Assembly (NCBI GenBank): GCA_023954815.1 | Contig: JAGSHB010000016.1 | Span: 1 to 55,607, forward strand | Source of the DNA: Myxococcales bacterium | GTDB taxonomy: Bacteria > Myxococcota_A > UBA9042 | DNA length: 55,607 nucleotides | Direction of reading: 5' to 3' | In this document: in pieces, positions 1-55,607 of the stretch | Layout of the letters: every line of letters begins with the position of its first letter | How positions within the stretch are numbered: the first letter of the stretch is position 1 | Position numbers and translations under genes: made by a program | Notes under the pieces: generated by a model | Seen by the model: only the letters and a program-made list of their open reading frames with translations | Told to the model about the DNA's origin: nothing | Database searches by the model: none

Positions 1-38
1 CCGCCAATCTCAGGGCCTTCTGACCGCCCGGAGAACCC

Positions 39-554
39 ATGCCTACCGCTTCCTTGTCATCTCGGAACACGTCGCAACTGCACAAGCTCGTGCCGCTCGG
101 TCTGGTCATTGTGGCCCTGGCCCTGCCGGCGCTAGCAACCGCCGCTCCCTGGGGTTTCCTCGTATCGGCCGATGGCAAACAGCGTATGGCGCTCGACAAG
201 GCCAGCGTCGTCGTCGGCACCAGTGCGCGCTGCGACGCTGTGCTACGTGGTCAGACGATCTCCAAAAAACAAGCTGTACTGACCCACGACAAAGGAATTG
301 TGAAGATTCAGGACCTGCGTAGCCGATACGGCACCCTCGTCGCCGGCACCCTGCTCAAGCGCGGCCAAAAAATGCAGTTGTTCAAGGCCACCAAGCTGAC
401 GTTCGGTGCAGTCACGTGGACATTTCAGTGGGGCGAGCGGGGCAAACTCATCGCGCCGCTGTCTAGGGCGAAAACAAGCAAAAAGTCCAAAAAATCAGGA
501 TCAAAGGGCAAAGTCAGCGTGAAGAAGTCCAAGCCCGACAGCAGGAAGAAGTAG
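39..554 (+). CDS. Exported FHA-domain protein with lysine-rich tail
   Basis: 171 aa. Residues 1-36 form a secretory signal (polar N-region, Leu/Val/Ala core, Ala-rich cleavage site). Residues about 43-132 match a forkhead-associated fold: VVVGTSARCD, then QTISKKQAVL, then DLRSRYGTLVAG, the usual IGR / SxxHA / DLxSxNGT landmarks in order. The Asn of the last motif is Tyr and the His of SxxHA is Gln, so phosphothreonine binding may be weak. The last 30 residues are almost all Lys, Ser and Gly. FHA domains normally read phosphothreonine in the cytoplasm, so export is odd. The ATG at 39 is the only good start. It is followed by a 92-bp gap before the next gene. Confidence 0.75.
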   Translation: MPTASLSSRNTSQLHKLVPLGLVIVALALPALATAAPWGFLVSADGKQRMALDKASVVVGTSARCDAVLRGQTISKKQAVLTHDKGIVKIQDLRSRYGTLVAGTLLKRGQKMQLFKATKLTFGAVTWTFQWGERGKLIAPLSRAKTSKKSKKSGSKGKVSVKKSKPDSRKK

Positions 555-646
555 CGCGTACGAGATAGACTCACATCAACCACGGGTTGCGCGGAACGTC
601 CCAGCCGGGCATGGATCGGGCCAGCTACTGAAGTGGGAGACGAGCC

Positions 647-1942
647 ATGCGAGGATCCAGCCCTAAAGCCGACCTGGACCTGATCTACGATTGGAATGAG
701 CTGAAACACAACGTGCCGGCGATCCAGCCTGGTTTTACGCTGATGGACGAGACCCTGCGAGACGGGATTCAGTCTCCGTCCGTGCGCAATCCCTCGATCG
801 AAGACAAGCTTGAAATTGTGCATCTGATGGAACGGTGCGGCATCGAGTATGCAGACGTCGGGCTGCCCGGTGCTGGCGCTCAGGCTGTCAGCGACGTCAC
901 GCGGATTATTGAGGAGGTCCGTGACTGCAACATGGCGCTGGTGCCAAATACGGCCGCGCGCACACACCCCAATGACATCTCGGCGGTCGTCGACATCTCC
1001 CAGAAGACGGGGATGCCGATCGAAATCTGCGCCTTCATCGGTAGCTCTCCGATTCGGCAGTTGGTCGAGGGGTGGGACCTCGACAAGATGACCGGGCTGG
1101 TGCGCGACGCCGTGAAGCTGTCGGTCGACAACGGCTGTCCCTTGAGCTTTGTCACCGAGGACACCATTCGCGCCCATCCGACGACCTTGTCGCGGTTGTT
1201 TTGGACCGCCATTGAGCACGGCGCCGATCGCCTCATCTTGACGGACACGGTGGGCCACGCCACTCCGGACGGCTTATTCAATCTGCTGACTTTTACGCGA
1301 TCTTTGCTGCGTTCTTGGGGTGCCGAGCACGTCAAGATCGATTGGCACGGCCACAACGACCGCGGGCTCGCGCTGGCGCTCAACCTCTTTGCGCTCGAGC
1401 ACGGTGTGGACCGGGTTCACGGCACTTGTGTGGGTGTCGGTGAGCGGGTCGGAAACGCCAGTATCGACCAGCTGCTCATCAACCTGAAGCTGCTCGGTGT
1501 CATCGACCGTGACCTGACGCCCCTGCGTGCCTACGTCGACAAGGTCAGCACGGCCTACGACGTGCCCATTCCCTACAACTACCCCGTCTTCGGTACCGAT
1601 GCCTTTCGCACGGCCACTGGGGTGCATGCAGCCGCGGTCATCAAAGCGCTTCGCACGGGCCGCAAAGATCTCGCCGATCGCGTCTATTCGTCGGTGCCGG
1701 CGGGTGATTTCGGCTGTCGTCAGCGCGTCGACATCGGATTTTACAGCGGCAAGTCGAACATCCAGTTTTGGCTGCATGAGCACGGCCTCGACATCACTGA
1801 CGCGCGCGTTCAAGTCATCTGGGACGTCGCGAAGTCTAGCGATCACACCCTGTCGGACGACCAGATCGTAGGCGCGCTGGTCGCTGGTGGGTTGCTGGAT
1901 GCGCAATCCGCAGCTGCAGTGACCGGGTTGGCCCTCGGGTGA
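647..1942 (+). CDS. 2-isopropylmalate synthase-like acyltransferase (HMGL/DRE-TIM family)
   Basis: 431 aa. Family members condense an acyl-CoA with a 2-oxoacid; the closest fit is alpha-isopropylmalate synthase of leucine biosynthesis, with homocitrate or citramalate synthase as alternatives. Visible motifs: DETLRDG at 34-40 (metal ligand and catalytic Arg), TDTVGHATP, and the metal-binding H234-G-H236-ND. GxDAFRTATGVHAAAV near residues 320-340 is typical of the short LeuA-like group. The roughly 120-residue leucine-feedback domain of classical LeuA is missing, so allosteric inhibition by leucine is not expected. The stop overlaps the GTG of the next gene (GTGA), suggesting translational coupling to an ion channel, an unexpected partner. 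Confidence 0.85.
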   Translation: MRGSSPKADLDLIYDWNELKHNVPAIQPGFTLMDETLRDGIQSPSVRNPSIEDKLEIVHLMERCGIEYADVGLPGAGAQAVSDVTRIIEEVRDCNMALVPNTAARTHPNDISAVVDISQKTGMPIEICAFIGSSPIRQLVEGWDLDKMTGLVRDAVKLSVDNGCPLSFVTEDTIRAHPTTLSRLFWTAIEHGADRLILTDTVGHATPDGLFNLLTFTRSLLRSWGAEHVKIDWHGHNDRGLALALNLFALEHGVDRVHGTCVGVGERVGNASIDQLLINLKLLGVIDRDLTPLRAYVDKVSTAYDVPIPYNYPVFGTDAFRTATGVHAAAVIKALRTGRKDLADRVYSSVPAGDFGCRQRVDIGFYSGKSNIQFWLHEHGLDITDARVQVIWDVAKSSDHTLSDDQIVGALVAGGLLDAQSAAAVTGLALG

Positions 1943-3180
1943 GCCCCGCCTCGATTGTCGTCGCTGGAATCGAACCGCTTGGCGCGCTGGTCGCTGAGCA
2001 ACTTGCAGCCCGTGGTCAGCGCGTGGTGGTGCTGGCCAACGATCGGGAGCGCGAAATCCATGGTCCGCGTCTCGAGGAGGCAGGCGTTCGCGTTCTGAGT
2101 GGCGCCGCCCCCTGGATCTTTGACCTGAAGCAGTTGGACCTGGTGAGCGCCGCTGGACTGGTTCTCTGTGCAGACGACGACAGCGGCAATGTCGATACAG
2201 CGCTCGCCGCGCGGCATCTGGCGGCGGGGTTGCGGATCTTCGTGCGTATCTCCGATCCATCCCTGCACGTCTTCATGGAGGGTAGCGTCGACGGCGTAGA
2301 GGTCTTTGACCTCGCAGGAATTGCGGCGCCAGCGACGGTGAGCTTGGCGCTGCACCGTCAGAACGAAAGGGTCGGTGGGTTGCTGGCTTGGGCGGCGACG
2401 GCTCGTCAGATGGTGCGCGGGGTCATGCCGAAGCCGAGCGCCCTATTCTGGTCTGTATTTACGGCGTTTTTGGCGATGCTGCTCCCCACGTCGCTGTTCT
2501 TTTCGCACTCGCTCGACCTGTCCTTTTTCGACGCGATGTACTTCGTCTGGACCACGGTCCTATCCGTTGGGTACGGGGATATTGCGCTCAAGGATGCGAC
2601 CGATCTCGCCAAGGGCGTAGGCATGGCGGTGATGCTCTTGGGTGCCGCCTTCACCGCCGCCTTGGTGGGCTTGATGGCGGACTGGCTCCTGACTCGGCGT
2701 CTCGGTTCGCTCTTTGTGCGGGTCTCGGTCCGGATGACCAATCACGTGGTGGTCTGCGGGGCCGGCAGTTTTGGCGTGCGAGTCGCAGAATTGCTTCGAG
2801 AGCGTGGGCATCGTGTCGTGGTCATTGAGCGCACCGCTGACGGCAAGAACGTGCAGCGTCTGCGTAGCCTCTCGATTCCGGTAGTGATTGGGGATGCGAC
2901 ATTGGACGATACGCTCGACCTGGCTTCAGCTTGGTCCGCATCTATCGTCCTGGCCATGACCAATCAAGATGCCGTCAACTTGCACTTGGGGTTGCGGATG
3001 CAGCGAGAGTCGGTCCCTGTGCCCGTCATCGCGCGACTGCGTTCACGGCAACTAACCGACCACGTCGACGAGCACTGCGGCTTCACCGCCATCTCGCCCC
3101 TACTGACAGCAACAGAGCACGTGACCGATCGGGTGATTGAGTGGATGGCGCCGCACTTGCGCGACAAGGAGGGGGCGTGA
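1939..3180 (+). CDS. Ion channel with RCK/TrkA-N domains on both sides of a 2TM pore
   Basis: 413 aa, GTG start overlapping the previous stop. Residues about 4-135 form a Rossmann/RCK-like domain. About 165-182 is TM1, followed by a pore loop with selectivity filter SVGYGD (209-214) and TM2 at about 228-250. A second TrkA-N/RCK domain starts at NHVVVCGAGSFG (about 268) and runs to about 400. The SVGYGD signature indicates potassium selectivity. Known 2TM bacterial channels such as MthK carry RCK domains only after the pore, so an RCK-like domain in front is unusual. It probably assembles as a tetramer in the inner membrane, gated by a ligand or nucleotide. The stop overlaps the GTG of the next gene. 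Confidence 0.85.
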   Translation: MSPASIVVAGIEPLGALVAEQLAARGQRVVVLANDREREIHGPRLEEAGVRVLSGAAPWIFDLKQLDLVSAAGLVLCADDDSGNVDTALAARHLAAGLRIFVRISDPSLHVFMEGSVDGVEVFDLAGIAAPATVSLALHRQNERVGGLLAWAATARQMVRGVMPKPSALFWSVFTAFLAMLLPTSLFFSHSLDLSFFDAMYFVWTTVLSVGYGDIALKDATDLAKGVGMAVMLLGAAFTAALVGLMADWLLTRRLGSLFVRVSVRMTNHVVVCGAGSFGVRVAELLRERGHRVVVIERTADGKNVQRLRSLSIPVVIGDATLDDTLDLASAWSASIVLAMTNQDAVNLHLGLRMQRESVPVPVIARLRSRQLTDHVDEHCGFTAISPLLTATEHVTDRVIEWMAPHLRDKEGA

Positions 3181-4145
3181 AACGTCGCACTTTCTTGGTT
3201 GGATCTGGTCTTTGTTCTCGCAAAATCACGATGATCGGACGGATCGAGCTCATCGCAGCGCTGCTATGGGTCGCGGGGTGTGGCGCAGGAAACCACGTCG
3301 TTTCTCCACGCAAGGTTGCGCCTGTTGCCAGCCCGACGCGTCCGTTCAAAGCCGGTGGCAGTGCGGTGACCAAGCGCGTAAAGACCCCGGCGTCCGACCA
3401 GAATCGTCTGACGTTGCCCGCGGTGCTCCAAGAGTCAGGCGGTGCCGCTGACAAGTCGCCCAATGACGGGCTGCAGGGGGCATGGGCCCGTGTGTTCCTG
3501 CGCGCCAACCCGGGGCCGTTTCAGTACGTTGCCTACGAGATCACCGCCCGCGGGCGCGCGGGTGTGATGAGTCATCTGCGGGGAATGATGGGACGGCGGG
3601 ATGCGATTATTCGCACCGAGTTGGTACCGCGCGCCGCGCTTCGCGAGGTGTTTGCCGCCCTGAAGGCCTTGGGAGCCGCCGATCTGCGCCCGCCTCCAAA
3701 GCCCGTGCATCAGGCGACGAACGCTGACGACGATCGCCGCTGGCCGGACCGATCTGCCAAGCCCGTCTATGAGCTGTCCTATCGACTCGGGGGCGTCGAT
3801 CGCACCGTCGTGATTCAGAGCCCCTACCGGTCCAAAGATCTCCGCTACGCGCGCTTCATCAATACGGTGCGCGCAGCGGTTATCGCCCGGGTCGGCACCA
3901 TCGGCTACCACGGTCCGACCGGTGAAGACGGCGCCGCCGGCTATCTCCACGTCGATAGCGTCCCAACGGCCACGGTGAGCGTCGATGGTGTTCGGCTGCC
4001 CAACGCAACACCCGTGCTAGCGTTTGCGCTGCGTCCCGGTACGCACCACGTCGTGCTCGAAAACAAGCGTCTTGGACTGGTTCGAACGTTCAAAGTTCGA
4101 ATTCGCTCTGGGCGTACAACCTCACTCGAAGTAGACCTGCGCTGA
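3177..4145 (+). CDS. Lipoprotein with C-terminal PEGA domain
   Basis: 322 aa from the GTG at 3177, chosen because AAGGAGG lies 5 bases upstream and the GTG overlaps the previous TGA. An in-frame ATG at 3231 is the alternative and would give a compact signal peptide. A hydrophobic stretch ends in the lipobox VAGC (Cys35 from the GTG), so the protein is a predicted lipoprotein. Residues about 254-322 match a PEGA domain: a beta-rich segment with VSVDG, a Pro/Thr turn, LRPGTHHVVLE and a final IRSGRTTSLEVDL. PEGA domains occur in surface-associated proteins of Myxococcota. The middle 200 residues are not recognised. Confidence 0.75.
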   Translation: MKRRTFLVGSGLCSRKITMIGRIELIAALLWVAGCGAGNHVVSPRKVAPVASPTRPFKAGGSAVTKRVKTPASDQNRLTLPAVLQESGGAADKSPNDGLQGAWARVFLRANPGPFQYVAYEITARGRAGVMSHLRGMMGRRDAIIRTELVPRAALREVFAALKALGAADLRPPPKPVHQATNADDDRRWPDRSAKPVYELSYRLGGVDRTVVIQSPYRSKDLRYARFINTVRAAVIARVGTIGYHGPTGEDGAAGYLHVDSVPTATVSVDGVRLPNATPVLAFALRPGTHHVVLENKRLGLVRTFKVRIRSGRTTSLEVDLR

Positions 4146-4167
4146 GCCGCGCACTGGAGGCGATCGG

Positions 4168-5151
4168 GTGAGTTCACTTCGCAAGCTATTGTCGAATGTT
4201 CCGGACGCGGAAGTTCGGATGCGTGTGTTGAATCGCTACATCAATGAGGCTGAGCCGGGGGCGATTAGTGCCGAGATCCAGGCTTGCGCGGTGTCGACCG
4301 ATCAGCTTCCGTCGCGCCTGTTGATGACGAGCTTGGCCCACCTGCTGATGGAATGTCGTCCGCGCCCGAGCCTGGAGGCGGGGCCGTTTGTGTCGGAGCC
4401 ACGAAAGGACTGGCCGACTGCGGTCACCGTCGCTCGGATTATCGGCGCGGCGATGCAGGGCGACCATTCCTACACCGCACCGCTGCTGCGGGAGCTGTGG
4501 CAGCTGCCCGATCGCTCCGACGAACGCATGCTGGCGCCGCACATCTCCATCGAACACTTGGCTTTGGGGGTGCGTCGGGAGCGGGCACGCAGTCCCCGGC
4601 GGGCGCTTTTTGAGCCGCTCCTGGTCGAGAATCATCCCTCGGTGGTGACCCTGCTTGCGCGGAACACCCGGCTCCGAGATTTGGACGCCGTGCGGATGAT
4701 GGCGTTGCGTCCGCAGCATCCATACGCGCTCTGGGCGATGTTGCTGCGGCCCCGGTGGCTCAGTAGCCCGACCGTCCTGGAGGCCATCGCGCTCAATCCT
4801 GCGTGTCAGCCGTGGATGCTCTTGACGATCGCTCCGCTCGTGCCCGCAGCCGTGTTGGCACGCGTCCTGCGCACTCAAAAATTGTCGCCAGAGGTTGTCG
4901 GTGCGACCCGGGAGCTGCATCGCGGGGCGATTGCCCATGTTGCCGATGAGGTCCTGGCGCGTCGTCGTCGCTACCTGCCACCGGTGATTATCGAGGTCGA
5001 CGAACCGTTGGAGGGGCCTGGTGTGGACCTCAACGCAGCGCTGGGCGACATCATCGCGCCTGACGAAACGCCGAAACCGCTATCGCCTCCAGCTGTGGCC
5101 GAGCCGCAAGAATCTGTCGCGCCAGCTCCGCCTGATTCTGAGCGCGGATGA
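4168..5151 (+). CDS. Conserved-looking protein of unknown function
   Basis: 327 aa, GTG start with GGAGG about 9 bases upstream and 22 bp after the previous stop, so probably the last gene of the operon starting at 647. No signal peptide or membrane segment. The sequence is rich in Leu, Arg and Ala and looks mostly alpha-helical, possibly a degenerate HEAT-like solenoid (recurring L.AL.P..P..LW. units around residues 160-250). The last 60 residues are Pro/Glu-rich and probably disordered. The 3' end overlaps the convergent kinase gene by 101 bp. No function is proposed. Confidence 0.6.
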   Translation: MSSLRKLLSNVPDAEVRMRVLNRYINEAEPGAISAEIQACAVSTDQLPSRLLMTSLAHLLMECRPRPSLEAGPFVSEPRKDWPTAVTVARIIGAAMQGDHSYTAPLLRELWQLPDRSDERMLAPHISIEHLALGVRRERARSPRRALFEPLLVENHPSVVTLLARNTRLRDLDAVRMMALRPQHPYALWAMLLRPRWLSSPTVLEAIALNPACQPWMLLTIAPLVPAAVLARVLRTQKLSPEVVGATRELHRGAIAHVADEVLARRRRYLPPVIIEVDEPLEGPGVDLNAALGDIIAPDETPKPLSPPAVAEPQESVAPAPPDSERG

Positions 5152-6124
5152 GATTGTGCTCGCCGCGTGTCGCTGCCCGCTCCTGACTCCATCCAAAGTA
5201 GGTCTCTCGCAAGGCATCCGCGGCAAATCGTGCGGCTAGTTCGGTCGTAATGCGGGCCAACCCAGCGACCACAGATTGCTGCTCTGCCGACGTGAGCGCA
5301 CCCTGTGAGCCCTTGGCGTAGCCTCCAATCGCCATCTCAAATGTGCCGACATCGAGCGCTGGCGCCGGTGCATCTTCGGCCGCGGTATTGCACCAAGAGC
5401 GCAGGGCATCACCCAGCTCTGCGTCCATTGTCATCCACGCCATGGTGTCCAAATCGAGCACTGCGGTCGCCACGTCCGCCAAAGCCCGTGTCTCACCAAA
5501 AAGCAGATTGCTCACTTTGAGGTCGCCGTGGCCGATGCGGAGCGGCAGGGCAGGGGTGGGCGGTTGCGCGGCCCACAGTGCGGCAATCTCGGCCGCGACC
5601 TGACGCACCGGCTCGATCAAACGATGCCGAGGGTGCGCGCTGAGTGTCTCGGTCAGGAAAGCCATATGGGCCGCAGTGTCGTGGGCGCCCGGACGCGTGA
5701 AGCGAAAAGTGTGCTCGATCCCCGACAAAGCGGCATGAAAGCGCGCAACCAACTCGCCGGCACTGGCCGCTTGGGCTGGATTGGCCAAGCGGTGCAGGGT
5801 CCGCCCGGGCAGCCTCGTCATGACCCGCCAGACACCATCCGTCTCCCGGTTGGTGCCCGATGCGTCCGCCTGTTTCACAAAGGGAGCGCCGTCTTCCGCC
5901 AGCACTAGCCTAGGCACCCGTACGCCTTGCTCGGCGAGCCGACGCGTGAGCGTGGCGATGTCGTAGTTGACCTCGGCGCCAAAGATCGGATGGAGTCGCT
6001 GCAACACCCACTGGTCTCCGACGGCGTAGGTGTCGTTGATCAGGCCACCCGTCATCGGGATGATTGCAAGATTCGGTGTGCGAAGGGACGGAAAGCGCCG
6101 CGTGATGTGCTGAAGGTCGTTCAT
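5051..6124 (-). CDS. APH-fold phosphotransferase, N-acetylhexosamine kinase-like
   Basis: 357 aa from the ATG at 6124. Longer reading is possible upstream but has no family similarity. The fold is the aminoglycoside/choline kinase type: GGLINDTYAV near residue 25 (nucleotide loop), ILQRLHP-like VLQRLHP, catalytic loop H199GDLKVSN, and metal-binding D224/D226 in LDLDT. ILQR and LDLDT resemble NahK-type N-acetylhexosamine 1-kinases more than drug-resistance enzymes, so the substrate is probably a sugar or amino sugar. That assignment is inference. Convergent with the unknown gene ending at 5151 and divergent from the isomerase gene at 6280. Confidence 0.8.
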   Translation of the reverse strand: MNDLQHITRRFPSLRTPNLAIIPMTGGLINDTYAVGDQWVLQRLHPIFGAEVNYDIATLTRRLAEQGVRVPRLVLAEDGAPFVKQADASGTNRETDGVWRVMTRLPGRTLHRLANPAQAASAGELVARFHAALSGIEHTFRFTRPGAHDTAAHMAFLTETLSAHPRHRLIEPVRQVAAEIAALWAAQPPTPALPLRIGHGDLKVSNLLFGETRALADVATAVLDLDTMAWMTMDAELGDALRSWCNTAAEDAPAPALDVGTFEMAIGGYAKGSQGALTSAEQQSVVAGLARITTELAARFAADALRETYFGWSQERAATRGEHNLIRAQNQAELARQILAARPQLEAIAVSAFRQAR

Positions 6125-6279
6125 GGCCGAAGCGTAGCGCCAAATGTCGGATGCATCCCGTTTTTGCCGAGGCTGGGGCGCCCAACCAGCCTTTGGTATC
6201 CGAGGAAAACGAGCAGCGTTCCACGACGGTGCTGCAATTGTGCTGCGCGCTGCTAGAGTCCCGCGCGGAGGTGTTGACG

Positions 6280-7047
6280 ATGAACACGACGATAACCTGT
6301 GTGCGCCGTGGGCGCTGGGCCGAACTGCAGATGACCCGACCACCGGCAAATGCCATCAACCTCGCGATGGTGGATGCCCTGCACGCGCATCTCGACGAGT
6401 TGGAAGCCGATGCCGATGTGGACGGTGTGCTGCTCACCGGGCGGCCCGGCATGTTCTCCGCTGGCCTGGACGTGGTCGAGTTGCAGCCAAAAAACCGTCG
6501 CGAGATGACGCAGTTCTGGGAACGTTTCGGTTCGCTGGCCATTCGAATCTTCGGCACGCCCCTAGTGATGGTCGCTGCCATCGAGGGACATGCGCCTGCT
6601 GGTGGGTGCGTATTTGCGATGTCCTGCGATCACCGCGTCATGAGTGCCGGCCGCTTCCGCATCGGACTGAACGAGGTCGCCGTCGGACTGGCCGTTCCCA
6701 ATTGGCTGGGCAGCACGTTCGCGCGTCTCGTGGGATGGCGCCAAGCTGAGCGCAATCTGCAGATGGGGCGGCTGATCTTACCCGATGAAGCTGCGGCCAT
6801 TGGTCTCGTCGACGACGTGGTACCGCCAGAGGAGGTGCGCCGGGTGGCCATCGCTGAGTTGGAGGCACGAATTGGGGTGCCCCAGGCGGCGCGCGTCAAG
6901 ACGAAACAGGCCATTCGCGGCGAGTTGGCCGCGGAGATGGAGCGACTTCGAGCGGCGCAACTCGACGAATTGCTCGATACTTGGTTTTCTCAAGAGTGCC
7001 GGCGCGTCATGGGCGGACTAGTAGAACAACTCAAAAAGGCGGGATGA
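6280..7047 (+). CDS. Delta3,delta2-enoyl-CoA isomerase (crotonase family, ECI1-like)
   Basis: 255 aa from the ATG at 6280, with GGAG about 10 bases upstream. Crotonase fold: FSAGLDVVEL (oxyanion-hole loop) and PAGGCVFAMSCDHR at about 107-120, then IGLNEVAVGL with Glu132. From recall, the PAGG / CD.R / IGLNE / GWRQAER / GLVD segment parallels mitochondrial dodecenoyl-CoA isomerase (ECI1), where the Glu of LNE shuttles the proton. It therefore probably moves 3-enoyl double bonds during oxidation of unsaturated fatty acids rather than hydrating 2-enoyl-CoA. CutA follows one base after the stop, probably one transcript. Confidence 0.85.
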   Translation: MNTTITCVRRGRWAELQMTRPPANAINLAMVDALHAHLDELEADADVDGVLLTGRPGMFSAGLDVVELQPKNRREMTQFWERFGSLAIRIFGTPLVMVAAIEGHAPAGGCVFAMSCDHRVMSAGRFRIGLNEVAVGLAVPNWLGSTFARLVGWRQAERNLQMGRLILPDEAAAIGLVDDVVPPEEVRRVAIAELEARIGVPQAARVKTKQAIRGELAAEMERLRAAQLDELLDTWFSQECRRVMGGLVEQLKKAG

Positions 7048-7048
7048 G

Positions 7049-7378
7049 ATGCGAGTGATTATAACGAGTTGCCCCGCGGGCTCGGCCGATCAGCTCGCAC
7101 GTGAGCTGGTGACAGAGCGCGTCGCAGCTTGCGTCAGTGTGATCCCCAACGCGATGAGTACGTACCGCTGGCAAGGCGTCGTGCAGCGTGACCAAGAACA
7201 CTTGCTGTTGATCAAAGCACCCAGCGCCCAGACCGCTCAATTGATGGAAGTGCTGGAACGTAAGCATCCTTATGATGTTCCTGAAATCATCGCACTTCCT
7301 GTTGCCCATAGTTCAGCGGCTTATTCCCACTGGGTACAAGAAATGGTCACAGATGGAGGTGGTGAGAGCTCTAAGTAG
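7049..7378 (+). CDS. cutA: Divalent-cation tolerance protein CutA
   Basis: 109 aa, the normal CutA length. Landmarks of the trimeric ferredoxin-like family are present: a short N-terminal beta strand (VIITSCP), LVTERVAACVSVIP, YRWQGVVQ, LLLIKA, and the signature HPYDVPEIIALPV near residues 75-87. CutA binds divalent metals in vitro and is linked to copper tolerance in E. coli, but its cellular role remains unsettled. The ATG lies one base after the stop of the isomerase gene. The following 282 bp up to nadB contain no convincing gene. Confidence 0.93.
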   Translation: MRVIITSCPAGSADQLARELVTERVAACVSVIPNAMSTYRWQGVVQRDQEHLLLIKAPSAQTAQLMEVLERKHPYDVPEIIALPVAHSSAAYSHWVQEMVTDGGGESSK

Positions 7379-7660
7379 CCTGATAATACGCCTTCCTCAC
7401 AGGTTATTTTGCAAGTGCCCGAAAATCTTTACAAACGTGCTTGTCCAGTACGACGATGAGGCGTAGCCTGACTTCGTTGGTCAAGCAAGGATGGCGGGAG
7501 CGTCGCGCGGCGGGAGGCCCAGAGGGCGTCCTAGCAGAGCGCGGGGTTGGATTTAGGTCCGCTCAACAGTTGTTGTTCCTGCGCAAGTGTGTTCCTGCTT
7601 TTCACCGACGCATCCCTTACAAAATGGCGCTGCACAGAGCGCTTCTACAGTCTGATTCTT

Positions 7661-9295
7661 TTAGTCGTAGACAGGCCGGCGCAGCGATGATTCGTGACGC
7701 CAGTTCAGGTCATCGGTGTCTGGATAATCAATGCTGTAGTGCAACCCCCGCGACTCCTGGCGCATCAGGGCGCTGCGTACGATGAGTTGGGCGACCGTGC
7801 ACAAATTCCGAAGCTCAATGAGGTCTGCGGACAGCAAATAGCGCCAATAGTCCTCGCGGAGTTCGCCGTAGAGCAGCTCTAGCCGCCGCTCTGCACGCTT
7901 GAGGCGACGGTTGCTCCGGACAATACCCACGTAATTGGACATCAGGTTTCGAATTTCGTCCCAACTGTGGTTCAGCAGCACACGTTCGTCAGGGCTGCGG
8001 GCATCACCAGCGTCCCACGACGGCAGATCCAGCTTTGGCAGCGGCGTGGCGTCGGCCAGGAGTTGCCGGGCTGTGTCCGCTGCCCTCACCGCATAGACGG
8101 CGCCCTCGAGCAGGGAGTTCGACGCGAGGCGATTGGCTCCATGCAGCCCAGTACAGGAGACCTCGCCGATCGCCAACAAGCCGCGAAGGTTGGTGCGGGC
8201 ATCCTGGTCGACCTGAACGCCTCCACACATGTAGTGCGCCCCTGGCACCACCGGAATGGGCGTGGTGCGCATGTCGATACCCACGCTCATGCAGCGGCCA
8301 TGAATCGTCGGAAAGTGGCTCTCCAGGAAGTCGGGCGCCAAATGGGTCATGTCGAGGAAAACAGATGCGTCACCCCGGGTCTTCAGTTCGCTATCGATGG
8401 CGCGCGCGACGATGTCACGAGGCGCCAGATCGCGGAGCTCGTGGTAGCGGGCCATGAACGCTTCGCCGTCACTGTTGCGGAGGATGCCACCCTCTCCGCG
8501 CAGCGCTTCTGAGATGAGGAAGTTGTTCTCGATCGGGTGAAAGAGCAGCGTCGGGTGAAATTGGAAGAACTCCATGTTCGCCACACGGGCACCGGCTCGG
8601 TAGGCCATCGCGACGCCGTCGCCTGTCGCAACTTTTGGGTTCGACGTGTAGACGTACGCGCGTCCCGCCCCGCCTGTTGCCAAACATACAACGGGCGCTG
8701 CTAGGGCTCGCACGCGTTCGGACTCGGTGTCGAGTACATAGACACCGAGCACGCGATCGTCGCGGTCGCCTGGGTGACCCGAACCGCGCCCTTTGGCCAG
8801 TCGTGCGCGAGTGATCAGATCGACGGCGTGATGATGCTCAAGCACCGTCACCTCGGGATGCTCTCGAATGCGCTGTGTGAGTGCGGTCTGGATTGCGAGC
8901 CCCGTCGCGTCGCGGGCGTGAGTGACCCGTCTGCGACTGTGACCGCCTTCCCGGGTGAGCTGCAGCGTGCCGTCCGGATCGCGGTCGAACTGCACGCCCT
9001 GGCCTAGCAGGCGTTTGACCGCCGTTGGTCCGGACTCCACCACCATACGCACGACATCCTCGCGACAGATACCGGCGCCGGCGGTCAGTGTGTCAGCGAA
9101 GTGGAGATCCAACGCGTCGTCTTCCCCTAGAACCGCTGAAAATCCGCCTTGTGCGAGGCGTGTGTTGGTGTCAGCGAGCGCTCGCTTCGTCACCAGGACC
9201 ACTTTGGCCGAGCCTGCTAGTTCAAGAGCGAGCGTGAGCCCGCCAATACCGCTTCCGATGATGATGACATCAAAGTTTTCTGTGGTGCTGGGCAT
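7661..9295 (-). CDS. nadB: L-aspartate oxidase
   Basis: 544 aa from the ATG at 9295. Oxidises L-aspartate to iminoaspartate, the first step of de novo NAD synthesis, using FAD. FAD-binding GSGIGG at 14-19; LAQGGFSAVLGEDD; the substrate/flavin segment EFFQFHPT; RGEGGILRNSDG; HYMCGGVQVD; and GLHGANRLASNSLLEGAVY. Together these separate NadB from succinate dehydrogenase and fumarate reductase flavoproteins. Cytoplasmic. The partner NadA is not in the window. A 320-bp divergent intergenic region separates it from the kinase gene. A weak sigma70-like promoter is proposed at 9358-9385. Confidence 0.95.
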   Translation of the reverse strand: MPSTTENFDVIIIGSGIGGLTLALELAGSAKVVLVTKRALADTNTRLAQGGFSAVLGEDDALDLHFADTLTAGAGICREDVVRMVVESGPTAVKRLLGQGVQFDRDPDGTLQLTREGGHSRRRVTHARDATGLAIQTALTQRIREHPEVTVLEHHHAVDLITRARLAKGRGSGHPGDRDDRVLGVYVLDTESERVRALAAPVVCLATGGAGRAYVYTSNPKVATGDGVAMAYRAGARVANMEFFQFHPTLLFHPIENNFLISEALRGEGGILRNSDGEAFMARYHELRDLAPRDIVARAIDSELKTRGDASVFLDMTHLAPDFLESHFPTIHGRCMSVGIDMRTTPIPVVPGAHYMCGGVQVDQDARTNLRGLLAIGEVSCTGLHGANRLASNSLLEGAVYAVRAADTARQLLADATPLPKLDLPSWDAGDARSPDERVLLNHSWDEIRNLMSNYVGIVRSNRRLKRAERRLELLYGELREDYWRYLLSADLIELRNLCTVAQLIVRSALMRQESRGLHYSIDYPDTDDLNWRHESSLRRPVYD

Positions 9296-9615
9296 GGCTA
9301 TCTCTGATGGCTGTGGCGCGCGTGGAGCCCCGAGGAATGAGCCCCGGAGCGGCAACATATTTAGCGTCCGACAGCAATCCTTCAAGCTCTCCGCTGCTCA
9401 GTCCCGGCTGGAGAATGAATAGCGTCAATATCACAGTAAGTTGCCCGATTATGTTCCCTTGAAACGAGCCCAAGACTCGTTGCGGAGGGTTTGGTGTCCG
9501 GGGCGGGCGGCGAGTCCGTCAGCGGCACAAATCCCCGTTATCGTCCGGGTCGGTTGTCCGATGTGGGGATCGCGCGCTAGCATGTCGCAGCACTAGAAAC
9601 GACAAGGAGAGGGCC
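9296..9615. other. Intergenic region between divergent nadB and kinase genes
   Basis: 320 bp with no convincing reading frame on either strand. It is more AT-rich around 9355-9460 than its surroundings, consistent with promoters firing in both directions. A Shine-Dalgarno-like AAGGAG (9604-9609) closes it and belongs to the kinase gene. No riboswitch or clear operator palindrome was seen. Confidence 0.5.
9358..9385 (-). promoter_or_regulatory. Possible sigma70-type promoter for nadB
   Basis: Read on the minus strand, TTGAAG (9385-9380) and TAAATA (9363-9358) are separated by 16 bases, and the nadB ATG lies about 60 bases downstream. Both boxes deviate from consensus and no start-site data exist, so this is only a candidate. 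Confidence 0.25.
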
Positions 9616-11619
9616 ATCATCGACTTCTCAGCCGACCCCGATCAGGAACTCGTCGGAAAGACGATTGGCGGGCGCTATGAATTGTACGCCCTGCTGGGCA
9701 AGGGCGGCTTTGGCGCCGTCTACTCGACACGCCATGTGCATACGGGCCAAGAGCTCGTCGTCAAGGTTCTACGGGCCAATATGGCGCATGATCCAGTGCA
9801 GTTGCGCCGCTTCCTCAACGAAGCCAAAGCCGCCTGCCAGTTGACGCATCCGCACACTGTTCGCGTGTTCGACTTTGGCCAGACGGACGAAAAACAGCTC
9901 TACATGGCGATGGAGCGGCTCCATGGCAAGGAGTTGGCCGATGTCCTCAAGGTCGATGCTCCCCTTGATCCGTTTCGCACCATTCACATCGCCATCGGTG
10001 TGCTCAAGAGCCTGTCGGAGGCCCACGCGGCGGGGCTGGTTCATCGCGATCTGAAGCCAGGCAACATTTTTTTGTGTGACGTTCACGGAGAATCTGACTT
10101 TGTGAAGCTCATCGATTTCGGTATCGCCAAGAGCTATGAAGACGACGCACAAGACCACGACCTGACGAAGACGGGCTTTGCCATCGGCACGCCCAAGTAC
10201 ATGAGCCCCGAGCAGGGCCGTGCTGAGCCGCTGGATGGCCGCTCCGACCTCTACAGCTTGGGCATCATCTTGTACGAGGCGCTCACCGGGTCTGTGCCTT
10301 TCACGGCGACATCGGCGATGAGCATGATCGTCAAGCACCTGCAGACACCACCCCCACCGATTTTGGAGCGCGTTTCGGGCAAAATGCCTGACGGGCTGGC
10401 TGAATTGGTCATGCGCAGCTTGGCAAAGGATCCCTTGGACCGCTTCTCGGATGCGGACGATATGCGGGCTGCATTAGAGTCGATCCTCGAAAGCGCGGGG
10501 CGACCAGTGGCGGAGCGTGGGCGAGCGGTGTCTGCCAAGTTTCGGGCGATCCCCGAGACGCCTCCCGGGATGGCTGGCCTGGAGGCGAGCCTCGACGCCG
10601 ATCCAGAGACGGCGGTCACCCCATCGCCAGCTAAAGCAGCAGGCCCAGCGGCGAAGGCCGCGGAAGCGGCGGGGGACTCGCTTCGCGATCAGGCAGCACA
10701 ACAGGCGCCGACGGTCGCCATCGATACGGGAAAACAGAAGAAGATCGCGGAGCCTCAAGCCGCTCCGGCAGCACCTCAAGCCTCCGTGGCGAAGCCGAAC
10801 GGTGGTGAAAAGACCGAAAAGTCAGACAAGAAAGCCCCCAAGCCGCCGGGAATTAATACGCGGTTGGTTGCCGGGGCTGCGCAGCCGTCTGTTGTGCCAT
10901 CGACGCCCTCACGCCCAAGCCGCAATCGCGCCGATCGGCCCACGCGTCGAGACAAGGGTGGCGGGGGGCGGCTCCTGGTAACGCTGATCGTGTTTGTCGC
11001 GATCGCGGGCGCCGCGCTGTGGTTTTGGGCAGAACGGCAGGGCAGCAAACCCGCCGATGTCTTGGCTGCAGCGGCCACGGAGATCGAGGCCCAAATCGGG
11101 ACCTCCGTTCGCGAACCTTTGGCCGCACGGACCGGTACGCGAGAACGCAAGAAACCGAGACTCAAGAAGGGCTCCGCGCTGCGAGAGGAGTCGGAGAAAT
11201 TCCACGCCAATCGGTTCAAAGGGGTCGGCAAGAAGCGGCAGCCGCTCAGCACAAAGGAAATCGACAAGGTTATGTCGCGAACCGACGGCGCGATGATGCG
11301 CTGCGTGCGCAAACACGGAGATCCGGGTGTGGCTGTCACGCGAATCAGCTTGGATATGGAGATCGCTGCCGATGGCCGGGTGTCCAGCGTCGAGGTCAAC
11401 GGCGATCTGAGCGAGGGACAGCTGGGCAAGTGCATCGTTGGGGTCGCGAAGCGGGTGCGCTTTCGTTCAGATATTCCGAGCAAGCAGTCCCTGACCGCGT
11501 TCGTTGGATTTCAGCCGACGAAGGGCCGCAGGACCGCCCCTGCGAAGCCGCGCAAGCGCAAGAAGAGAGCACCAAAGGCGCCGAAAGCGCCGGTCTACGA
11601 TGGCGACTCGGCCCTCTAG
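9616..11619 (+). CDS. Transmembrane Ser/Thr protein kinase with AgmX/PglI-like C-terminal domain
   Basis: About 667 aa. Kinase domain: glycine loop GKGGFG (28-33), Lys50, H143RDLKPGN, D167FG, GTPKYMSPEQ, DLYSLG. A long Ala/Pro/Lys linker follows, then one TM helix (about 453-473) and an exported domain (about 555-640) with two conserved-type Cys and a V.RISLDMEIAADGRV strand resembling the AgmX/PglI C-terminal family. The first standard start codon is TTG at 9682, but this would cut off IGGRYEL, the normal kinase start. The frame is open upstream, and AAGGAG at 9604-9609 sits 6 bases before ATC at 9616, so a non-canonical ATC start (9616 or 9619) is proposed. The signal sensed is unknown. Confidence 0.88.
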   Translation: MIDFSADPDQELVGKTIGGRYELYALLGKGGFGAVYSTRHVHTGQELVVKVLRANMAHDPVQLRRFLNEAKAACQLTHPHTVRVFDFGQTDEKQLYMAMERLHGKELADVLKVDAPLDPFRTIHIAIGVLKSLSEAHAAGLVHRDLKPGNIFLCDVHGESDFVKLIDFGIAKSYEDDAQDHDLTKTGFAIGTPKYMSPEQGRAEPLDGRSDLYSLGIILYEALTGSVPFTATSAMSMIVKHLQTPPPPILERVSGKMPDGLAELVMRSLAKDPLDRFSDADDMRAALESILESAGRPVAERGRAVSAKFRAIPETPPGMAGLEASLDADPETAVTPSPAKAAGPAAKAAEAAGDSLRDQAAQQAPTVAIDTGKQKKIAEPQAAPAAPQASVAKPNGGEKTEKSDKKAPKPPGINTRLVAGAAQPSVVPSTPSRPSRNRADRPTRRDKGGGGRLLVTLIVFVAIAGAALWFWAERQGSKPADVLAAAATEIEAQIGTSVREPLAARTGTRERKKPRLKKGSALREESEKFHANRFKGVGKKRQPLSTKEIDKVMSRTDGAMMRCVRKHGDPGVAVTRISLDMEIAADGRVSSVEVNGDLSEGQLGKCIVGVAKRVRFRSDIPSKQSLTAFVGFQPTKGRRTAPAKPRKRKKRAPKAPKAPVYDGDSAL

Positions 11620-11706
11620 CTGAGGCGGGTGGAGCCAATCGGGGACACCCATCGATTCTGGCGGCACGGGCTGGCGCGCATGCGCCTGACAATGGACGGA
11701 GGCGAG

Positions 11707-12495
11707 ATGGCTTGGAGAACTGCCCTAGTGACGGTCATCGCGACTCTCATCGCCGCCGCGACGCCGCTGCGGGCTGATGCCAGCATTCGGTCTCGCGCCA
11801 AGAAGATGAGCAACGAGGCAGCGCGACTGTTCGCCGAGAAGAAGTTTGTTCAGGCGGCTGAGCGCTTCGAACAAGCCTACGCGCTGGATTCGAAACGTCT
11901 GATTCGCCTGAGAAATGCTGGTCGAGCCTACGAAGAAGCGCGAGCGCATCAACAGGCGCTGCACTGCTTCCGGCGCTACGTGAAGCGCGTGAAATCAGTG
12001 AAACTACGCGAGGATGCCAAGACCCGGATCGCGCGGCTGGAAGCGCGAATTTCCGCCGCGGAACAAGCGAAGCTGGCACCGAAACCCAAACCCGCCGTTG
12101 TGCCGGTGGCGCGGCCGAAACTGGCTAAGAAGCCGCCGCCTCCGACGATCCAGCGCAAGCCAAGCGATAGGGTGCTACCGGTGTCGATTGGCATCGCTGG
12201 CGTTGGCGCGCTGGTCAGCGGGGGCACGTTGCTGTGGCTTGCCAGTGGTGCCAGCGGCGACATCGATAGAGCAGAAGCCAAGGGTGACTACGGCTATCCG
12301 GGTGGCGAGACTAAGCTCAAGGACGATCGCTCGCTGGTTGGGCTCAATCAGACGGTCGGCTGGGGGCTCGTTGGTGCCGGTCTTGTCGGCGCGGGTGTGT
12401 CAACGTGGTTGTTGCTGCGCGGAGAGACCCGCGTCGCGCTGTTGCCAGCCGGCCCAGGATCCGGGCCTGGGCTGACCGGCCTCGTTCGGTTCTAG
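11707..12495 (+). CDS. TPR-like protein with signal peptide and C-terminal membrane segments
   Basis: 262 aa from the ATG at 11707, preceded by GGAGG; a GTG at 11629 is in frame but adds an implausible N-terminus. Residues 1-25 look like a cleavable signal. Residues about 30-110 contain TPR-type helices (NEAARLFAEKKFVQAAERFEQAYAL, split here for reading as NEAARLF, AAERFEQAY, RNAGRAYEE, ALHCFRRY). A Pro/Lys linker is followed by two hydrophobic segments near 165-185 and 225-245. Such TPR plus two-TM proteins are common in Myxococcota and are usually uncharacterised. It lies 87 bp after the kinase gene and may be co-transcribed. Confidence 0.7.
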   Translation: MAWRTALVTVIATLIAAATPLRADASIRSRAKKMSNEAARLFAEKKFVQAAERFEQAYALDSKRLIRLRNAGRAYEEARAHQQALHCFRRYVKRVKSVKLREDAKTRIARLEARISAAEQAKLAPKPKPAVVPVARPKLAKKPPPPTIQRKPSDRVLPVSIGIAGVGALVSGGTLLWLASGASGDIDRAEAKGDYGYPGGETKLKDDRSLVGLNQTVGWGLVGAGLVGAGVSTWLLLRGETRVALLPAGPGSGPGLTGLVRF

Positions 12496-12529
12496 CGCAT
12501 CAATCTGAGACGCTACTTCATCAACGACG

Positions 12530-12565
12530 CGGGCGCTTCGATCGTGTGACAGATCGAAGCGCCCG
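12530..12565. terminator. Bidirectional hairpin terminator between convergent genes
   Basis: A perfect 14-bp stem (12530-12543 paired with 12552-12565) around an 8-base loop, core GGGCGCTTCGATC and its complement. It sits in the 97-bp gap between the TPR gene (+) and the Cys-rich lipoprotein gene (-), so it can serve both. No long T-run follows on either strand. Confidence 0.75.
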
Positions 12566-12592
12566 GTCATGGTTTCTACCTGAATATCCAGG

Positions 12593-13639
12593 CTAGAAGG
12601 CCGCTTTCGCCTCGGCGCAGCACTTGTCGAATGTGCAGGCGTCAGCCTTTTCCTGATCCTCATTGCCACAGGCGGGGGCGTTGTTCTGCTCGCACTTATT
12701 CAGCTTTTCGATGGCGGCGCTGCAGGTGCCGCTGACCTCGCAGGTGACGGGGCACTTGGCCTGGCATGCGAAGACTTCCATGGTGCACTTTTGCGGGCAG
12801 GAGAAGTCGACTCCGCAGCCCATCACGCACGCCTGCACCGCGCCGACACATTTCTGCCAGCAAGAGCTCAAGCACGGCACGTAGGGGCAGCAGTTGCGGG
12901 TACTGTTGGCGCCGCCGTCACATGGATTGGCGTCGCATGTCGCTGATTTGGGCTTGCCGAAAGCACCCATGTCGACCTTTTCGCCGCCGCCGCCGGTCTC
13001 TTTCGGCTTGCAGGTCAGGGCACCGGCGCCGCCGTAGTAGACGAGGTTGAAGGTGCCGTCGAGGGTCTGCGTCTTGGCGCCGACCGGCGCTTCGTTGTGC
13101 ACGACCACGCCGTTGAACTTACCAACAATGGCCACGCCCTGTTTCTCGGGGCAGGTGTCGATGTCGATGGTACCGGTGGACTTGCTGTTGAAGACGCCGC
13201 CGCCGGTGGCCAGGGTCACCCACGCTTTGCCGTTGGGTTCGCCGACCGGAATGCCCTTCTTCGGGAGCGGGTGTGCTTTCGTGTCGATGTAGACGGTGAG
13301 CACGGTGCCTTTGTCGTCTGTGATGAAGAGGTTCAGCATCTCGGCCGCGCTGCTCGCCCCAAGGATCTTCTTGTCGGCATCCCCTTTCGCTGCGGGTTTG
13401 CTGCTGCTGACGTCGGTCGATTTGCCGGAGTCATCTTTGGCTGCGACGGAGACCTTGTTGGTGGAATCGTCGCCGGTTTGTCCGCCGGTACCGGCCGTGC
13501 CGTCCGCGCCAGAAGACGCATCTGATGCGGTCGCATATCCGCCGTTGCCGCTGGCGTTGTTGCTGCCGCATGCCGTACTAAGGGCGAAGACCAGCACGGC
13601 GGAAAGTAGGGGGACACGCGAGACAAGTTTCGATCGCAT
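12593..13639 (-). CDS. Cysteine-rich lipoprotein of unknown function
   Basis: 348 aa from the ATG at 13639, with AGGAG upstream. A hydrophobic signal ends in lipobox STAC (Cys24), followed by a Gly/Ser/Thr/Asp-rich linker to about residue 90. The middle (about 95-215) looks like a beta-rich globular domain. The C-terminal third holds more than 20 cysteines in CxxxC, CC and CxxxxC spacings (for example NCCPYVPCLSSC, CPQKCTMEVFAC, CPVTCEVSGTC), implying disulfide bonds or metal binding after export. No family was recognised. The gene points away from the Pro/Ala-rich lipoprotein gene at 14046 across a 406-bp gap. Confidence 0.72.
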   Translation of the reverse strand: MRSKLVSRVPLLSAVLVFALSTACGSNNASGNGGYATASDASSGADGTAGTGGQTGDDSTNKVSVAAKDDSGKSTDVSSSKPAAKGDADKKILGASSAAEMLNLFITDDKGTVLTVYIDTKAHPLPKKGIPVGEPNGKAWVTLATGGGVFNSKSTGTIDIDTCPEKQGVAIVGKFNGVVVHNEAPVGAKTQTLDGTFNLVYYGGAGALTCKPKETGGGGEKVDMGAFGKPKSATCDANPCDGGANSTRNCCPYVPCLSSCWQKCVGAVQACVMGCGVDFSCPQKCTMEVFACQAKCPVTCEVSGTCSAAIEKLNKCEQNNAPACGNEDQEKADACTFDKCCAEAKAAF

Positions 13640-14045
13640 TTTGGAGTTCTCCTGTAGGTGACGTACGCGCAAGTGTGTACGCGAGATGGACGGGTTCTGT
13701 CGACTCGGCCATCTGTACGCATCAGAGCCCCAAAATACTCATCGACAGCGCTATTTTGTTGCTCGTCGCCGGCGTCTACGGCTGACGAGGAACGAACCGA
13801 CTCGTCTTGCCGCCGCTGTCGAAAGTTGGCTGGCAGGCTGAGAAACTCAGCTTTGAGTCGGATTGCAGCGTGCCGGTGCCGTCTGGATGTTGTCGTCGCC
13901 CACCGCCGGTTTACGATCTCGCTACGTGGCACCGGACTTCGGGCGCGAGATGTCAATCCATGTAGTATGCGGCCGCGAGCACAGACCTCCTGTCCAGCGC
14001 GCGCCACAACGAAATAGACGGATACTCAGAGCGAGGGAGACCTTC
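13640..14045. other. Divergent intergenic region between two lipoprotein genes
   Basis: 406 bp without a credible gene. GTACGCG occurs twice in close tandem near 13664-13684, just upstream of the minus-strand gene, and a related TGTACGCA lies near 13711. These could be regulator half-sites, but the evidence is weak. Promoters for both lipoproteins must lie here; none was convincing by eye. Confidence 0.4.
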
Positions 14046-15158
14046 ATGACGCAATGGACACAGAGCGAGCTGGCGATGACCGATTCTGGCCCTCGCCGCT
14101 CGATGCGCGCTGCCAACACCGGTATTGGTCGCCAGTTGCTGGTTCATGTGGTGGCCTGCGGCTTGGTTGTGGCTGGATGGGGCTGCGGTTCCAAGAAGAA
14201 GACGCCTCCGCCGAAACCGGCTGCCCCTCAGGTAGCCGCTCCGGCCAAAGCGAACGTTGCGGCGCCGAAAGCTGTCGCTCCGAAACCGGCTGCGGCTGAG
14301 CCGAAGCCCGCGGTGCTGCCGCCAAAGGCCACCGTGACCACGCGCGCGGACTCCGTTGCGCTGTTTTTCGGCGACAAGGGCAGTGACGAATTCAACCTGC
14401 CCACTGAAAAGCGCCCAGCTAGCGTTCGCGTCACGCCTGTCGACCGGCATGGCACGCCGATCACTTCCCTGAGCGATGTCGCTGGCTCGCCGCTGATGCT
14501 GATCGCTGCCCGCCGTGACCTGTCATGGGTTGAAGTGCGCGCACCGCCGAAATTGGCGCAACCCGAGCGTGCCACGCACACCTTCGACCTGACGTTCCCG
14601 CAGGCTGGCGCCCACATGCTGCTCTTTGCCTTTCAGCCGACCGGCGCCAAGCGCGTGGTGGTGCCGTCCTTCGTCAACGTGCAGGGCGACGCCAAGCCGG
14701 AAGACCACGCAGGCGGAGCGCAGAACACCTGGAAAGGCGCCAAAGGGCTGCGGGCTGAGCTGTTGAGCGAACCGCTCGTCGATGTGTGCAAGCCGACTCA
14801 GTTCGCGACGAAATGGACCCGCAAAGGCAAGCCAGTGACCCTCGGGGCGCTGACATCCGTGGCTGCGAGGCCGGCCAAGGGAAAGGCAGCAGCTGCCACA
14901 AAGGGCGACGGCGCCGAGGCCCCGCACATCTCCTACGTCATCCTTCGTCCGGGCCTGAAGAGCCCCCAGATTATCGCCCCGGGTCTGCCCGCAGCACGTC
15001 TGGGAAAGCTCCCCAAAGAGACGGCCGCTGGATTCGTGCCGGACAAGCCCGGTAGCGCGGCGATCCTCGCCGTCACCCGTATTGGCGGCAAGAGCGTCGT
15101 CGCGCGCTTCGATTTGGTCGTGGGCGGTAAAGTGCCGCTAGGCGGATGCCCGAAGTAG
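14046..15158 (+). CDS. Lipoprotein with Pro/Ala/Lys linker, unknown function
   Basis: 370 aa from the ATG at 14046 (SD-like GAGGGAG upstream). ATGs at 14076 and 14103 are possible; the last gives a more normal 28-residue signal before the lipobox ending WGC (Cys47 from 14046). After the Cys comes a Lys-then-Pro/Ala repeat linker of about 50 residues, a typical spacer for a surface lipoprotein. The remaining 250 residues alternate hydrophobic strands and turns (beta-sandwich-like), with two Cys, one near residue 250 and one third from the C-terminus. No family was recognised. Confidence 0.68.
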   Translation: MTQWTQSELAMTDSGPRRSMRAANTGIGRQLLVHVVACGLVVAGWGCGSKKKTPPPKPAAPQVAAPAKANVAAPKAVAPKPAAAEPKPAVLPPKATVTTRADSVALFFGDKGSDEFNLPTEKRPASVRVTPVDRHGTPITSLSDVAGSPLMLIAARRDLSWVEVRAPPKLAQPERATHTFDLTFPQAGAHMLLFAFQPTGAKRVVVPSFVNVQGDAKPEDHAGGAQNTWKGAKGLRAELLSEPLVDVCKPTQFATKWTRKGKPVTLGALTSVAARPAKGKAAAATKGDGAEAPHISYVILRPGLKSPQIIAPGLPAARLGKLPKETAAGFVPDKPGSAAILAVTRIGGKSVVARFDLVVGGKVPLGGCPK

Positions 15159-15227
15159 GCGACCAGGCACGCAGAGTCGTCGAGCCTGTTTCGCGCTTAT
15201 CCATTGAATTTGCGAGCTAATTTCCAG

Positions 15228-16157
15228 CTACAAGCTTGATGCGAACACCAACAGATGCTGATAGGGCAGGGTGGTGTCATCGCGGCGCACGAGCTTGTAC
15301 CCAGCCAGCTTCATCTCGGTGACGATGCGCTTCGGCGCGATCTTGTGCGCGTCCGGCGGGCCGACGGGCAACTTGCCCATCTTGAAATCGACGATCACCA
15401 CACGGCCATCCTTGTTCAGCTTGCGCTGCAGGCGAGCAAAGTAGTTCCGCCGTTCCGTGATGTGGTGGTACGTGTTGCTGACGAAGATGACATCCACCGG
15501 GCCAGGCAGCTTGGGTGATCGCGCCGTCGCCAGCACGCCGACCACATTTTCCTGTCGTACACGCCTAGCGCGCTTGACGACCCAATCGACCATGCTCTGC
15601 TCAATGTCGACAGCGTAGACGATGCCCATCCGCAGCCGTTTGGCAAAACGCATCGTGAAGTAGCCGGTACCCGCACCAATATCCGCCACGCGGGCATCGC
15701 GTTTGAGCTTCAGGCTATCGACGACGACGTCGCCCTTTTGCCACGCGTCCCGCTTCTTGGACTCGAACACCTTGGCCCAGCGCGCCGCATCGTTGAACCG
15801 GTGGTGAGCGGAGTGCACCTTGTAGCCCTTGCCGTGACCGCCATGCCCATGACCGCCATGCCCGTGATGCTTGTGGGCGTGCGGGCACTCCGTGTGCTTC
15901 TTGCGGTGCTTGTGACCTTTGTGGGCGTGCGGGCACTCGCCAGCGGCGGACGATTTTGCCGTCGCCGCTGGCTGTGAGCCGTACTCCTTCATCTGTTCGC
16001 GATGCTCGCTATGGCCGGGCGGCGGGCGAGACTCCCCTTTAGCGACGGGGGCCGCAGGCTTGTCATGGGTGGGCTGCGGTGGCGGCACCGTTTGCTGTGC
16101 ACCACATCCCGAACTCAGCAGCCCAACGACTGCCGCACACGCCACCCAACTTCGCAT
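15228..16157 (-). CDS. Predicted exported/lipid-anchored His-rich class I SAM methyltransferase
   Basis: 309 aa from the ATG at 16157 (a TTG one codon upstream is possible). A signal with lipobox SSGC (Cys18) is followed by a Pro/Lys spacer and a histidine-rich stretch at about 68-115 with repeated CPHAHK and HGHGGHG units, which probably binds metal. The rest is a class I methyltransferase: motif I VADIGAGTGYF, acidic end of beta-2 YAVDIEQSMV, motif IV-like VDVIFVSNTYHH and GRVVIVDFKMG. SAM is not normally available outside the cytoplasm, so either the signal is not used or the domain does something else. It lies 4 bp after thiC under the same TPP-riboswitch leader. Confidence 0.85.
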   Translation of the reverse strand: MRSWVACAAVVGLLSSGCGAQQTVPPPQPTHDKPAAPVAKGESRPPPGHSEHREQMKEYGSQPAATAKSSAAGECPHAHKGHKHRKKHTECPHAHKHHGHGGHGHGGHGKGYKVHSAHHRFNDAARWAKVFESKKRDAWQKGDVVVDSLKLKRDARVADIGAGTGYFTMRFAKRLRMGIVYAVDIEQSMVDWVVKRARRVRQENVVGVLATARSPKLPGPVDVIFVSNTYHHITERRNYFARLQRKLNKDGRVVIVDFKMGKLPVGPPDAHKIAPKRIVTEMKLAGYKLVRRDDTTLPYQHLLVFASSL

Positions 16158-16161
16158 CAAT

Positions 16162-17992
<1,831 letters not shown>

Positions 17993-18137
17993 CATTGTCA
18001 AACCTTGTGGTAGCGGGACTGCCATCGGTGTGCAAGCAGCGCACGCGATTCTCTTTCCATCGGGCGGGCATCAAGGGCAGGATGGCCCGCGTCACAGCAT
18101 CTCGCGCCGAAGTCTGTCGCGCGTCTGGAGCCCAACC

Positions 18138-18695
18138 ATGACCCCTGCCGCCCTTCTCCGCGCCGATGCGGCCGCATTGTTGGCCGCTTATCAGACGGAC
18201 GACCCTGTTGAGGCGGGCTATCTCGACCGCATGCGCGCGCTCTGTGCGGTGCCGGCCAATCCCTTCTCGAGAGCGCACGAGGTGCCGGGGCACTTTACCG
18301 CCAGCGCTTTTGTGCTGAGCCCTGATGAGGCGCAGTTGCTGCTCATTCGGCATCGAAAATTACGTCGTTGGCTCCAGCCGGGCGGTCATTTTGAGGCCAG
18401 TGATGGCTCGGTGGACGAGGCGACCCGGCGTGAAATTACCGAAGAAACCGGCATAGAAGCGCTGGTTGAGCTCGGCCCAGGTCTGTTTGACGTCGATATC
18501 CACAAGATTCCGGCCCATGGCTCCGAACCGGGCCATGACCACCTCGATCTGCGCATGGCCTATCGCGCACAGAGCTGGACCCTGGCCGATACGGATGAAG
18601 TGGACGACGTTCGCTGGGTGGCGCTGGCGGAAGTGGCGAACATGGAAACGGACGCTTCGGTGCTGCGGGCGGTGGCGCGGCTATTGGCTCGGTAG
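18138..18695 (+). CDS. Nudix hydrolase
   Basis: 185 aa from the ATG at 18138. The Nudix box is present as PGGHFEASDGSVDEA then TRREITEETGIE. Relative to the textbook GX5EX7REUXEEXGU it has one extra residue and Asp in place of the first Glu, a variant frequent in a subgroup with a C-terminal D..VRWV segment, also seen here (DEVDDVRWVAL). The metal-binding REITEE core is intact. Substrate is a nucleoside-diphosphate-linked compound, not predictable further. It is transcribed away from thiC across about 145 bp. Confidence 0.88.
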   Translation: MTPAALLRADAAALLAAYQTDDPVEAGYLDRMRALCAVPANPFSRAHEVPGHFTASAFVLSPDEAQLLLIRHRKLRRWLQPGGHFEASDGSVDEATRREITEETGIEALVELGPGLFDVDIHKIPAHGSEPGHDHLDLRMAYRAQSWTLADTDEVDDVRWVALAEVANMETDASVLRAVARLLAR

Positions 18696-18764
18696 CGCGC
18701 GGAAAGAACAAGCACTTGCATCCGGCGATTGCCCTAGCGAACATGGCAACAACGGAGGTCGCTC

Positions 18765-19310
18765 ATGGAAAGCAGATTGCGAAGTCGGCGTGACAAGGAC
18801 GCCACGCGGCTGATCCCCTGGCTGCAGCAGCGCAATGAGGCGATCAAGACCATGGGGCAGGACGCGGCACATGAGTTGCTGAGTCACGCCCAGGTGCGTC
18901 GCTATTCCCGCAACACCGTGATCCAGGAGCAGCATACCCCTGCGACTTGGCTGTACATCGTGACCGAAGGCACCATTACCGTGCGCGTCGAAAGTGAGGG
19001 TATCTACCGCGAACTCTTCAGCTACGAGCCGGGGCAGGCGGCCGGGCTGCTTGCGCTCCTCGATCAGCGTGATGCCTCGTACCAGATCTACGCCAGCCGC
19101 GACTGTGAAGTGGTGCGCATCGACACCGACCACCTCGCTCAGCTGCGCGCCGCCTTTCATCCGCTGGCGATCAAGGTGCTGTACGCCTTCATGCCGATGC
19201 TGACAGACCACCAGCGGGAACTCGACGATCGTGCAGCAAAGCTGGCTGCGCGCAAAAACGCCTCAGTTGTGGGCTCCGGCCAGACATTTCGGCGTGACGA
19301 CCGCGGATAA
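18765..19310 (+). CDS. Stand-alone cyclic-nucleotide-binding (CAP-ED) domain protein
   Basis: 181 aa. Residues about 35-150 form a CRP/FNR-type effector domain: LLSHAQVRRYSRNTVI, ATWLYIVTEGTITVRVE, FSYEPGQAAGLLALLD, and YQIYASRDCEVVRID. The phosphate-binding cassette is degenerate (GLLALLDQRDASYQIYA instead of GE..L......R.A), so cyclic-nucleotide binding is doubtful. After the C-helix there is only a short basic tail and no winged-helix DNA-binding domain. It may be a regulatory subunit for an unlinked partner. Confidence 0.78.
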   Translation: MESRLRSRRDKDATRLIPWLQQRNEAIKTMGQDAAHELLSHAQVRRYSRNTVIQEQHTPATWLYIVTEGTITVRVESEGIYRELFSYEPGQAAGLLALLDQRDASYQIYASRDCEVVRIDTDHLAQLRAAFHPLAIKVLYAFMPMLTDHQRELDDRAAKLAARKNASVVGSGQTFRRDDRG

Positions 19311-19355
19311 TCGTACGGATCGTCGAATCAAGTGCGATTCGTATAGGGAGCATCG

Positions 19356-19640
19356 ATGGCCACCAAGAAAGCCAAGGCGAAAGAAGCAGAGCCAGAAACA
19401 GAGGACGACTTGCTCGGCGACATCAAGAGTCTGCCGCGGGTCGAATCGATCGGCGTCGAGACAAGGGTCATGTACACCGAGCCCAAAGAAGAGCCAGACC
19501 TGCCCAAGGCCAACATCGAGTGGCGACTGAAGTCGTTCACGCCGAAGAGCAAAAAGCAGTCGGTCACAATGAGTGATCTCGGTATGTCGGGTCGCGCTCG
19601 CGGTGGTGTGGAGCCAGCCCGTCGCAAACGGCGCGACTAG
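19356..19640 (+). CDS. Small charged protein of unknown function
   Basis: 94 aa. The ATG at 19356 has AGGGAG about 8 bases upstream, and the frame lies 45 bp after the cyclic-nucleotide domain gene. Lys/Ala/Glu-rich N-terminus, a central segment with plausible strands (ESIGVETRVMY, NIEWRLKSF), and an Arg/Gly-rich C-terminus. No signal peptide or membrane segment. No family was recognised. Confidence 0.55.
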   Translation: MATKKAKAKEAEPETEDDLLGDIKSLPRVESIGVETRVMYTEPKEEPDLPKANIEWRLKSFTPKSKKQSVTMSDLGMSGRARGGVEPARRKRRD

Positions 19641-19668
19641 TTTCTACGTTGCCGTATGAGTGAAGAGC

Positions 19669-19688
19669 CGCCACCTCGGAAGGTGGCG
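19669..19688. terminator. Hairpin terminator between convergent operons
   Basis: An 8-bp perfect stem, CGCCACCT (19669-19676) and AGGTGGCG (19681-19688), closes a 4-base loop. It lies in the 51-bp gap between the small charged gene (+) and the end of the ccm operon (-), so it can act in both directions. No U-run is present. Confidence 0.55.
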
Positions 19689-19691
19689 AGC

Positions 19692-19853
19692 CTACGCCGC
19701 GTCGTCTTGCTGCTGCCGACGGGCTTTCTTTCGCGCCTCGGCGTTGCGCTGCTCTTGCTGCTCTGCCAGCAGCATCTTGCGACCGTAGATCCAGCCAAAA
19801 ATCGCACCAGCGAGAACGACCGCTGGGATAAAGAAGATGTGGGAGGTGGTCAT
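19692..19853 (-). CDS. Small membrane protein, last gene of the ccm operon
   Basis: 53 aa. The ATG at 19853 overlaps the stop of the CcmD-like gene (ATGA). One hydrophobic helix (about residues 5-25, IFFIPAVVLAGAIFGWIYG) is followed by a highly charged Arg/Lys/Glu/Gln coiled tail. Its size and layout resemble tiny CcmD-type scaffold peptides, but a CcmD-like gene already precedes it. Probably an inner-membrane accessory of the heme exporter; function not shown. Confidence 0.6.
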   Translation of the reverse strand: MTTSHIFFIPAVVLAGAIFGWIYGRKMLLAEQQEQRNAEARKKARRQQQDDAA

Positions 19854-20191
19854 GCCGCGTCTCCACCGGTCAGCACGTCCACGCGCTCGCTGAGCTCGGT
19901 CAATTCTGCCTCGACTTTGGCCTGGCGGAGCAGTGTTCGCCCGACGAATGTGCCGACGAGCGCCCACATGATCATGTAGGCCGCCAACAGGAGCGATCCG
20001 CCCGATACGCTCTCTTCTTTGTAGCGGGATAGGTCACGTGGCGGCGCTGCTTTGGCTGCCGCGGCGGCGCCAGACTTGGCTGACGGCGCGGCCACCTTGG
20101 CAGCAGCCTGTGCTGGGGGCGCCTCAGCAAAAACCGGCGCGCTGACCATCATGGCGAGTGCAGCGCAAATCAGTAGGGCGGTGCGAAACAT
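19850..20191 (-). CDS. CcmD-like protein with signal peptide
   Basis: 113 aa. N-terminal signal (residues 1-22), an Ala/Pro/Lys linker, then SLLLAAYMIMWALVGTFVG (a membrane helix) followed by a short amphipathic coil with ELTELSERVD. The helix-plus-coil part resembles CcmD, the small protein that helps release holo-CcmE from the CcmABC complex. Normal CcmD is 40-70 aa and lacks the signal and linker. It sits 16 bp after ccmC, the usual place for ccmD, which supports the call. Confidence 0.65.
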   Translation of the reverse strand: MFRTALLICAALAMMVSAPVFAEAPPAQAAAKVAAPSAKSGAAAAAKAAPPRDLSRYKEESVSGGSLLLAAYMIMWALVGTFVGRTLLRQAKVEAELTELSERVDVLTGGDAA

Positions 20192-20207
20192 AGGGACTCC
20201 AAGCGCG

Positions 20208-20945
20208 CTAGGCGCGACGCTGGCGCAGCTGGTGTGCGGAGAGGGTGAGACGCAAGGCTTGGGCCCGTTGCTGCAGGCGAATATCGCGGTAGCGCGTCAC
20301 CACGAGGACGCTGGCGAAGGTCAGCAGCCCGACAACAGCCAACCAGAACGCGATGCGCATGTCGGCGCTTTGGATGCCGCCGCCCTGAATGACCTGGGGA
20401 TGGTTTCCGCCCCACCACTTCACCGCGACGTGGATCAGGTAGCTGGCCGGTGCAGCCATGACCGCCATCGCCGCGCCGACCCGCCGACCGGTGTGGCTAT
20501 CACCCGACATGGATCGCAGGGCGATGACGCTAATCGCGAGCAGGGTGACCAGCAGACTCAGCGTCAGGCGCGGCTCCCAGGTCCAGTACATGCCCCAGGC
20601 TTTTCGGGCCCACAACGGACCGCTTGTCAGCAGGCAGAGGGAGAACACCACGCCCACTTCCAAGAAGCTGCGGGCGAGCGCGTCGGCCCTGTCGTCGGGG
20701 CGCAAGAGGTCAACCAAGCTCATAATCGAGGCGGCGCTGAGGCCGAGCAACATGGCGAATGCCGATCCCACGTGGAAGTAGAAGATCTTCTGCGACAGAC
20801 CGAGCACGATGTCCGATGGCGTGCGGGTCGCGATCCACCACAAGGCGACTTCGATCGTGACCAAGCCGATAGCGAGCAACAAAAGCGCCGCGACGGGGCG
20901 ACGGATGGGCACGCGCAAGGCGTCTGCTGTTGGGCTCGTCTGCAT
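20208..20945 (-). CDS. ccmC: Heme exporter protein CcmC
   Basis: 245 aa, six predicted membrane helices. CcmC presents heme to the chaperone CcmE in cytochrome c maturation. Family features: QKIFYFHVGSAF (first heme-ligand His), the tryptophan-rich WARKAWGMYWTWEPRLT (heme-handling WWD-like loop), and YLIHVAVKWWGGNHPQ with the second His. Located 75 bp after ccmB in the same direction. Confidence 0.93.
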   Translation of the reverse strand: MQTSPTADALRVPIRRPVAALLLLAIGLVTIEVALWWIATRTPSDIVLGLSQKIFYFHVGSAFAMLLGLSAASIMSLVDLLRPDDRADALARSFLEVGVVFSLCLLTSGPLWARKAWGMYWTWEPRLTLSLLVTLLAISVIALRSMSGDSHTGRRVGAAMAVMAAPASYLIHVAVKWWGGNHPQVIQGGGIQSADMRIAFWLAVVGLLTFASVLVVTRYRDIRLQQRAQALRLTLSAHQLRQRRA

Positions 20946-21020
20946 GGGGGTTCAACTCGGGGTTAGGAGAGGCGCCGAGAGCATCTGCGGCCGTCCAACT
21001 GCGCTATTGCATGGGCTTCG

Positions 21021-21689
21021 TCAACGTGCGAGGGCGCGTCCGTGAAGCCAGGGGGACGCTACCACAAAGAGTAAATCGAAAACCAACATCAGGGTGAGCC
21101 AATCGCGCGTGCCCTCGGCTCCAGCGAGGGCGAGCGCCGTCACTTTAACGCCGCCAATGAGCAGCGGCGCCACCGTGGGGTAGAGGACCAGCGGCAGCAG
21201 GACCTCCCGCAGGCGGACGTGCACCAGCAGCGCGCTGCAGAGGGTGCCCACCGTCGCTTGACCGATGAGCCCGAGCAGCAAAGACGCCGCAATCGGCCCG
21301 ATTCCTCGGAGCTCTGCGTTGAAAAATAGCAGCACCATGGGCAGAACGACGACTGTGACCAGACCGGTGAACAGCAGCTGCACCAGGACCTTAGAGACAA
21401 AGAGCGGGACCGTGCCAGCCGACGTGGCAGAGACCAGCTCCAGCGTGCCGCCCTCTTCTTCCGCAGCGAATAGTCGCAGCAGAGACACCGAACTCGAAAA
21501 CAGCAGCGTGACCCAGAGCACTCCGGGCACGTAGCCCTCGGCCGCGGTGCCCTCTTGCAGAAACCCGAAGGCGAATACGAGGACACACAGCACGGCGAAT
21601 AGCAGCGTGAACCCCAGCATCTCGCGCGAACGTGCGGCGATGCGCAGATCCTTCTTGAGCAATAACCAGGTCAGGCGGAGGGCGGTCAT
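21021..21689 (-). CDS. ccmB: Heme exporter permease CcmB
   Basis: 222 aa, about six hydrophobic segments. Membrane subunit of the CcmAB ABC complex, which uses ATP to release holo-CcmE from CcmC and CcmD. Typical CcmB start: LLKKDLRIAARSREML, followed by LWVTLLFSSSVSLLRLFAAEEEGGTLELV split by a loop, matching the family segment W...LFa....l.r.f..E...g.l. Its ATG overlaps the TGA of ccmA (ATGA). Confidence 0.92.
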   Translation of the reverse strand: MTALRLTWLLLKKDLRIAARSREMLGFTLLFAVLCVLVFAFGFLQEGTAAEGYVPGVLWVTLLFSSSVSLLRLFAAEEEGGTLELVSATSAGTVPLFVSKVLVQLLFTGLVTVVVLPMVLLFFNAELRGIGPIAASLLLGLIGQATVGTLCSALLVHVRLREVLLPLVLYPTVAPLLIGGVKVTALALAGAEGTRDWLTLMLVFDLLFVVASPWLHGRALAR

Positions 21690-22366
21690 AACGCCTCCTG
21701 CTGGGTTGTCATGTCGTGTAGGCGGCCATCGTGCAGATGCAGATGCCGATCGGCCTTGGCGATGAGGGCCTGGTCGTGGCTGACCGCCAGGACGGCGGTG
21801 CCTGCGTCGGTCGCTTGACGCAGCAGCGTGCTGAGGGTCTCGCGCCCGCCAGGATCGAGTCCGGTCGACGGCTCATCGAGCAGCCAGATATCCGCTTTCG
21901 AGGCGATAATTCGGGCCAAACCGGTGCGTTGCTGCATGCCGCGCGAGTAGTGGCGGACTCGCCTGTGATGGGCTTCACGCGGCAGTCCGACGCGATCGAG
22001 CAGGGCTTCGGCTTCGGTGTCCGTCAGCGGACGGCCGATAAGACTGGAAAAGAGCTGCAGATTCTCGAGGCCGGTCAAATCGAAGTACAGGCCCGGACGG
22101 TGCTGCAACACGGCGATTCGTTTGGCGAGGTAGTCGGTGGCCACCTCAGACAACGGCACGCTATTGAGCGCTACGCTGCCCTGGGTCGCCTGTGACGCGC
22201 CTCGTAAGATCGCCAGGAGGCTGGTCTTGCCGGCGCCGTTGTGGCCAGAGATGAACAGCAGCTCGCCGGAATGAACGTCCAGATCCAGATCGAGTAGGAC
22301 AAATCGGTCGCCCGCGGCCCAGGCGATGCCGCGCGCCGTCAATGGTGCACTGGCCATCCCGTTCAC
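21686..22366 (-). CDS. ccmA: Cytochrome c biogenesis ATP-binding protein CcmA
   Basis: 226 aa. ABC ATPase with Walker A GHNGAGKTS (about 42-50), Q-loop QHRPGLYFDLTGLEN, signature YSRGMQQRTGLA, Walker B IWLLDEP, and H-loop SHD. The GTG at 22366 overlaps the previous stop (GTGA); an ATG at 22357 is three codons in. The short length and the adjacent CcmB/C identify it as CcmA rather than a generic transporter ATPase. It powers heme-chaperone release at the inner membrane. Confidence 0.9.
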   Translation of the reverse strand: MNGMASAPLTARGIAWAAGDRFVLLDLDLDVHSGELLFISGHNGAGKTSLLAILRGASQATQGSVALNSVPLSEVATDYLAKRIAVLQHRPGLYFDLTGLENLQLFSSLIGRPLTDTEAEALLDRVGLPREAHHRRVRHYSRGMQQRTGLARIIASKADIWLLDEPSTGLDPGGRETLSTLLRQATDAGTAVLAVSHDQALIAKADRHLHLHDGRLHDMTTQQEAL

Positions 22367-23439
22367 CCACGCCGACGCAGGATCGCGGCGAGCGCTAGCA
22401 TGGCCAACAACAGCGCGGTACCGGCGAGCGCCTTTCGCGGCAGCGCTGCGGCTTCTGGGAGGTCTGTGATCCAGATCTTGGCGACCTCACCGAGCGCGAT
22501 GGGCTGAATGAGGGCCAACCCTGCCATGCGATCCTTGCCCTTGTTCTGGCGGCCAGAGCGCGCTGGTTTGTCTGCCAGCACCCGCGGCCGTGTCGGACGC
22601 ACACCGATGGCGGCGACGGCGAGATGCGTCTGCCCCACCGTGCCGCGCAGACCCAGTTGGGCGGGACCTCTCTTCACGGAGATCGGGTAACGGACGCGGA
22701 CGGAAATGGGCCGTCCGGGCGCAAGCGTACCGGTCAGCATGAGCGAGCCATCTTTCTTGGTGATGGTTCCGTCTCCCTCGACAGTCACCTCCACATGGCG
22801 GGCAGCATTTGGGATGGCGCCTCGGTCGAGCACGGTGTTGCGTACGACAGGCGCGAGCAGTGGCAGAGCGAGACTTGCCTTGTCAGTCCAGCGCAAAACG
22901 CCTGGTTTTTCAGCCCGAAAGGTGTAAAGCGACCACACACGCAGGCCACTGTCGCGCACTTCGAGGTTGGCGCGGACGTCGAGGGAAATGTCCTTGGCAC
23001 TCAGCGGCTGACTATAGCGCCCGACGCGCTGACCTGTCTGACGGATAGGCGAAGTTACGGTCTGGCCCTCTTCGCGAAAACGCAGCTTGAGATGGGTCCC
23101 CGGCGCCGGAGGCGGCACTTGGACGACACCCTGCGGGTCGGCGGTGAGCTTGACAGAGGAGACCTCCGCTGCCGGCTTGTCCCCACCGCTCGCCCGAAAA
23201 GTTACCAATTCGACCGTCGTGGCGCTCGCCGGCTTCGGGAGCCCAGCGGCACCAATATCGACGACTTGAACCTGCCAACTCTCAGCCGCGAAAGAGGGGG
23301 CTGGGGCTGTAAGTAGGGGTAAACCGGCCGCAACGATGAGCGTCAACGTGAATAGGCGTAAGCGTTGCCGACCGCGCTGGGCGCGTCGTTTGGCGGCACA
23401 CCATTGCAGAACGCTGTGAAGTGGATTGGAGCGCGCCAT
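22363..23439 (-). CDS. Exported single-TM protein of the ccm operon, unknown function
   Basis: 358 aa from the ATG at 23439, which overlaps the previous stop (TGATG). It has a long N-terminal signal (to about residue 52), an extracytoplasmic region rich in beta strands (several PGT, GRYSQPL and RVRYPISV type segments), and a C-terminal membrane helix (ALAGTALLLAMLALAAIL) ending in RRR. No heme motif (CxxCH) and no thioredoxin fold were seen, so it is neither a cytochrome nor CcmG/CcmH. Its place between a CcmI-like gene and ccmA suggests a periplasmic assembly role. Confidence 0.7.
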   Translation of the reverse strand: MARSNPLHSVLQWCAAKRRAQRGRQRLRLFTLTLIVAAGLPLLTAPAPSFAAESWQVQVVDIGAAGLPKPASATTVELVTFRASGGDKPAAEVSSVKLTADPQGVVQVPPPAPGTHLKLRFREEGQTVTSPIRQTGQRVGRYSQPLSAKDISLDVRANLEVRDSGLRVWSLYTFRAEKPGVLRWTDKASLALPLLAPVVRNTVLDRGAIPNAARHVEVTVEGDGTITKKDGSLMLTGTLAPGRPISVRVRYPISVKRGPAQLGLRGTVGQTHLAVAAIGVRPTRPRVLADKPARSGRQNKGKDRMAGLALIQPIALGEVAKIWITDLPEAAALPRKALAGTALLLAMLALAAILRRRG

Positions 23440-23747
23440 CAACCCTCTCCATCGAGCTGATCGAGGCGCTGCATGGCTGCGACCGCGCGCTGCTCGTATC
23501 GTACGCGCAGCACGTCGTAGTCGGCCTGATCGATCTTGCCGGTATCGAAATCGAATTGAACTTCTCGAAGATTGTGCAGGCTGCGCCGCCGAGCGTCTTC
23601 GAGTTTGCCGCGCTCTGCGTCCCATGCGCGGGTGCCTTCGTCGCCGGCGGATGAAGCGAGCACGTAAAAACGCAGCGCCTGCACCATGGCAAGCAGCGAA
23701 AACACTGCGACAAGTACGACGGCGATGACCGCTACAGTGGCTTTCAC
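23439..23747 (-). CDS. CcmI-like membrane-anchored coiled-coil protein
   Basis: 102 aa, GTG start overlapping the kinase stop. One N-terminal membrane helix (about 4-28), then a charged helical segment with LHNLREVQFDFDTGKIDQADYDVLRVRYE split over two heptad runs. The element L..DF..GKI...DY..L...YE matches the N-terminal part of CcmI and related cytochrome c biogenesis proteins, where it follows the first membrane span. The TPR part of full CcmI is absent, so this is a short form. Confidence 0.72.
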   Translation of the reverse strand: MKATVAVIAVVLVAVFSLLAMVQALRFYVLASSAGDEGTRAWDAERGKLEDARRRSLHNLREVQFDFDTGKIDQADYDVLRVRYEQRAVAAMQRLDQLDGEG

Positions 23748-24751
23748 CGGTTCTCCTTACCGCCGAGAAATCGGCCCATTAGGCGGGAGCGCTTGCCGTG
23801 GCTCGACGGACGATCCACAGCGGCTCGAAATGCTTGCACAAAGGCGCCCATGTGCGGGTGTCGTTCTTCGGGATCACGTGCGAGCGCGCGGTCGACCGCT
23901 TGGACGACGTTGGACGGTAGATCCTTGCGCAGCGCCCCGAGTGAAACCTCCGGCAATGGCGTCTCCGCGCGCAGGCTGTTGAGCATGCCCCGCGGCCCGG
24001 GTTCCGTTGCCGTAACCGGTCGCCGCCCGGCGAGGGCCTCATAGACGATGCCCGCCAGGCCATACTGATCGGCACGGCCATCGACGATGCCACCGGTCGC
24101 TTGTTCCGGCGCCATGTAAGCGGGTGTGCCCAGTGGATGCTCCAGATCGTACCCCACGCGATACCTGTCCGCCCGCTCATTGATCCGTGTAACCGTTCCG
24201 AAATCAACCATCTTCACCCGCGTCGTACGCAAGCTCGTGTGGGTGAGCAGTAGGTTGGATGGCGTCACGTCGCGGTGCACATAACCAACGCTATGAAGTT
24301 CTGCGAGGCCTTCACCGAGTTGCACCACGATGTCCCGCAGCAGTGACAGGTCGAGGTGCGTCTTCTTCTCGAGCACCTTGGCCATCGTTGGGCCTTCGAC
24401 GTACTCCATCGCGAGGTACGGTCGTTTGTCGGCGACAGTGCCGGTGCGAATGATATCGACGAAACACGGCGCGTGTAGGGCGCCCAGCAGTTTGCCCTCG
24501 CGAAGCAGGGCCAAGCTCGCCCGGCGAAAGTCTGGCTCTCGCAGGCTCAGATACGGCAAGCACAGGACCTTCAATGCCACCGTGCGATCGCCGACAGACT
24601 TCTGCTTAGCCAGGAAAACGTCCGCGTGACTCCCCGTGCCGATCGGGCGCACGATGGAAAATTCCCCGTCGATCAGCTGCCCCAGGACGGGATCGAGCTG
24701 GCTTCTGGAATTGCGTGAGGTGCGTTTGGACGTTTTGGCGTGGTCGTTCAC
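23744..24751 (-). CDS. Soluble Ser/Thr protein kinase leading the ccm operon
   Basis: 335 aa, GTG start. A complete kinase domain and almost nothing else: glycine loop GTGSHADV (38-45), Lys61, catalytic H159RDVTPSN with Asp161, D183FG, GTPAYMAPEQ, and DQYGLAGIVYEAL. The Lys usual two residues after the catalytic Asp is Thr163; similar HRDVSPxN loops are common in myxobacterial kinases, so activity is still likely. No TM segment or sensor domain. Its stop overlaps the next start, placing it first in an eight-gene operon otherwise devoted to cytochrome c maturation. Confidence 0.87.
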   Translation of the reverse strand: MNDHAKTSKRTSRNSRSQLDPVLGQLIDGEFSIVRPIGTGSHADVFLAKQKSVGDRTVALKVLCLPYLSLREPDFRRASLALLREGKLLGALHAPCFVDIIRTGTVADKRPYLAMEYVEGPTMAKVLEKKTHLDLSLLRDIVVQLGEGLAELHSVGYVHRDVTPSNLLLTHTSLRTTRVKMVDFGTVTRINERADRYRVGYDLEHPLGTPAYMAPEQATGGIVDGRADQYGLAGIVYEALAGRRPVTATEPGPRGMLNSLRAETPLPEVSLGALRKDLPSNVVQAVDRALARDPEERHPHMGAFVQAFRAAVDRPSSHGKRSRLMGRFLGGKENR

Positions 24752-25063
24752 GTTGACTCGTTGCGGGGGAGCGGCCGTGGGGCGCGGCCGGGCAGGGGGC
24801 GCAGTATGCCACGCTCGCTTTGAAAATTCACGACTCGTAGCATCGGATCGGCGCGCTTACACAGACCGCAACGAGCTGAAATCTCGGGCTCGACCGTGAG
24901 TCATGGCCCGAAAAACCCCGAAAATCAGGGCGCCAGCAACCTATACCGCGCTAGGCGGCCTGCAATGTTTAGGCTGTGGCGGGCACGCCTGCGAGAGGGC
25001 GTCCCCGCGAAAAGCTGGGGTCGTGCGTTGCCGATGGCCGAGACCTCGGTCTATCCTCCGCTC
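24752..25063. other. Divergent intergenic region, ccm operon versus pentapeptide gene
   Basis: 312 bp. The right half is open in the frame of the pentapeptide protein from 24896, but the added residues are Arg-rich and unlike the family, so it is treated as non-coding. Both promoters should lie here. Nothing else was recognised. Confidence 0.4.
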
Positions 25064-26215
25064 ATGAGTGACCTGAATCAAATCGCCAACGCGCGTGACT
25101 TTGTCCAACAACTCCGCACCGGCCGGATGCATCGCGTCGAGGTGGCGCCTTGTGACCTCGGCCAACATGGCGGCACTGAGTTCGGCCCAGCCAGCTGGAA
25201 TCACGTCCGAATGACGGGTACGAAGCTCGTCGGCCTGTGGATTCGTGATCTCAAGGTGGATCGCTGGTTTGCCCGTGGCGTGCTGCTGAACGGTACGCGC
25301 TTCGAGGGTGCTCAACTCAGCAGCGTGTCGATTAGCAACTCCCAAGCGATGGCCCTGCAATGGCCAAAGGCTGTGTTGCAGGGGTGCCGCTTCAGTGAGA
25401 CAGCGCTCACCAACGCGAATTTATCGCGCGCCGCGCTGACGGGTTGCCACTTCGATATCTCCGACCTCAACCACACAAACCTGACGGAGGCGCTGCTGCT
25501 CAATTGCCGGTTTACAGACTCCCGGCAGGGCGGGGCGGTGGTCGACAACGTCAATCTGTCTGGCGCGGTGCTGTGCGGCGTCGATCTACGCGGCGCGGGG
25601 CTGTTTCGTGCCAATTTTGACGGCGCGGTGTTGGTTGATGTCGATCTCCGCGACGCGAATCTCGTGGATGCTAACTTCCGCAATGCGGTGATGATTGGCT
25701 GCAAGACCGATCGTGCTGACATGTCTGGTGAGACGGAGCGGCAGGTGCGCAACGCCGCCGGCGGGATCGCCGACATCACACGCACATTGCTGGCGCACCA
25801 CGAGCCAGCACAGCTGGCGATGATCACCGCTGCAGTGCTGGCCGCGATGGCCGACCTGGAGCGCCCAGCCGCTGCTGCAAGTCCGGCTGCCGCCGCGACC
25901 ACCGGAGATCCGGTTGCCGAGCTGGTGCAGTTGCAGTTCCCGACGCTCATTCGCGAGCTTCAGGGGCGCGGCGGGCCCACGGAACTGGGCCGTTTGCGCG
26001 TAGAGGGCGACCATGTCTACGCCCGGGGCATCGACGGCAACGAAGTTCGCTTGACCGCCCAAGAGCGCTCGGCGCCCGTACGACCACCGGTGATGCGGGA
26101 TCCAAAGCCAGCGCCCGCGACGCCCCGCCCGGCTGCACCTGCGCCGCCAGATCCAGCGCCTGCCGCGCCGCCAAGCTACGGTGACTTCGACGCTGCTGGC
26201 CTAGAGATCGACTAG
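25064..26215 (+). CDS. Pentapeptide-repeat protein
   Basis: 383 aa from the ATG at 25064; ATG 25034 is also possible and neither has a clear Shine-Dalgarno. Residues about 50-225 contain consecutive A(D/N)LXX-type pentapeptides (for example TNANLSRAALTGC, NHTNLTEALLLNC, DLRGAGLFRANFDGA, DLRDANLVDANF), which form a right-handed quadrilateral beta helix. Residues 250 onward are Ala/Pro-rich linkers around a small domain (TELGRLRVEGDHVYARGIDG). No signal or membrane segment. Some pentapeptide proteins mimic DNA, but this one cannot be assigned. Confidence 0.85.
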   Translation: MSDLNQIANARDFVQQLRTGRMHRVEVAPCDLGQHGGTEFGPASWNHVRMTGTKLVGLWIRDLKVDRWFARGVLLNGTRFEGAQLSSVSISNSQAMALQWPKAVLQGCRFSETALTNANLSRAALTGCHFDISDLNHTNLTEALLLNCRFTDSRQGGAVVDNVNLSGAVLCGVDLRGAGLFRANFDGAVLVDVDLRDANLVDANFRNAVMIGCKTDRADMSGETERQVRNAAGGIADITRTLLAHHEPAQLAMITAAVLAAMADLERPAAAASPAAAATTGDPVAELVQLQFPTLIRELQGRGGPTELGRLRVEGDHVYARGIDGNEVRLTAQERSAPVRPPVMRDPKPAPATPRPAAPAPPDPAPAAPPSYGDFDAAGLEID

Positions 26216-26267
26216 GGCGTCAGCACGCGACACGGTCGCCACCACACCGTCGGGCATCGCCTCCAAA

Positions 26268-26314
26268 AACGAACGGCGCCGCGCAGCTCGTGAGCTACGC
26301 GGCGCCGTTTCGTT
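26268..26314. terminator. Strong bidirectional hairpin terminator
   Basis: A 22-bp near-perfect stem with one mismatch and one bulged base around a 2-base loop. Arms AACGAACGGCGCCGCG and CGCGGCGCCGTTTCGTT continue into AGCTC/GAGCT. It lies between the convergent pentapeptide (+) and PilZ (-) genes and serves both. Confidence 0.8.
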
Positions 26315-26359
26315 GGAGGGCGAGCCTGGCGAGTCTACCAGGGCTCGCGAGCGTGTCGT

Positions 26360-26701
26360 CTACGCCTGCAGCGCCAGCGCGCTCAGCAGGCGGGCCTTGT
26401 GGTCTGGGAACAGGTGCTTGAAGCGCACTTCCATGGCGAGTTCGACAGCGTCACGGCGCGGTACGACTTCGCCCAGCGCGCGAACACCGGAACCGTCGGG
26501 GAGGTTCACGTCCATCCAAGCGAAGCGACCGAGCTCCGAGGGCGTCTCCACGATCATTCCGGACTCTGTGATCTGACGCACCGCACATTCGACTTCCTGA
26601 GCGCCGTGGCTCGTCGAGCCGCGGAGGCGCACGCGCCAATCTGCGAGGTTGACTACGCCCTGTTGAGAGTGGACGTCAGTGTGTGCGGTATTGAGCGACA
26701 T
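26360..26701 (-). CDS. PilZ-domain protein
   Basis: 113 aa from the ATG at 26701, preceded by GGAGGAAAC. A single PilZ-like beta barrel: WRVRLRGST (the R...R region), CAVRQITESGMIVET (the (D/N)xSxxG region in degenerate form, ITESG), a W/F-MDVNLPDG strand, and VVPRRDAVELAMEVRFKHL. With the Arg motif and the Asp/Asn position only partly kept, binding of cyclic di-GMP is uncertain. Stand-alone PilZ proteins control motility and surface behaviour in Myxococcota. Confidence 0.78.
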   Translation of the reverse strand: MSLNTAHTDVHSQQGVVNLADWRVRLRGSTSHGAQEVECAVRQITESGMIVETPSELGRFAWMDVNLPDGSGVRALGEVVPRRDAVELAMEVRFKHLFPDHKARLLSALALQA

Positions 26702-26850
26702 GTTTCCTCCGGGCCGGCATGGGTGGCGCGTGAGAACAAGCATGTCGTGCGGCTGTGCGCGGTCAAAAAAAAGGGTCTATTCGCTCGACTGAACTGGATT
26801 ATTTGTAAACTACTGTCGCGTGCTGCCATCATCACAGATGCCGCCCGACG

Positions 26851-27552
26851 CTAGCCTTTCAGCGCAGCGTCGATGGCGTCGCGGGAAAATCCGCTGAGAA
26901 TACGACCCTTGATGTAGAGAATCGGGACGCCCTGGAGCCTGGAGGCCGGAAATCCTGCTTCCTTGGCGCGGCGCATCATGTCGGCCCGGGCGCCAGCGTC
27001 CCGCTCCAAGTCCAACTGTTTGAAGGGCACGCCCTTGAGCGTGAGGTAGCGCGCCGCTTTCTTGCAGTAGCCGCACCACGCCGTCTTGTAGAGCACGACT
27101 TCATCCTTGTTGCCATCGGCTTTGGCGGTCGCTGCTTCCACCAGAGCCTGCTCTTTGGCTCGGGTCTGCTCCATGGCGAATCGGTCGACGGTGCGGGCGC
27201 TGTATTTGCCATCTTTGGGAGCGCTCAGATCGGCGACGAATAGCCAGGGCCCCTGCAATTTGGGGTCATCCGGGACAACGAGGACTTGGCCACGCGCGCC
27301 TTTAGGGACGTCGTCGACCTTCTTCGCGATCAGCAGGTTGCCCGTCGTGGGTGAAAAATAACGGAGGACGTACGCGCCGCCATCGTCCGACACAACAGGA
27401 GGAGGCGGTGCCTTGCGAGCGGCGGGTTTGGCGGACTCTGGTGGTGGCGTTTTGTTGCACCCAAGCGTCATGGCGGCGAGCACGCCGACCGCCACAGCGA
27501 ACCAAATGTGTGCGATGGAAGGCGTCGTCACGGCTTGCGAGACGGTTCTCAT
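26851..27552 (-). CDS. Lipoprotein with C-terminal glutaredoxin domain
   Basis: 233 aa. Signal with lipobox TLGC (Cys32), a Pro/Lys linker, a central segment at about 58-115 starting AYVLRYFSPTTG (unrecognised), a charged helix, and a glutaredoxin/thioredoxin fold at about 150-233 with redox motif C160GYC163, the cis-Pro segment GVPILYIKGR and SGFSRDAIDAAL. As a predicted lipid-anchored oxidoreductase it would reduce or exchange disulfides outside the cytoplasm. The ATG overlaps the stop of the HEAT gene upstream (ATGA), giving a three-gene operon with two HEAT proteins. Confidence 0.83.
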   Translation of the reverse strand: MRTVSQAVTTPSIAHIWFAVAVGVLAAMTLGCNKTPPPESAKPAARKAPPPPVVSDDGGAYVLRYFSPTTGNLLIAKKVDDVPKGARGQVLVVPDDPKLQGPWLFVADLSAPKDGKYSARTVDRFAMEQTRAKEQALVEAATAKADGNKDEVVLYKTAWCGYCKKAARYLTLKGVPFKQLDLERDAGARADMMRRAKEAGFPASRLQGVPILYIKGRILSGFSRDAIDAALKG

Positions 27553-28367
27553 GGTGTGGCTCCTGCCTTGAGTCGTGCGCGGTCGACGATGTACCGCAAG
27601 TCGCCTGGGTGGGCGGCTGCGGCCTCTTCAAGTGCCGCGCCAATCGCTGCCTGCGCACGCCATGGGGCGAGGGTTTCAGCCGCCACCCGGCGAACGCCTG
27701 GCGCCTTGTCGGTCAGCAGCTGTAGCAGCGTGGGTAGCACCTTGTTCATCAGTCCAGCTCGCAAATATGGGCGAAAAGCTCGCACAGCTGAACACCGCAG
27801 ATGCTCGGTTCCTTCCTTTGCATCTTCCAGCAGAGCCCCAAGCACAGTTGGATCTGCGCGCCGCGCAAGCGCGAGACGCGCGCTTACAGCCACAGTCTGA
27901 TCGGACTCCTGCGTCGCCTTGCGTAGGGCTAGGCACACCGGACCGCAATCGCCGGTTAGCCGTTGTACCGCTCCCAGGCCCTCGATCGCGCCGACGCGGG
28001 TACCGGCGCTACTCATGGGATGACTGAGCGCCTTGAGCAATCGGGTCGTAGCGTCGGTGCGCACTGTGGCGGGCGCTGCTGAGAGACGTCCGACCAATGT
28101 GGCGCGAACTGGCTGGCTCTCCGTGGTGAGTAGACCAAAACACGTTCCCAGCACGCAGGCGCCGCTAACGGCTGACTCGCCGCAGTTCTTGTCGGTCGTA
28201 CAGGGTTCGCCAGTGCCCATGACCAGCGAGCGGCTCGCCTGGACCGGATCTACCTTCTGCGCCGTCGTGGGTTCAGCGCATCCCACGGTTGCACATATGA
28301 CGAGCCAAATCGTGAGAAAAATCCCCGTGCGCCACGTGCGACGAGGGTGGAGGCTAGCCACCAACAT
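27549..28367 (-). CDS. HEAT-repeat lipoprotein
   Basis: 272 aa. Lipobox TVGC (Cys30) follows a hydrophobic segment. Residues about 50-80 hold a four-cysteine cluster CTTDKNCGES..CVLGTC, a small disulfide motif often seen in exported proteins of this group. From about 85 to the end come alpha-helical HEAT-type repeats (AGTRVGAIEGLGAV, TVAVSARLALARR, HLRCSAVRAFRPYL, PGVRRVAAETLAPW), which mediate protein contacts. The start overlaps the end of the larger HEAT gene by 14 bp. Confidence 0.78.
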   Translation of the reverse strand: MLVASLHPRRTWRTGIFLTIWLVICATVGCAEPTTAQKVDPVQASRSLVMGTGEPCTTDKNCGESAVSGACVLGTCFGLLTTESQPVRATLVGRLSAAPATVRTDATTRLLKALSHPMSSAGTRVGAIEGLGAVQRLTGDCGPVCLALRKATQESDQTVAVSARLALARRADPTVLGALLEDAKEGTEHLRCSAVRAFRPYLRAGLMNKVLPTLLQLLTDKAPGVRRVAAETLAPWRAQAAIGAALEEAAAAHPGDLRYIVDRARLKAGATP

Positions 28368-30225
28368 AAGTCAGGGCCGCAGCGATCCGAACTGACTGAT
28401 TCGGCTCATTGAGAAAGCGCTCGAGCAGCTCGCGGGTCTCTTTGTCTTTGCGAAGCACACCCATATGGCGGATGGCCGCCACCCGCACACGCGCGCTCGA
28501 CGAGAGCGCCAGGCTCTTGATCTCCGTGGCGGCCTTCTTGCCCTCGAGTTTGACTAGGCGATTGAGCACGCGCACCCGCAAGTCGTCGTTGTTGGTGCTC
28601 TGCAGTACTTTGCGCAGCAGGGTGGGCTGCTGCTTTGGCAACAATGCGAGCGCTTCGAGGGCTTCCTCGCGCATTTCAATGCGGCGGGAAAATAGGGCGA
28701 GCTCCAAGAAACTCTCGAAGGAGCCCTTAAATTCAGCCGTAAAGGCGATCAGGGTGCCGCGAGGTAGCCAGCCAAGTGCGCGCTTCCAGACCCGAACCGA
28801 GTTGGCCTTGTCGCTCATCAGGAACCCGCGAACAGCCTCGACGCGCACCTGCTTGCTGCGGTCACGCAGGGCGGTTTGCAGGCCTTGGCGTGCCTCGCGC
28901 TCTCCGGATTCAGCCAGCGCGCGAACCACACGCTGACGCATCTCGGCGTTGCGCTCGCGCGTGTAGAACATGAGCGCCTGGATGGCCGATTTGTGCTTGA
29001 TAGAGGCGAGAGCAAAGATTAGGGCCTTGCGAATGCCGGTGTCCTTTTCGTAGTCCAGACTCTCCCGAATCGGTGCTACGGAGACAGGTGAAGCCAGCCA
29101 AGCCAGCACGCGCGCGGCTGCCAGGCGGACCTCAGGCAGGGCGTCCTTGAGATACTTGTGCATCGCGCCGAGCTGTCCCGCTCCGCCCACACGGCCCAAG
29201 TAGTAGACACCGGTAGGCCGCAGGTCGACGTTCGTACCGTTCGCTAGCTTCTTGGCGGCACCGCTCATCGAGCGATCGCCAACGAGGGCCAAGATCTCGT
29301 ACACGCTGAAGATGAGACGCTTGTCCGGCGATCCATCGAGCAACTTCTTGAGCGCACTGACGTCCGATTTTGTGGCGATTTTCTTGTAGGCTTCGAGCGC
29401 GGAAATCTGTGCGGCACCTGTGGCACCCGCGGCGATGGCGAGCACTTGTTTGCCCACGGCACGGTCGCCATACCGGGCGCGCGCCATGGCCACTTTTTGC
29501 TTGAGCGCGGCGTTCTTTTTACCGGGTTTGAGCGATTTGAGGTAAGCCCACTCTCGGGTTGTCTCCGCCTTGTTCGCCGTCGTCACCAACACCTCGATAA
29601 CGGATGGCTTCTTGCCCAACTTCTTCGCAATGAGCCCGAGATGACGGCTGTGTAGCACCGGATTGAGCTGCTTGAGGGTCCGCATACCCGCTGCGGAAAC
29701 CAGCGCGTCCTTGCTCTTGAGCGCGGTCACGACGAATAGACCGAGAGTGTCTTGGTTGAGCGCGACCAGGCCGTCGACGATGTTGTTTTGGCGCTCGTGC
29801 TCTTTGTCGGCGATTGCGCTGACGACCGCTCCGATGGCGTCCTTTGGCTTGAGCACGTTGAGCACTGGCAGCACTTCTCTTGGGTCGAGCGTCGCGCGAA
29901 TGAGGGCGTCGTGGACCAGCTTCTTCCACGCCTTGTTTTTGAGGTGCATGTAGGCCTGGGCGACACCTGCGCGCACAATCCACTGGGGATCTTGGGTGCC
30001 ATCTTTGAGAAGCGTCTTCAGCTCCTTGTCTTTCTTATTGAAGGCGATACCGCGATAGGCCATGCCACGGGTGTGAAAGTTCGCGCTTTTCAGCCCGGCC
30101 TTCAGCGTAGCAAACGCCTCAACCTTTCGATCCGGCTTGCGTTTTGCCTCTGCGTGGGTAGCAGGCAGCGTGAGCGATAGTGCCACGGTAGCGGCTACGC
30201 AGGCGAGCAGTTGGGGCTTGTGCAT
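28354..30225 (-). CDS. Large exported HEAT-repeat protein
   Basis: 623 aa. Signal peptide of about 27 residues (TVALSLTLPATHAEA), then a Lys/Arg-rich segment and about 15 HEAT/PBS-like helical repeats throughout (HTRGMAYRGIAF, WIVRAGVAQAYMHL, EVRLAAARVLAWL, QVRVEAVRGFLM, RVRVLNRLVKL, RVRVAAIRHMGVL, SVRIAAALTYVGG). No catalytic motif. It is the first gene of an operon with a second HEAT lipoprotein and a glutaredoxin lipoprotein, so it may scaffold an envelope redox or assembly complex; that is inference. Confidence 0.82.
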   Translation of the reverse strand: MHKPQLLACVAATVALSLTLPATHAEAKRKPDRKVEAFATLKAGLKSANFHTRGMAYRGIAFNKKDKELKTLLKDGTQDPQWIVRAGVAQAYMHLKNKAWKKLVHDALIRATLDPREVLPVLNVLKPKDAIGAVVSAIADKEHERQNNIVDGLVALNQDTLGLFVVTALKSKDALVSAAGMRTLKQLNPVLHSRHLGLIAKKLGKKPSVIEVLVTTANKAETTREWAYLKSLKPGKKNAALKQKVAMARARYGDRAVGKQVLAIAAGATGAAQISALEAYKKIATKSDVSALKKLLDGSPDKRLIFSVYEILALVGDRSMSGAAKKLANGTNVDLRPTGVYYLGRVGGAGQLGAMHKYLKDALPEVRLAAARVLAWLASPVSVAPIRESLDYEKDTGIRKALIFALASIKHKSAIQALMFYTRERNAEMRQRVVRALAESGEREARQGLQTALRDRSKQVRVEAVRGFLMSDKANSVRVWKRALGWLPRGTLIAFTAEFKGSFESFLELALFSRRIEMREEALEALALLPKQQPTLLRKVLQSTNNDDLRVRVLNRLVKLEGKKAATEIKSLALSSSARVRVAAIRHMGVLRKDKETRELLERFLNEPNQSVRIAAALTYVGG

Positions 30226-30322
30226 CGCGGGTCCTCCAGGACGTCGGCGCCGGTTCAGACGCTCTTGAGAGCGCGGATGATCAGGGTCCAGTTAGCACGC
30301 TGTCAACCGCAGAGGAGGCGGA

Positions 30323-31360
30323 TTACGCCTCAGCGGGCGAACGCGCTAGGCTGCGGATCGATTCGAGTTGCGCGCGATCGATGCGCTGCGCCGCTGGACT
30401 GGCCAAGAATGCCCGCGCGCCGTCGGCGTCACCAATGGCAAGGACGCACACCGCCTGTACCTGAGCCATCTCTTCAGACCCCTCCACACGCGCCGCGAAC
30501 CTCGCGGCATCCTGCCACTGGCTCAGGCGTGCCGCCGAGAGGGCCAAGATCTGCCAAATGTGTCCCATCTCAACCGCGCTCAAGAAGGGTTCAGCGCGCG
30601 CTTGATGACAGAGGCGCATCGCCCCATCAAAGTCTTCGCCGGCATACGCCTTCCGCGCAGCCTCTAGTAGCTCGCGCACCCGGGAGTGCCGCTCTGTTTG
30701 ATGTCGCTCCGGGCTGGCCTGTACTTCCTGCAGCGCGCGCCAGTTGTCGACGGCGGCGTAGGCCATCACAAAGGTCACGAGCATCATCTGCATCCCCAAC
30801 CCAGCCAGCGCCAAAATCACCGACAGGCCTAGGCCCAACTTATAGACCAGCCGATCAGCTTTTAGCCCTTGTTTCCAGACTTTTCGCGCGACAATGAGGG
30901 TCAGCACACCGCCGTCGAGGGGGAAGATCGGTAGCAGGTTGTAGATGCCGAGGACCACGTTCCAGGTGAATCCCGAATAGAGGATCTGCAGCAACATGCC
31001 GTCGGCCGAGCTGGACCCAAAATAGAAGATGGCGGCCAGCAGGAAGTTCATCGCGGGACCAGCGGCTGTGATCAGAAATTGATCTCGCGGCCGCGATGTT
31101 GGCTTGTGAAAGCAGACGCCTCCAAGCGCGACCAACTCGATGTGCGGGTCCAGTCGAAAGTAGCGACTCACCAGCCCGTGGCCGAGCTCGTGAAACAGGA
31201 TCGAGAAGCTGAGGATGATCATGATCCCGATGCCGAGCTTGGGATCTTGCTTGAGTGCACCCCAGGCGATGAACGCCATGAGGGCAAAGTGCATCCAGGA
31301 GATGCTCACCGGGATGCCGGCGATGGAGAACATAGGGCGGGAAGTGGGGTTGCCGTACAC
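30323..31360 (-). CDS. Site-2 protease family (M50) membrane metallopeptidase
   Basis: 345 aa, GTG start at 31360 with GGAG about 9 bases upstream; an ATG at 31333 is the alternative. Several membrane helices hold the zinc motif H57ELGH61 and the third ligand in NLLPIFPLDGG (Asp149), the intramembrane-protease signature. There is no PDZ or CBS domain. The C-terminal third (about 215-345) is soluble and helical with TPR-like units (ARKAYAGEDFDGAMRLCHQA, split in two helices). Family members cut membrane-bound substrates in regulated proteolysis; the substrate here is unknown. Confidence 0.88.
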   Translation of the reverse strand: MYGNPTSRPMFSIAGIPVSISWMHFALMAFIAWGALKQDPKLGIGIMIILSFSILFHELGHGLVSRYFRLDPHIELVALGGVCFHKPTSRPRDQFLITAAGPAMNFLLAAIFYFGSSSADGMLLQILYSGFTWNVVLGIYNLLPIFPLDGGVLTLIVARKVWKQGLKADRLVYKLGLGLSVILALAGLGMQMMLVTFVMAYAAVDNWRALQEVQASPERHQTERHSRVRELLEAARKAYAGEDFDGAMRLCHQARAEPFLSAVEMGHIWQILALSAARLSQWQDAARFAARVEGSEEMAQVQAVCVLAIGDADGARAFLASPAAQRIDRAQLESIRSLARSPAEA

Positions 31361-31460
31361 GATCAGGCTCCGAGCGGAATGGAGGCCGCCGCGTCAGGAT
31401 AGGTGGCGCGCGCAGCCCGGCAAGGGGCGTTGGGCTCAGGCATGTCTGGCTTGGCTCGTC

Positions 31461-34019
31461 TCACCGAATGCCACCTGCCGCACGCCCTTCTTTGAGCATC
31501 TTCAGGGCAGGACCGAGATGCAGCCAACCGGGAGATGTCGTCGCTGGCTTGTCGGATCGCCTGTTTCGTTGATTCGGACCGACCGGTCGACGGCCTGACG
31601 GGCGAGGAACGCCAAGATCCCGCCCTCGCGCCCCACGACCGCGCACTTTGGGAGCCCGTCCGCCAGGCCGTTGAGTGTCAGCGTCCTTCGGGGTGCCGCC
31701 GCCGATACGCTCGTTCACCTTCAGCATCGGAACCGCCACGGGCAATTGGAAGCGGCTTGGCGGCAAAAACGCTGGAGATTCAGGCGCCGGTTCGCCCATG
31801 CGCCGCGTGCTCGGTCGCTTGGCCTTGGCCGCCGGTGTTGACCCAGGGATGGTGAGCCTGCGCCGTCGCCGCTTCCGTTTCTTCTTCTTCTTTTTCTTGC
31901 TGCCCTTCGGATTGGCCAACTGCTCCAAATCTGGTTCCCAGAGCTCCAGTAGCCCGTCGACACTCAAATCCTTTGTGCTTGTCGCACTGAGGCCGAGCAG
32001 CTCCAGATTGGCGTCGATGGCGCGGTCGATGGCCTTGTCACGCGCGCGCTCCAGCGGCGTTGCTGGTGGCCATTTGGCCTTGCGAGGATTGCGGAAGACC
32101 TGCCAGTGATCGCGCTGGTAGATCTTGTGCCACTTCCGGAGTTCCAACTCCCACGTCCCCGTACGCTCGCCGAGGCCGCGATAGACCGCGATGTAGTCGT
32201 AGTACTTGCCGTGCGGGCGCATGCCGAAGGTGGTGTGATCGTACCAAACCGGCGCCGGCATGGTGGCTTCGGTGCGGGTGATCACCGGCTTGCTGCTCGA
32301 GTCCGCGAAGCTGTACGGCACGTAGCCGCCTCGGAAGATCGCGTAGTATTCACCCACGTTGGAGAAGATGCGCTCCTCCAGCCAGCGACTCTGACGCTTC
32401 ATCCGCAACGTGAGGACCGACCTGTCGGGGGGAATGGTCTGAAAAGCCTCGCGAATCGACCCGAACTCAGTGCGTGCCAGCATGAAGACGCCGCTGGTGT
32501 AGATCGGCATCATCACGCTGGTCACCAGCATCGCGATTGTGCCCAGCCAGACCCGGAAACGCACATGGCGACTCGGCAAGAGTGGGCATACCGGCAGCGC
32601 GATAATCGTCATGATGGCGAGCACTTCGATCAGGCGAAAATTGACCCCATACAGGATAATTGGCCGATTGAGGTGCTGGGGAAGGATGAAGTATGCCGCG
32701 GTCACCAGGGCGAGCGCCCACCCCATGTAGCTCGTGCCGTGAACGTCGGACGCTGGCGCGGTGGTCGCCCGCACAAAGACGCGGCTCACTTCAGCGAAAT
32801 TGCCGTGCTCGGGCCATTGGACCCCGTTTTCCGGTCCACTAGCTGACCCGGACTGCTCATCGCCTGGTTTTGTGGGCAGATCGGCAGGCTGAGCGCCTGA
32901 TTCTACGAGCTGCTCAGGCGTCAGCGTGATCCGTGCGCGCTTCACCGCGCCCAGCAGCCAGAGCGCGATACCGAATAGCCAGGTGCTACTGATCAACTCG
33001 CCCTGCCGCCGCAAAAGCAAGTCTTGCAGGCCGCGAATGTGGACCGGTTGCTGCGAAAAGCGGTTGAACATGTGGTCGAACAACTGACTGACACTAGCCA
33101 GCGGCGTGAGGTGTTGCCCCGAGTAGATGCGAGCGAGCCGCTCGATCAGCGTTGTGCCGTGGATTTGCACCTGATCGGGCGTCTTTACGCCATCTGCGAA
33201 GACGAAATAGCTCAAGAACCAGGGCAGCAGGACCGCGATACTTGGCACCACGATGGCGACCTCGCGCATGCCCCAACTCAAACCGCGCAACCAGCCCTTG
33301 CGGAAGCCGAATATCAGCGCCAACAGCGGGAGCAACGCAAGGCCTACGCCCCACAGGAGGTAGTGGGTAATCGCCAGGAAGACCAACAGGCCACTGACGA
33401 GCGCACCACCACGCCAGGACGGACGACGGAGGAAGTGGATGTGGGCGGTCAGCACCATGAGGAACACCGGAATGCTCATCAAATAGTTGAAAAAACCCAT
33501 GAAGAAGTCGCTGTTGAGCATCCATGGGAAGATGCCGAGAATCAGCCAGCGATTGTGGTCCAGCGCCCGAAGCAGGGCGTGCGACGCCATGGGAATGCCG
33601 AGCAGACATGCGCTCAAGACGATTCGGTTGGCTTGCTCGACGTCCGTGAGGTACTGCAGCCAGTCCACGGCCTTGTAGTACGACAGGTAGGGCACGATGG
33701 CGTGCACTTCTGTGTAGTGATGCTGGTAGAGCGCAGATTCCCCGAAATCATGGATAATCTTCATCAGATGCAGGTGGGAGCCGGCATCGAGAAGAGGCAG
33801 GATGTCCGTCACCCAGATCGGCGAGATCCCCAGGGCGCTCAGGCACACGAACAGGGTCCAGTACGTCACATTCCAGCGATGGGCGGCTGTCGCGTGAGCT
33901 GGCTTGACCAATGGGGCCAACTCCGGCGCAGAACGAGCGGGTGACGATGGACGGCGCAACAGGGGCAAGGGAGCTCTCCGCGAGGGGGCAAAGGGGTCGG
34001 ACGATGACGAACGAACCAT
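31461..34019 (-). CDS. Large polytopic membrane protein with polybasic tail
   Basis: 852 aa. The N-terminal 45 residues are disordered. About ten membrane helices follow between residues 50 and 480, interrupted by periplasmic loops, one with LLDAGSHLHLMKII near the first helix. The layout, with an acidic residue in the first long loop and large hydrophobic blocks, recalls GT-C fold glycosyltransferases, but no family motif was confirmed. Residues about 490-700 are a soluble domain. Then comes a run of Lys and Arg (about 14 of 15 residues, DNA 31857-31905) and a disordered Pro/Arg-rich tail. Probably cell-envelope polysaccharide or glycan related; low certainty. Confidence 0.7.
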   Translation of the reverse strand: MVRSSSSDPFAPSRRAPLPLLRRPSSPARSAPELAPLVKPAHATAAHRWNVTYWTLFVCLSALGISPIWVTDILPLLDAGSHLHLMKIIHDFGESALYQHHYTEVHAIVPYLSYYKAVDWLQYLTDVEQANRIVLSACLLGIPMASHALLRALDHNRWLILGIFPWMLNSDFFMGFFNYLMSIPVFLMVLTAHIHFLRRPSWRGGALVSGLLVFLAITHYLLWGVGLALLPLLALIFGFRKGWLRGLSWGMREVAIVVPSIAVLLPWFLSYFVFADGVKTPDQVQIHGTTLIERLARIYSGQHLTPLASVSQLFDHMFNRFSQQPVHIRGLQDLLLRRQGELISSTWLFGIALWLLGAVKRARITLTPEQLVESGAQPADLPTKPGDEQSGSASGPENGVQWPEHGNFAEVSRVFVRATTAPASDVHGTSYMGWALALVTAAYFILPQHLNRPIILYGVNFRLIEVLAIMTIIALPVCPLLPSRHVRFRVWLGTIAMLVTSVMMPIYTSGVFMLARTEFGSIREAFQTIPPDRSVLTLRMKRQSRWLEERIFSNVGEYYAIFRGGYVPYSFADSSSKPVITRTEATMPAPVWYDHTTFGMRPHGKYYDYIAVYRGLGERTGTWELELRKWHKIYQRDHWQVFRNPRKAKWPPATPLERARDKAIDRAIDANLELLGLSATSTKDLSVDGLLELWEPDLEQLANPKGSKKKKKKKRKRRRRRLTIPGSTPAAKAKRPSTRRMGEPAPESPAFLPPSRFQLPVAVPMLKVNERIGGGTPKDADTQRPGGRAPKVRGRGARGRDLGVPRPSGRRPVGPNQRNRRSDKPATTSPGWLHLGPALKMLKEGRAAGGIR

Positions 34020-34364
34020 GGCGATTCAGCGCGGCCAAGCGCGCTGGGCGCGAAAGTCTAGCTTGGGTTGCGTAGTCTCGCTACCGAGTTTCGCCGAAAT
34101 TCGTCACTTGTTGTTGAGTTGTCGCTAGTCCACTTGGCGCGAAAAAGTTGAATTCATCGCCGATCAGCGCGGATTGAGCTTCGATCGACCGTTGCTGATT
34201 CGGCCACCAAATCGTTTGGGCCGTGGGATGCAGAGTGACCATTTGCGCCGCGAACCGGAGCCGGTCACCCTCGCAGCGTTCGTGTCGACCACTTGAGCGG
34301 ACGCGCCGTTTCAATACCCGCGCAAGTAACAGCGGCCGACCCCTCAACCGGAGCTATCGTTGCC
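34020..34364. other. Divergent intergenic region upstream of the cyanophycin island
   Basis: 345 bp. GGCGCGAAA occurs twice in direct orientation (34047-34055 and 34136-34144). A longer frame into iadA is open from 34293 but adds residues absent from the family. It should hold the promoter of the cyanophycin genes and that of the membrane-protein gene. No riboswitch was seen. Confidence 0.4.
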
Positions 34365-35537
34365 ATGCTCGTCTACCTCAGAAATGCCGATTTGGTCGCA
34401 CCGGAGCCCATGGGCCTTGTGGACATTCTCGTCGCCGGGGAACGGATCGCCGCGATCCAGTCGGTGACGCCCAATCACCCCGTGACGATCCCGACTCAGT
34501 GGCCCTGCGAAGTGCACGATCTGGCGGGCGCTACGGTGATTCCGGGCCTTGTGGACTCGCACGTACACCTCACCGGCGGCGGCGGGGAGAGCGGTCCCGA
34601 GACAAAGGTGCCGCCCCTGCAGTTGACGCAGCTGACCTCAGCCGGGGTCACGACGGTCGTGGGGTTGCTCGGTACGGATAGTGTCACCCGTGGACCGCGA
34701 GAGTTGTTGGCTGCGACCCGGGCGATGCAGCGTCTTGGGCTGACCGCTTACATGTGGACGGGCGCGTATCCGGTGCCGACGCCGACGATTACGGGCACGG
34801 TTCGCGGTGATGTGACCCTGGTGGAGCAGGTGATCGGCGCGGGTGAGGTGGCGATTAGCGACCATCGAAGTTCGCAACCGACCTATGACGAGATCGTGCG
34901 TCTCGCCGCGGAATGCCATGTGGGCGGGCTATTGGCCAAGAAAGCTGGCGTTCTTCACCTGCATCTCGGCGATGGAAAACGTGGGCTGGCGTTCGTCGCC
35001 CGGGCACTTGAAGAGAGCGAGTTGCCGGCGCGGGTGCTACAGCCGACCCACTGTAATCGTAACCATACGCTGTGGGCCGAAGCGATGACGCTGGGGGCGA
35101 AGGGCGTGCCTATCGATGTCACCGCTTTTCCGCCGGACGACGATGAAACCGGGTTGTCAGCGGCAGATGCAGTGACGCAGTGGCTCGATGCCGGGCTGCC
35201 CGCTGAACGCCTGACCGTGTCTTCCGATGGCGGTGGATGCATCCCCCTGTTTGACGCCGACGGTGTGATGCAACGCATGGACGTTGGCTCAAGCTCGACC
35301 CTGTTGGCCATGGTGCGGGACTTGGTTGGGCGGGGCAGGGCGCTCTCAGAGGTGGTGCCTTTCGTCACAAGCAACGTGGCGAAACAGCTGCGGCTGAGCC
35401 AGAAGGGCGAACTTGCGCCGGGCCGTGACGCGGATCTCGTGGTGTTGACCGCCCAGATGAAGGTCTCGGCGGTGATGGCTCGCGGCCGGTGGATGGTGCG
35501 GGACGGCGAGTCAGTCGTACGGGGCCCATTCGAATAG
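34365..35537 (+). CDS. iadA: Isoaspartyl dipeptidase (beta-aspartyl peptidase)
   Basis: 390 aa from the ATG at 34365, the same length as E. coli IadA. Amidohydrolase-fold zinc enzyme that splits beta-aspartyl dipeptides. Seen: DSHVHLTGGGGE with metal ligands H66 and H68, GLLGTDSVTR, AISDHRSSQPT, HLHLGDGKRGL, LPTHCNRN-like QPTHCNRNH, SSDGGG with the catalytic Asp, and GEL.PGRDADLVVL. From recall, the E. coli residue before .AISDHR is the carbamylated metal-bridging Lys162; here it is Glu161. In this island its job is to hydrolyse beta-Asp-Arg released from cyanophycin. First gene of the run. Confidence 0.93.
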   Translation: MLVYLRNADLVAPEPMGLVDILVAGERIAAIQSVTPNHPVTIPTQWPCEVHDLAGATVIPGLVDSHVHLTGGGGESGPETKVPPLQLTQLTSAGVTTVVGLLGTDSVTRGPRELLAATRAMQRLGLTAYMWTGAYPVPTPTITGTVRGDVTLVEQVIGAGEVAISDHRSSQPTYDEIVRLAAECHVGGLLAKKAGVLHLHLGDGKRGLAFVARALEESELPARVLQPTHCNRNHTLWAEAMTLGAKGVPIDVTAFPPDDDETGLSAADAVTQWLDAGLPAERLTVSSDGGGCIPLFDADGVMQRMDVGSSSTLLAMVRDLVGRGRALSEVVPFVTSNVAKQLRLSQKGELAPGRDADLVVLTAQMKVSAVMARGRWMVRDGESVVRGPFE

Positions 35538-35723
35538 GGGACACGACGAGCACAACAACCCCCTCTCATTTCTCGGGTCGCGCCCCTTTCTCCGCGTGCA
35601 GCCGTGTGCTACCTCCCGCCTTGGATTGCGGCGCGCACATCAGTCGTCGCCGTTGCAAACCACCCGCCAGGTTGACCACACGCGTCGTACCGCCCGCACT
35701 TCAGCAACACCCCAGGAGACGTT

Positions 35724-36566
35724 GTGCCGAGCCCACAGGTATCCCCAGGTTCTAGAGGTTTCATTATCCCCATCGGCGGTGCCGAGGATAAGGTCAACGA
35801 TCGCCGTATTTTGCAGCGATTTATCGATGTTTCCGGGGGAAAAGACGCGCGCATTGTCGTGATTCCTACCGCGAGCCAGCTCGATAGCACCGGCCCGCGC
35901 TACAAGAAGATCTTCACCTACCTCGGCGCCGCGCAAGTGGACGTGCTCGACTACCGTGAGCGCTCGGATACGGACAACGAGCAATGGTTGTCGTTGCTCG
36001 ACAGCGCGACTGGCGCCTTCATGACCGGCGGTAATCAGCTGCGGTTATCGACGATTTTAGGGGGTACGCCTGTCGCCCGTTCGCTGCGTCGTCGCAACGC
36101 TGCCGGTATGACTGTGGCCGGTACATCTGCGGGTGCGGCTTTTGTGAGCGAGCACATGATCGCCCATGGTCGCACGGGCGCCACCCCCCGTGCCGGTGCT
36201 GTTAGTGTCGCAGCAGGCCTTGGGCTGACCAATCGCATCATCGTCGATCAGCACTTTCGCCAGCGCGATCGTCTCGGCCGCCTGCTCACCGCGATCGCCT
36301 ACAATCCGTTCGTAATCGGCTTTGGGCTTGACGAGGACACCGCTGCATTTGTCGGTCCCGATGAGGTGACTGAGATCGTGGGTGCGGGAGCCATTACGGT
36401 GGTCGATGTCGCTGACCTGGATCACTCCGGGATGGCTGATGCACGGGAAGGTGCTCCCGTCGATCTCATCGGTGTTCGGCTGCATGTTCTGACAGATGGC
36501 GCTACCTTCCACCTGCATACACGCCGCGCGACACCACCGCCTCAAACCCGCCCAAGCGACGACTGA
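35724..36566 (+). CDS. cphB: Cyanophycinase
   Basis: 280 aa, GTG start with AGGAG about 7 bases upstream. Serine peptidase of family S51 that cuts cyanophycin exolytically to beta-Asp-Arg dipeptides. Seen: IPIGGAEDK, IPTAS, FMTGGNQLRL, nucleophile elbow GTSAGA with Ser135, IVDQHFRQRDRLGRL, and GFGLDEDTA with the conserved acidic pair. No signal peptide, so it acts on the intracellular granule. It lies 186 bp after iadA and 30 bp before cphA, so all three are probably co-expressed. Confidence 0.96.
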   Translation: MPSPQVSPGSRGFIIPIGGAEDKVNDRRILQRFIDVSGGKDARIVVIPTASQLDSTGPRYKKIFTYLGAAQVDVLDYRERSDTDNEQWLSLLDSATGAFMTGGNQLRLSTILGGTPVARSLRRRNAAGMTVAGTSAGAAFVSEHMIAHGRTGATPRAGAVSVAAGLGLTNRIIVDQHFRQRDRLGRLLTAIAYNPFVIGFGLDEDTAAFVGPDEVTEIVGAGAITVVDVADLDHSGMADAREGAPVDLIGVRLHVLTDGATFHLHTRRATPPPQTRPSDD

Positions 36567-36596
36567 GCAGACAGACATCACAGCGCAGGGAACGCC

Positions 36597-39401
36597 ATGA
36601 AAGTTCGCGATACTCGAGTTTATCAAGGACCTAATCTTTACGCGAACTTCCGCGTGATTCGCATGACGGTCGACCTGGGACCGCTGGAGGCTTACCCGTC
36701 CGCCAAAATCCCCGGATTTGTCGACGGTCTGCTTGGCGCGATGCCGACACTGGCGGAGCACGGCTGCTCCTATGGCGAGCCGGGTGGGTTCGTGCGCCGA
36801 TTGCAGGAAGATGGCGGCACGTGGCTCGGGCACGTCTTTGAGCACGTGGCGCTGGAACTACAGAATCTCGCGGGTGTGCAGGTCAGCTTTGGCAAGACAC
36901 GTGGTGCCGATGCGCCCGGCGTCTATCACGTCGTCTACGAGTATCAGGAACCCCAAGTCGGCCGCGAAGCAGGTGAGTTGGCGCTGCACCTGTTGCGCAG
37001 TTTGGTGCCCTCAGAGCTGTGGATCGGCGAGACGACGGACGAGGAGTTCGACTTCCTCGAAGAGCTGGAGCACTTGATCCGTCGGGCCCAGCGGCGCGCG
37101 TTTGGGCCTTCGACGGCGAGCCTGATTCGGGCCGCGGAAGCGCGGGATATTCCGTGGTTGCGACTCAACCAATACAGCCTGGTCCAGTTTGGTCACGGCA
37201 AGCACCAACGGCGCATTCAGGCCACAATTACAAGCGAAACGCGCCATATCGGCGTGTCGATTGCGTCTGATAAAGAAGAGACTCGGCAGATTTTGCACGA
37301 CCTCGGCCTGCCCGTTCCGGAGCAGATGCTGGTCTATGGCACGGGGCGCGCTGTGCGGGCTGCCCGCCGGATCGGTTACCCGGTCGTGGTCAAGCCGCTC
37401 GATGCCAACCACGGTCGCGGCGTGAGCATCGGAATGGACAGCGATGAGGCGGTTGCGGCTGCCTTTGAGCAGGCGCGCAAGCACAGCCGCGGTGTGTTGG
37501 TGGAGAGTTTCCTCAAGGGCTTCGACCACCGGATGCTGGTGATCAACGGCGAGCTAGTCGCAGCGAGCAAACGGGTGCCGGGCCACGTCGTTGGCGATGG
37601 AAAGCAGACGATCGCTCAGCTCATCGAAGAGGTGAACAGCGATCCACGCCGCGGTATCGGGCACGAGAAGGTGCTGACAAGGCTGGAGTTGGACCACCAG
37701 GCGGAGCGTCTGATGCGCCGCGGTGGCGTGACTGAAGATGTCGTTCTGCCCGCAGGTCAAGTGTTCTATCTGCGGTCGACGGCTAATCTATCAACTGGTG
37801 GAACGGCGGTTGATGTGACGGATATTGTGCATCCCGACAACCGCGAGATGGCGGTGCGCGCTGCCGTTGCGATTGGTCTCGATGTCGCAGGTGTCGACTT
37901 TCTAACCGACGACATCAGCACCTCATGGATGGACTCCGGTGGTGGCATCTGCGAGGTGAACGCCGCCCCAGGCTTCCGCATGCATGTTGCCCCCTCGGAA
38001 GGCACGCCGCGGGATGCTGCTGGCCCTGTCATCGACATGCTGTTTCCTCAGGAGGCGCCGAGTCGCATCCCGATCGCGGCGGTGACGGGTACCAACGGAA
38101 AGACGACGACTACCCGAATGCTCGCCCACATCCACAAGTTGGCCGGTGAGACGGTCGGCATGAGCAGCACCGATGGCGTCTACGTCGACGGCACGCGGAC
38201 GGTTATCGGCGACATGACGGGGCCGATGGCGGCGCAGATGGTGCTGCGCGATCCGCGGGTGTCAGTGGCGGTGCTGGAGACAGCGCGGGGTGGTCTACTG
38301 CGTGCGGGCATGGGCTACAGCGGCCCCAACGTTGCCTGCTGCTTGAACGTGGCGGCCGACCACCTCGGCCTGCGCGGGATCGACACATTGGAGCAGCTCG
38401 CTGCGGTCAAACGCATCCCGATTGAGGCTGCCAAGGACGCAGTGGTGCTCAACGCCGACGACCCGCTGGTTCTGAGCATGTCTGCGTACACGAACGCGTC
38501 AAAAGTCGTCTATGTGACCACTGATCCCCGTCATGAACTGGTCCGCGAGCACATTCGGGCTGGTGGTTGTGCCGTCAGCCTGGAGAGCGGCGTCAACGGC
38601 GAGATGATTGTGATCTACGAAGGCGGCTCCCACATGCCGCTGCTCTGGACGCACCTCATCCCTGCGACACTGGAGGGCAAGGCAGCTCACAACGTCCAAA
38701 ATGCGATGTTTGCGGCCGCCATGGCCTTCTGCATGGATGTGCGCCTGGAGGATATCCGCCTCGGTCTGCGTACGTTCGATACCAGCTTTTTCCAGGCGCC
38801 TGGCCGCCTCAATGTCTTCGATGAGCTCGGGTTCAAGGTCATCTTGGACTACGGCCACAATCCAGCGGCAGTCTCTGCGATGTGCGATCTAGTCGACGCC
38901 ATCGCAGACGGCGGAAACTTCGGTCGAAAAATCGGCGTGATTGCTGCCCCAGGAGACCGTCGAGACGAGGATGTGCGCGCGATCGCAAAGCGTGCGGCCA
39001 AGACCTTTGACGTCTTCTTCTGCAAGCGCGACGACAGGTTGCGTGGGCGCGGAAAGGCCGAGATTCCGGAGCTTTTAGCTGCAACGCTGCGTGATTGCGG
39101 GGTCGACGACGACGCCATCATGGTCATCCCAGACGAGCGGGAAGCACTCGGCGCGGCGCTGGCCTTTGCTGAAGCGGGCGACCTCATGCTTGCGTTTGGC
39201 GACGACGTCACGCGTTGCTGGAAGCAGATTATTTACTACGGCGGTCGTGGACCTGCGGTGTCTTCTCGCGAACCGGTCAATGACACGTTGGTTGACGATG
39301 CTGGTGCCGACGTCCCGCTGGTGACCATGTGGCAGGGCGTCGAAGTGCTGCGGGATGCCGACGGTGGCGTACGCCTAGCCCGCCAAGACGACAACGACTA
39401 G
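36597..39401 (+). CDS. cphA: Cyanophycin synthetase
   Basis: 934 aa, slightly longer than the usual 870-900. Non-ribosomal ligase that makes the Asp backbone with Arg side chains (cyanophycin), using two ATP-dependent sites. Domains: N domain about 1-215 starting VYQGPNLYANFRVI and ending LVQFGHGKHQRRIQ; ATP-grasp about 225-490 (VVKPLDANHGRGVSIG, GVLVESFLKG, DHRMLVINGELVAA, ICEVNAAPGFRMH); Mur-ligase domain with P-loop GTNGKTTTT at 498-506, LETARGGLLR, LDYGHNPAAV and KRDDRLRGRGKAEI. The last 45 residues form an acidic tail beyond the family end. ATP-grasp adds Asp, Mur adds Arg (known for the family). Confidence 0.97.
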   Translation: MKVRDTRVYQGPNLYANFRVIRMTVDLGPLEAYPSAKIPGFVDGLLGAMPTLAEHGCSYGEPGGFVRRLQEDGGTWLGHVFEHVALELQNLAGVQVSFGKTRGADAPGVYHVVYEYQEPQVGREAGELALHLLRSLVPSELWIGETTDEEFDFLEELEHLIRRAQRRAFGPSTASLIRAAEARDIPWLRLNQYSLVQFGHGKHQRRIQATITSETRHIGVSIASDKEETRQILHDLGLPVPEQMLVYGTGRAVRAARRIGYPVVVKPLDANHGRGVSIGMDSDEAVAAAFEQARKHSRGVLVESFLKGFDHRMLVINGELVAASKRVPGHVVGDGKQTIAQLIEEVNSDPRRGIGHEKVLTRLELDHQAERLMRRGGVTEDVVLPAGQVFYLRSTANLSTGGTAVDVTDIVHPDNREMAVRAAVAIGLDVAGVDFLTDDISTSWMDSGGGICEVNAAPGFRMHVAPSEGTPRDAAGPVIDMLFPQEAPSRIPIAAVTGTNGKTTTTRMLAHIHKLAGETVGMSSTDGVYVDGTRTVIGDMTGPMAAQMVLRDPRVSVAVLETARGGLLRAGMGYSGPNVACCLNVAADHLGLRGIDTLEQLAAVKRIPIEAAKDAVVLNADDPLVLSMSAYTNASKVVYVTTDPRHELVREHIRAGGCAVSLESGVNGEMIVIYEGGSHMPLLWTHLIPATLEGKAAHNVQNAMFAAAMAFCMDVRLEDIRLGLRTFDTSFFQAPGRLNVFDELGFKVILDYGHNPAAVSAMCDLVDAIADGGNFGRKIGVIAAPGDRRDEDVRAIAKRAAKTFDVFFCKRDDRLRGRGKAEIPELLAATLRDCGVDDDAIMVIPDEREALGAALAFAEAGDLMLAFGDDVTRCWKQIIYYGGRGPAVSSREPVNDTLVDDAGADVPLVTMWQGVEVLRDADGGVRLARQDDND

Positions 39402-39420
39402 TGGGACGCCAATTGTGACC

Positions 39421-41136
39421 ATGCGAACACTTGATGCACGCAGGTTGACCGGGCTCAGTCGCTGGGCTGACGGCCACGGTGCCGCGGTGGTCATTGAGTT
39501 CGCGCGTGAGACCAGTGAGGTCCAGCGGGCGACCCTTCGCGCGACTTGGCAGCGCAATGTCACCGATGCCATGGCGGTCTTGGGGTGGCCAGCGCCTAGT
39601 TTTGATGCAACCGCGGCGGGGCGAGGCGGCAGACGAGAGGTTTGGGTCGCTTCTGCACCCATCGATCGGCTGTATGCAGCCGTGGCTCTCTGCGAGTCTG
39701 CCGCCAACGAGTCAGACTCTGCGGCTCATCTCGCCGCGGCCCGGGCAGAGGACGACATAGACGGCGATGCAGCGCTGCTTGGTGCCGAGAGGTTCGCCGC
39801 CGAGCGGCACTTGCCGTTTTTGTGGTGCGACGACGAGGCGTCCATCGGCTGGGGCACACGGAGTCAAGTCTGGGACCGGGCGGAGGTACCAGCTGACCTT
39901 ACGGGGCTCGATGCCGAATCCTTGGGGCGCATCCCTGTCGCCCTTGTCACTGGAACTAACGGAAAGACGACGACCTCGCGCCTGTTGTCGCGCATCGCCA
40001 GACACGCTGGGTTCGTCGTGGGGGCCACCGGCACAGATGGTTTGGTCGTCGACGAGCAGGTCATCGAGGCTGGGGACTGGACTGGCCCTGGCGGGGCGCG
40101 CACGGTCTTGCGCGATGGCCGCGTGGAGCTCGCCGTCTTGGAAGCCGCGCGGGGGGGCATGCTTCGCCGCGGCCTGGGGACCACGGGCGTCGATGCGGCT
40201 GCTGTCACCAACGTCAGTAATGACCACCTGGGCGAGTGGGGCATCGATTCAGTCGCCCACATGGCTGAGGTCAAACTGCTGGTCGGCAAGGCTGTTCGAC
40301 CCGGCGGTAGGCTGGTGTTGTTCGACGACGGAGCGGCGCTCACCAGCTGCGCGACAGGCCTAGCTGCTACCGACAACTTGGTGGTGTCTGGCGTGGAGGT
40401 GTTGCGCTATAGGGCCGACAATTCAGCCTCTGACGGCCCAGGCCGCTTGGCAGCATGGCTCGCTGACGAAGGCGCAACCTTGGTGGTTGATTGTGGGTTT
40501 GAGGGGCGCGGCCCCCTCCGTATTCCAGCGTCTGAGGTCCCGATTACGGTCGGCGGCGCGGCGCGTTACAACGTGGCCAATGCGCTCGCCGCCGGGTTGT
40601 TGGCCCGTGGTTTGGGTTTGCCAGACGACGCCATTCGCTCAGGGCTCGCGAGTTTTCAGCCGAACTCTGTGGATTCTCCGGGGCGCGGCAATCTGCTCAC
40701 CGTTCGCGGCGCCAAAGTGATCCTCGATTTTGGCCACAACCCCGACGGCGTCATGCAAGTGGCGCACATGGCCGCCCGTCTGAATGTTCGGCGCCGGTTG
40801 GTGGTCACCGGGCAGGCCGGCGACCGTACCGATGGCGAGATTCGTGGCTTGGTCGAGGGGCTGAGCGTCTGCAAACCAGATCGATGGCTGCTCAAGGCGA
40901 TGCCGAAGTATGTCCGCGGTCGACCGTTGGGTGAGGTTGTTGCAGTTCTCAGGAGCGCGCTCACCGAGCTTGGCGTTCCCGAGGGCGCGGTCACTGATCA
41001 CCCGACAGAGCGTGAGGCTGTTGATGCAGCCATCGCCGAACTGCAACCTGGAGATCTGCTATTGCTATTCATCCAGGCCGATGCGGCAGGTGCCCTCGCG
41101 CAGCTCCGTGAGGCCGGAGCGACTGACGGCTGGTAG
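39421..41136 (+). CDS. CphA-like Mur ligase lacking the ATP-grasp domain
   Basis: 571 aa from the ATG at 39421; a GTG two codons earlier is possible. Residues about 1-165 are a diverged CphA N domain ending IGWGTRSQVW, which lines up with VQFGHGKHQRRIQ of the neighbouring CphA. The next residues lead directly into the Mur-ligase domain: P-loop GTNGKTTTSR (178-187), GATGTDGLVV, LEAARGGMLRRG, NVSNDHLGEWG, LDFGHNPDGVMQ, and a C-terminal MPKYVRGRPLGEV. The ATP-grasp domain of about 270 residues is absent, so only the amino-acid-adding Mur reaction could remain. It starts 20 bp after cphA. Substrate unknown. Confidence 0.88.
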   Translation: MRTLDARRLTGLSRWADGHGAAVVIEFARETSEVQRATLRATWQRNVTDAMAVLGWPAPSFDATAAGRGGRREVWVASAPIDRLYAAVALCESAANESDSAAHLAAARAEDDIDGDAALLGAERFAAERHLPFLWCDDEASIGWGTRSQVWDRAEVPADLTGLDAESLGRIPVALVTGTNGKTTTSRLLSRIARHAGFVVGATGTDGLVVDEQVIEAGDWTGPGGARTVLRDGRVELAVLEAARGGMLRRGLGTTGVDAAAVTNVSNDHLGEWGIDSVAHMAEVKLLVGKAVRPGGRLVLFDDGAALTSCATGLAATDNLVVSGVEVLRYRADNSASDGPGRLAAWLADEGATLVVDCGFEGRGPLRIPASEVPITVGGAARYNVANALAAGLLARGLGLPDDAIRSGLASFQPNSVDSPGRGNLLTVRGAKVILDFGHNPDGVMQVAHMAARLNVRRRLVVTGQAGDRTDGEIRGLVEGLSVCKPDRWLLKAMPKYVRGRPLGEVVAVLRSALTELGVPEGAVTDHPTEREAVDAAIAELQPGDLLLLFIQADAAGALAQLREAGATDGW

Positions 41137-41200
41137 CGATGCTCGGCGAAATGCTTTCGACTGGCTCCACAGAACTTGGGAAGATGGAGACACGCCTACC

Positions 41201-42580
41201 ATGAGTGATTCCTTTGACGTCGTTGTTGTGGGTGCTGGCGCCGCTGGAACGTGGGCAGCGACTTTGCTGGCTCGGGCCGGACGACGAGTCGCCCTACTCG
41301 AGCGTCGGCCACTCAATCAAGCGGGCGCTTCGTGGGTCAACGGTGTGGCGCCCTGGATGATGAATCAGGCTCAAGTGCCGCCTCCACAATCGCCCGAAGA
41401 CCGCGGCTTGGCCGATGCCTTTGTGATGGCAGCCCTGCATAGGCCGGGTCGAATCGACATGCGGCCAGCTCCAGTCCGTCATGTGGATATGCGCCACCTC
41501 ACGGGTCGACTACACGGCCTAGCAGTGGACGCCGGCGTGACGATTGTGGATGAGACGCGCGCATTGACGTTGCATTTGACCGATGGACGTCCGACCCAAC
41601 TTGAGACGCGAAGTTCCGCCGGGGACCGCACGTTCTCGGCGGCGCTTTTTGTCGATGCAGCTGGGATGAAAGGGGTGTTGCGTGCTCAGGTTCCTGCGCT
41701 TGCGCAGTGGTGTCCGCCGGTGGGGAAAGAGGACATCTGCAACGCCGCCCAGCAAGTCCGAAAGGTGGCAGATCCAGCAGGCGCGCGTGATTGGCTCGCG
41801 AGCCACAGCGTCGCCGCCGGTGAGACTGTGTCTTTCGTCAGTGTGGTTGGCGGTTTCTCGACCGTGGCAGTCCATATCGACCCCACGTTTGAAGAGATGG
41901 AAGTGCTCACGGGCTCGGTGCAGACCGGCGGCGTGCCGACAGGCAGCGGGCTGCTGAAACAATTCGTGGCCGACCATGCTTGGGTTGGCGAGCGGGTTTT
42001 CGGTGGGGCGGGCGCTATACCGATTCGACGCAGTTGGGATCGGCTCAGCGTTCCCGGGCTGGCGCTGGTGGGGGATGCGGCGTGCCAGGTGTTTCCCGGA
42101 CACGGGAGCGGCGTGGGGCCAGGGCTGATTGCGGCGCGACATCTCGCGCATGCAGTGCGCGGGTACGACGACCCAGGCTGCCTCGATGCGACGTGGCGTT
42201 ATCAGTCTGCTTACCAACGCGATGTGGGTGCGGTGTGTGCGAGCTATGCGGTATTTCGCCGTTTGACGCAGGGGCTGTCTGCCAATGACAGTGCGGCGAT
42301 TCTGGCTGCGGGGTTGTTGAGTGAGTCCATGGCTACGGCTGGACTCAGGCAGCGAATGGTGCTTCCCAAGCTCTCTGAGCTTCCGAAGACGCTAGCTGGG
42401 TTGGCGAAGGAGCCTCGTCTCGCTGTACGGCTTGGGCCCGCTGCTGCTCGGATGCAGGCTGTGCACGCTATCTATCGTCGTTATCCATTAACACCGCATG
42501 AGCCGGCGCTTCGTCAGTGGTCGGCGCGCGTGAGGTTGCTGTTTGGGGATCGGCGCGCTCTCTGGGGTGCTCTTTCCTAG
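41201..42580 (+). CDS. FAD-dependent oxidoreductase of the cyanophycin island
   Basis: 459 aa from the ATG at 41201 (longer frame upstream overlaps the Mur-ligase gene and is not family-like). Dinucleotide fold GAGAAGTWAA at 11-20, LLERRPLNQAGASWVNG, and the second FAD motif LALVGDAACQVFPGHGSGVGPGL near 285-310, the layout of geranylgeranyl-reductase/halogenase-type flavoproteins (p-hydroxybenzoate hydroxylase superfamily). No second enzyme-specific motif was recognised. It begins 65 bp after the CphA-like gene in the same direction, the last gene before an insertion. A role in modifying a peptide or amino acid is possible but unproven. Confidence 0.8.
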   Translation: MSDSFDVVVVGAGAAGTWAATLLARAGRRVALLERRPLNQAGASWVNGVAPWMMNQAQVPPPQSPEDRGLADAFVMAALHRPGRIDMRPAPVRHVDMRHLTGRLHGLAVDAGVTIVDETRALTLHLTDGRPTQLETRSSAGDRTFSAALFVDAAGMKGVLRAQVPALAQWCPPVGKEDICNAAQQVRKVADPAGARDWLASHSVAAGETVSFVSVVGGFSTVAVHIDPTFEEMEVLTGSVQTGGVPTGSGLLKQFVADHAWVGERVFGGAGAIPIRRSWDRLSVPGLALVGDAACQVFPGHGSGVGPGLIAARHLAHAVRGYDDPGCLDATWRYQSAYQRDVGAVCASYAVFRRLTQGLSANDSAAILAAGLLSESMATAGLRQRMVLPKLSELPKTLAGLAKEPRLAVRLGPAAARMQAVHAIYRRYPLTPHEPALRQWSARVRLLFGDRRALWGALS

Positions 42581-42617
42581 GTGCTCCATAAAGATTTGTA
42601 ATGTATGAGTGTTATAT

Positions 42618-42631
42618 GGTGCCAGGCGATT
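42618..42631 (+). repeat. REP-like motif copy, GGTGCCAGGCGATT
   Basis: Shares GTGCCAGGCGATT with the left terminal repeat of the RAYT element 180 bp downstream, and both copies are near an A.ATGGTGC segment. It is a partial copy outside the inverted-repeat pair. Confidence 0.55.
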
Positions 42632-42794
42632 CCCGGCAGTCGATTCCCCGCAAGAAGTGACGCTGGCGCCCAGCGTTCGTGCCGGGACTCGTGATTGTTG
42701 CAGTGATCGTGGCCAGCGCTTCAGAAAATGCTCTGGGTCACGGTAGGTAGATATGCCGAGTGTGGTGTATTAATATGTAATTACATGGTGCTAA

Positions 42795-42816
42795 GTCGTG
42801 CCAGGCGATTAGTTCG
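42795..42816 (+). repeat. Left inverted repeat of the RAYT element (22 bp)
   Basis: A 22-bp sequence with core GCCAGGCGATTAG that recurs as a perfect reverse complement at 44111-44132. The two copies bracket the transposase gene, giving a unit of about 1.34 kb. Its 3' end merges with a terminator-like hairpin starting at 42814. Confidence 0.8.
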
Positions 42817-42850
42817 ACCCAATTGACGGTGCACGGGTCGATCTTTTTTG
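42814..42850 (+). terminator. Terminator-like hairpin with T-run upstream of the transposase gene
   Basis: TCGACCC (42814-42820) pairs with GGGTCGA (42835-42841) across a 14-base loop, followed by TCTTTTTT. It could stop read-through from the cyanophycin genes into the element, or insulate the transposase gene. Confidence 0.5.
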
Positions 42851-42933
42851 AGGCCCCACCCGACGATTTTGGGTTTGGCCAGCGTCGTATATAGCGAGAG
42901 CACCCCAGTACCGCTCTCGTTAGGAGCTCCAAT

Positions 42934-43878
42934 ATGCGATCGCTACGCTGTCCATTTCCCTTGTTTTGCTTCGAAATCACTATGAACACCCTCAACGGCG
43001 AGTTCTTTCTCAAGCCCGGTGAGGTCGTGACGAGCACCATCTTGGGCGTCATGGGCAGGGCGCAAGAGCAAACGCGCGTGAAGATTCACGCGTTCGAGTT
43101 CATGTCGACGCACTTTCACCTGCTGATAACGGTTCGAAATGTTGAGCAGATGAGCAAGTTTATGCGGCTGTTCAACGGGAACCTGTCCAAGAAGCTTAAC
43201 CATCTGTACGGACGCCGCGGCACGATGTGGCATCGGCGGTACAGCGCAATCGGGGTGACGCCAGATGAAGCGACACAGATGTCGCGACTGCGCTACGTGA
43301 TGGCGCATGGGGTCAAAGAGGACCTGGTCGAGAAGGTCGGAGATTGGCCGGGAGCGAGCTCGCTGCCTTGGCTGCTGCGCGGAGAGTCGATTTACGGCGT
43401 TTGGACCGATTTTACGGCGCGATACAAGGCGAGTCGGCGGAAAAACTATCAGCCGTTTCCAGGAGAGTTCGATACAGTCTACGAAGTGCACCTGACGGAG
43501 ATGCCGTGTTGGGCGGATGTCGGAGCGGAAGACTGGCGACAGACCGTCCGGGAGATGGCGGCTGAGATCGATGCCACGGCTGCGGAACGCCGTCTGGGGA
43601 CGGGCGCGCGCGTGCTCGGGGTGAAGGCTGTGCTCGCAGCTCATCGGACTACCCGTCTGACAATGCGCCGCAGAACGCCAGCTCCCCTACTTCACGCCGT
43701 TAATCCGCATGTCTACGTACTCGTCGCCGCCGCACTCAAGCTGCTTCGTCGCGTCTACGACGAGGCCTCAGTTCGCTTTCGTGCCGGAGACTGGGACGTG
43801 GAGTTTCCGGAGGGGGTGTTTCGACCATCTGGCGGCTTTGTTGTTCCTCGCGACGCGTTGGCGCTGGAGACCCGGTGA
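42934..43878 (+). CDS. REP-associated tyrosine transposase (RAYT, Y1/HUH family)
   Basis: 314 aa, ATG at 42934 with AGGAG about 10 bases upstream; an ATG at 42982 is also in frame. HUH motif S-T-H60FH62LL and the probable catalytic Tyr103 in MWHRRYSAI match IS200-like Y1 nucleases of the RAYT group, single-domain proteins linked to REP sequences. Also typical: LNGNLSKKLN-like FNGNLSKKLNHLYGRRGTMWH and WPGASSLPWLL. The C-terminal 130 residues extend beyond the basic fold and are unrecognised. The gene is intact, flanked by 22-bp inverted repeats. Confidence 0.88.
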   Translation: MRSLRCPFPLFCFEITMNTLNGEFFLKPGEVVTSTILGVMGRAQEQTRVKIHAFEFMSTHFHLLITVRNVEQMSKFMRLFNGNLSKKLNHLYGRRGTMWHRRYSAIGVTPDEATQMSRLRYVMAHGVKEDLVEKVGDWPGASSLPWLLRGESIYGVWTDFTARYKASRRKNYQPFPGEFDTVYEVHLTEMPCWADVGAEDWRQTVREMAAEIDATAAERRLGTGARVLGVKAVLAAHRTTRLTMRRRTPAPLLHAVNPHVYVLVAAALKLLRRVYDEASVRFRAGDWDVEFPEGVFRPSGGFVVPRDALALETR

Positions 43879-43881
43879 GCG

Positions 43882-43907
43882 CGTGACTCGTGCTCGTCCG
43901 AGTCACG
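43882..43907 (+). terminator. Hairpin after the transposase gene
   Basis: A 9-bp perfect stem, CGTGACTCG (43882-43890) with CGAGTCACG (43899-43907), and an 8-base loop starting 4 bases after the transposase stop. No T-run. It could be a terminator or an element-encoded structure recognised by the RAYT protein. Confidence 0.5.
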
Positions 43908-44110
43908 AGATTCCTTGAGATTTGCCGCTTGAGACTCGAATCTGCGAGCGTCGACTGCCAGTTGCCCGTGAAATGAGACTGCGAGTCCAAGAGGCTCGCT
44001 GTTCGGGGAGGAACTCTCAAACGCAGCTATTGTGGCCGGATTGAACGAACTGTGACGCTCCATCCGGCGCGGCCTCGGGTCTATGGGGAAAGTCCGCGCC
44101 AAAATTTGCC

Positions 44111-44132
44111 CGAACTAATCGCCTGGCACGAC
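44111..44132 (-). repeat. Right inverted repeat of the RAYT element, overlapping the RND gene stop
   Basis: Perfect reverse complement of 42795-42816. On the minus strand it encodes the last codons V-V-P-G-D and the TAG stop of the RND transporter gene, so the element boundary and the end of that gene coincide. Confidence 0.8.
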
Positions 44133-46856
44133 GGTCTGCAGGTCAATTGACTCTTCGGAGCCGTAGAGCGCGCGCAGCAGCGCAGGCGCGAGCACTAGGT
44201 CCACCGCCAACGCACAAACCGCGGTGAGAGCGATCAACCCACCAAACCGTCGAAGATGCGAGAGACTACCTGTCAAAAACACCGAGAACCCGAGCGTCAA
44301 AACCAAAGTCGTCCCGACCATCGCACGTCCGGCGTGCTGAACAGCCGCCGCAATAGCCGCATCTGTCCCCAACCCCAGCGCTCGTCCGACCCGAAAGTGG
44401 TGCAAGAAGTGGATCGTATCGTCGACAGCAATCCCTATTCCAATCGACGCCAGCATCAGGTTTCCCATATCGATCGGAATGCCCGCGAAGCCCATGAATC
44501 CTAGGATGATCGCAATCGGCAGCAGGTTAGGTACCATCGCCACGAGCCCGAGACGAAAGTCACGCAACAACACGATCATGAACAGCGTAATCACCGCTAA
44601 CGCGGCCCCGAAACTCACCAAGGTGTCATCGATCAGCCCAGCCACTGTAGATGTCAGCGTGAACGTGCTTCCGGTGATTCGGACGTCGGCGACACCCGTC
44701 ATGTACTGCTTCACTCCTGCGCGAATGTGAGCCTCCAGCGGCACATAGCTGTGAGCATCCAACCATTTCACGCGCACCGTCATCTGCGTGCGCCTCAGGT
44801 CGATTGTCGCAAGCCGCCTGAGGTCGTCAGGGCCCGAAGATTCAAATAGAAAGAGCAGATCCGACGCGGCGCGCTGGTTCTCCGGCAGCCGATACCACGC
44901 CTCGTCGCCGTCGTGCAGCGCCTTGTTTGTTTCCCGCAGCACGTCAAGAACACTGATCGAAACGCCTGTGATCTCTCCGTGCTCTGGGTGACGAAATGAC
45001 TTGATGTGCCGGTCGAGCTTGTCGAGCGCCTGTACGAACCTCAGGTCCTTGATTCCCAACGGTGATTTGGCTGTTAACAACACTTGCATTGTTGTGGTGC
45101 CGCCAATCTCTTCGTCGATGGTATCGAACGCCGCGCGAATTGGGAGTGACGTGGGCAGCCACGCAAGCGGATTGTGCGACACGCCAATGGCTGACATGCC
45201 CCACCCAGCCGCGATGGCGACCAGCAGCGCTTGGGCTAGCACCCGACGGTTACGTCCGATCGTCCAATGACCAGCGCGCACTGCAGCGACACCGGTCAGG
45301 CGCCAGAGCACTCGGTCGAGGCGATCGCCACCTTCGACTTGTTTGGCACCCAGTAGGCTCTTCTTGTTGAATGACAGCACGATGGGCAAGAACACCAGCG
45401 AATGCATCAGCGCAACTCCAACGCCGTAGGCAGCGGCCACGCCCATGTCCGCCAGCGCGTCGACTTTTGCGAACTTGAAACTCAGAAGTCCCATGGCGGT
45501 GGTCGCCGAAGTGAAGACGAGCGGGAGGCCCGTCGTACTCACCGCTTGCTCGATTGCGTCGTCGTTGGGCATGCCCTCACGGCGCAGGTCTCGATAGACA
45601 CTGACGAGGTGAACCGCGTCTCCCAGCCCGACAGCGAACAGAAACGACGGCATGATGGTCGTCATCACGGTCATCGGCATGCCCAGCGTTGCCATCATTC
45701 CGACCGTCCAAATCACCGACATGATGATGACCAGGATCGGACCGATCACGCCGACCGGATGGCGAAAAATAACCAGCAAAACCAGCAGCATCACCAACAC
45801 TGCCGCGGCGAGTAGAACGCGCATGTCTCGGAACATCGCTGCCTTGAGCCACGCGGTTAGCGCTGGCTGCCCGGCGACACTGCATTGAAATCCCGCCGTC
45901 GAGTGTTTGACTGCGATCTTCTCCATCGCGCGAAAGACCTGGTCGGAGTCCATTTCGCCGAGTTGCACGGTGCGAACCACAACCACCGAATGGCGGAGAC
46001 GCTTCCCGAGTACTTGGCCGATCACGGCCGGCTCAGCGAGTGCTTCAGCCTTGACCTGTGCGAGCGTCTTCTCAGTCGGCATTGGGTCCATCAAGTCGCC
46101 GACCTTGAGCGAGCCGTTTTCCATTCGGATCTTGCGAACGGTGATCAACGAAACCACCTGATCGATGAGCGTTCCTCCCGCTTCATCACCCCAAGCGTCG
46201 TCCCTTGAGCTCGCTTTCGACTTGGTCTTTTTTACGCCTTGGGTACTTTCGCTAATCGCCTGGCCCCTATTGTTTCCGTGTTTTTTCAGGTTGTTCTGTG
46301 CAGTGCTATCCTGGTCCTCGAAGTCCTCGAAGTCCTCGAAGTCACCAAACTCGTCCGCACCTTCATCCTGCGACCCAGACAAAGTCGCGTCGCCAGCCAT
46401 CGCCGCAGTCGAACCAGGAGGCGAACCATTATCCAACGTCGCGGTGGACCCAGTTTGGGGCGCCGCCGTCTGCCCGTGGACGATTGGCGTGACGCCCGAG
46501 ACTTCGAGTGTCGCCAACTCGTCATGCAGCGCTTTCAATCGCGTCAGATAGGGCATGGAGAAGACGTCGCCCTCAGCCATCACCATGAACACGTCGTCTC
46601 GCCCGAACGTCTCTCGGAAATCCTCCAACGCCATCCGCGCCTCGCTGGTGGAGGAGGCGAACGATTCGAACGACGTCTGCACCTTCAGCTTCGTGCGAGC
46701 TTGGTTCGCAGACAGCCCTGTGAGCGCAACCGTCAGGGCTAGAAGCGGGAACCGAAAGCGCAATACTTGGGTCGCCCACCACGAAAAAAAGCGCTGACCG
46801 GAAGAAGTCCCTTGCGGATTGGAGTGGGAAGAAGACGTCGACTGTTGATGGTTCAT
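44115..46856 (-). CDS. RND/MMPL-family exporter (HAE3 type)
   Basis: 913 aa from the ATG at 46856; the frame is open further upstream but without similarity. Two repeats of one helix plus large periplasmic loop plus five helices, as in the RND superfamily. Family-type helix-4 motifs: FLFAVGLGDAVHLVSVYRD and SIGIGIAVDDTIHFLHHFR, the proton-relay region of hydrophobe/sterol-type exporters. The first periplasmic loop carries an unusual acidic/Ser-rich insertion of about 120 residues (around 120-240) including three FED triplets. It exports hydrophobic molecules or lipids; substrate unknown. Divergent from a TetR-type regulator, which probably controls it. Its end lies in a RAYT repeat. Confidence 0.86.
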   Translation of the reverse strand: MNHQQSTSSSHSNPQGTSSGQRFFSWWATQVLRFRFPLLALTVALTGLSANQARTKLKVQTSFESFASSTSEARMALEDFRETFGRDDVFMVMAEGDVFSMPYLTRLKALHDELATLEVSGVTPIVHGQTAAPQTGSTATLDNGSPPGSTAAMAGDATLSGSQDEGADEFGDFEDFEDFEDQDSTAQNNLKKHGNNRGQAISESTQGVKKTKSKASSRDDAWGDEAGGTLIDQVVSLITVRKIRMENGSLKVGDLMDPMPTEKTLAQVKAEALAEPAVIGQVLGKRLRHSVVVVRTVQLGEMDSDQVFRAMEKIAVKHSTAGFQCSVAGQPALTAWLKAAMFRDMRVLLAAAVLVMLLVLLVIFRHPVGVIGPILVIIMSVIWTVGMMATLGMPMTVMTTIMPSFLFAVGLGDAVHLVSVYRDLRREGMPNDDAIEQAVSTTGLPLVFTSATTAMGLLSFKFAKVDALADMGVAAAYGVGVALMHSLVFLPIVLSFNKKSLLGAKQVEGGDRLDRVLWRLTGVAAVRAGHWTIGRNRRVLAQALLVAIAAGWGMSAIGVSHNPLAWLPTSLPIRAAFDTIDEEIGGTTTMQVLLTAKSPLGIKDLRFVQALDKLDRHIKSFRHPEHGEITGVSISVLDVLRETNKALHDGDEAWYRLPENQRAASDLLFLFESSGPDDLRRLATIDLRRTQMTVRVKWLDAHSYVPLEAHIRAGVKQYMTGVADVRITGSTFTLTSTVAGLIDDTLVSFGAALAVITLFMIVLLRDFRLGLVAMVPNLLPIAIILGFMGFAGIPIDMGNLMLASIGIGIAVDDTIHFLHHFRVGRALGLGTDAAIAAAVQHAGRAMVGTTLVLTLGFSVFLTGSLSHLRRFGGLIALTAVCALAVDLVLAPALLRALYGSEESIDLQTVVPGD
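46252..46264 (-). repeat. 13-bp internal copy of the RAYT repeat core
   Basis: GCCAGGCGATTAG on the minus strand, identical to the core of the element's terminal repeats, but in another reading frame (G-Q-A-I-S) inside the exporter gene. The match ends abruptly on both sides. It could be a target-like site or coincidence. Confidence 0.4.
46315..46341 (-). repeat. Three tandem 9-bp units encoding (FED)3
   Basis: Three perfect copies of TCCTCGAAG on the plus strand, read in frame on the minus strand as Phe-Glu-Asp triplets inside the acidic insertion of the RND exporter. A small slippage-prone repeat that can expand without frameshift. Confidence 0.75.
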
Positions 46857-46886
46857 GACCGCAGAGTTTCTGCCTGCGCCGTGCCC

Positions 46887-46919
46887 GTCAAACGGACAGA
46901 CTTGAGAGTTCAGCTTGAC
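46887..46919. promoter_or_regulatory. Candidate operator for the TetR regulator
   Basis: An imperfect inverted repeat, GTCAAAC (46887-46893) and GCTTGAC (46913-46919), in the 115-bp gap between the divergent RND exporter and TetR genes. Such a position is usual for a TetR operator, but the arms are short and spaced widely. Confidence 0.25.
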
Positions 46920-46971
46920 AGGCACACAAGTCGTCGGCGATCCATAGCCCATGACCGTAGGGACTATCGCC

Positions 46972-47658
46972 ATGCAACGCCGTGAGCGGCGCCGCTCTGA
47001 CCGCAAAGATGCCATGCTAGACGCGGCGTTGGCGCTCGTGTTGGAAGATGGGCTCGACGCGTTGACGATCGCAAAGTTGGCCGGTCGGATGGAGATGGCT
47101 GTCGGCGCCATGTACCGCTATTTTCCCGGAAAGTCAGCGCTTGTCGCCGCATTGCAGGCGCGCGAAGTGTTGTCTCTGGCAGCGGACCTGCGGCTGGCTT
47201 CAGAGACCGCCGTATCAGCTGCTCCAGAGCTTTCGCCCGGCGATCGCGCCATTGTCCGGGCGTTCGCGGCGACCCGTGGCTATCTCCGCCAGTCGGTGGA
47301 GGCGCCCCATCGTCATCGGCTCATCGATGCATCCCTGTCAGCCACGGAACAACTGCTCGATCCAGATGCTGCGCGCTCGGTCGCCGACGTGCTTGGTCGC
47401 CTCTTGGAGGTCGTGTCGACTCCCCTGATTGAAGCAGCTCGCCTCGGCGCTCTCACTGAAGGCGATGCGCTGGCACGGACGCACATCCTCTGGGCCGCCG
47501 TTCATGGATTTGACCACCTGCGTAAACAAGACCGCAACCAGCCCCGCAGGCTACGTGCAGCTGCATTGGTCGAGATCGCCACGATTGACCTGATGAGAGG
47601 CTGGGGCGCAACACCGACCACCATCGAGAACGTCGTGGGTGCCCTGCGACGGACCTGA
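46972..47658 (+). CDS. TetR-family transcriptional regulator
   Basis: 228 aa from the ATG at 46972; an ATG at 46951 adds seven residues. The N-terminal helix-turn-helix is clear: RKDAMLDAALALVLEDGLDALTIAKLAGRM followed by AVGAMYRYFPGKSALVAAL, the TetR signature (written here in parts). The C-terminal ligand domain is diverged, as is normal. Only 115 bp separate it from the divergent RND exporter start, so it probably represses that gene and itself and responds to an exported compound (inference from arrangement). Confidence 0.9.
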   Translation: MQRRERRRSDRKDAMLDAALALVLEDGLDALTIAKLAGRMEMAVGAMYRYFPGKSALVAALQAREVLSLAADLRLASETAVSAAPELSPGDRAIVRAFAATRGYLRQSVEAPHRHRLIDASLSATEQLLDPDAARSVADVLGRLLEVVSTPLIEAARLGALTEGDALARTHILWAAVHGFDHLRKQDRNQPRRLRAAALVEIATIDLMRGWGATPTTIENVVGALRRT

Positions 47659-47775
47659 GTCCCGCACATTCGCACCTGCGCGAGACCGGACCGACACTGA
47701 CCATCGATCCCTCTCTCAATCAATTGTGGCAGGATGCGGCGGCTTCATCTTCGTGAGCGCCAGGATTGCCTGCAG

Positions 47776-49305
47776 ATGGTCGAGACTCCAAAGCCCACCG
47801 CTTCGACGTTGCTACCTGACGTGATCGCCGGGTTCACGGTCGCACTGGTCGCAATTCCGCAGAGTATGGCCTATGCGGAACTCATGGGGGTGCCGGCTCA
47901 CTACGGGCTGTACGCCGTCGCGCTCCCCCCGCTGTTGGCTGCATTTTTCGCTTCTTCCGCTTGGCTGCAGACCGGCCCCGTCGCCACAACGAGTCTCCTC
48001 GCCGTCGGCGCCCTGTCGTCTGTGACCACCATCGGCGCCCCGGACACCATCGCGCTCGCTGGGCTGCTCGCCGTCATCGTGGGCGGATTTCGCGCAGCCA
48101 TTGGCCTGCTCCGCGGAGGGGCGATCAGCTACTTGATGAATCACGCCGTGTTGCGCGGGTTTATCCTCGCCGCCGCTCTCCTCATCCTATCGAGCCAACT
48201 CCCGTCAGCACTCGGGGTGCAGGTGACCGGCACAACGGTTATGGGTCGCGCTCTGGAAGCCCTAATGCAGCCCATGCAGTGGGATCCGCTAGCCGTCGGT
48301 TTTTCCGTCGTCACCCTCACGCTCATCTTTGGTGGTCGGCACTTACATCCGATGTTTCCGGGCGTTTTGGTCGCCGCGGGTTTGTCTCTGGCGGCTTCCG
48401 TGTTCCTCGGCTACGACGGCGCCACGCTGGCGCACGTTCCGGCCGGCCTGCCGAGTCTGACATTGGATTTGCCGTGGCATCGCACACCGGAGCTCCTCCT
48501 GCCAGGAGCGGTGATTGCCCTAGTCGGTTTCGCTGAAGCCGCGTCTATCGGTCAGACTTTCGCTGAGATGGAGCGAGTCCACTGGGATCCCAACCGCGAG
48601 TTTGTAGGCCAAGGGGTCGCGAACATCGTCGCCGGACTGACGAGTGGATTTCCGATCGGAGGTTCGTTTTCCCGCAGCGCATTGACCCACCTCGCCGGTG
48701 GCCGTACCCGACTCGCGGGTGCCATCACCGGTGCCACCGTACTGTGTATTTTGCCATTCGCCTCTGTTCTCGAGCCGCTGCCCAAGGCCGTCCTAGGCGC
48801 GACCGTCATCGCGGCAGTCCGCTCTCTTCTTAGCGTCAAACCCATCACCGACTTGTGGCGGCTCAGTCGTGCCCAGTTTGTGATCGCCACAGCGACCTTC
48901 GTGCTGACCCTCGCCCTCGCTCCTCGTGTTGAGCTCGCCGTTCTCACAGGGATCGGTATCAGCATCATGGTCCACCTGTGGCGAGAGCAGGAGTTTCATG
49001 TGGTGAGCTGCCTCAGCGGCCAGCAACTGACCGTCAGACCTCTGGGTGTCCTGTGGTTCGGCTCGGCGCCTGCTTTTCGCCGCCGCATTTCGGAAACGCT
49101 GGCTGATCATCACGAGATCACGGACCTATCGCTAGATGTATCGGGGCTCGGCCGTGTGGATATGAGCGGGGCACTAATGCTGTCTCAGCTCATTGAGTCC
49201 GTGCGTGCGCGCGACATCAGCGTTCGCTTTGTGTCGGTACCACCGCAGATAGGCAAGATTCTGCGGAAGGTCTGCCCCGACGTGCCTCTCGAGTTGCAGC
49301 CCTAG
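47776..49305 (+). CDS. SulP-family anion transporter with STAS domain
   Basis: 509 aa from the ATG at 47776; an ATG at 47734 is also in frame. The opening LLPDVIAGFTVALVAIPQSMAYAELMG is the SulP start motif (in parts DVIAGFTVALVAIPQSMAYA). About twelve membrane segments follow, with GFAEAASIGQTFAEM and FPIGGSFSRSALTHLAGGRT, both SulP hallmarks. The last 100 residues form a STAS domain (LSLDVSGLGRVDMSGALML). The family moves sulfate, bicarbonate or other anions at the inner membrane; the substrate cannot be told. It lies 117 bp after the TetR gene. Confidence 0.93.
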   Translation: MVETPKPTASTLLPDVIAGFTVALVAIPQSMAYAELMGVPAHYGLYAVALPPLLAAFFASSAWLQTGPVATTSLLAVGALSSVTTIGAPDTIALAGLLAVIVGGFRAAIGLLRGGAISYLMNHAVLRGFILAAALLILSSQLPSALGVQVTGTTVMGRALEALMQPMQWDPLAVGFSVVTLTLIFGGRHLHPMFPGVLVAAGLSLAASVFLGYDGATLAHVPAGLPSLTLDLPWHRTPELLLPGAVIALVGFAEAASIGQTFAEMERVHWDPNREFVGQGVANIVAGLTSGFPIGGSFSRSALTHLAGGRTRLAGAITGATVLCILPFASVLEPLPKAVLGATVIAAVRSLLSVKPITDLWRLSRAQFVIATATFVLTLALAPRVELAVLTGIGISIMVHLWREQEFHVVSCLSGQQLTVRPLGVLWFGSAPAFRRRISETLADHHEITDLSLDVSGLGRVDMSGALMLSQLIESVRARDISVRFVSVPPQIGKILRKVCPDVPLELQP

Positions 49306-49447
49306 CCTGGATTCTGTGCCGAGTTTCCATGAAAAAAGCTGAATTTCAGATAGTTGCGATTAGTCTCCCAATAATCTCATTGCGATCTCTCGGTTGCGTC
49401 GGCATTGTCTGCGCCACCATTTTCTCTCCTATGCCCAAGAGCGCACC

Positions 49448-51088
49448 ATGACGCCGACCCCTGCAGTACGCCTGATCTGCCTGCTCCCCCTGTTTTTCAC
49501 CGCCTGCTCGAGTGGCGGCGGCGGTGGCGGCGGTGGTCTGGCGCCAACCAAGTCTGCCTCAGCGCCAGATTCGCTCTGCAATGCGCAGCTATACGTATCT
49601 GGCTGTTTGGCGAATGGTAACCAAATCATGACTTGCGATGCCGGCACGAAGCAGTGGAAGTCCGGTCAGGTGTGCCCAGCCAATACATTTTGCGTCGAGC
49701 AGATTCCGCCGGGCCAGCAGGTATGGGCCGCCAGCTGCGTGAGCGTCGGCGGCGGGGCTGGCACGGATAGTGGCAACACCGCAACCGATGGCGGCGGCAC
49801 GACGACGGACGCTATCTCGAGCGGTGACACGGGCCCGGTCAGCGATGCAGGGATCGCGGCAGACGTGGGGGTTAAGGACGCAGGTACATCGGATACCGGT
49901 GCGGTGGGTACACCCGACACGACCGGCCCTGATACGGCGTCGCCCGACACGACCGGCCCAGATACGGCAAGCCCAGACACGACAAGCCCAGACACGACCG
50001 GCCAAGATGCGGGGCCAACGGACCCAATCATCGAGCCCAACGTCGCGCAACCCGCGGTCGGCAGCACGGTGCCCGTTCCGTCGATTACATGCCCGAGTGA
50101 CGGCAACAAGAAGACGTCCGAAGCCAACGGCTACAAAGTGGTCTATCACACTAAAAACACGCCAAATGGCGAGGTCTTGCACGGATCGTACGAGTCAGCC
50201 GACACCAGCGGAAACATCCGCGTGAAGGCCTGCTATAGCAACGGCAAAGGCGCGGGTACCTACACCGGGTGGTGGGGCGATGGCACCAAGCGGATCGTCA
50301 TGCACTACAACATCAACGGCGACGTGCAGGGCCCCTATGAAGCATGGGACGAAAAGGGCAACACGGTCGCCAAGGGCATCTACAAGGACAACAAGGCGTA
50401 TGGCGCGTACCAGCGCTGGTATGACGGTGGCTCGCAGCTCGAGCGAAAGCTGTACTTCAACCCTCCCGGGCAACTCCGTGGGGTTCAGAAGGCATGGCAC
50501 GAAAACGGGAAGGAGTCGTACCGATCCTACTACGACACCAAGGGAAATCAGACAGGAACGACCCGTAGTTGGGACGAGTCTGGGCAAAAGACCTTCCAAG
50601 GTAATTACACGGACGACCTCTCACACGGCACGCACTTTTGGTGGCTGAGTAACGGCGGATTGGCCGGAAAAGTGGTCTACCAGATGGGAACGGGCTCGTT
50701 CAGTTTGGTCAACGACAAGGGCGCCGTCAGCGAGAAAGGCACGTACAAAGACGGCAAGCGCCAGGGGCTATGGCAGACCTGGGCCAGCAATGGCACCAAG
50801 GTCTTCGAGGCGACCTACAGCAACAATGTCGGGCCTGTGACCTGGTGGTTCAGCAGCGGTCAGAAGGGGCTGGTGTCGACCCACGACGCAGATCTGAACT
50901 ACCACGGAGACTACGCCGAGTGGGCCTCTGACGGGGTGCAGACGTGGTCCGGCAAGATGGACCATGGCTCCCGGACCGGCACCTGGAAGTACTCCCCGCA
51001 ATCGGGTCAGGTCATCAGCCTTTGTTACAGCAAAACGGCCGGTTTGGTGATCTACGAGGCCTGCCCAAGCGGTCTGGTGGTCGACTGA
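49448..51088 (+). CDS. Lipoprotein with Asp/Thr/Pro repeats and MORN-like repeats
   Basis: 546 aa from the ATG at 49448. Lipobox FTAC (Cys20) followed by a run of eight Gly. Residues about 38-100 carry four or more Cys (LCNAQLYVSGCLANG, MTCDAGT, VCPANTFC). Then comes a disordered Gly/Thr/Asp segment with tandem DTTGPDTASP units. From about 220 to the end are repeats of the MORN_2 type (NGEVLHGSYESAD, AYGAYQRWYDGGSQ, LRGVQKAWHENGKES, GTTRSWDESGQKTF, RQGLWQTWASNGTKVF, RTGTWKYSPQSG), each with a G..W..NG core. Probably a surface-displayed structural or adhesive protein. The 3' end overlaps a convergent frame. Confidence 0.82.
   Translation: MTPTPAVRLICLLPLFFTACSSGGGGGGGGLAPTKSASAPDSLCNAQLYVSGCLANGNQIMTCDAGTKQWKSGQVCPANTFCVEQIPPGQQVWAASCVSVGGGAGTDSGNTATDGGGTTTDAISSGDTGPVSDAGIAADVGVKDAGTSDTGAVGTPDTTGPDTASPDTTGPDTASPDTTSPDTTGQDAGPTDPIIEPNVAQPAVGSTVPVPSITCPSDGNKKTSEANGYKVVYHTKNTPNGEVLHGSYESADTSGNIRVKACYSNGKGAGTYTGWWGDGTKRIVMHYNINGDVQGPYEAWDEKGNTVAKGIYKDNKAYGAYQRWYDGGSQLERKLYFNPPGQLRGVQKAWHENGKESYRSYYDTKGNQTGTTRSWDESGQKTFQGNYTDDLSHGTHFWWLSNGGLAGKVVYQMGTGSFSLVNDKGAVSEKGTYKDGKRQGLWQTWASNGTKVFEATYSNNVGPVTWWFSSGQKGLVSTHDADLNYHGDYAEWASDGVQTWSGKMDHGSRTGTWKYSPQSGQVISLCYSKTAGLVIYEACPSGLVVD
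49916..50005 (+). repeat. Tandem 15-bp repeat in the lipoprotein linker
   Basis: Six consecutive 15-bp units beginning GACACGAC or GATACGGC, paired into two near-identical 30-bp blocks (49916-49945 and 49946-49975) plus two single units. Each unit encodes DTTGP or DTASP, a flexible acidic spacer. Confidence 0.85.
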
Positions 51089-51424
51089 ATTTCGTAGCGT
51101 CGTATGGTCAAACAGCCCGATAAACAGGGCTCCCAGCGCCGCACCAGCCACAGTCCACACCACATCCCGACCCGACGCCGAACGCCCATCGGCAGCGTCG
51201 AGCATCTCCTTGCCGATACCCGCTGCGATGCCCATCGCTAGACCACCGAGCGCCCGTTGCCATGGACGCTGCAAGACCAGCGCCGTCAGGCCGTAGCCAG
51301 CGATGGCGCTCGTCGCCCCGGCGACCCCATGGCGTGGCTTGTCGGGGCTGAGCCACGGGTCGGCTGCAAGCGTTCGCGGAAGGACGACCGAGAGCAGCGT
51401 GAGCGCGATGAGCAGGCGATTCAT
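50768..51424 (-). CDS. YfiM/DUF2279-like membrane protein with long antisense 3' end
   Basis: Formally 218 aa from the ATG at 51424. Residues 1-20 are a signal. LSPDKPRHGVAGA with the DK..H motif, two hydrophobic segments (ALGGLAMGIAAGIGKEML and VVWTVAGAALGALFIGLF) and the KE..D pair match the short YfiM-like family, whose members normally end soon after the second helix, here near residue 112. The rest, 321 bp, lies antisense to the MORN-like lipoprotein and looks like non-coding read-through of an open frame. The true product may be the first 110-120 residues plus a spurious tail. Function unknown. Confidence 0.6.
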   Translation of the reverse strand: MNRLLIALTLLSVVLPRTLAADPWLSPDKPRHGVAGATSAIAGYGLTALVLQRPWQRALGGLAMGIAAGIGKEMLDAADGRSASGRDVVWTVAGAALGALFIGLFDHTTLRNSVDHQTAWAGLVDHQTGRFAVTKADDLTRLRGVLPGAGPGAMVHLAGPRLHPVRGPLGVVSVVVQICVVGRHQPLLTAAEPPGHRPDIVAVGRLEDLGAIAGPGLP

Positions 51425-51549
51425 GGCTTCAGCCTTCGCTTGGCCCGGGCTGCTGTCAACGCGCGTCGCAACTCGGTCGCCCTCTGCCCGTGTGGCTGAT
51501 AGGCTAGGGGCCTGGGCCACCTACCACGGCCCGGCAATTCGGAGGTGAT

Positions 51550-51945
51550 ATGCGTGCGATGATCCAGACTCTCTGTTGCCTCGCGCTCACCCTGCTGATC
51601 GCCGCGCCAGCGCTTGCTGGCACGCCCTCGGTCATGGGTACGCAACCCCCGAATCAGGGTCAATTGGTCGGAAATTCAGTCATGTTTGTTGGCTATGACC
51701 TTATGGTCCGGGGCAAGGCTCCCGAGGCGACGGTGGTCGACGAAACCCTCGGCAAGCCTGTGGCGGTGAAGGTCAACGCCAAGTGCGCCAAGCCTCGCAG
51801 CAAAGGGGCGCGCGGTCGCTGTTTTGTGGAGGTGCGTTTGCTCCGTTGGCAGACGGATCATCGCTACCGGGCGACCGTTCACGGCCACACGATCCAGTTC
51901 ACCGTCGTGAAGGGGCATCCAGGCGACAAGCGTCCCGGTCAGTGA
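51550..51945 (+). CDS. Small exported protein of unknown function
   Basis: 131 aa, ATG at 51550 with GGAGG upstream. Cleavable signal of about 23 residues (LLIAAPALA then GTPS). The mature part contains IQF/VMFVGYDLMVRGKAPEATVV, CAKPRSKGARGRCFVEVRLL with two Cys that could pair, and a short basic end. It reads like a single small beta domain of the Ig-like or PEGA-like kind, but no family was recognised. Starts 125 bp after the YfiM-like start, divergently. Confidence 0.6.
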   Translation: MRAMIQTLCCLALTLLIAAPALAGTPSVMGTQPPNQGQLVGNSVMFVGYDLMVRGKAPEATVVDETLGKPVAVKVNAKCAKPRSKGARGRCFVEVRLLRWQTDHRYRATVHGHTIQFTVVKGHPGDKRPGQ

Positions 51946-52051
51946 CCGTTCGCGTTCCGCATTGCCCGCAATCGGCGGCGATCGGGCCAACCTTGTGTGA
52001 CAACGCGATTGCCAGAACGTTGATCGCTTACGATTGAGTGCGCGGGGACGG

Positions 52052-52654
52052 CTAGCGTGCCCGTTCGCGGCCCTTGAGCAACTGAACATCCGCGATTTGG
52101 CGGGGTTTGCTCAACATCAACCTGGGCCGAACAGCAAACCGCCGCTCTTGAGCGGTGTCATGGCCCTGTGACACACCAGGAAACGCGGCCACCGCCAAAT
52201 CCCAAAGTGACACAACCGCTTCAGCCGCCACGGTCGCGCGCACCTTTTCGCCACCATCTAGACCAAACACCAGGATATGCTCCGCCCTGTCGCCGAGATC
52301 TGCCTGCTCGCGATAGATCCATACGACACCGGGCTCGCCATCCAACGCCGCAAAAAGGCGCTGCCGGATCCTGCGAGCTCGCACAATCATCACGCTGCCA
52401 ACGACGGTCATCATCGCGCAGAAACCAGCGGAGATTCTCAGGCCCAGCATCCGGTCTGGGGTCGTCGATCCGCCCGCTAGTCCCCCGGTTTTCAGGCCTG
52501 CGAGCCAACTCTCGAGCTCCGGCCGCGCAAAGACCAGCAAGGCCGTCAGCCCGAGCGCAACCACAGCGGCGAGCACCGTTCCCACTGGCGTCAGCACGTG
52601 GGGGCGCCAGATCCCAGCTTTGATCTGATCGCGAAGTCGTCTGTCGGCGCTCAT
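52052..52654 (-). CDS. Two-TM protein with soluble C-terminal domain, unknown function
   Basis: 200 aa from the ATG at 52654, chosen for its GGAG at 7 bases; ATG 52669 is possible. Two hydrophobic helices (HVLTPVGTVLAAVVALGLTAL at about 20-42, and AGFCAMMTVVGSVMIVRA at about 75-95) are followed by a soluble domain with VVWIYREQADLG, ILVFGLDGGEKV and a Leu/Arg-rich end. The frame converges with the gene at 51550 over 106 bp. No family was recognised. Confidence 0.55.
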   Translation of the reverse strand: MSADRRLRDQIKAGIWRPHVLTPVGTVLAAVVALGLTALLVFARPELESWLAGLKTGGLAGGSTTPDRMLGLRISAGFCAMMTVVGSVMIVRARRIRQRLFAALDGEPGVVWIYREQADLGDRAEHILVFGLDGGEKVRATVAAEAVVSLWDLAVAAFPGVSQGHDTAQERRFAVRPRLMLSKPRQIADVQLLKGRERAR

Positions 52655-52775
52655 GGCATCTCCGTCCATTGGTCTCATTCACCGTTTGGCACCGCTCGGG
52701 AGGAGTCGGCGGCGCGCAGTATAGATCGGTTTTCCGTCGGGTGCGTCCAAATACGGGTCATAGGAGGACCCTTTC

Positions 52776-55607
52776 ATGCGCTCAGCCCCATCCCTCGTTC
52801 ACGAAACCGTCGCCTCGCATCCCCCAAATGAGCCCTCTGCGTGGTGTCGGTTGGTGATCGTCTGCCTGCTCGCCACGGCTCAGATGGCTTGTGAACCTTC
52901 GCAGGAGCCCCTCGCCCCGCCCATTGCGCCTCCGACCGCAGCGTCTCCCGCGGGCTTGGCCCAGGCTGGCTCGCTTGCGGCCACCTCGCCCTCACACAGC
53001 GACGCAAAGCCTGGATCATCGAGCAAGCGAACGGGGCCCCCTCTGAGCGCCACATCTCGCACCGATAACCTCGACGTCTTGGGCAAGGCCGTGCCGCGAG
53101 AACTCATCCCCGCCCAAGCCGCGCCGTTTCAGCTCACGTCCAGCGATGGCACGGGGCTCCTGCTGCGCTCGGTAGATGCCAAAGTCGTGGTCGACGGACC
53201 GCTGGCGTTCACCGAGCTGCACCTGACCTTCGACAATCCGGTCGCTCGGCAGATCGAGGGGCGGTTCTCGATCACCTTGCCGCCGGGGGCGGGCGTGAGT
53301 CGCTTTGCCATGAAGACGGGCGGTCGTTGGATGGAGGGCGAAATGGTGGAGCGCCAACGTGCCCGGCGAATCTACGAGGACTACCTCCACAAACGTCAAG
53401 ATCCGGCGCTACTCGAAGTGGACGCGGGCAATCGATTTCGAGCGCGCGTGTTTCCCATCCCCGCCCGTGGCCAGAAGCAGCTGATAATCGCCTGGAGCCA
53501 AGAGCGCACGGACCCGAAAGCCGCATATCGACTTCCCCTGGTCGGCCTGCCGACACTGGATCAATTGCGTGTCCAAGCCTGGTTGTATGGTCGCCAAGGT
53601 GTGCCCAAGCGGGTGTCACTGCATCGCTCTGAGCTGCAGCCGGCCGTCGACTTTGAGTTGTACCCGTCCGCCCTGGGCCGCACCGTTTCGGGATTGCGCA
53701 GCGGTCGGGTGGCGATGGCGCAGATCACGGCGACAGCCGACACCGAACCCAGTCGCCATGAGCACGCGTGGCTGCTGATCGACACCTCTGCATCCACCAT
53801 TCGCTACCAAGGCGCGACATTGGCCCTGCTCGCCCGCATGGGAGAGGTGCTGGCGTCAGCCGGTGTGGGTCGCGTCTCCGTCGTGGCGTTTGACCAGACC
53901 GCCGAGCGTATTTGGGAAGGGGCGCCATCGCAGATTGGTGACGCGAAGAAGCTTCTGATGAATCGCGGAGCCATGGGGGCGTCCGATTTGGGCAACGCGC
54001 TGGCCCAGGTCGCGAAGCTGAGCACATCGAAGGTGCCGTCGCGTCTGATCATTGTCAGTGACGGCGTGGTGACCGCTGGGCTTCGTGAGCCAGACGCGCT
54101 GAGGGAACGTGTGCGCACCCTCAACAGCCGCCACATCGCGCGCGTGGACGCCGTGAGCGTGGCGTCGGCGCGGGATGAACCCCTGCTCACCAGTCTGGTC
54201 CAGGGGCAACTCAACGAGGACGGCGTCTTCATTCGCCCGGGTGCAGACGGCGCTGGGCTGGAGCGATTGGCCCAAAGCACCAAGGCGCCGATTCAGGTCG
54301 CGGTTCCTGGTGCGAAGTGGGTGTGGCCCCGGACAATCGTGGGGCTGCAGGCCGGCCAGAGCGCCCTGGTTTGGGCCGAGCTGCCAGCCGACGCGCCGTT
54401 TTCGGTCAAGCTGACCGGCGGTATCGAGCGCACGGTTGTCCCAACCACCCGCGCTGCCATGGCGCCCCTGCTTGAGCGCGCGTGGGTGCAGGCGCGTATC
54501 GCGATGCTGTCTGCGGCCCATCAGGCCGGAAATCCGGGGGCTCGCGCCCGTTTGAAGCTGCAAGCGGTGGCACTGTCGGTCCGTCATCGCGTGCTCAGCC
54601 CGTGGACGGCGCTGCTGGTTCTGGAAAATGACAGAGAGTTGCGCCGCTACGGCATTTCTCCAACCAGCGCGGCGAATATTCTGACCATTACGGGCGATGG
54701 GCGGGCCGCGCGACTGAGTCGGCGGGCGCTCTATCGCCGGTGGCATCGAGACGAATCGCACATCCACTCGCAACTCCATCGGGCGAACGACAAGACCAAG
54801 AAGCTCGGCGGCAAGTACAAGGCATCCCGCCGTCCGCGCTCTCAGAACAAGGACATCGCCGCTGCGCTAGATAGCGAAGTCGCCCGCAAAGAGGGGCCCA
54901 GTCAACGCGCTCAGCCAAGTGAGCCCGGTCAGCGCCGGCGTCCGCTCGCTCGCCTCGCGCCCGGCGGTTTTGCTGAGGATGCGGACGCGCCTGCGAGAGA
55001 ACCGAGCGCGGGTCAAGCAGTGACGCGGCCGCCCGCTCCGAGCCCCGATGCTGCCGAACCCGAAGAAAAGCCCGCTCGTCGACCAGCAGCGACGCCAACG
55101 CCTTCCCGCAGCGGGTCAGCACTGGCCAACAATCGCCCGGTCGCGGGCGTCAGGCAGAGGCGTGCCGATGCGGGGCGCTTCATGGGCGATGCAGCAAACG
55201 TGGCAGTACCATTGGCGAAGGCCGCCGAAGCCCAACCAGCCGCGGAGTTGGAAATCGGGCGCCGCAGCGGCGGCATGGGTTTTCGCCGAGTCGGCTCCGG
55301 CGGTGGCGGCACGGGGCACGGCATCGGCTCCCTACGTGGGCTGGGGAACATCAGCACCGGCTCCGGCTCCGGCACGGCTCGCAGGGCAAGGATCGCGCGT
55401 CGCAGTCCTCCTTCTTTCCCACGTGTGCGCACCACCTCCGTGCGTACTGCCGGCCCGATGACCCCATCGCAGGCGCGGCGCGTGCTACGCCATCGTGCCA
55501 ACCGTCTTGCCCGTTGCGCGTATGGGATCGCCAGCGGCTGGGCCAAAAGCATCTTCCTGGTGGGCCCCAACGGCCGCGTCGAGGAGATCAGCTCCGTTCG
55601 CGGCAGC
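52776..55607 (+). CDS. VIT/vWA-domain lipoprotein with AgmX/PglI-like C-terminus (partial)
   Basis: At least 944 aa; open to the right edge, so the end is missing. ATG at 52776 with AGGAGG about 8 bases upstream. Lipobox QMAC (Cys39). A VIT domain at about 105-235 (FTELHLTFDNPVAR, LPPGAGVSRFAMK, ARRIYEDYLHKRQDPALLE), then a vWA domain with MIDAS motif D336TSAS340 and VVAFDQTAE. After a helical region comes a Gly/Arg-rich stretch with GTGHGIGSLRGLGNIS, then the start of a domain with a conserved-type Cys and IFLVGPNGRVEEIS, like the C-terminal domain of the kinase at 9616. Exported, metal-dependent protein-binding role likely. Confidence 0.88.
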   Translation, partial: MRSAPSLVHETVASHPPNEPSAWCRLVIVCLLATAQMACEPSQEPLAPPIAPPTAASPAGLAQAGSLAATSPSHSDAKPGSSSKRTGPPLSATSRTDNLDVLGKAVPRELIPAQAAPFQLTSSDGTGLLLRSVDAKVVVDGPLAFTELHLTFDNPVARQIEGRFSITLPPGAGVSRFAMKTGGRWMEGEMVERQRARRIYEDYLHKRQDPALLEVDAGNRFRARVFPIPARGQKQLIIAWSQERTDPKAAYRLPLVGLPTLDQLRVQAWLYGRQGVPKRVSLHRSELQPAVDFELYPSALGRTVSGLRSGRVAMAQITATADTEPSRHEHAWLLIDTSASTIRYQGATLALLARMGEVLASAGVGRVSVVAFDQTAERIWEGAPSQIGDAKKLLMNRGAMGASDLGNALAQVAKLSTSKVPSRLIIVSDGVVTAGLREPDALRERVRTLNSRHIARVDAVSVASARDEPLLTSLVQGQLNEDGVFIRPGADGAGLERLAQSTKAPIQVAVPGAKWVWPRTIVGLQAGQSALVWAELPADAPFSVKLTGGIERTVVPTTRAAMAPLLERAWVQARIAMLSAAHQAGNPGARARLKLQAVALSVRHRVLSPWTALLVLENDRELRRYGISPTSAANILTITGDGRAARLSRRALYRRWHRDESHIHSQLHRANDKTKKLGGKYKASRRPRSQNKDIAAALDSEVARKEGPSQRAQPSEPGQRRRPLARLAPGGFAEDADAPAREPSAGQAVTRPPAPSPDAAEPEEKPARRPAATPTPSRSGSALANNRPVAGVRQRRADAGRFMGDAANVAVPLAKAAEAQPAAELEIGRRSGGMGFRRVGSGGGGTGHGIGSLRGLGNISTGSGSGTARRARIARRSPPSFPRVRTTSVRTAGPMTPSQARRVLRHRANRLARCAYGIASGWAKSIFLVGPNGRVEEISSVRGS

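Follow-up and report, generated by a model that had tools for sequence, protein, structure and literature searches.

A cphA-linked Mur ligase family that joins a diverged cyanophycin synthetase N domain to a complete M domain without ATP-grasp

Directly downstream of cphA in a Myxococcales bacterium lies a gene whose product consists of a diverged CphA N domain and, immediately after it, a complete Mur-type M domain; the ATP-grasp (G) domain is missing. We found it in a stretch of 55,607 nucleotides (assembly GCA_023954815.1, contig JAGSHB010000016.1), all of which is referred to here as the window. Cyanophycin is a bacterial nitrogen-storage polymer and, to our knowledge, CphA has been treated as the single enzyme that makes it from Asp and Arg. 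Four or more bacterial phyla have the N-M gene, which adjoins cphA in every case where the contig reaches far enough, and its products form a family under purifying selection rather than an oddity of one genome. On the basis of sequence and structural models, we consider it somewhat probable that the N-M protein serves cyanophycin metabolism as a dedicated accessory ligase, i.e., the side-chain-adding half of CphA as a separate enzyme. The RefSeq name of the named examples is only 'Mur ligase family protein'. The open literature held no description of an N-M protein or of a cyanophycin synthetase without ATP-grasp; subscription papers lay outside this search, so an earlier mention is possible.

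The window's cluster runs iadA, cphB, cphA and the N-M gene, all on the forward strand (Table 1). The N-M ORF begins 13 bp after the end of cphA if the GTG start is used (573 aa) and 19 bp after it with the ATG start (571 aa), which matches the family alignment better. Just 3' of the N-M gene is an FAD-dependent geranylgeranyl-reductase/halogenase-like gene (41201-42580, +), which is not kept at this place in relatives.

Table 1. Genes of the cyanophycin cluster and features of the N-M protein, in window positions.
Feature	Position	Strand	Evidence or remark
iadA-like isoaspartyl (beta-aspartyl) dipeptidase	34293..35537	+	TIGR01975 422 bits (cut-off 331); first cluster gene
cphB, cyanophycinase (Peptidase_S51)	35724..36566	+	TIGR02069 264 bits (cut-off 127)
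cphA, full N-G-M cyanophycin synthetase	36597..39401	+	TIGR02068 1124 bits (cut-off 850); HxxEH as HVFEH
N-M protein gene (cphA-linked Mur ligase without ATP-grasp)	39421..41136	+	GTG at 39415 is a possible earlier start
Diverged CphA-type N domain, residues ~3-158	39421..39888	+	Profile-profile comparison and AlphaFold2 fold
P-loop GTNGKTTT, residues 180-187; K184 = TeCphA1 K499	39952..39975	+	Alignments; role in TeCphA1 from PMC9427784
D270-H271 = SuCphA1 catalytic D585-H586	40222..40227	+	Alignment to 7lg5; family-invariant; role from PMC9262961
R424 ... LDFGHNP (437-443; H441) = TeCphA1 R731, H748	40684..40743	+	Family-invariant; roles from PMC9427784
KAMPKYVRGR loop, residues 494-503	40894..40923	+	Alignment of family, CphA and MurE

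Pfam recognised only Mur_ligase_M (residues 178-396; 63.8 bits, gathering cut-off 24) and Mur_ligase_C (423-551; 44.9 bits, cut-off 28.4) in the window's N-M protein, with no match to the ATP-grasp families or to PF18921. The neighbouring CphA matched PF18921, several ATP-grasp families and both Mur domains. TIGR02068 reached 305 bits on the N-M protein, below its equivalog cut-off of 850 and only over profile positions 475-849, the M part, while the murE profile scored 72 bits against a cut-off of 257. Likewise, the BLASTP alignment to the neighbouring CphA (35% identity over 437 aa) covered essentially the M domain. The initial annotation, made from the letters alone, had proposed an N-M fusion without ATP-grasp, and Pfam, profile-profile comparison, AlphaFold2 and Foldseek all agree with it. 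It put the missing ATP-grasp segment at 270 residues; the absence holds, but relative to the neighbouring CphA about 280-320 residues are missing. The P-loop GTNGKTTT and the LDFGHNP motif are both present, and the N domain has an RRLTG motif at its start and ends in SIGWGTRSQVW. The pairing of IGWGTRSQVW with VQFGHGKHQRRIQ in the neighbouring CphA, also put forward initially, was reproduced by profile comparison.

As sequence-profile searches yielded little for the N part, profile-profile comparison and structure were needed. Searched alone against PDB sequences, the N part returned nothing meaningful, and its profile aligned to the single neighbouring CphA sequence over only 37 C-terminal columns. 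Comparing 45 N parts with 90 CphA N domains gave a probability of 95 (E = 3.7e-8, 152 columns), and the actinobacterial N parts gave the same probability (E = 3.8e-8). Control profiles of ATP-grasp and of the Mur N-terminal domain reached 0.6% and 0.2%, with an overall maximum of 1.1%, and decoys, both reversed and column-shuffled, scored at most 18.7 and 25.5 versus about 55 for the real comparisons; 18.7 was the maximum of 60 column-shuffled decoys. These scores point to a homology with the CphA N domain that is real and distant. A Mur UDP-binding domain was ruled out by the 0.2% profile probability. We also looked for a hidden ATP-grasp fold in residues 1-170 by profile comparison, AlphaFold2 and Foldseek; none was found, and this identity of the N part was rejected.

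The N-terminal third and C-terminal half of the N part produced this signal, and its middle contributed nothing. The unaligned stretch coincides with the position of HxxEH in CphA, and this cyanophycinase motif was absent from all 81 classified N-M sequences. Judging from these alignments, the N domain of the family has lost the HxxEH element, a point that the initial annotation had missed. The mean net charge of the N domain is -9 in the window's clade (clade A) and +7 in the Actinomycetes clade (L219-L240, L247).

AlphaFold2, run on the window's protein with 42 family sequences, returned a model with a pLDDT of 94.8, a pTM of 0.94 and no disordered stretch; an actinobacterial member reached 90.7 and 0.88. 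The best PDB matches of both models in Foldseek were CphA1 structures (TMq 0.78-0.81, ~900 columns). The window model matched 7wae with a TMq of 0.81 over 903 alignment columns, whereas MurE scored 0.54 or less. Because the alignment spans ~900 columns while skipping G, N and M are predicted to keep their CphA1 arrangement without it, with the fold and placement of the N domain modelled as in CphA1.

Alignments of both N-M clades with CphA were inspected for loss of Mur catalytic residues. Instead, N182, K184, T185, E243, D270, H271, R424 and H441 were conserved, so the full Mur domain with intact P-loop and LDFGHNP that was initially described is indeed present. Their TeCphA1 counterparts N497, K499, T500, E558, R731 and H748 make contacts with ATP or Mg (PMC9427784); in SuCphA1, D585-H586, the counterpart of D270-H271, is the M-site pair whose change is inactivating (PMC9262961). 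One loop departs from CphA: residues 494-503 read K-E-x-x-x-Y-L-R-G-R in the family and KAMPKYVRGR in the window, against R/K-x-D-xx-RGR in CphA, the family loop being longer. In the alignment of family, CphA and MurE, it occupies the place of the MurE motif DNPR, which is absent. At the place of GKGHE of MurE, in the final strand of the core, most family members have His and the window's protein has Gln. The MurE loops and motifs at these places hold the incoming amino acid. Since the loop at the DNPR position differs from that of CphA, the substrate of the N-M protein may differ as well, and we infer a changed amino-acid preference.

Within the window's order, most genomes of its own family encode a full-length relative at 40-47% identity, in each case with cphA as a neighbour. 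At 34-69% identity, full-length homologues occur in more than 40 genomes, which excludes chance or misassembly. The profile search for N-plus-Mur proteins without ATP-grasp that had been suggested at the outset found them in 49 of 379 Myxococcota genomes, all full-length, as well as in other phyla. The set was assigned to Myxococcota because its genome G226 and G382, the Plesiocystis pacifica SIR-1 genome with locus L043, agree in contig and coordinates. Acidobacteriota have members of the window's clade (several of 247 genomes, plus L033 and L034), and so do the alphaproteobacteria Ruegeria (WP_152460471.1 of Ruegeria sp. THAF33) and Shinella (WP_160788060.1 of Shinella zoogloeoides). In Lysobacteraceae, 32 of 149 genomes, or 32 of the 35 with any match, encode an N-M protein adjoining CphA. 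A record labelled Roseateles and marked unverified carries the gene too. A second N-M clade was present in 23 of 247 actinomycete genomes. ATP-grasp is missing while Mur_M and Mur_C are complete in 42/42 clade-A and 17/17 actinobacterial members. N-M proteins of Terrabacter (L063:9726-11888, -) and a Micrococcales MAG (L056:9504 onward) carry a C-terminal extension, with TPR repeats in Terrabacter. In Tetrasphaera MAGs, a 'shorter copy' of cphA has been described beside cphA and cphB that is transcribed less than the long copy (PMC10687191). It was counted there as a cphA copy and may be the actinobacterial N-M form.

The link to cphA is strict in one direction. All 49 Myxococcota carriers have cphA, and the N-M gene was found in none of the 282 Myxococcota genomes without a TIGR02068 match; many cphA-carrying genomes have no N-M gene. 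Among Myxococcota relatives of the latter kind (G048, G195, G078, G057, G031, G083; same class, family f2), we observed two adjacent CphA-like genes, the second of which scores lower. Loci of Myxococcota, Acidobacteriota, Lysobacter and alphaproteobacteria share the co-directional order cphB-cphA-N-M, frequently with iadA in front, and in 41 of 42 co-directional loci the spacing between cphA stop and N-M start falls between -1 and 50 bp. In Actinomycetes, the N-M gene is convergent to cphB-cphA in 20 of 23 loci, and the other three lie on a short stretch without cphA. Widely kept neighbours are only cphA and cphB, plus iadA in Myxococcota and Acidobacteriota; no other neighbour is broadly conserved, and the neighbourhood did not yield an amino-acid substrate. 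In Ruegeria (L248:43-2664, L252:1-2575), cphB is closely preceded by a saccharopine dehydrogenase-like and an aldehyde dehydrogenase gene, which might point to lysine chemistry.

Six N-M pairs had dN/dS ratios of 0.13-0.22. For three pairs dN was also determined for cphA, and in each of them the N-M value was 2.4 to 5 times as high. Decaying copies of cphA in Duganella and Deinococcus, one of them frameshifted, would be in keeping with a functionless, degenerate by-product of cphA duplication. For the window's family, full-length conservation across phyla, the dN/dS values, descent as one old lineage and the kept operon position refute this explanation, which we regard as extremely improbable.

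The initial annotation described the gene as a CphA paralogue from which ATP-grasp had been cleanly removed. A tree of 93 M domains, built without an outgroup, separated all 45 family members from all 47 CphA with a support of 100/98, and AU tests rejected trees in which either N-M clade was forced together with its partner CphA (p-AU 0.0006 and 0.003). Together, they rule out a recent truncation of the neighbouring cphA, and the removal as initially pictured was not borne out. Rooting with MurE was unstable: one sampling placed the family outside CphA and another placed the root among clostridial CphA. As the two outgroup samplings root differently, we do not claim the N-M form as ancestral. 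The tree indicates an old lineage, compatible both with an early loss of ATP-grasp and with its late gain.

Other reductions of CphA were found outside the family. Plasmid-borne CphA paralogues of Deinococcus (L251:5035-7209, L253:3702-6218, L255:7969-10468) have an eroding ATP-grasp domain, kept in part in D. taeanensis and KNUC1210 (frameshifted) and nearly all gone in D. deserti; M is intact in D. deserti and D. taeanensis. Duganella sp. sic0402 (L081:9385-11487, -) encodes a 701-aa CphA paralogue, convergent to cphA, in which the N domain is shortened and a remnant of ATP-grasp is left. D. deserti WP_012695043.1 and the Duganella protein resemble the N-M protein in having N and an intact M with ATP-grasp lost or eroded, but their origin is independent and recent: in the trees, the paralogues nest with CphA of their own genus and not with the N-M family. 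Erosion of ATP-grasp with M kept is real in both genera and arose there separately and later. The betaproteobacterial CphA' is another reduced relative beside cphA. Its gene lies immediately 5' of cphA (L041:2677-4983 plus 11 further loci of beta/gammaproteobacteria), and the protein has N and ATP-grasp with a degenerate M. It was rejected as the same thing as N-M, being the opposite reduction.

Compared with known systems, the N-M protein shares with CphA1 (TIGR02068; PDB 7LG5, 7LGQ, 7WAE) the placement of N and M and the whole M-domain catalytic set (P-loop K, E, D-H, R, H). Unlike CphA1, it has no G domain and no HxxEH site, its loop 494-503 is changed and it scores 305 bits where 850 are asked; Pfam, profile-profile comparison and AlphaFold2/Foldseek agree that the three-domain N, G and Mur-like M make-up is not there. 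Cyanobacterial CphA2 is also a reduced CphA1 relative, with an active ATP-grasp and an M domain without P-loop-M and M lid (PMC9427784), whereas the N-M protein has a P-loop and Mur_ligase_C. This supports the contrast drawn initially with CphA2 as the opposite reduction, in which the M part is reduced. With MurE and other Mur ligases, including the pseudomurein pMurE/pMurC, the protein shares the central and C-terminal Mur domains and the ATP-dependent amide ligase fold (TMq ~0.5). It differs from them in its CphA-type N domain, where they have a UDP-binding Mur N, and in its link to cphA rather than to cell-wall genes.

A cyanophycin analogue in CphA1 sits between the N domain and the M core (PMC9427784). 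Exactly these cyanophycin-holding parts, together with the ATP site, are kept in the N-M protein, which is most simply read as a side-chain ligase that would act in trans on CphA-made chains. ATP would bind the M domain, while the N domain and M core would hold the cyanophycin chain. An Asp that is not yet modified would be phosphorylated on its side-chain carboxylate and linked through an isopeptide bond to Arg or some other amino acid, by which chains may be decorated, completed or capped. Unable to lengthen the backbone, the protein would rely on its neighbour CphA; its inability to extend a chain by itself had been suggested initially, and the domain make-up supports this. Catalysis, cyanophycin as the acceptor and side-chain ligation as the reaction are what we infer from the retained residues and the models. 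Several points bear on this reading. CphA already adds Arg, which leaves the need for a second ligase unexplained and counts against an accessory ligase. In addition, the N domain is strongly diverged and its HxxEH segment is gone, which makes polymer binding less than certain, and its opposite charges in the two clades do not suggest one simple ligand. The many cphA carriers that lack the gene and the changed loop at the MurE DNPR position also count against this reading.

The same active site might instead make primers, coupling an amino acid to free Asp to yield beta-aspartyl dipeptides or short starters for elongation by CphA. De novo synthesis by CphA1 has been proposed to open with the M reaction on free Asp (PMC9262961), and the tight linkage to cphA would fit. 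However, the primer-generating HxxEH site is kept in 72/72 partner CphAs versus 39/58 other sampled CphAs, counts in which sampling and lineages are not independent and three 'other' loci do carry an N-M gene. Partners that keep this site should not need primers, which disfavours primer supply for a primer-dependent CphA, and beta-Asp-Arg alone gave no support to synthesis by TmCphA1 (PMC9262961). We therefore consider primer making unlikely.

Another acceptor could also be served, with an amino acid ligated onto a small molecule or protein made elsewhere and the product entering or leaving the cyanophycin cycle. The loops that hold the incoming amino acid in MurE differ from those of CphA, the N-domain charge is opposite in the two clades, and the Ruegeria dehydrogenase genes would suit such a role. 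Neither the family-wide neighbourhood, confined to cyanophycin genes and iadA, nor the strict dependence on cphA is expected from it, and we rate it as fairly unlikely. A structural or regulatory role, in which mixed oligomers with CphA through N and M surfaces would tune CphA and catalysis would be secondary or absent, seems quite unlikely to us. The CphA1 tetramer is built on these surfaces (PMC9262961, PMC9427784), many loci suggest translational coupling with cphA, and the N-M gene evolves faster than cphA. Nevertheless, the ATP-binding and catalytic residues are fully conserved in ~80 sequences from several phyla, which would be unexpected for a pseudoenzyme.

Returning to the accessory side-chain ligase, the conserved pairing suggests that cyanophycin synthesis in these bacteria may need a second ligase. 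More tentatively, and with less than even probability, Myxococcota, Acidobacteriota, many Actinomycetes and Lysobacteraceae may use a two-ligase system, in which CphA would make the Asp backbone and add Arg while the N-M protein would put a different amino acid on some Asp side chains, giving an unrecognised cyanophycin variant. Cultured carriers exist in Ruegeria, Shinella, Lysobacter, Plesiocystis and Terrabacter, and the N-M protein could become a tool for cyanophycin with new side chains. In wastewater nitrogen-recovery organisms, N-M genes may be counted as extra cphA copies. The family also poses an evolutionary question, whether the N-M form preceded the insertion of ATP-grasp or followed its early loss, and erosion of ATP-grasp appears to have approached this form again at least twice. 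For the bacteria that carry it, a conserved second Mur ligase, occurring only with cphA and in several phyla, would imply a missing step in cyanophycin metabolism or a different polymer.
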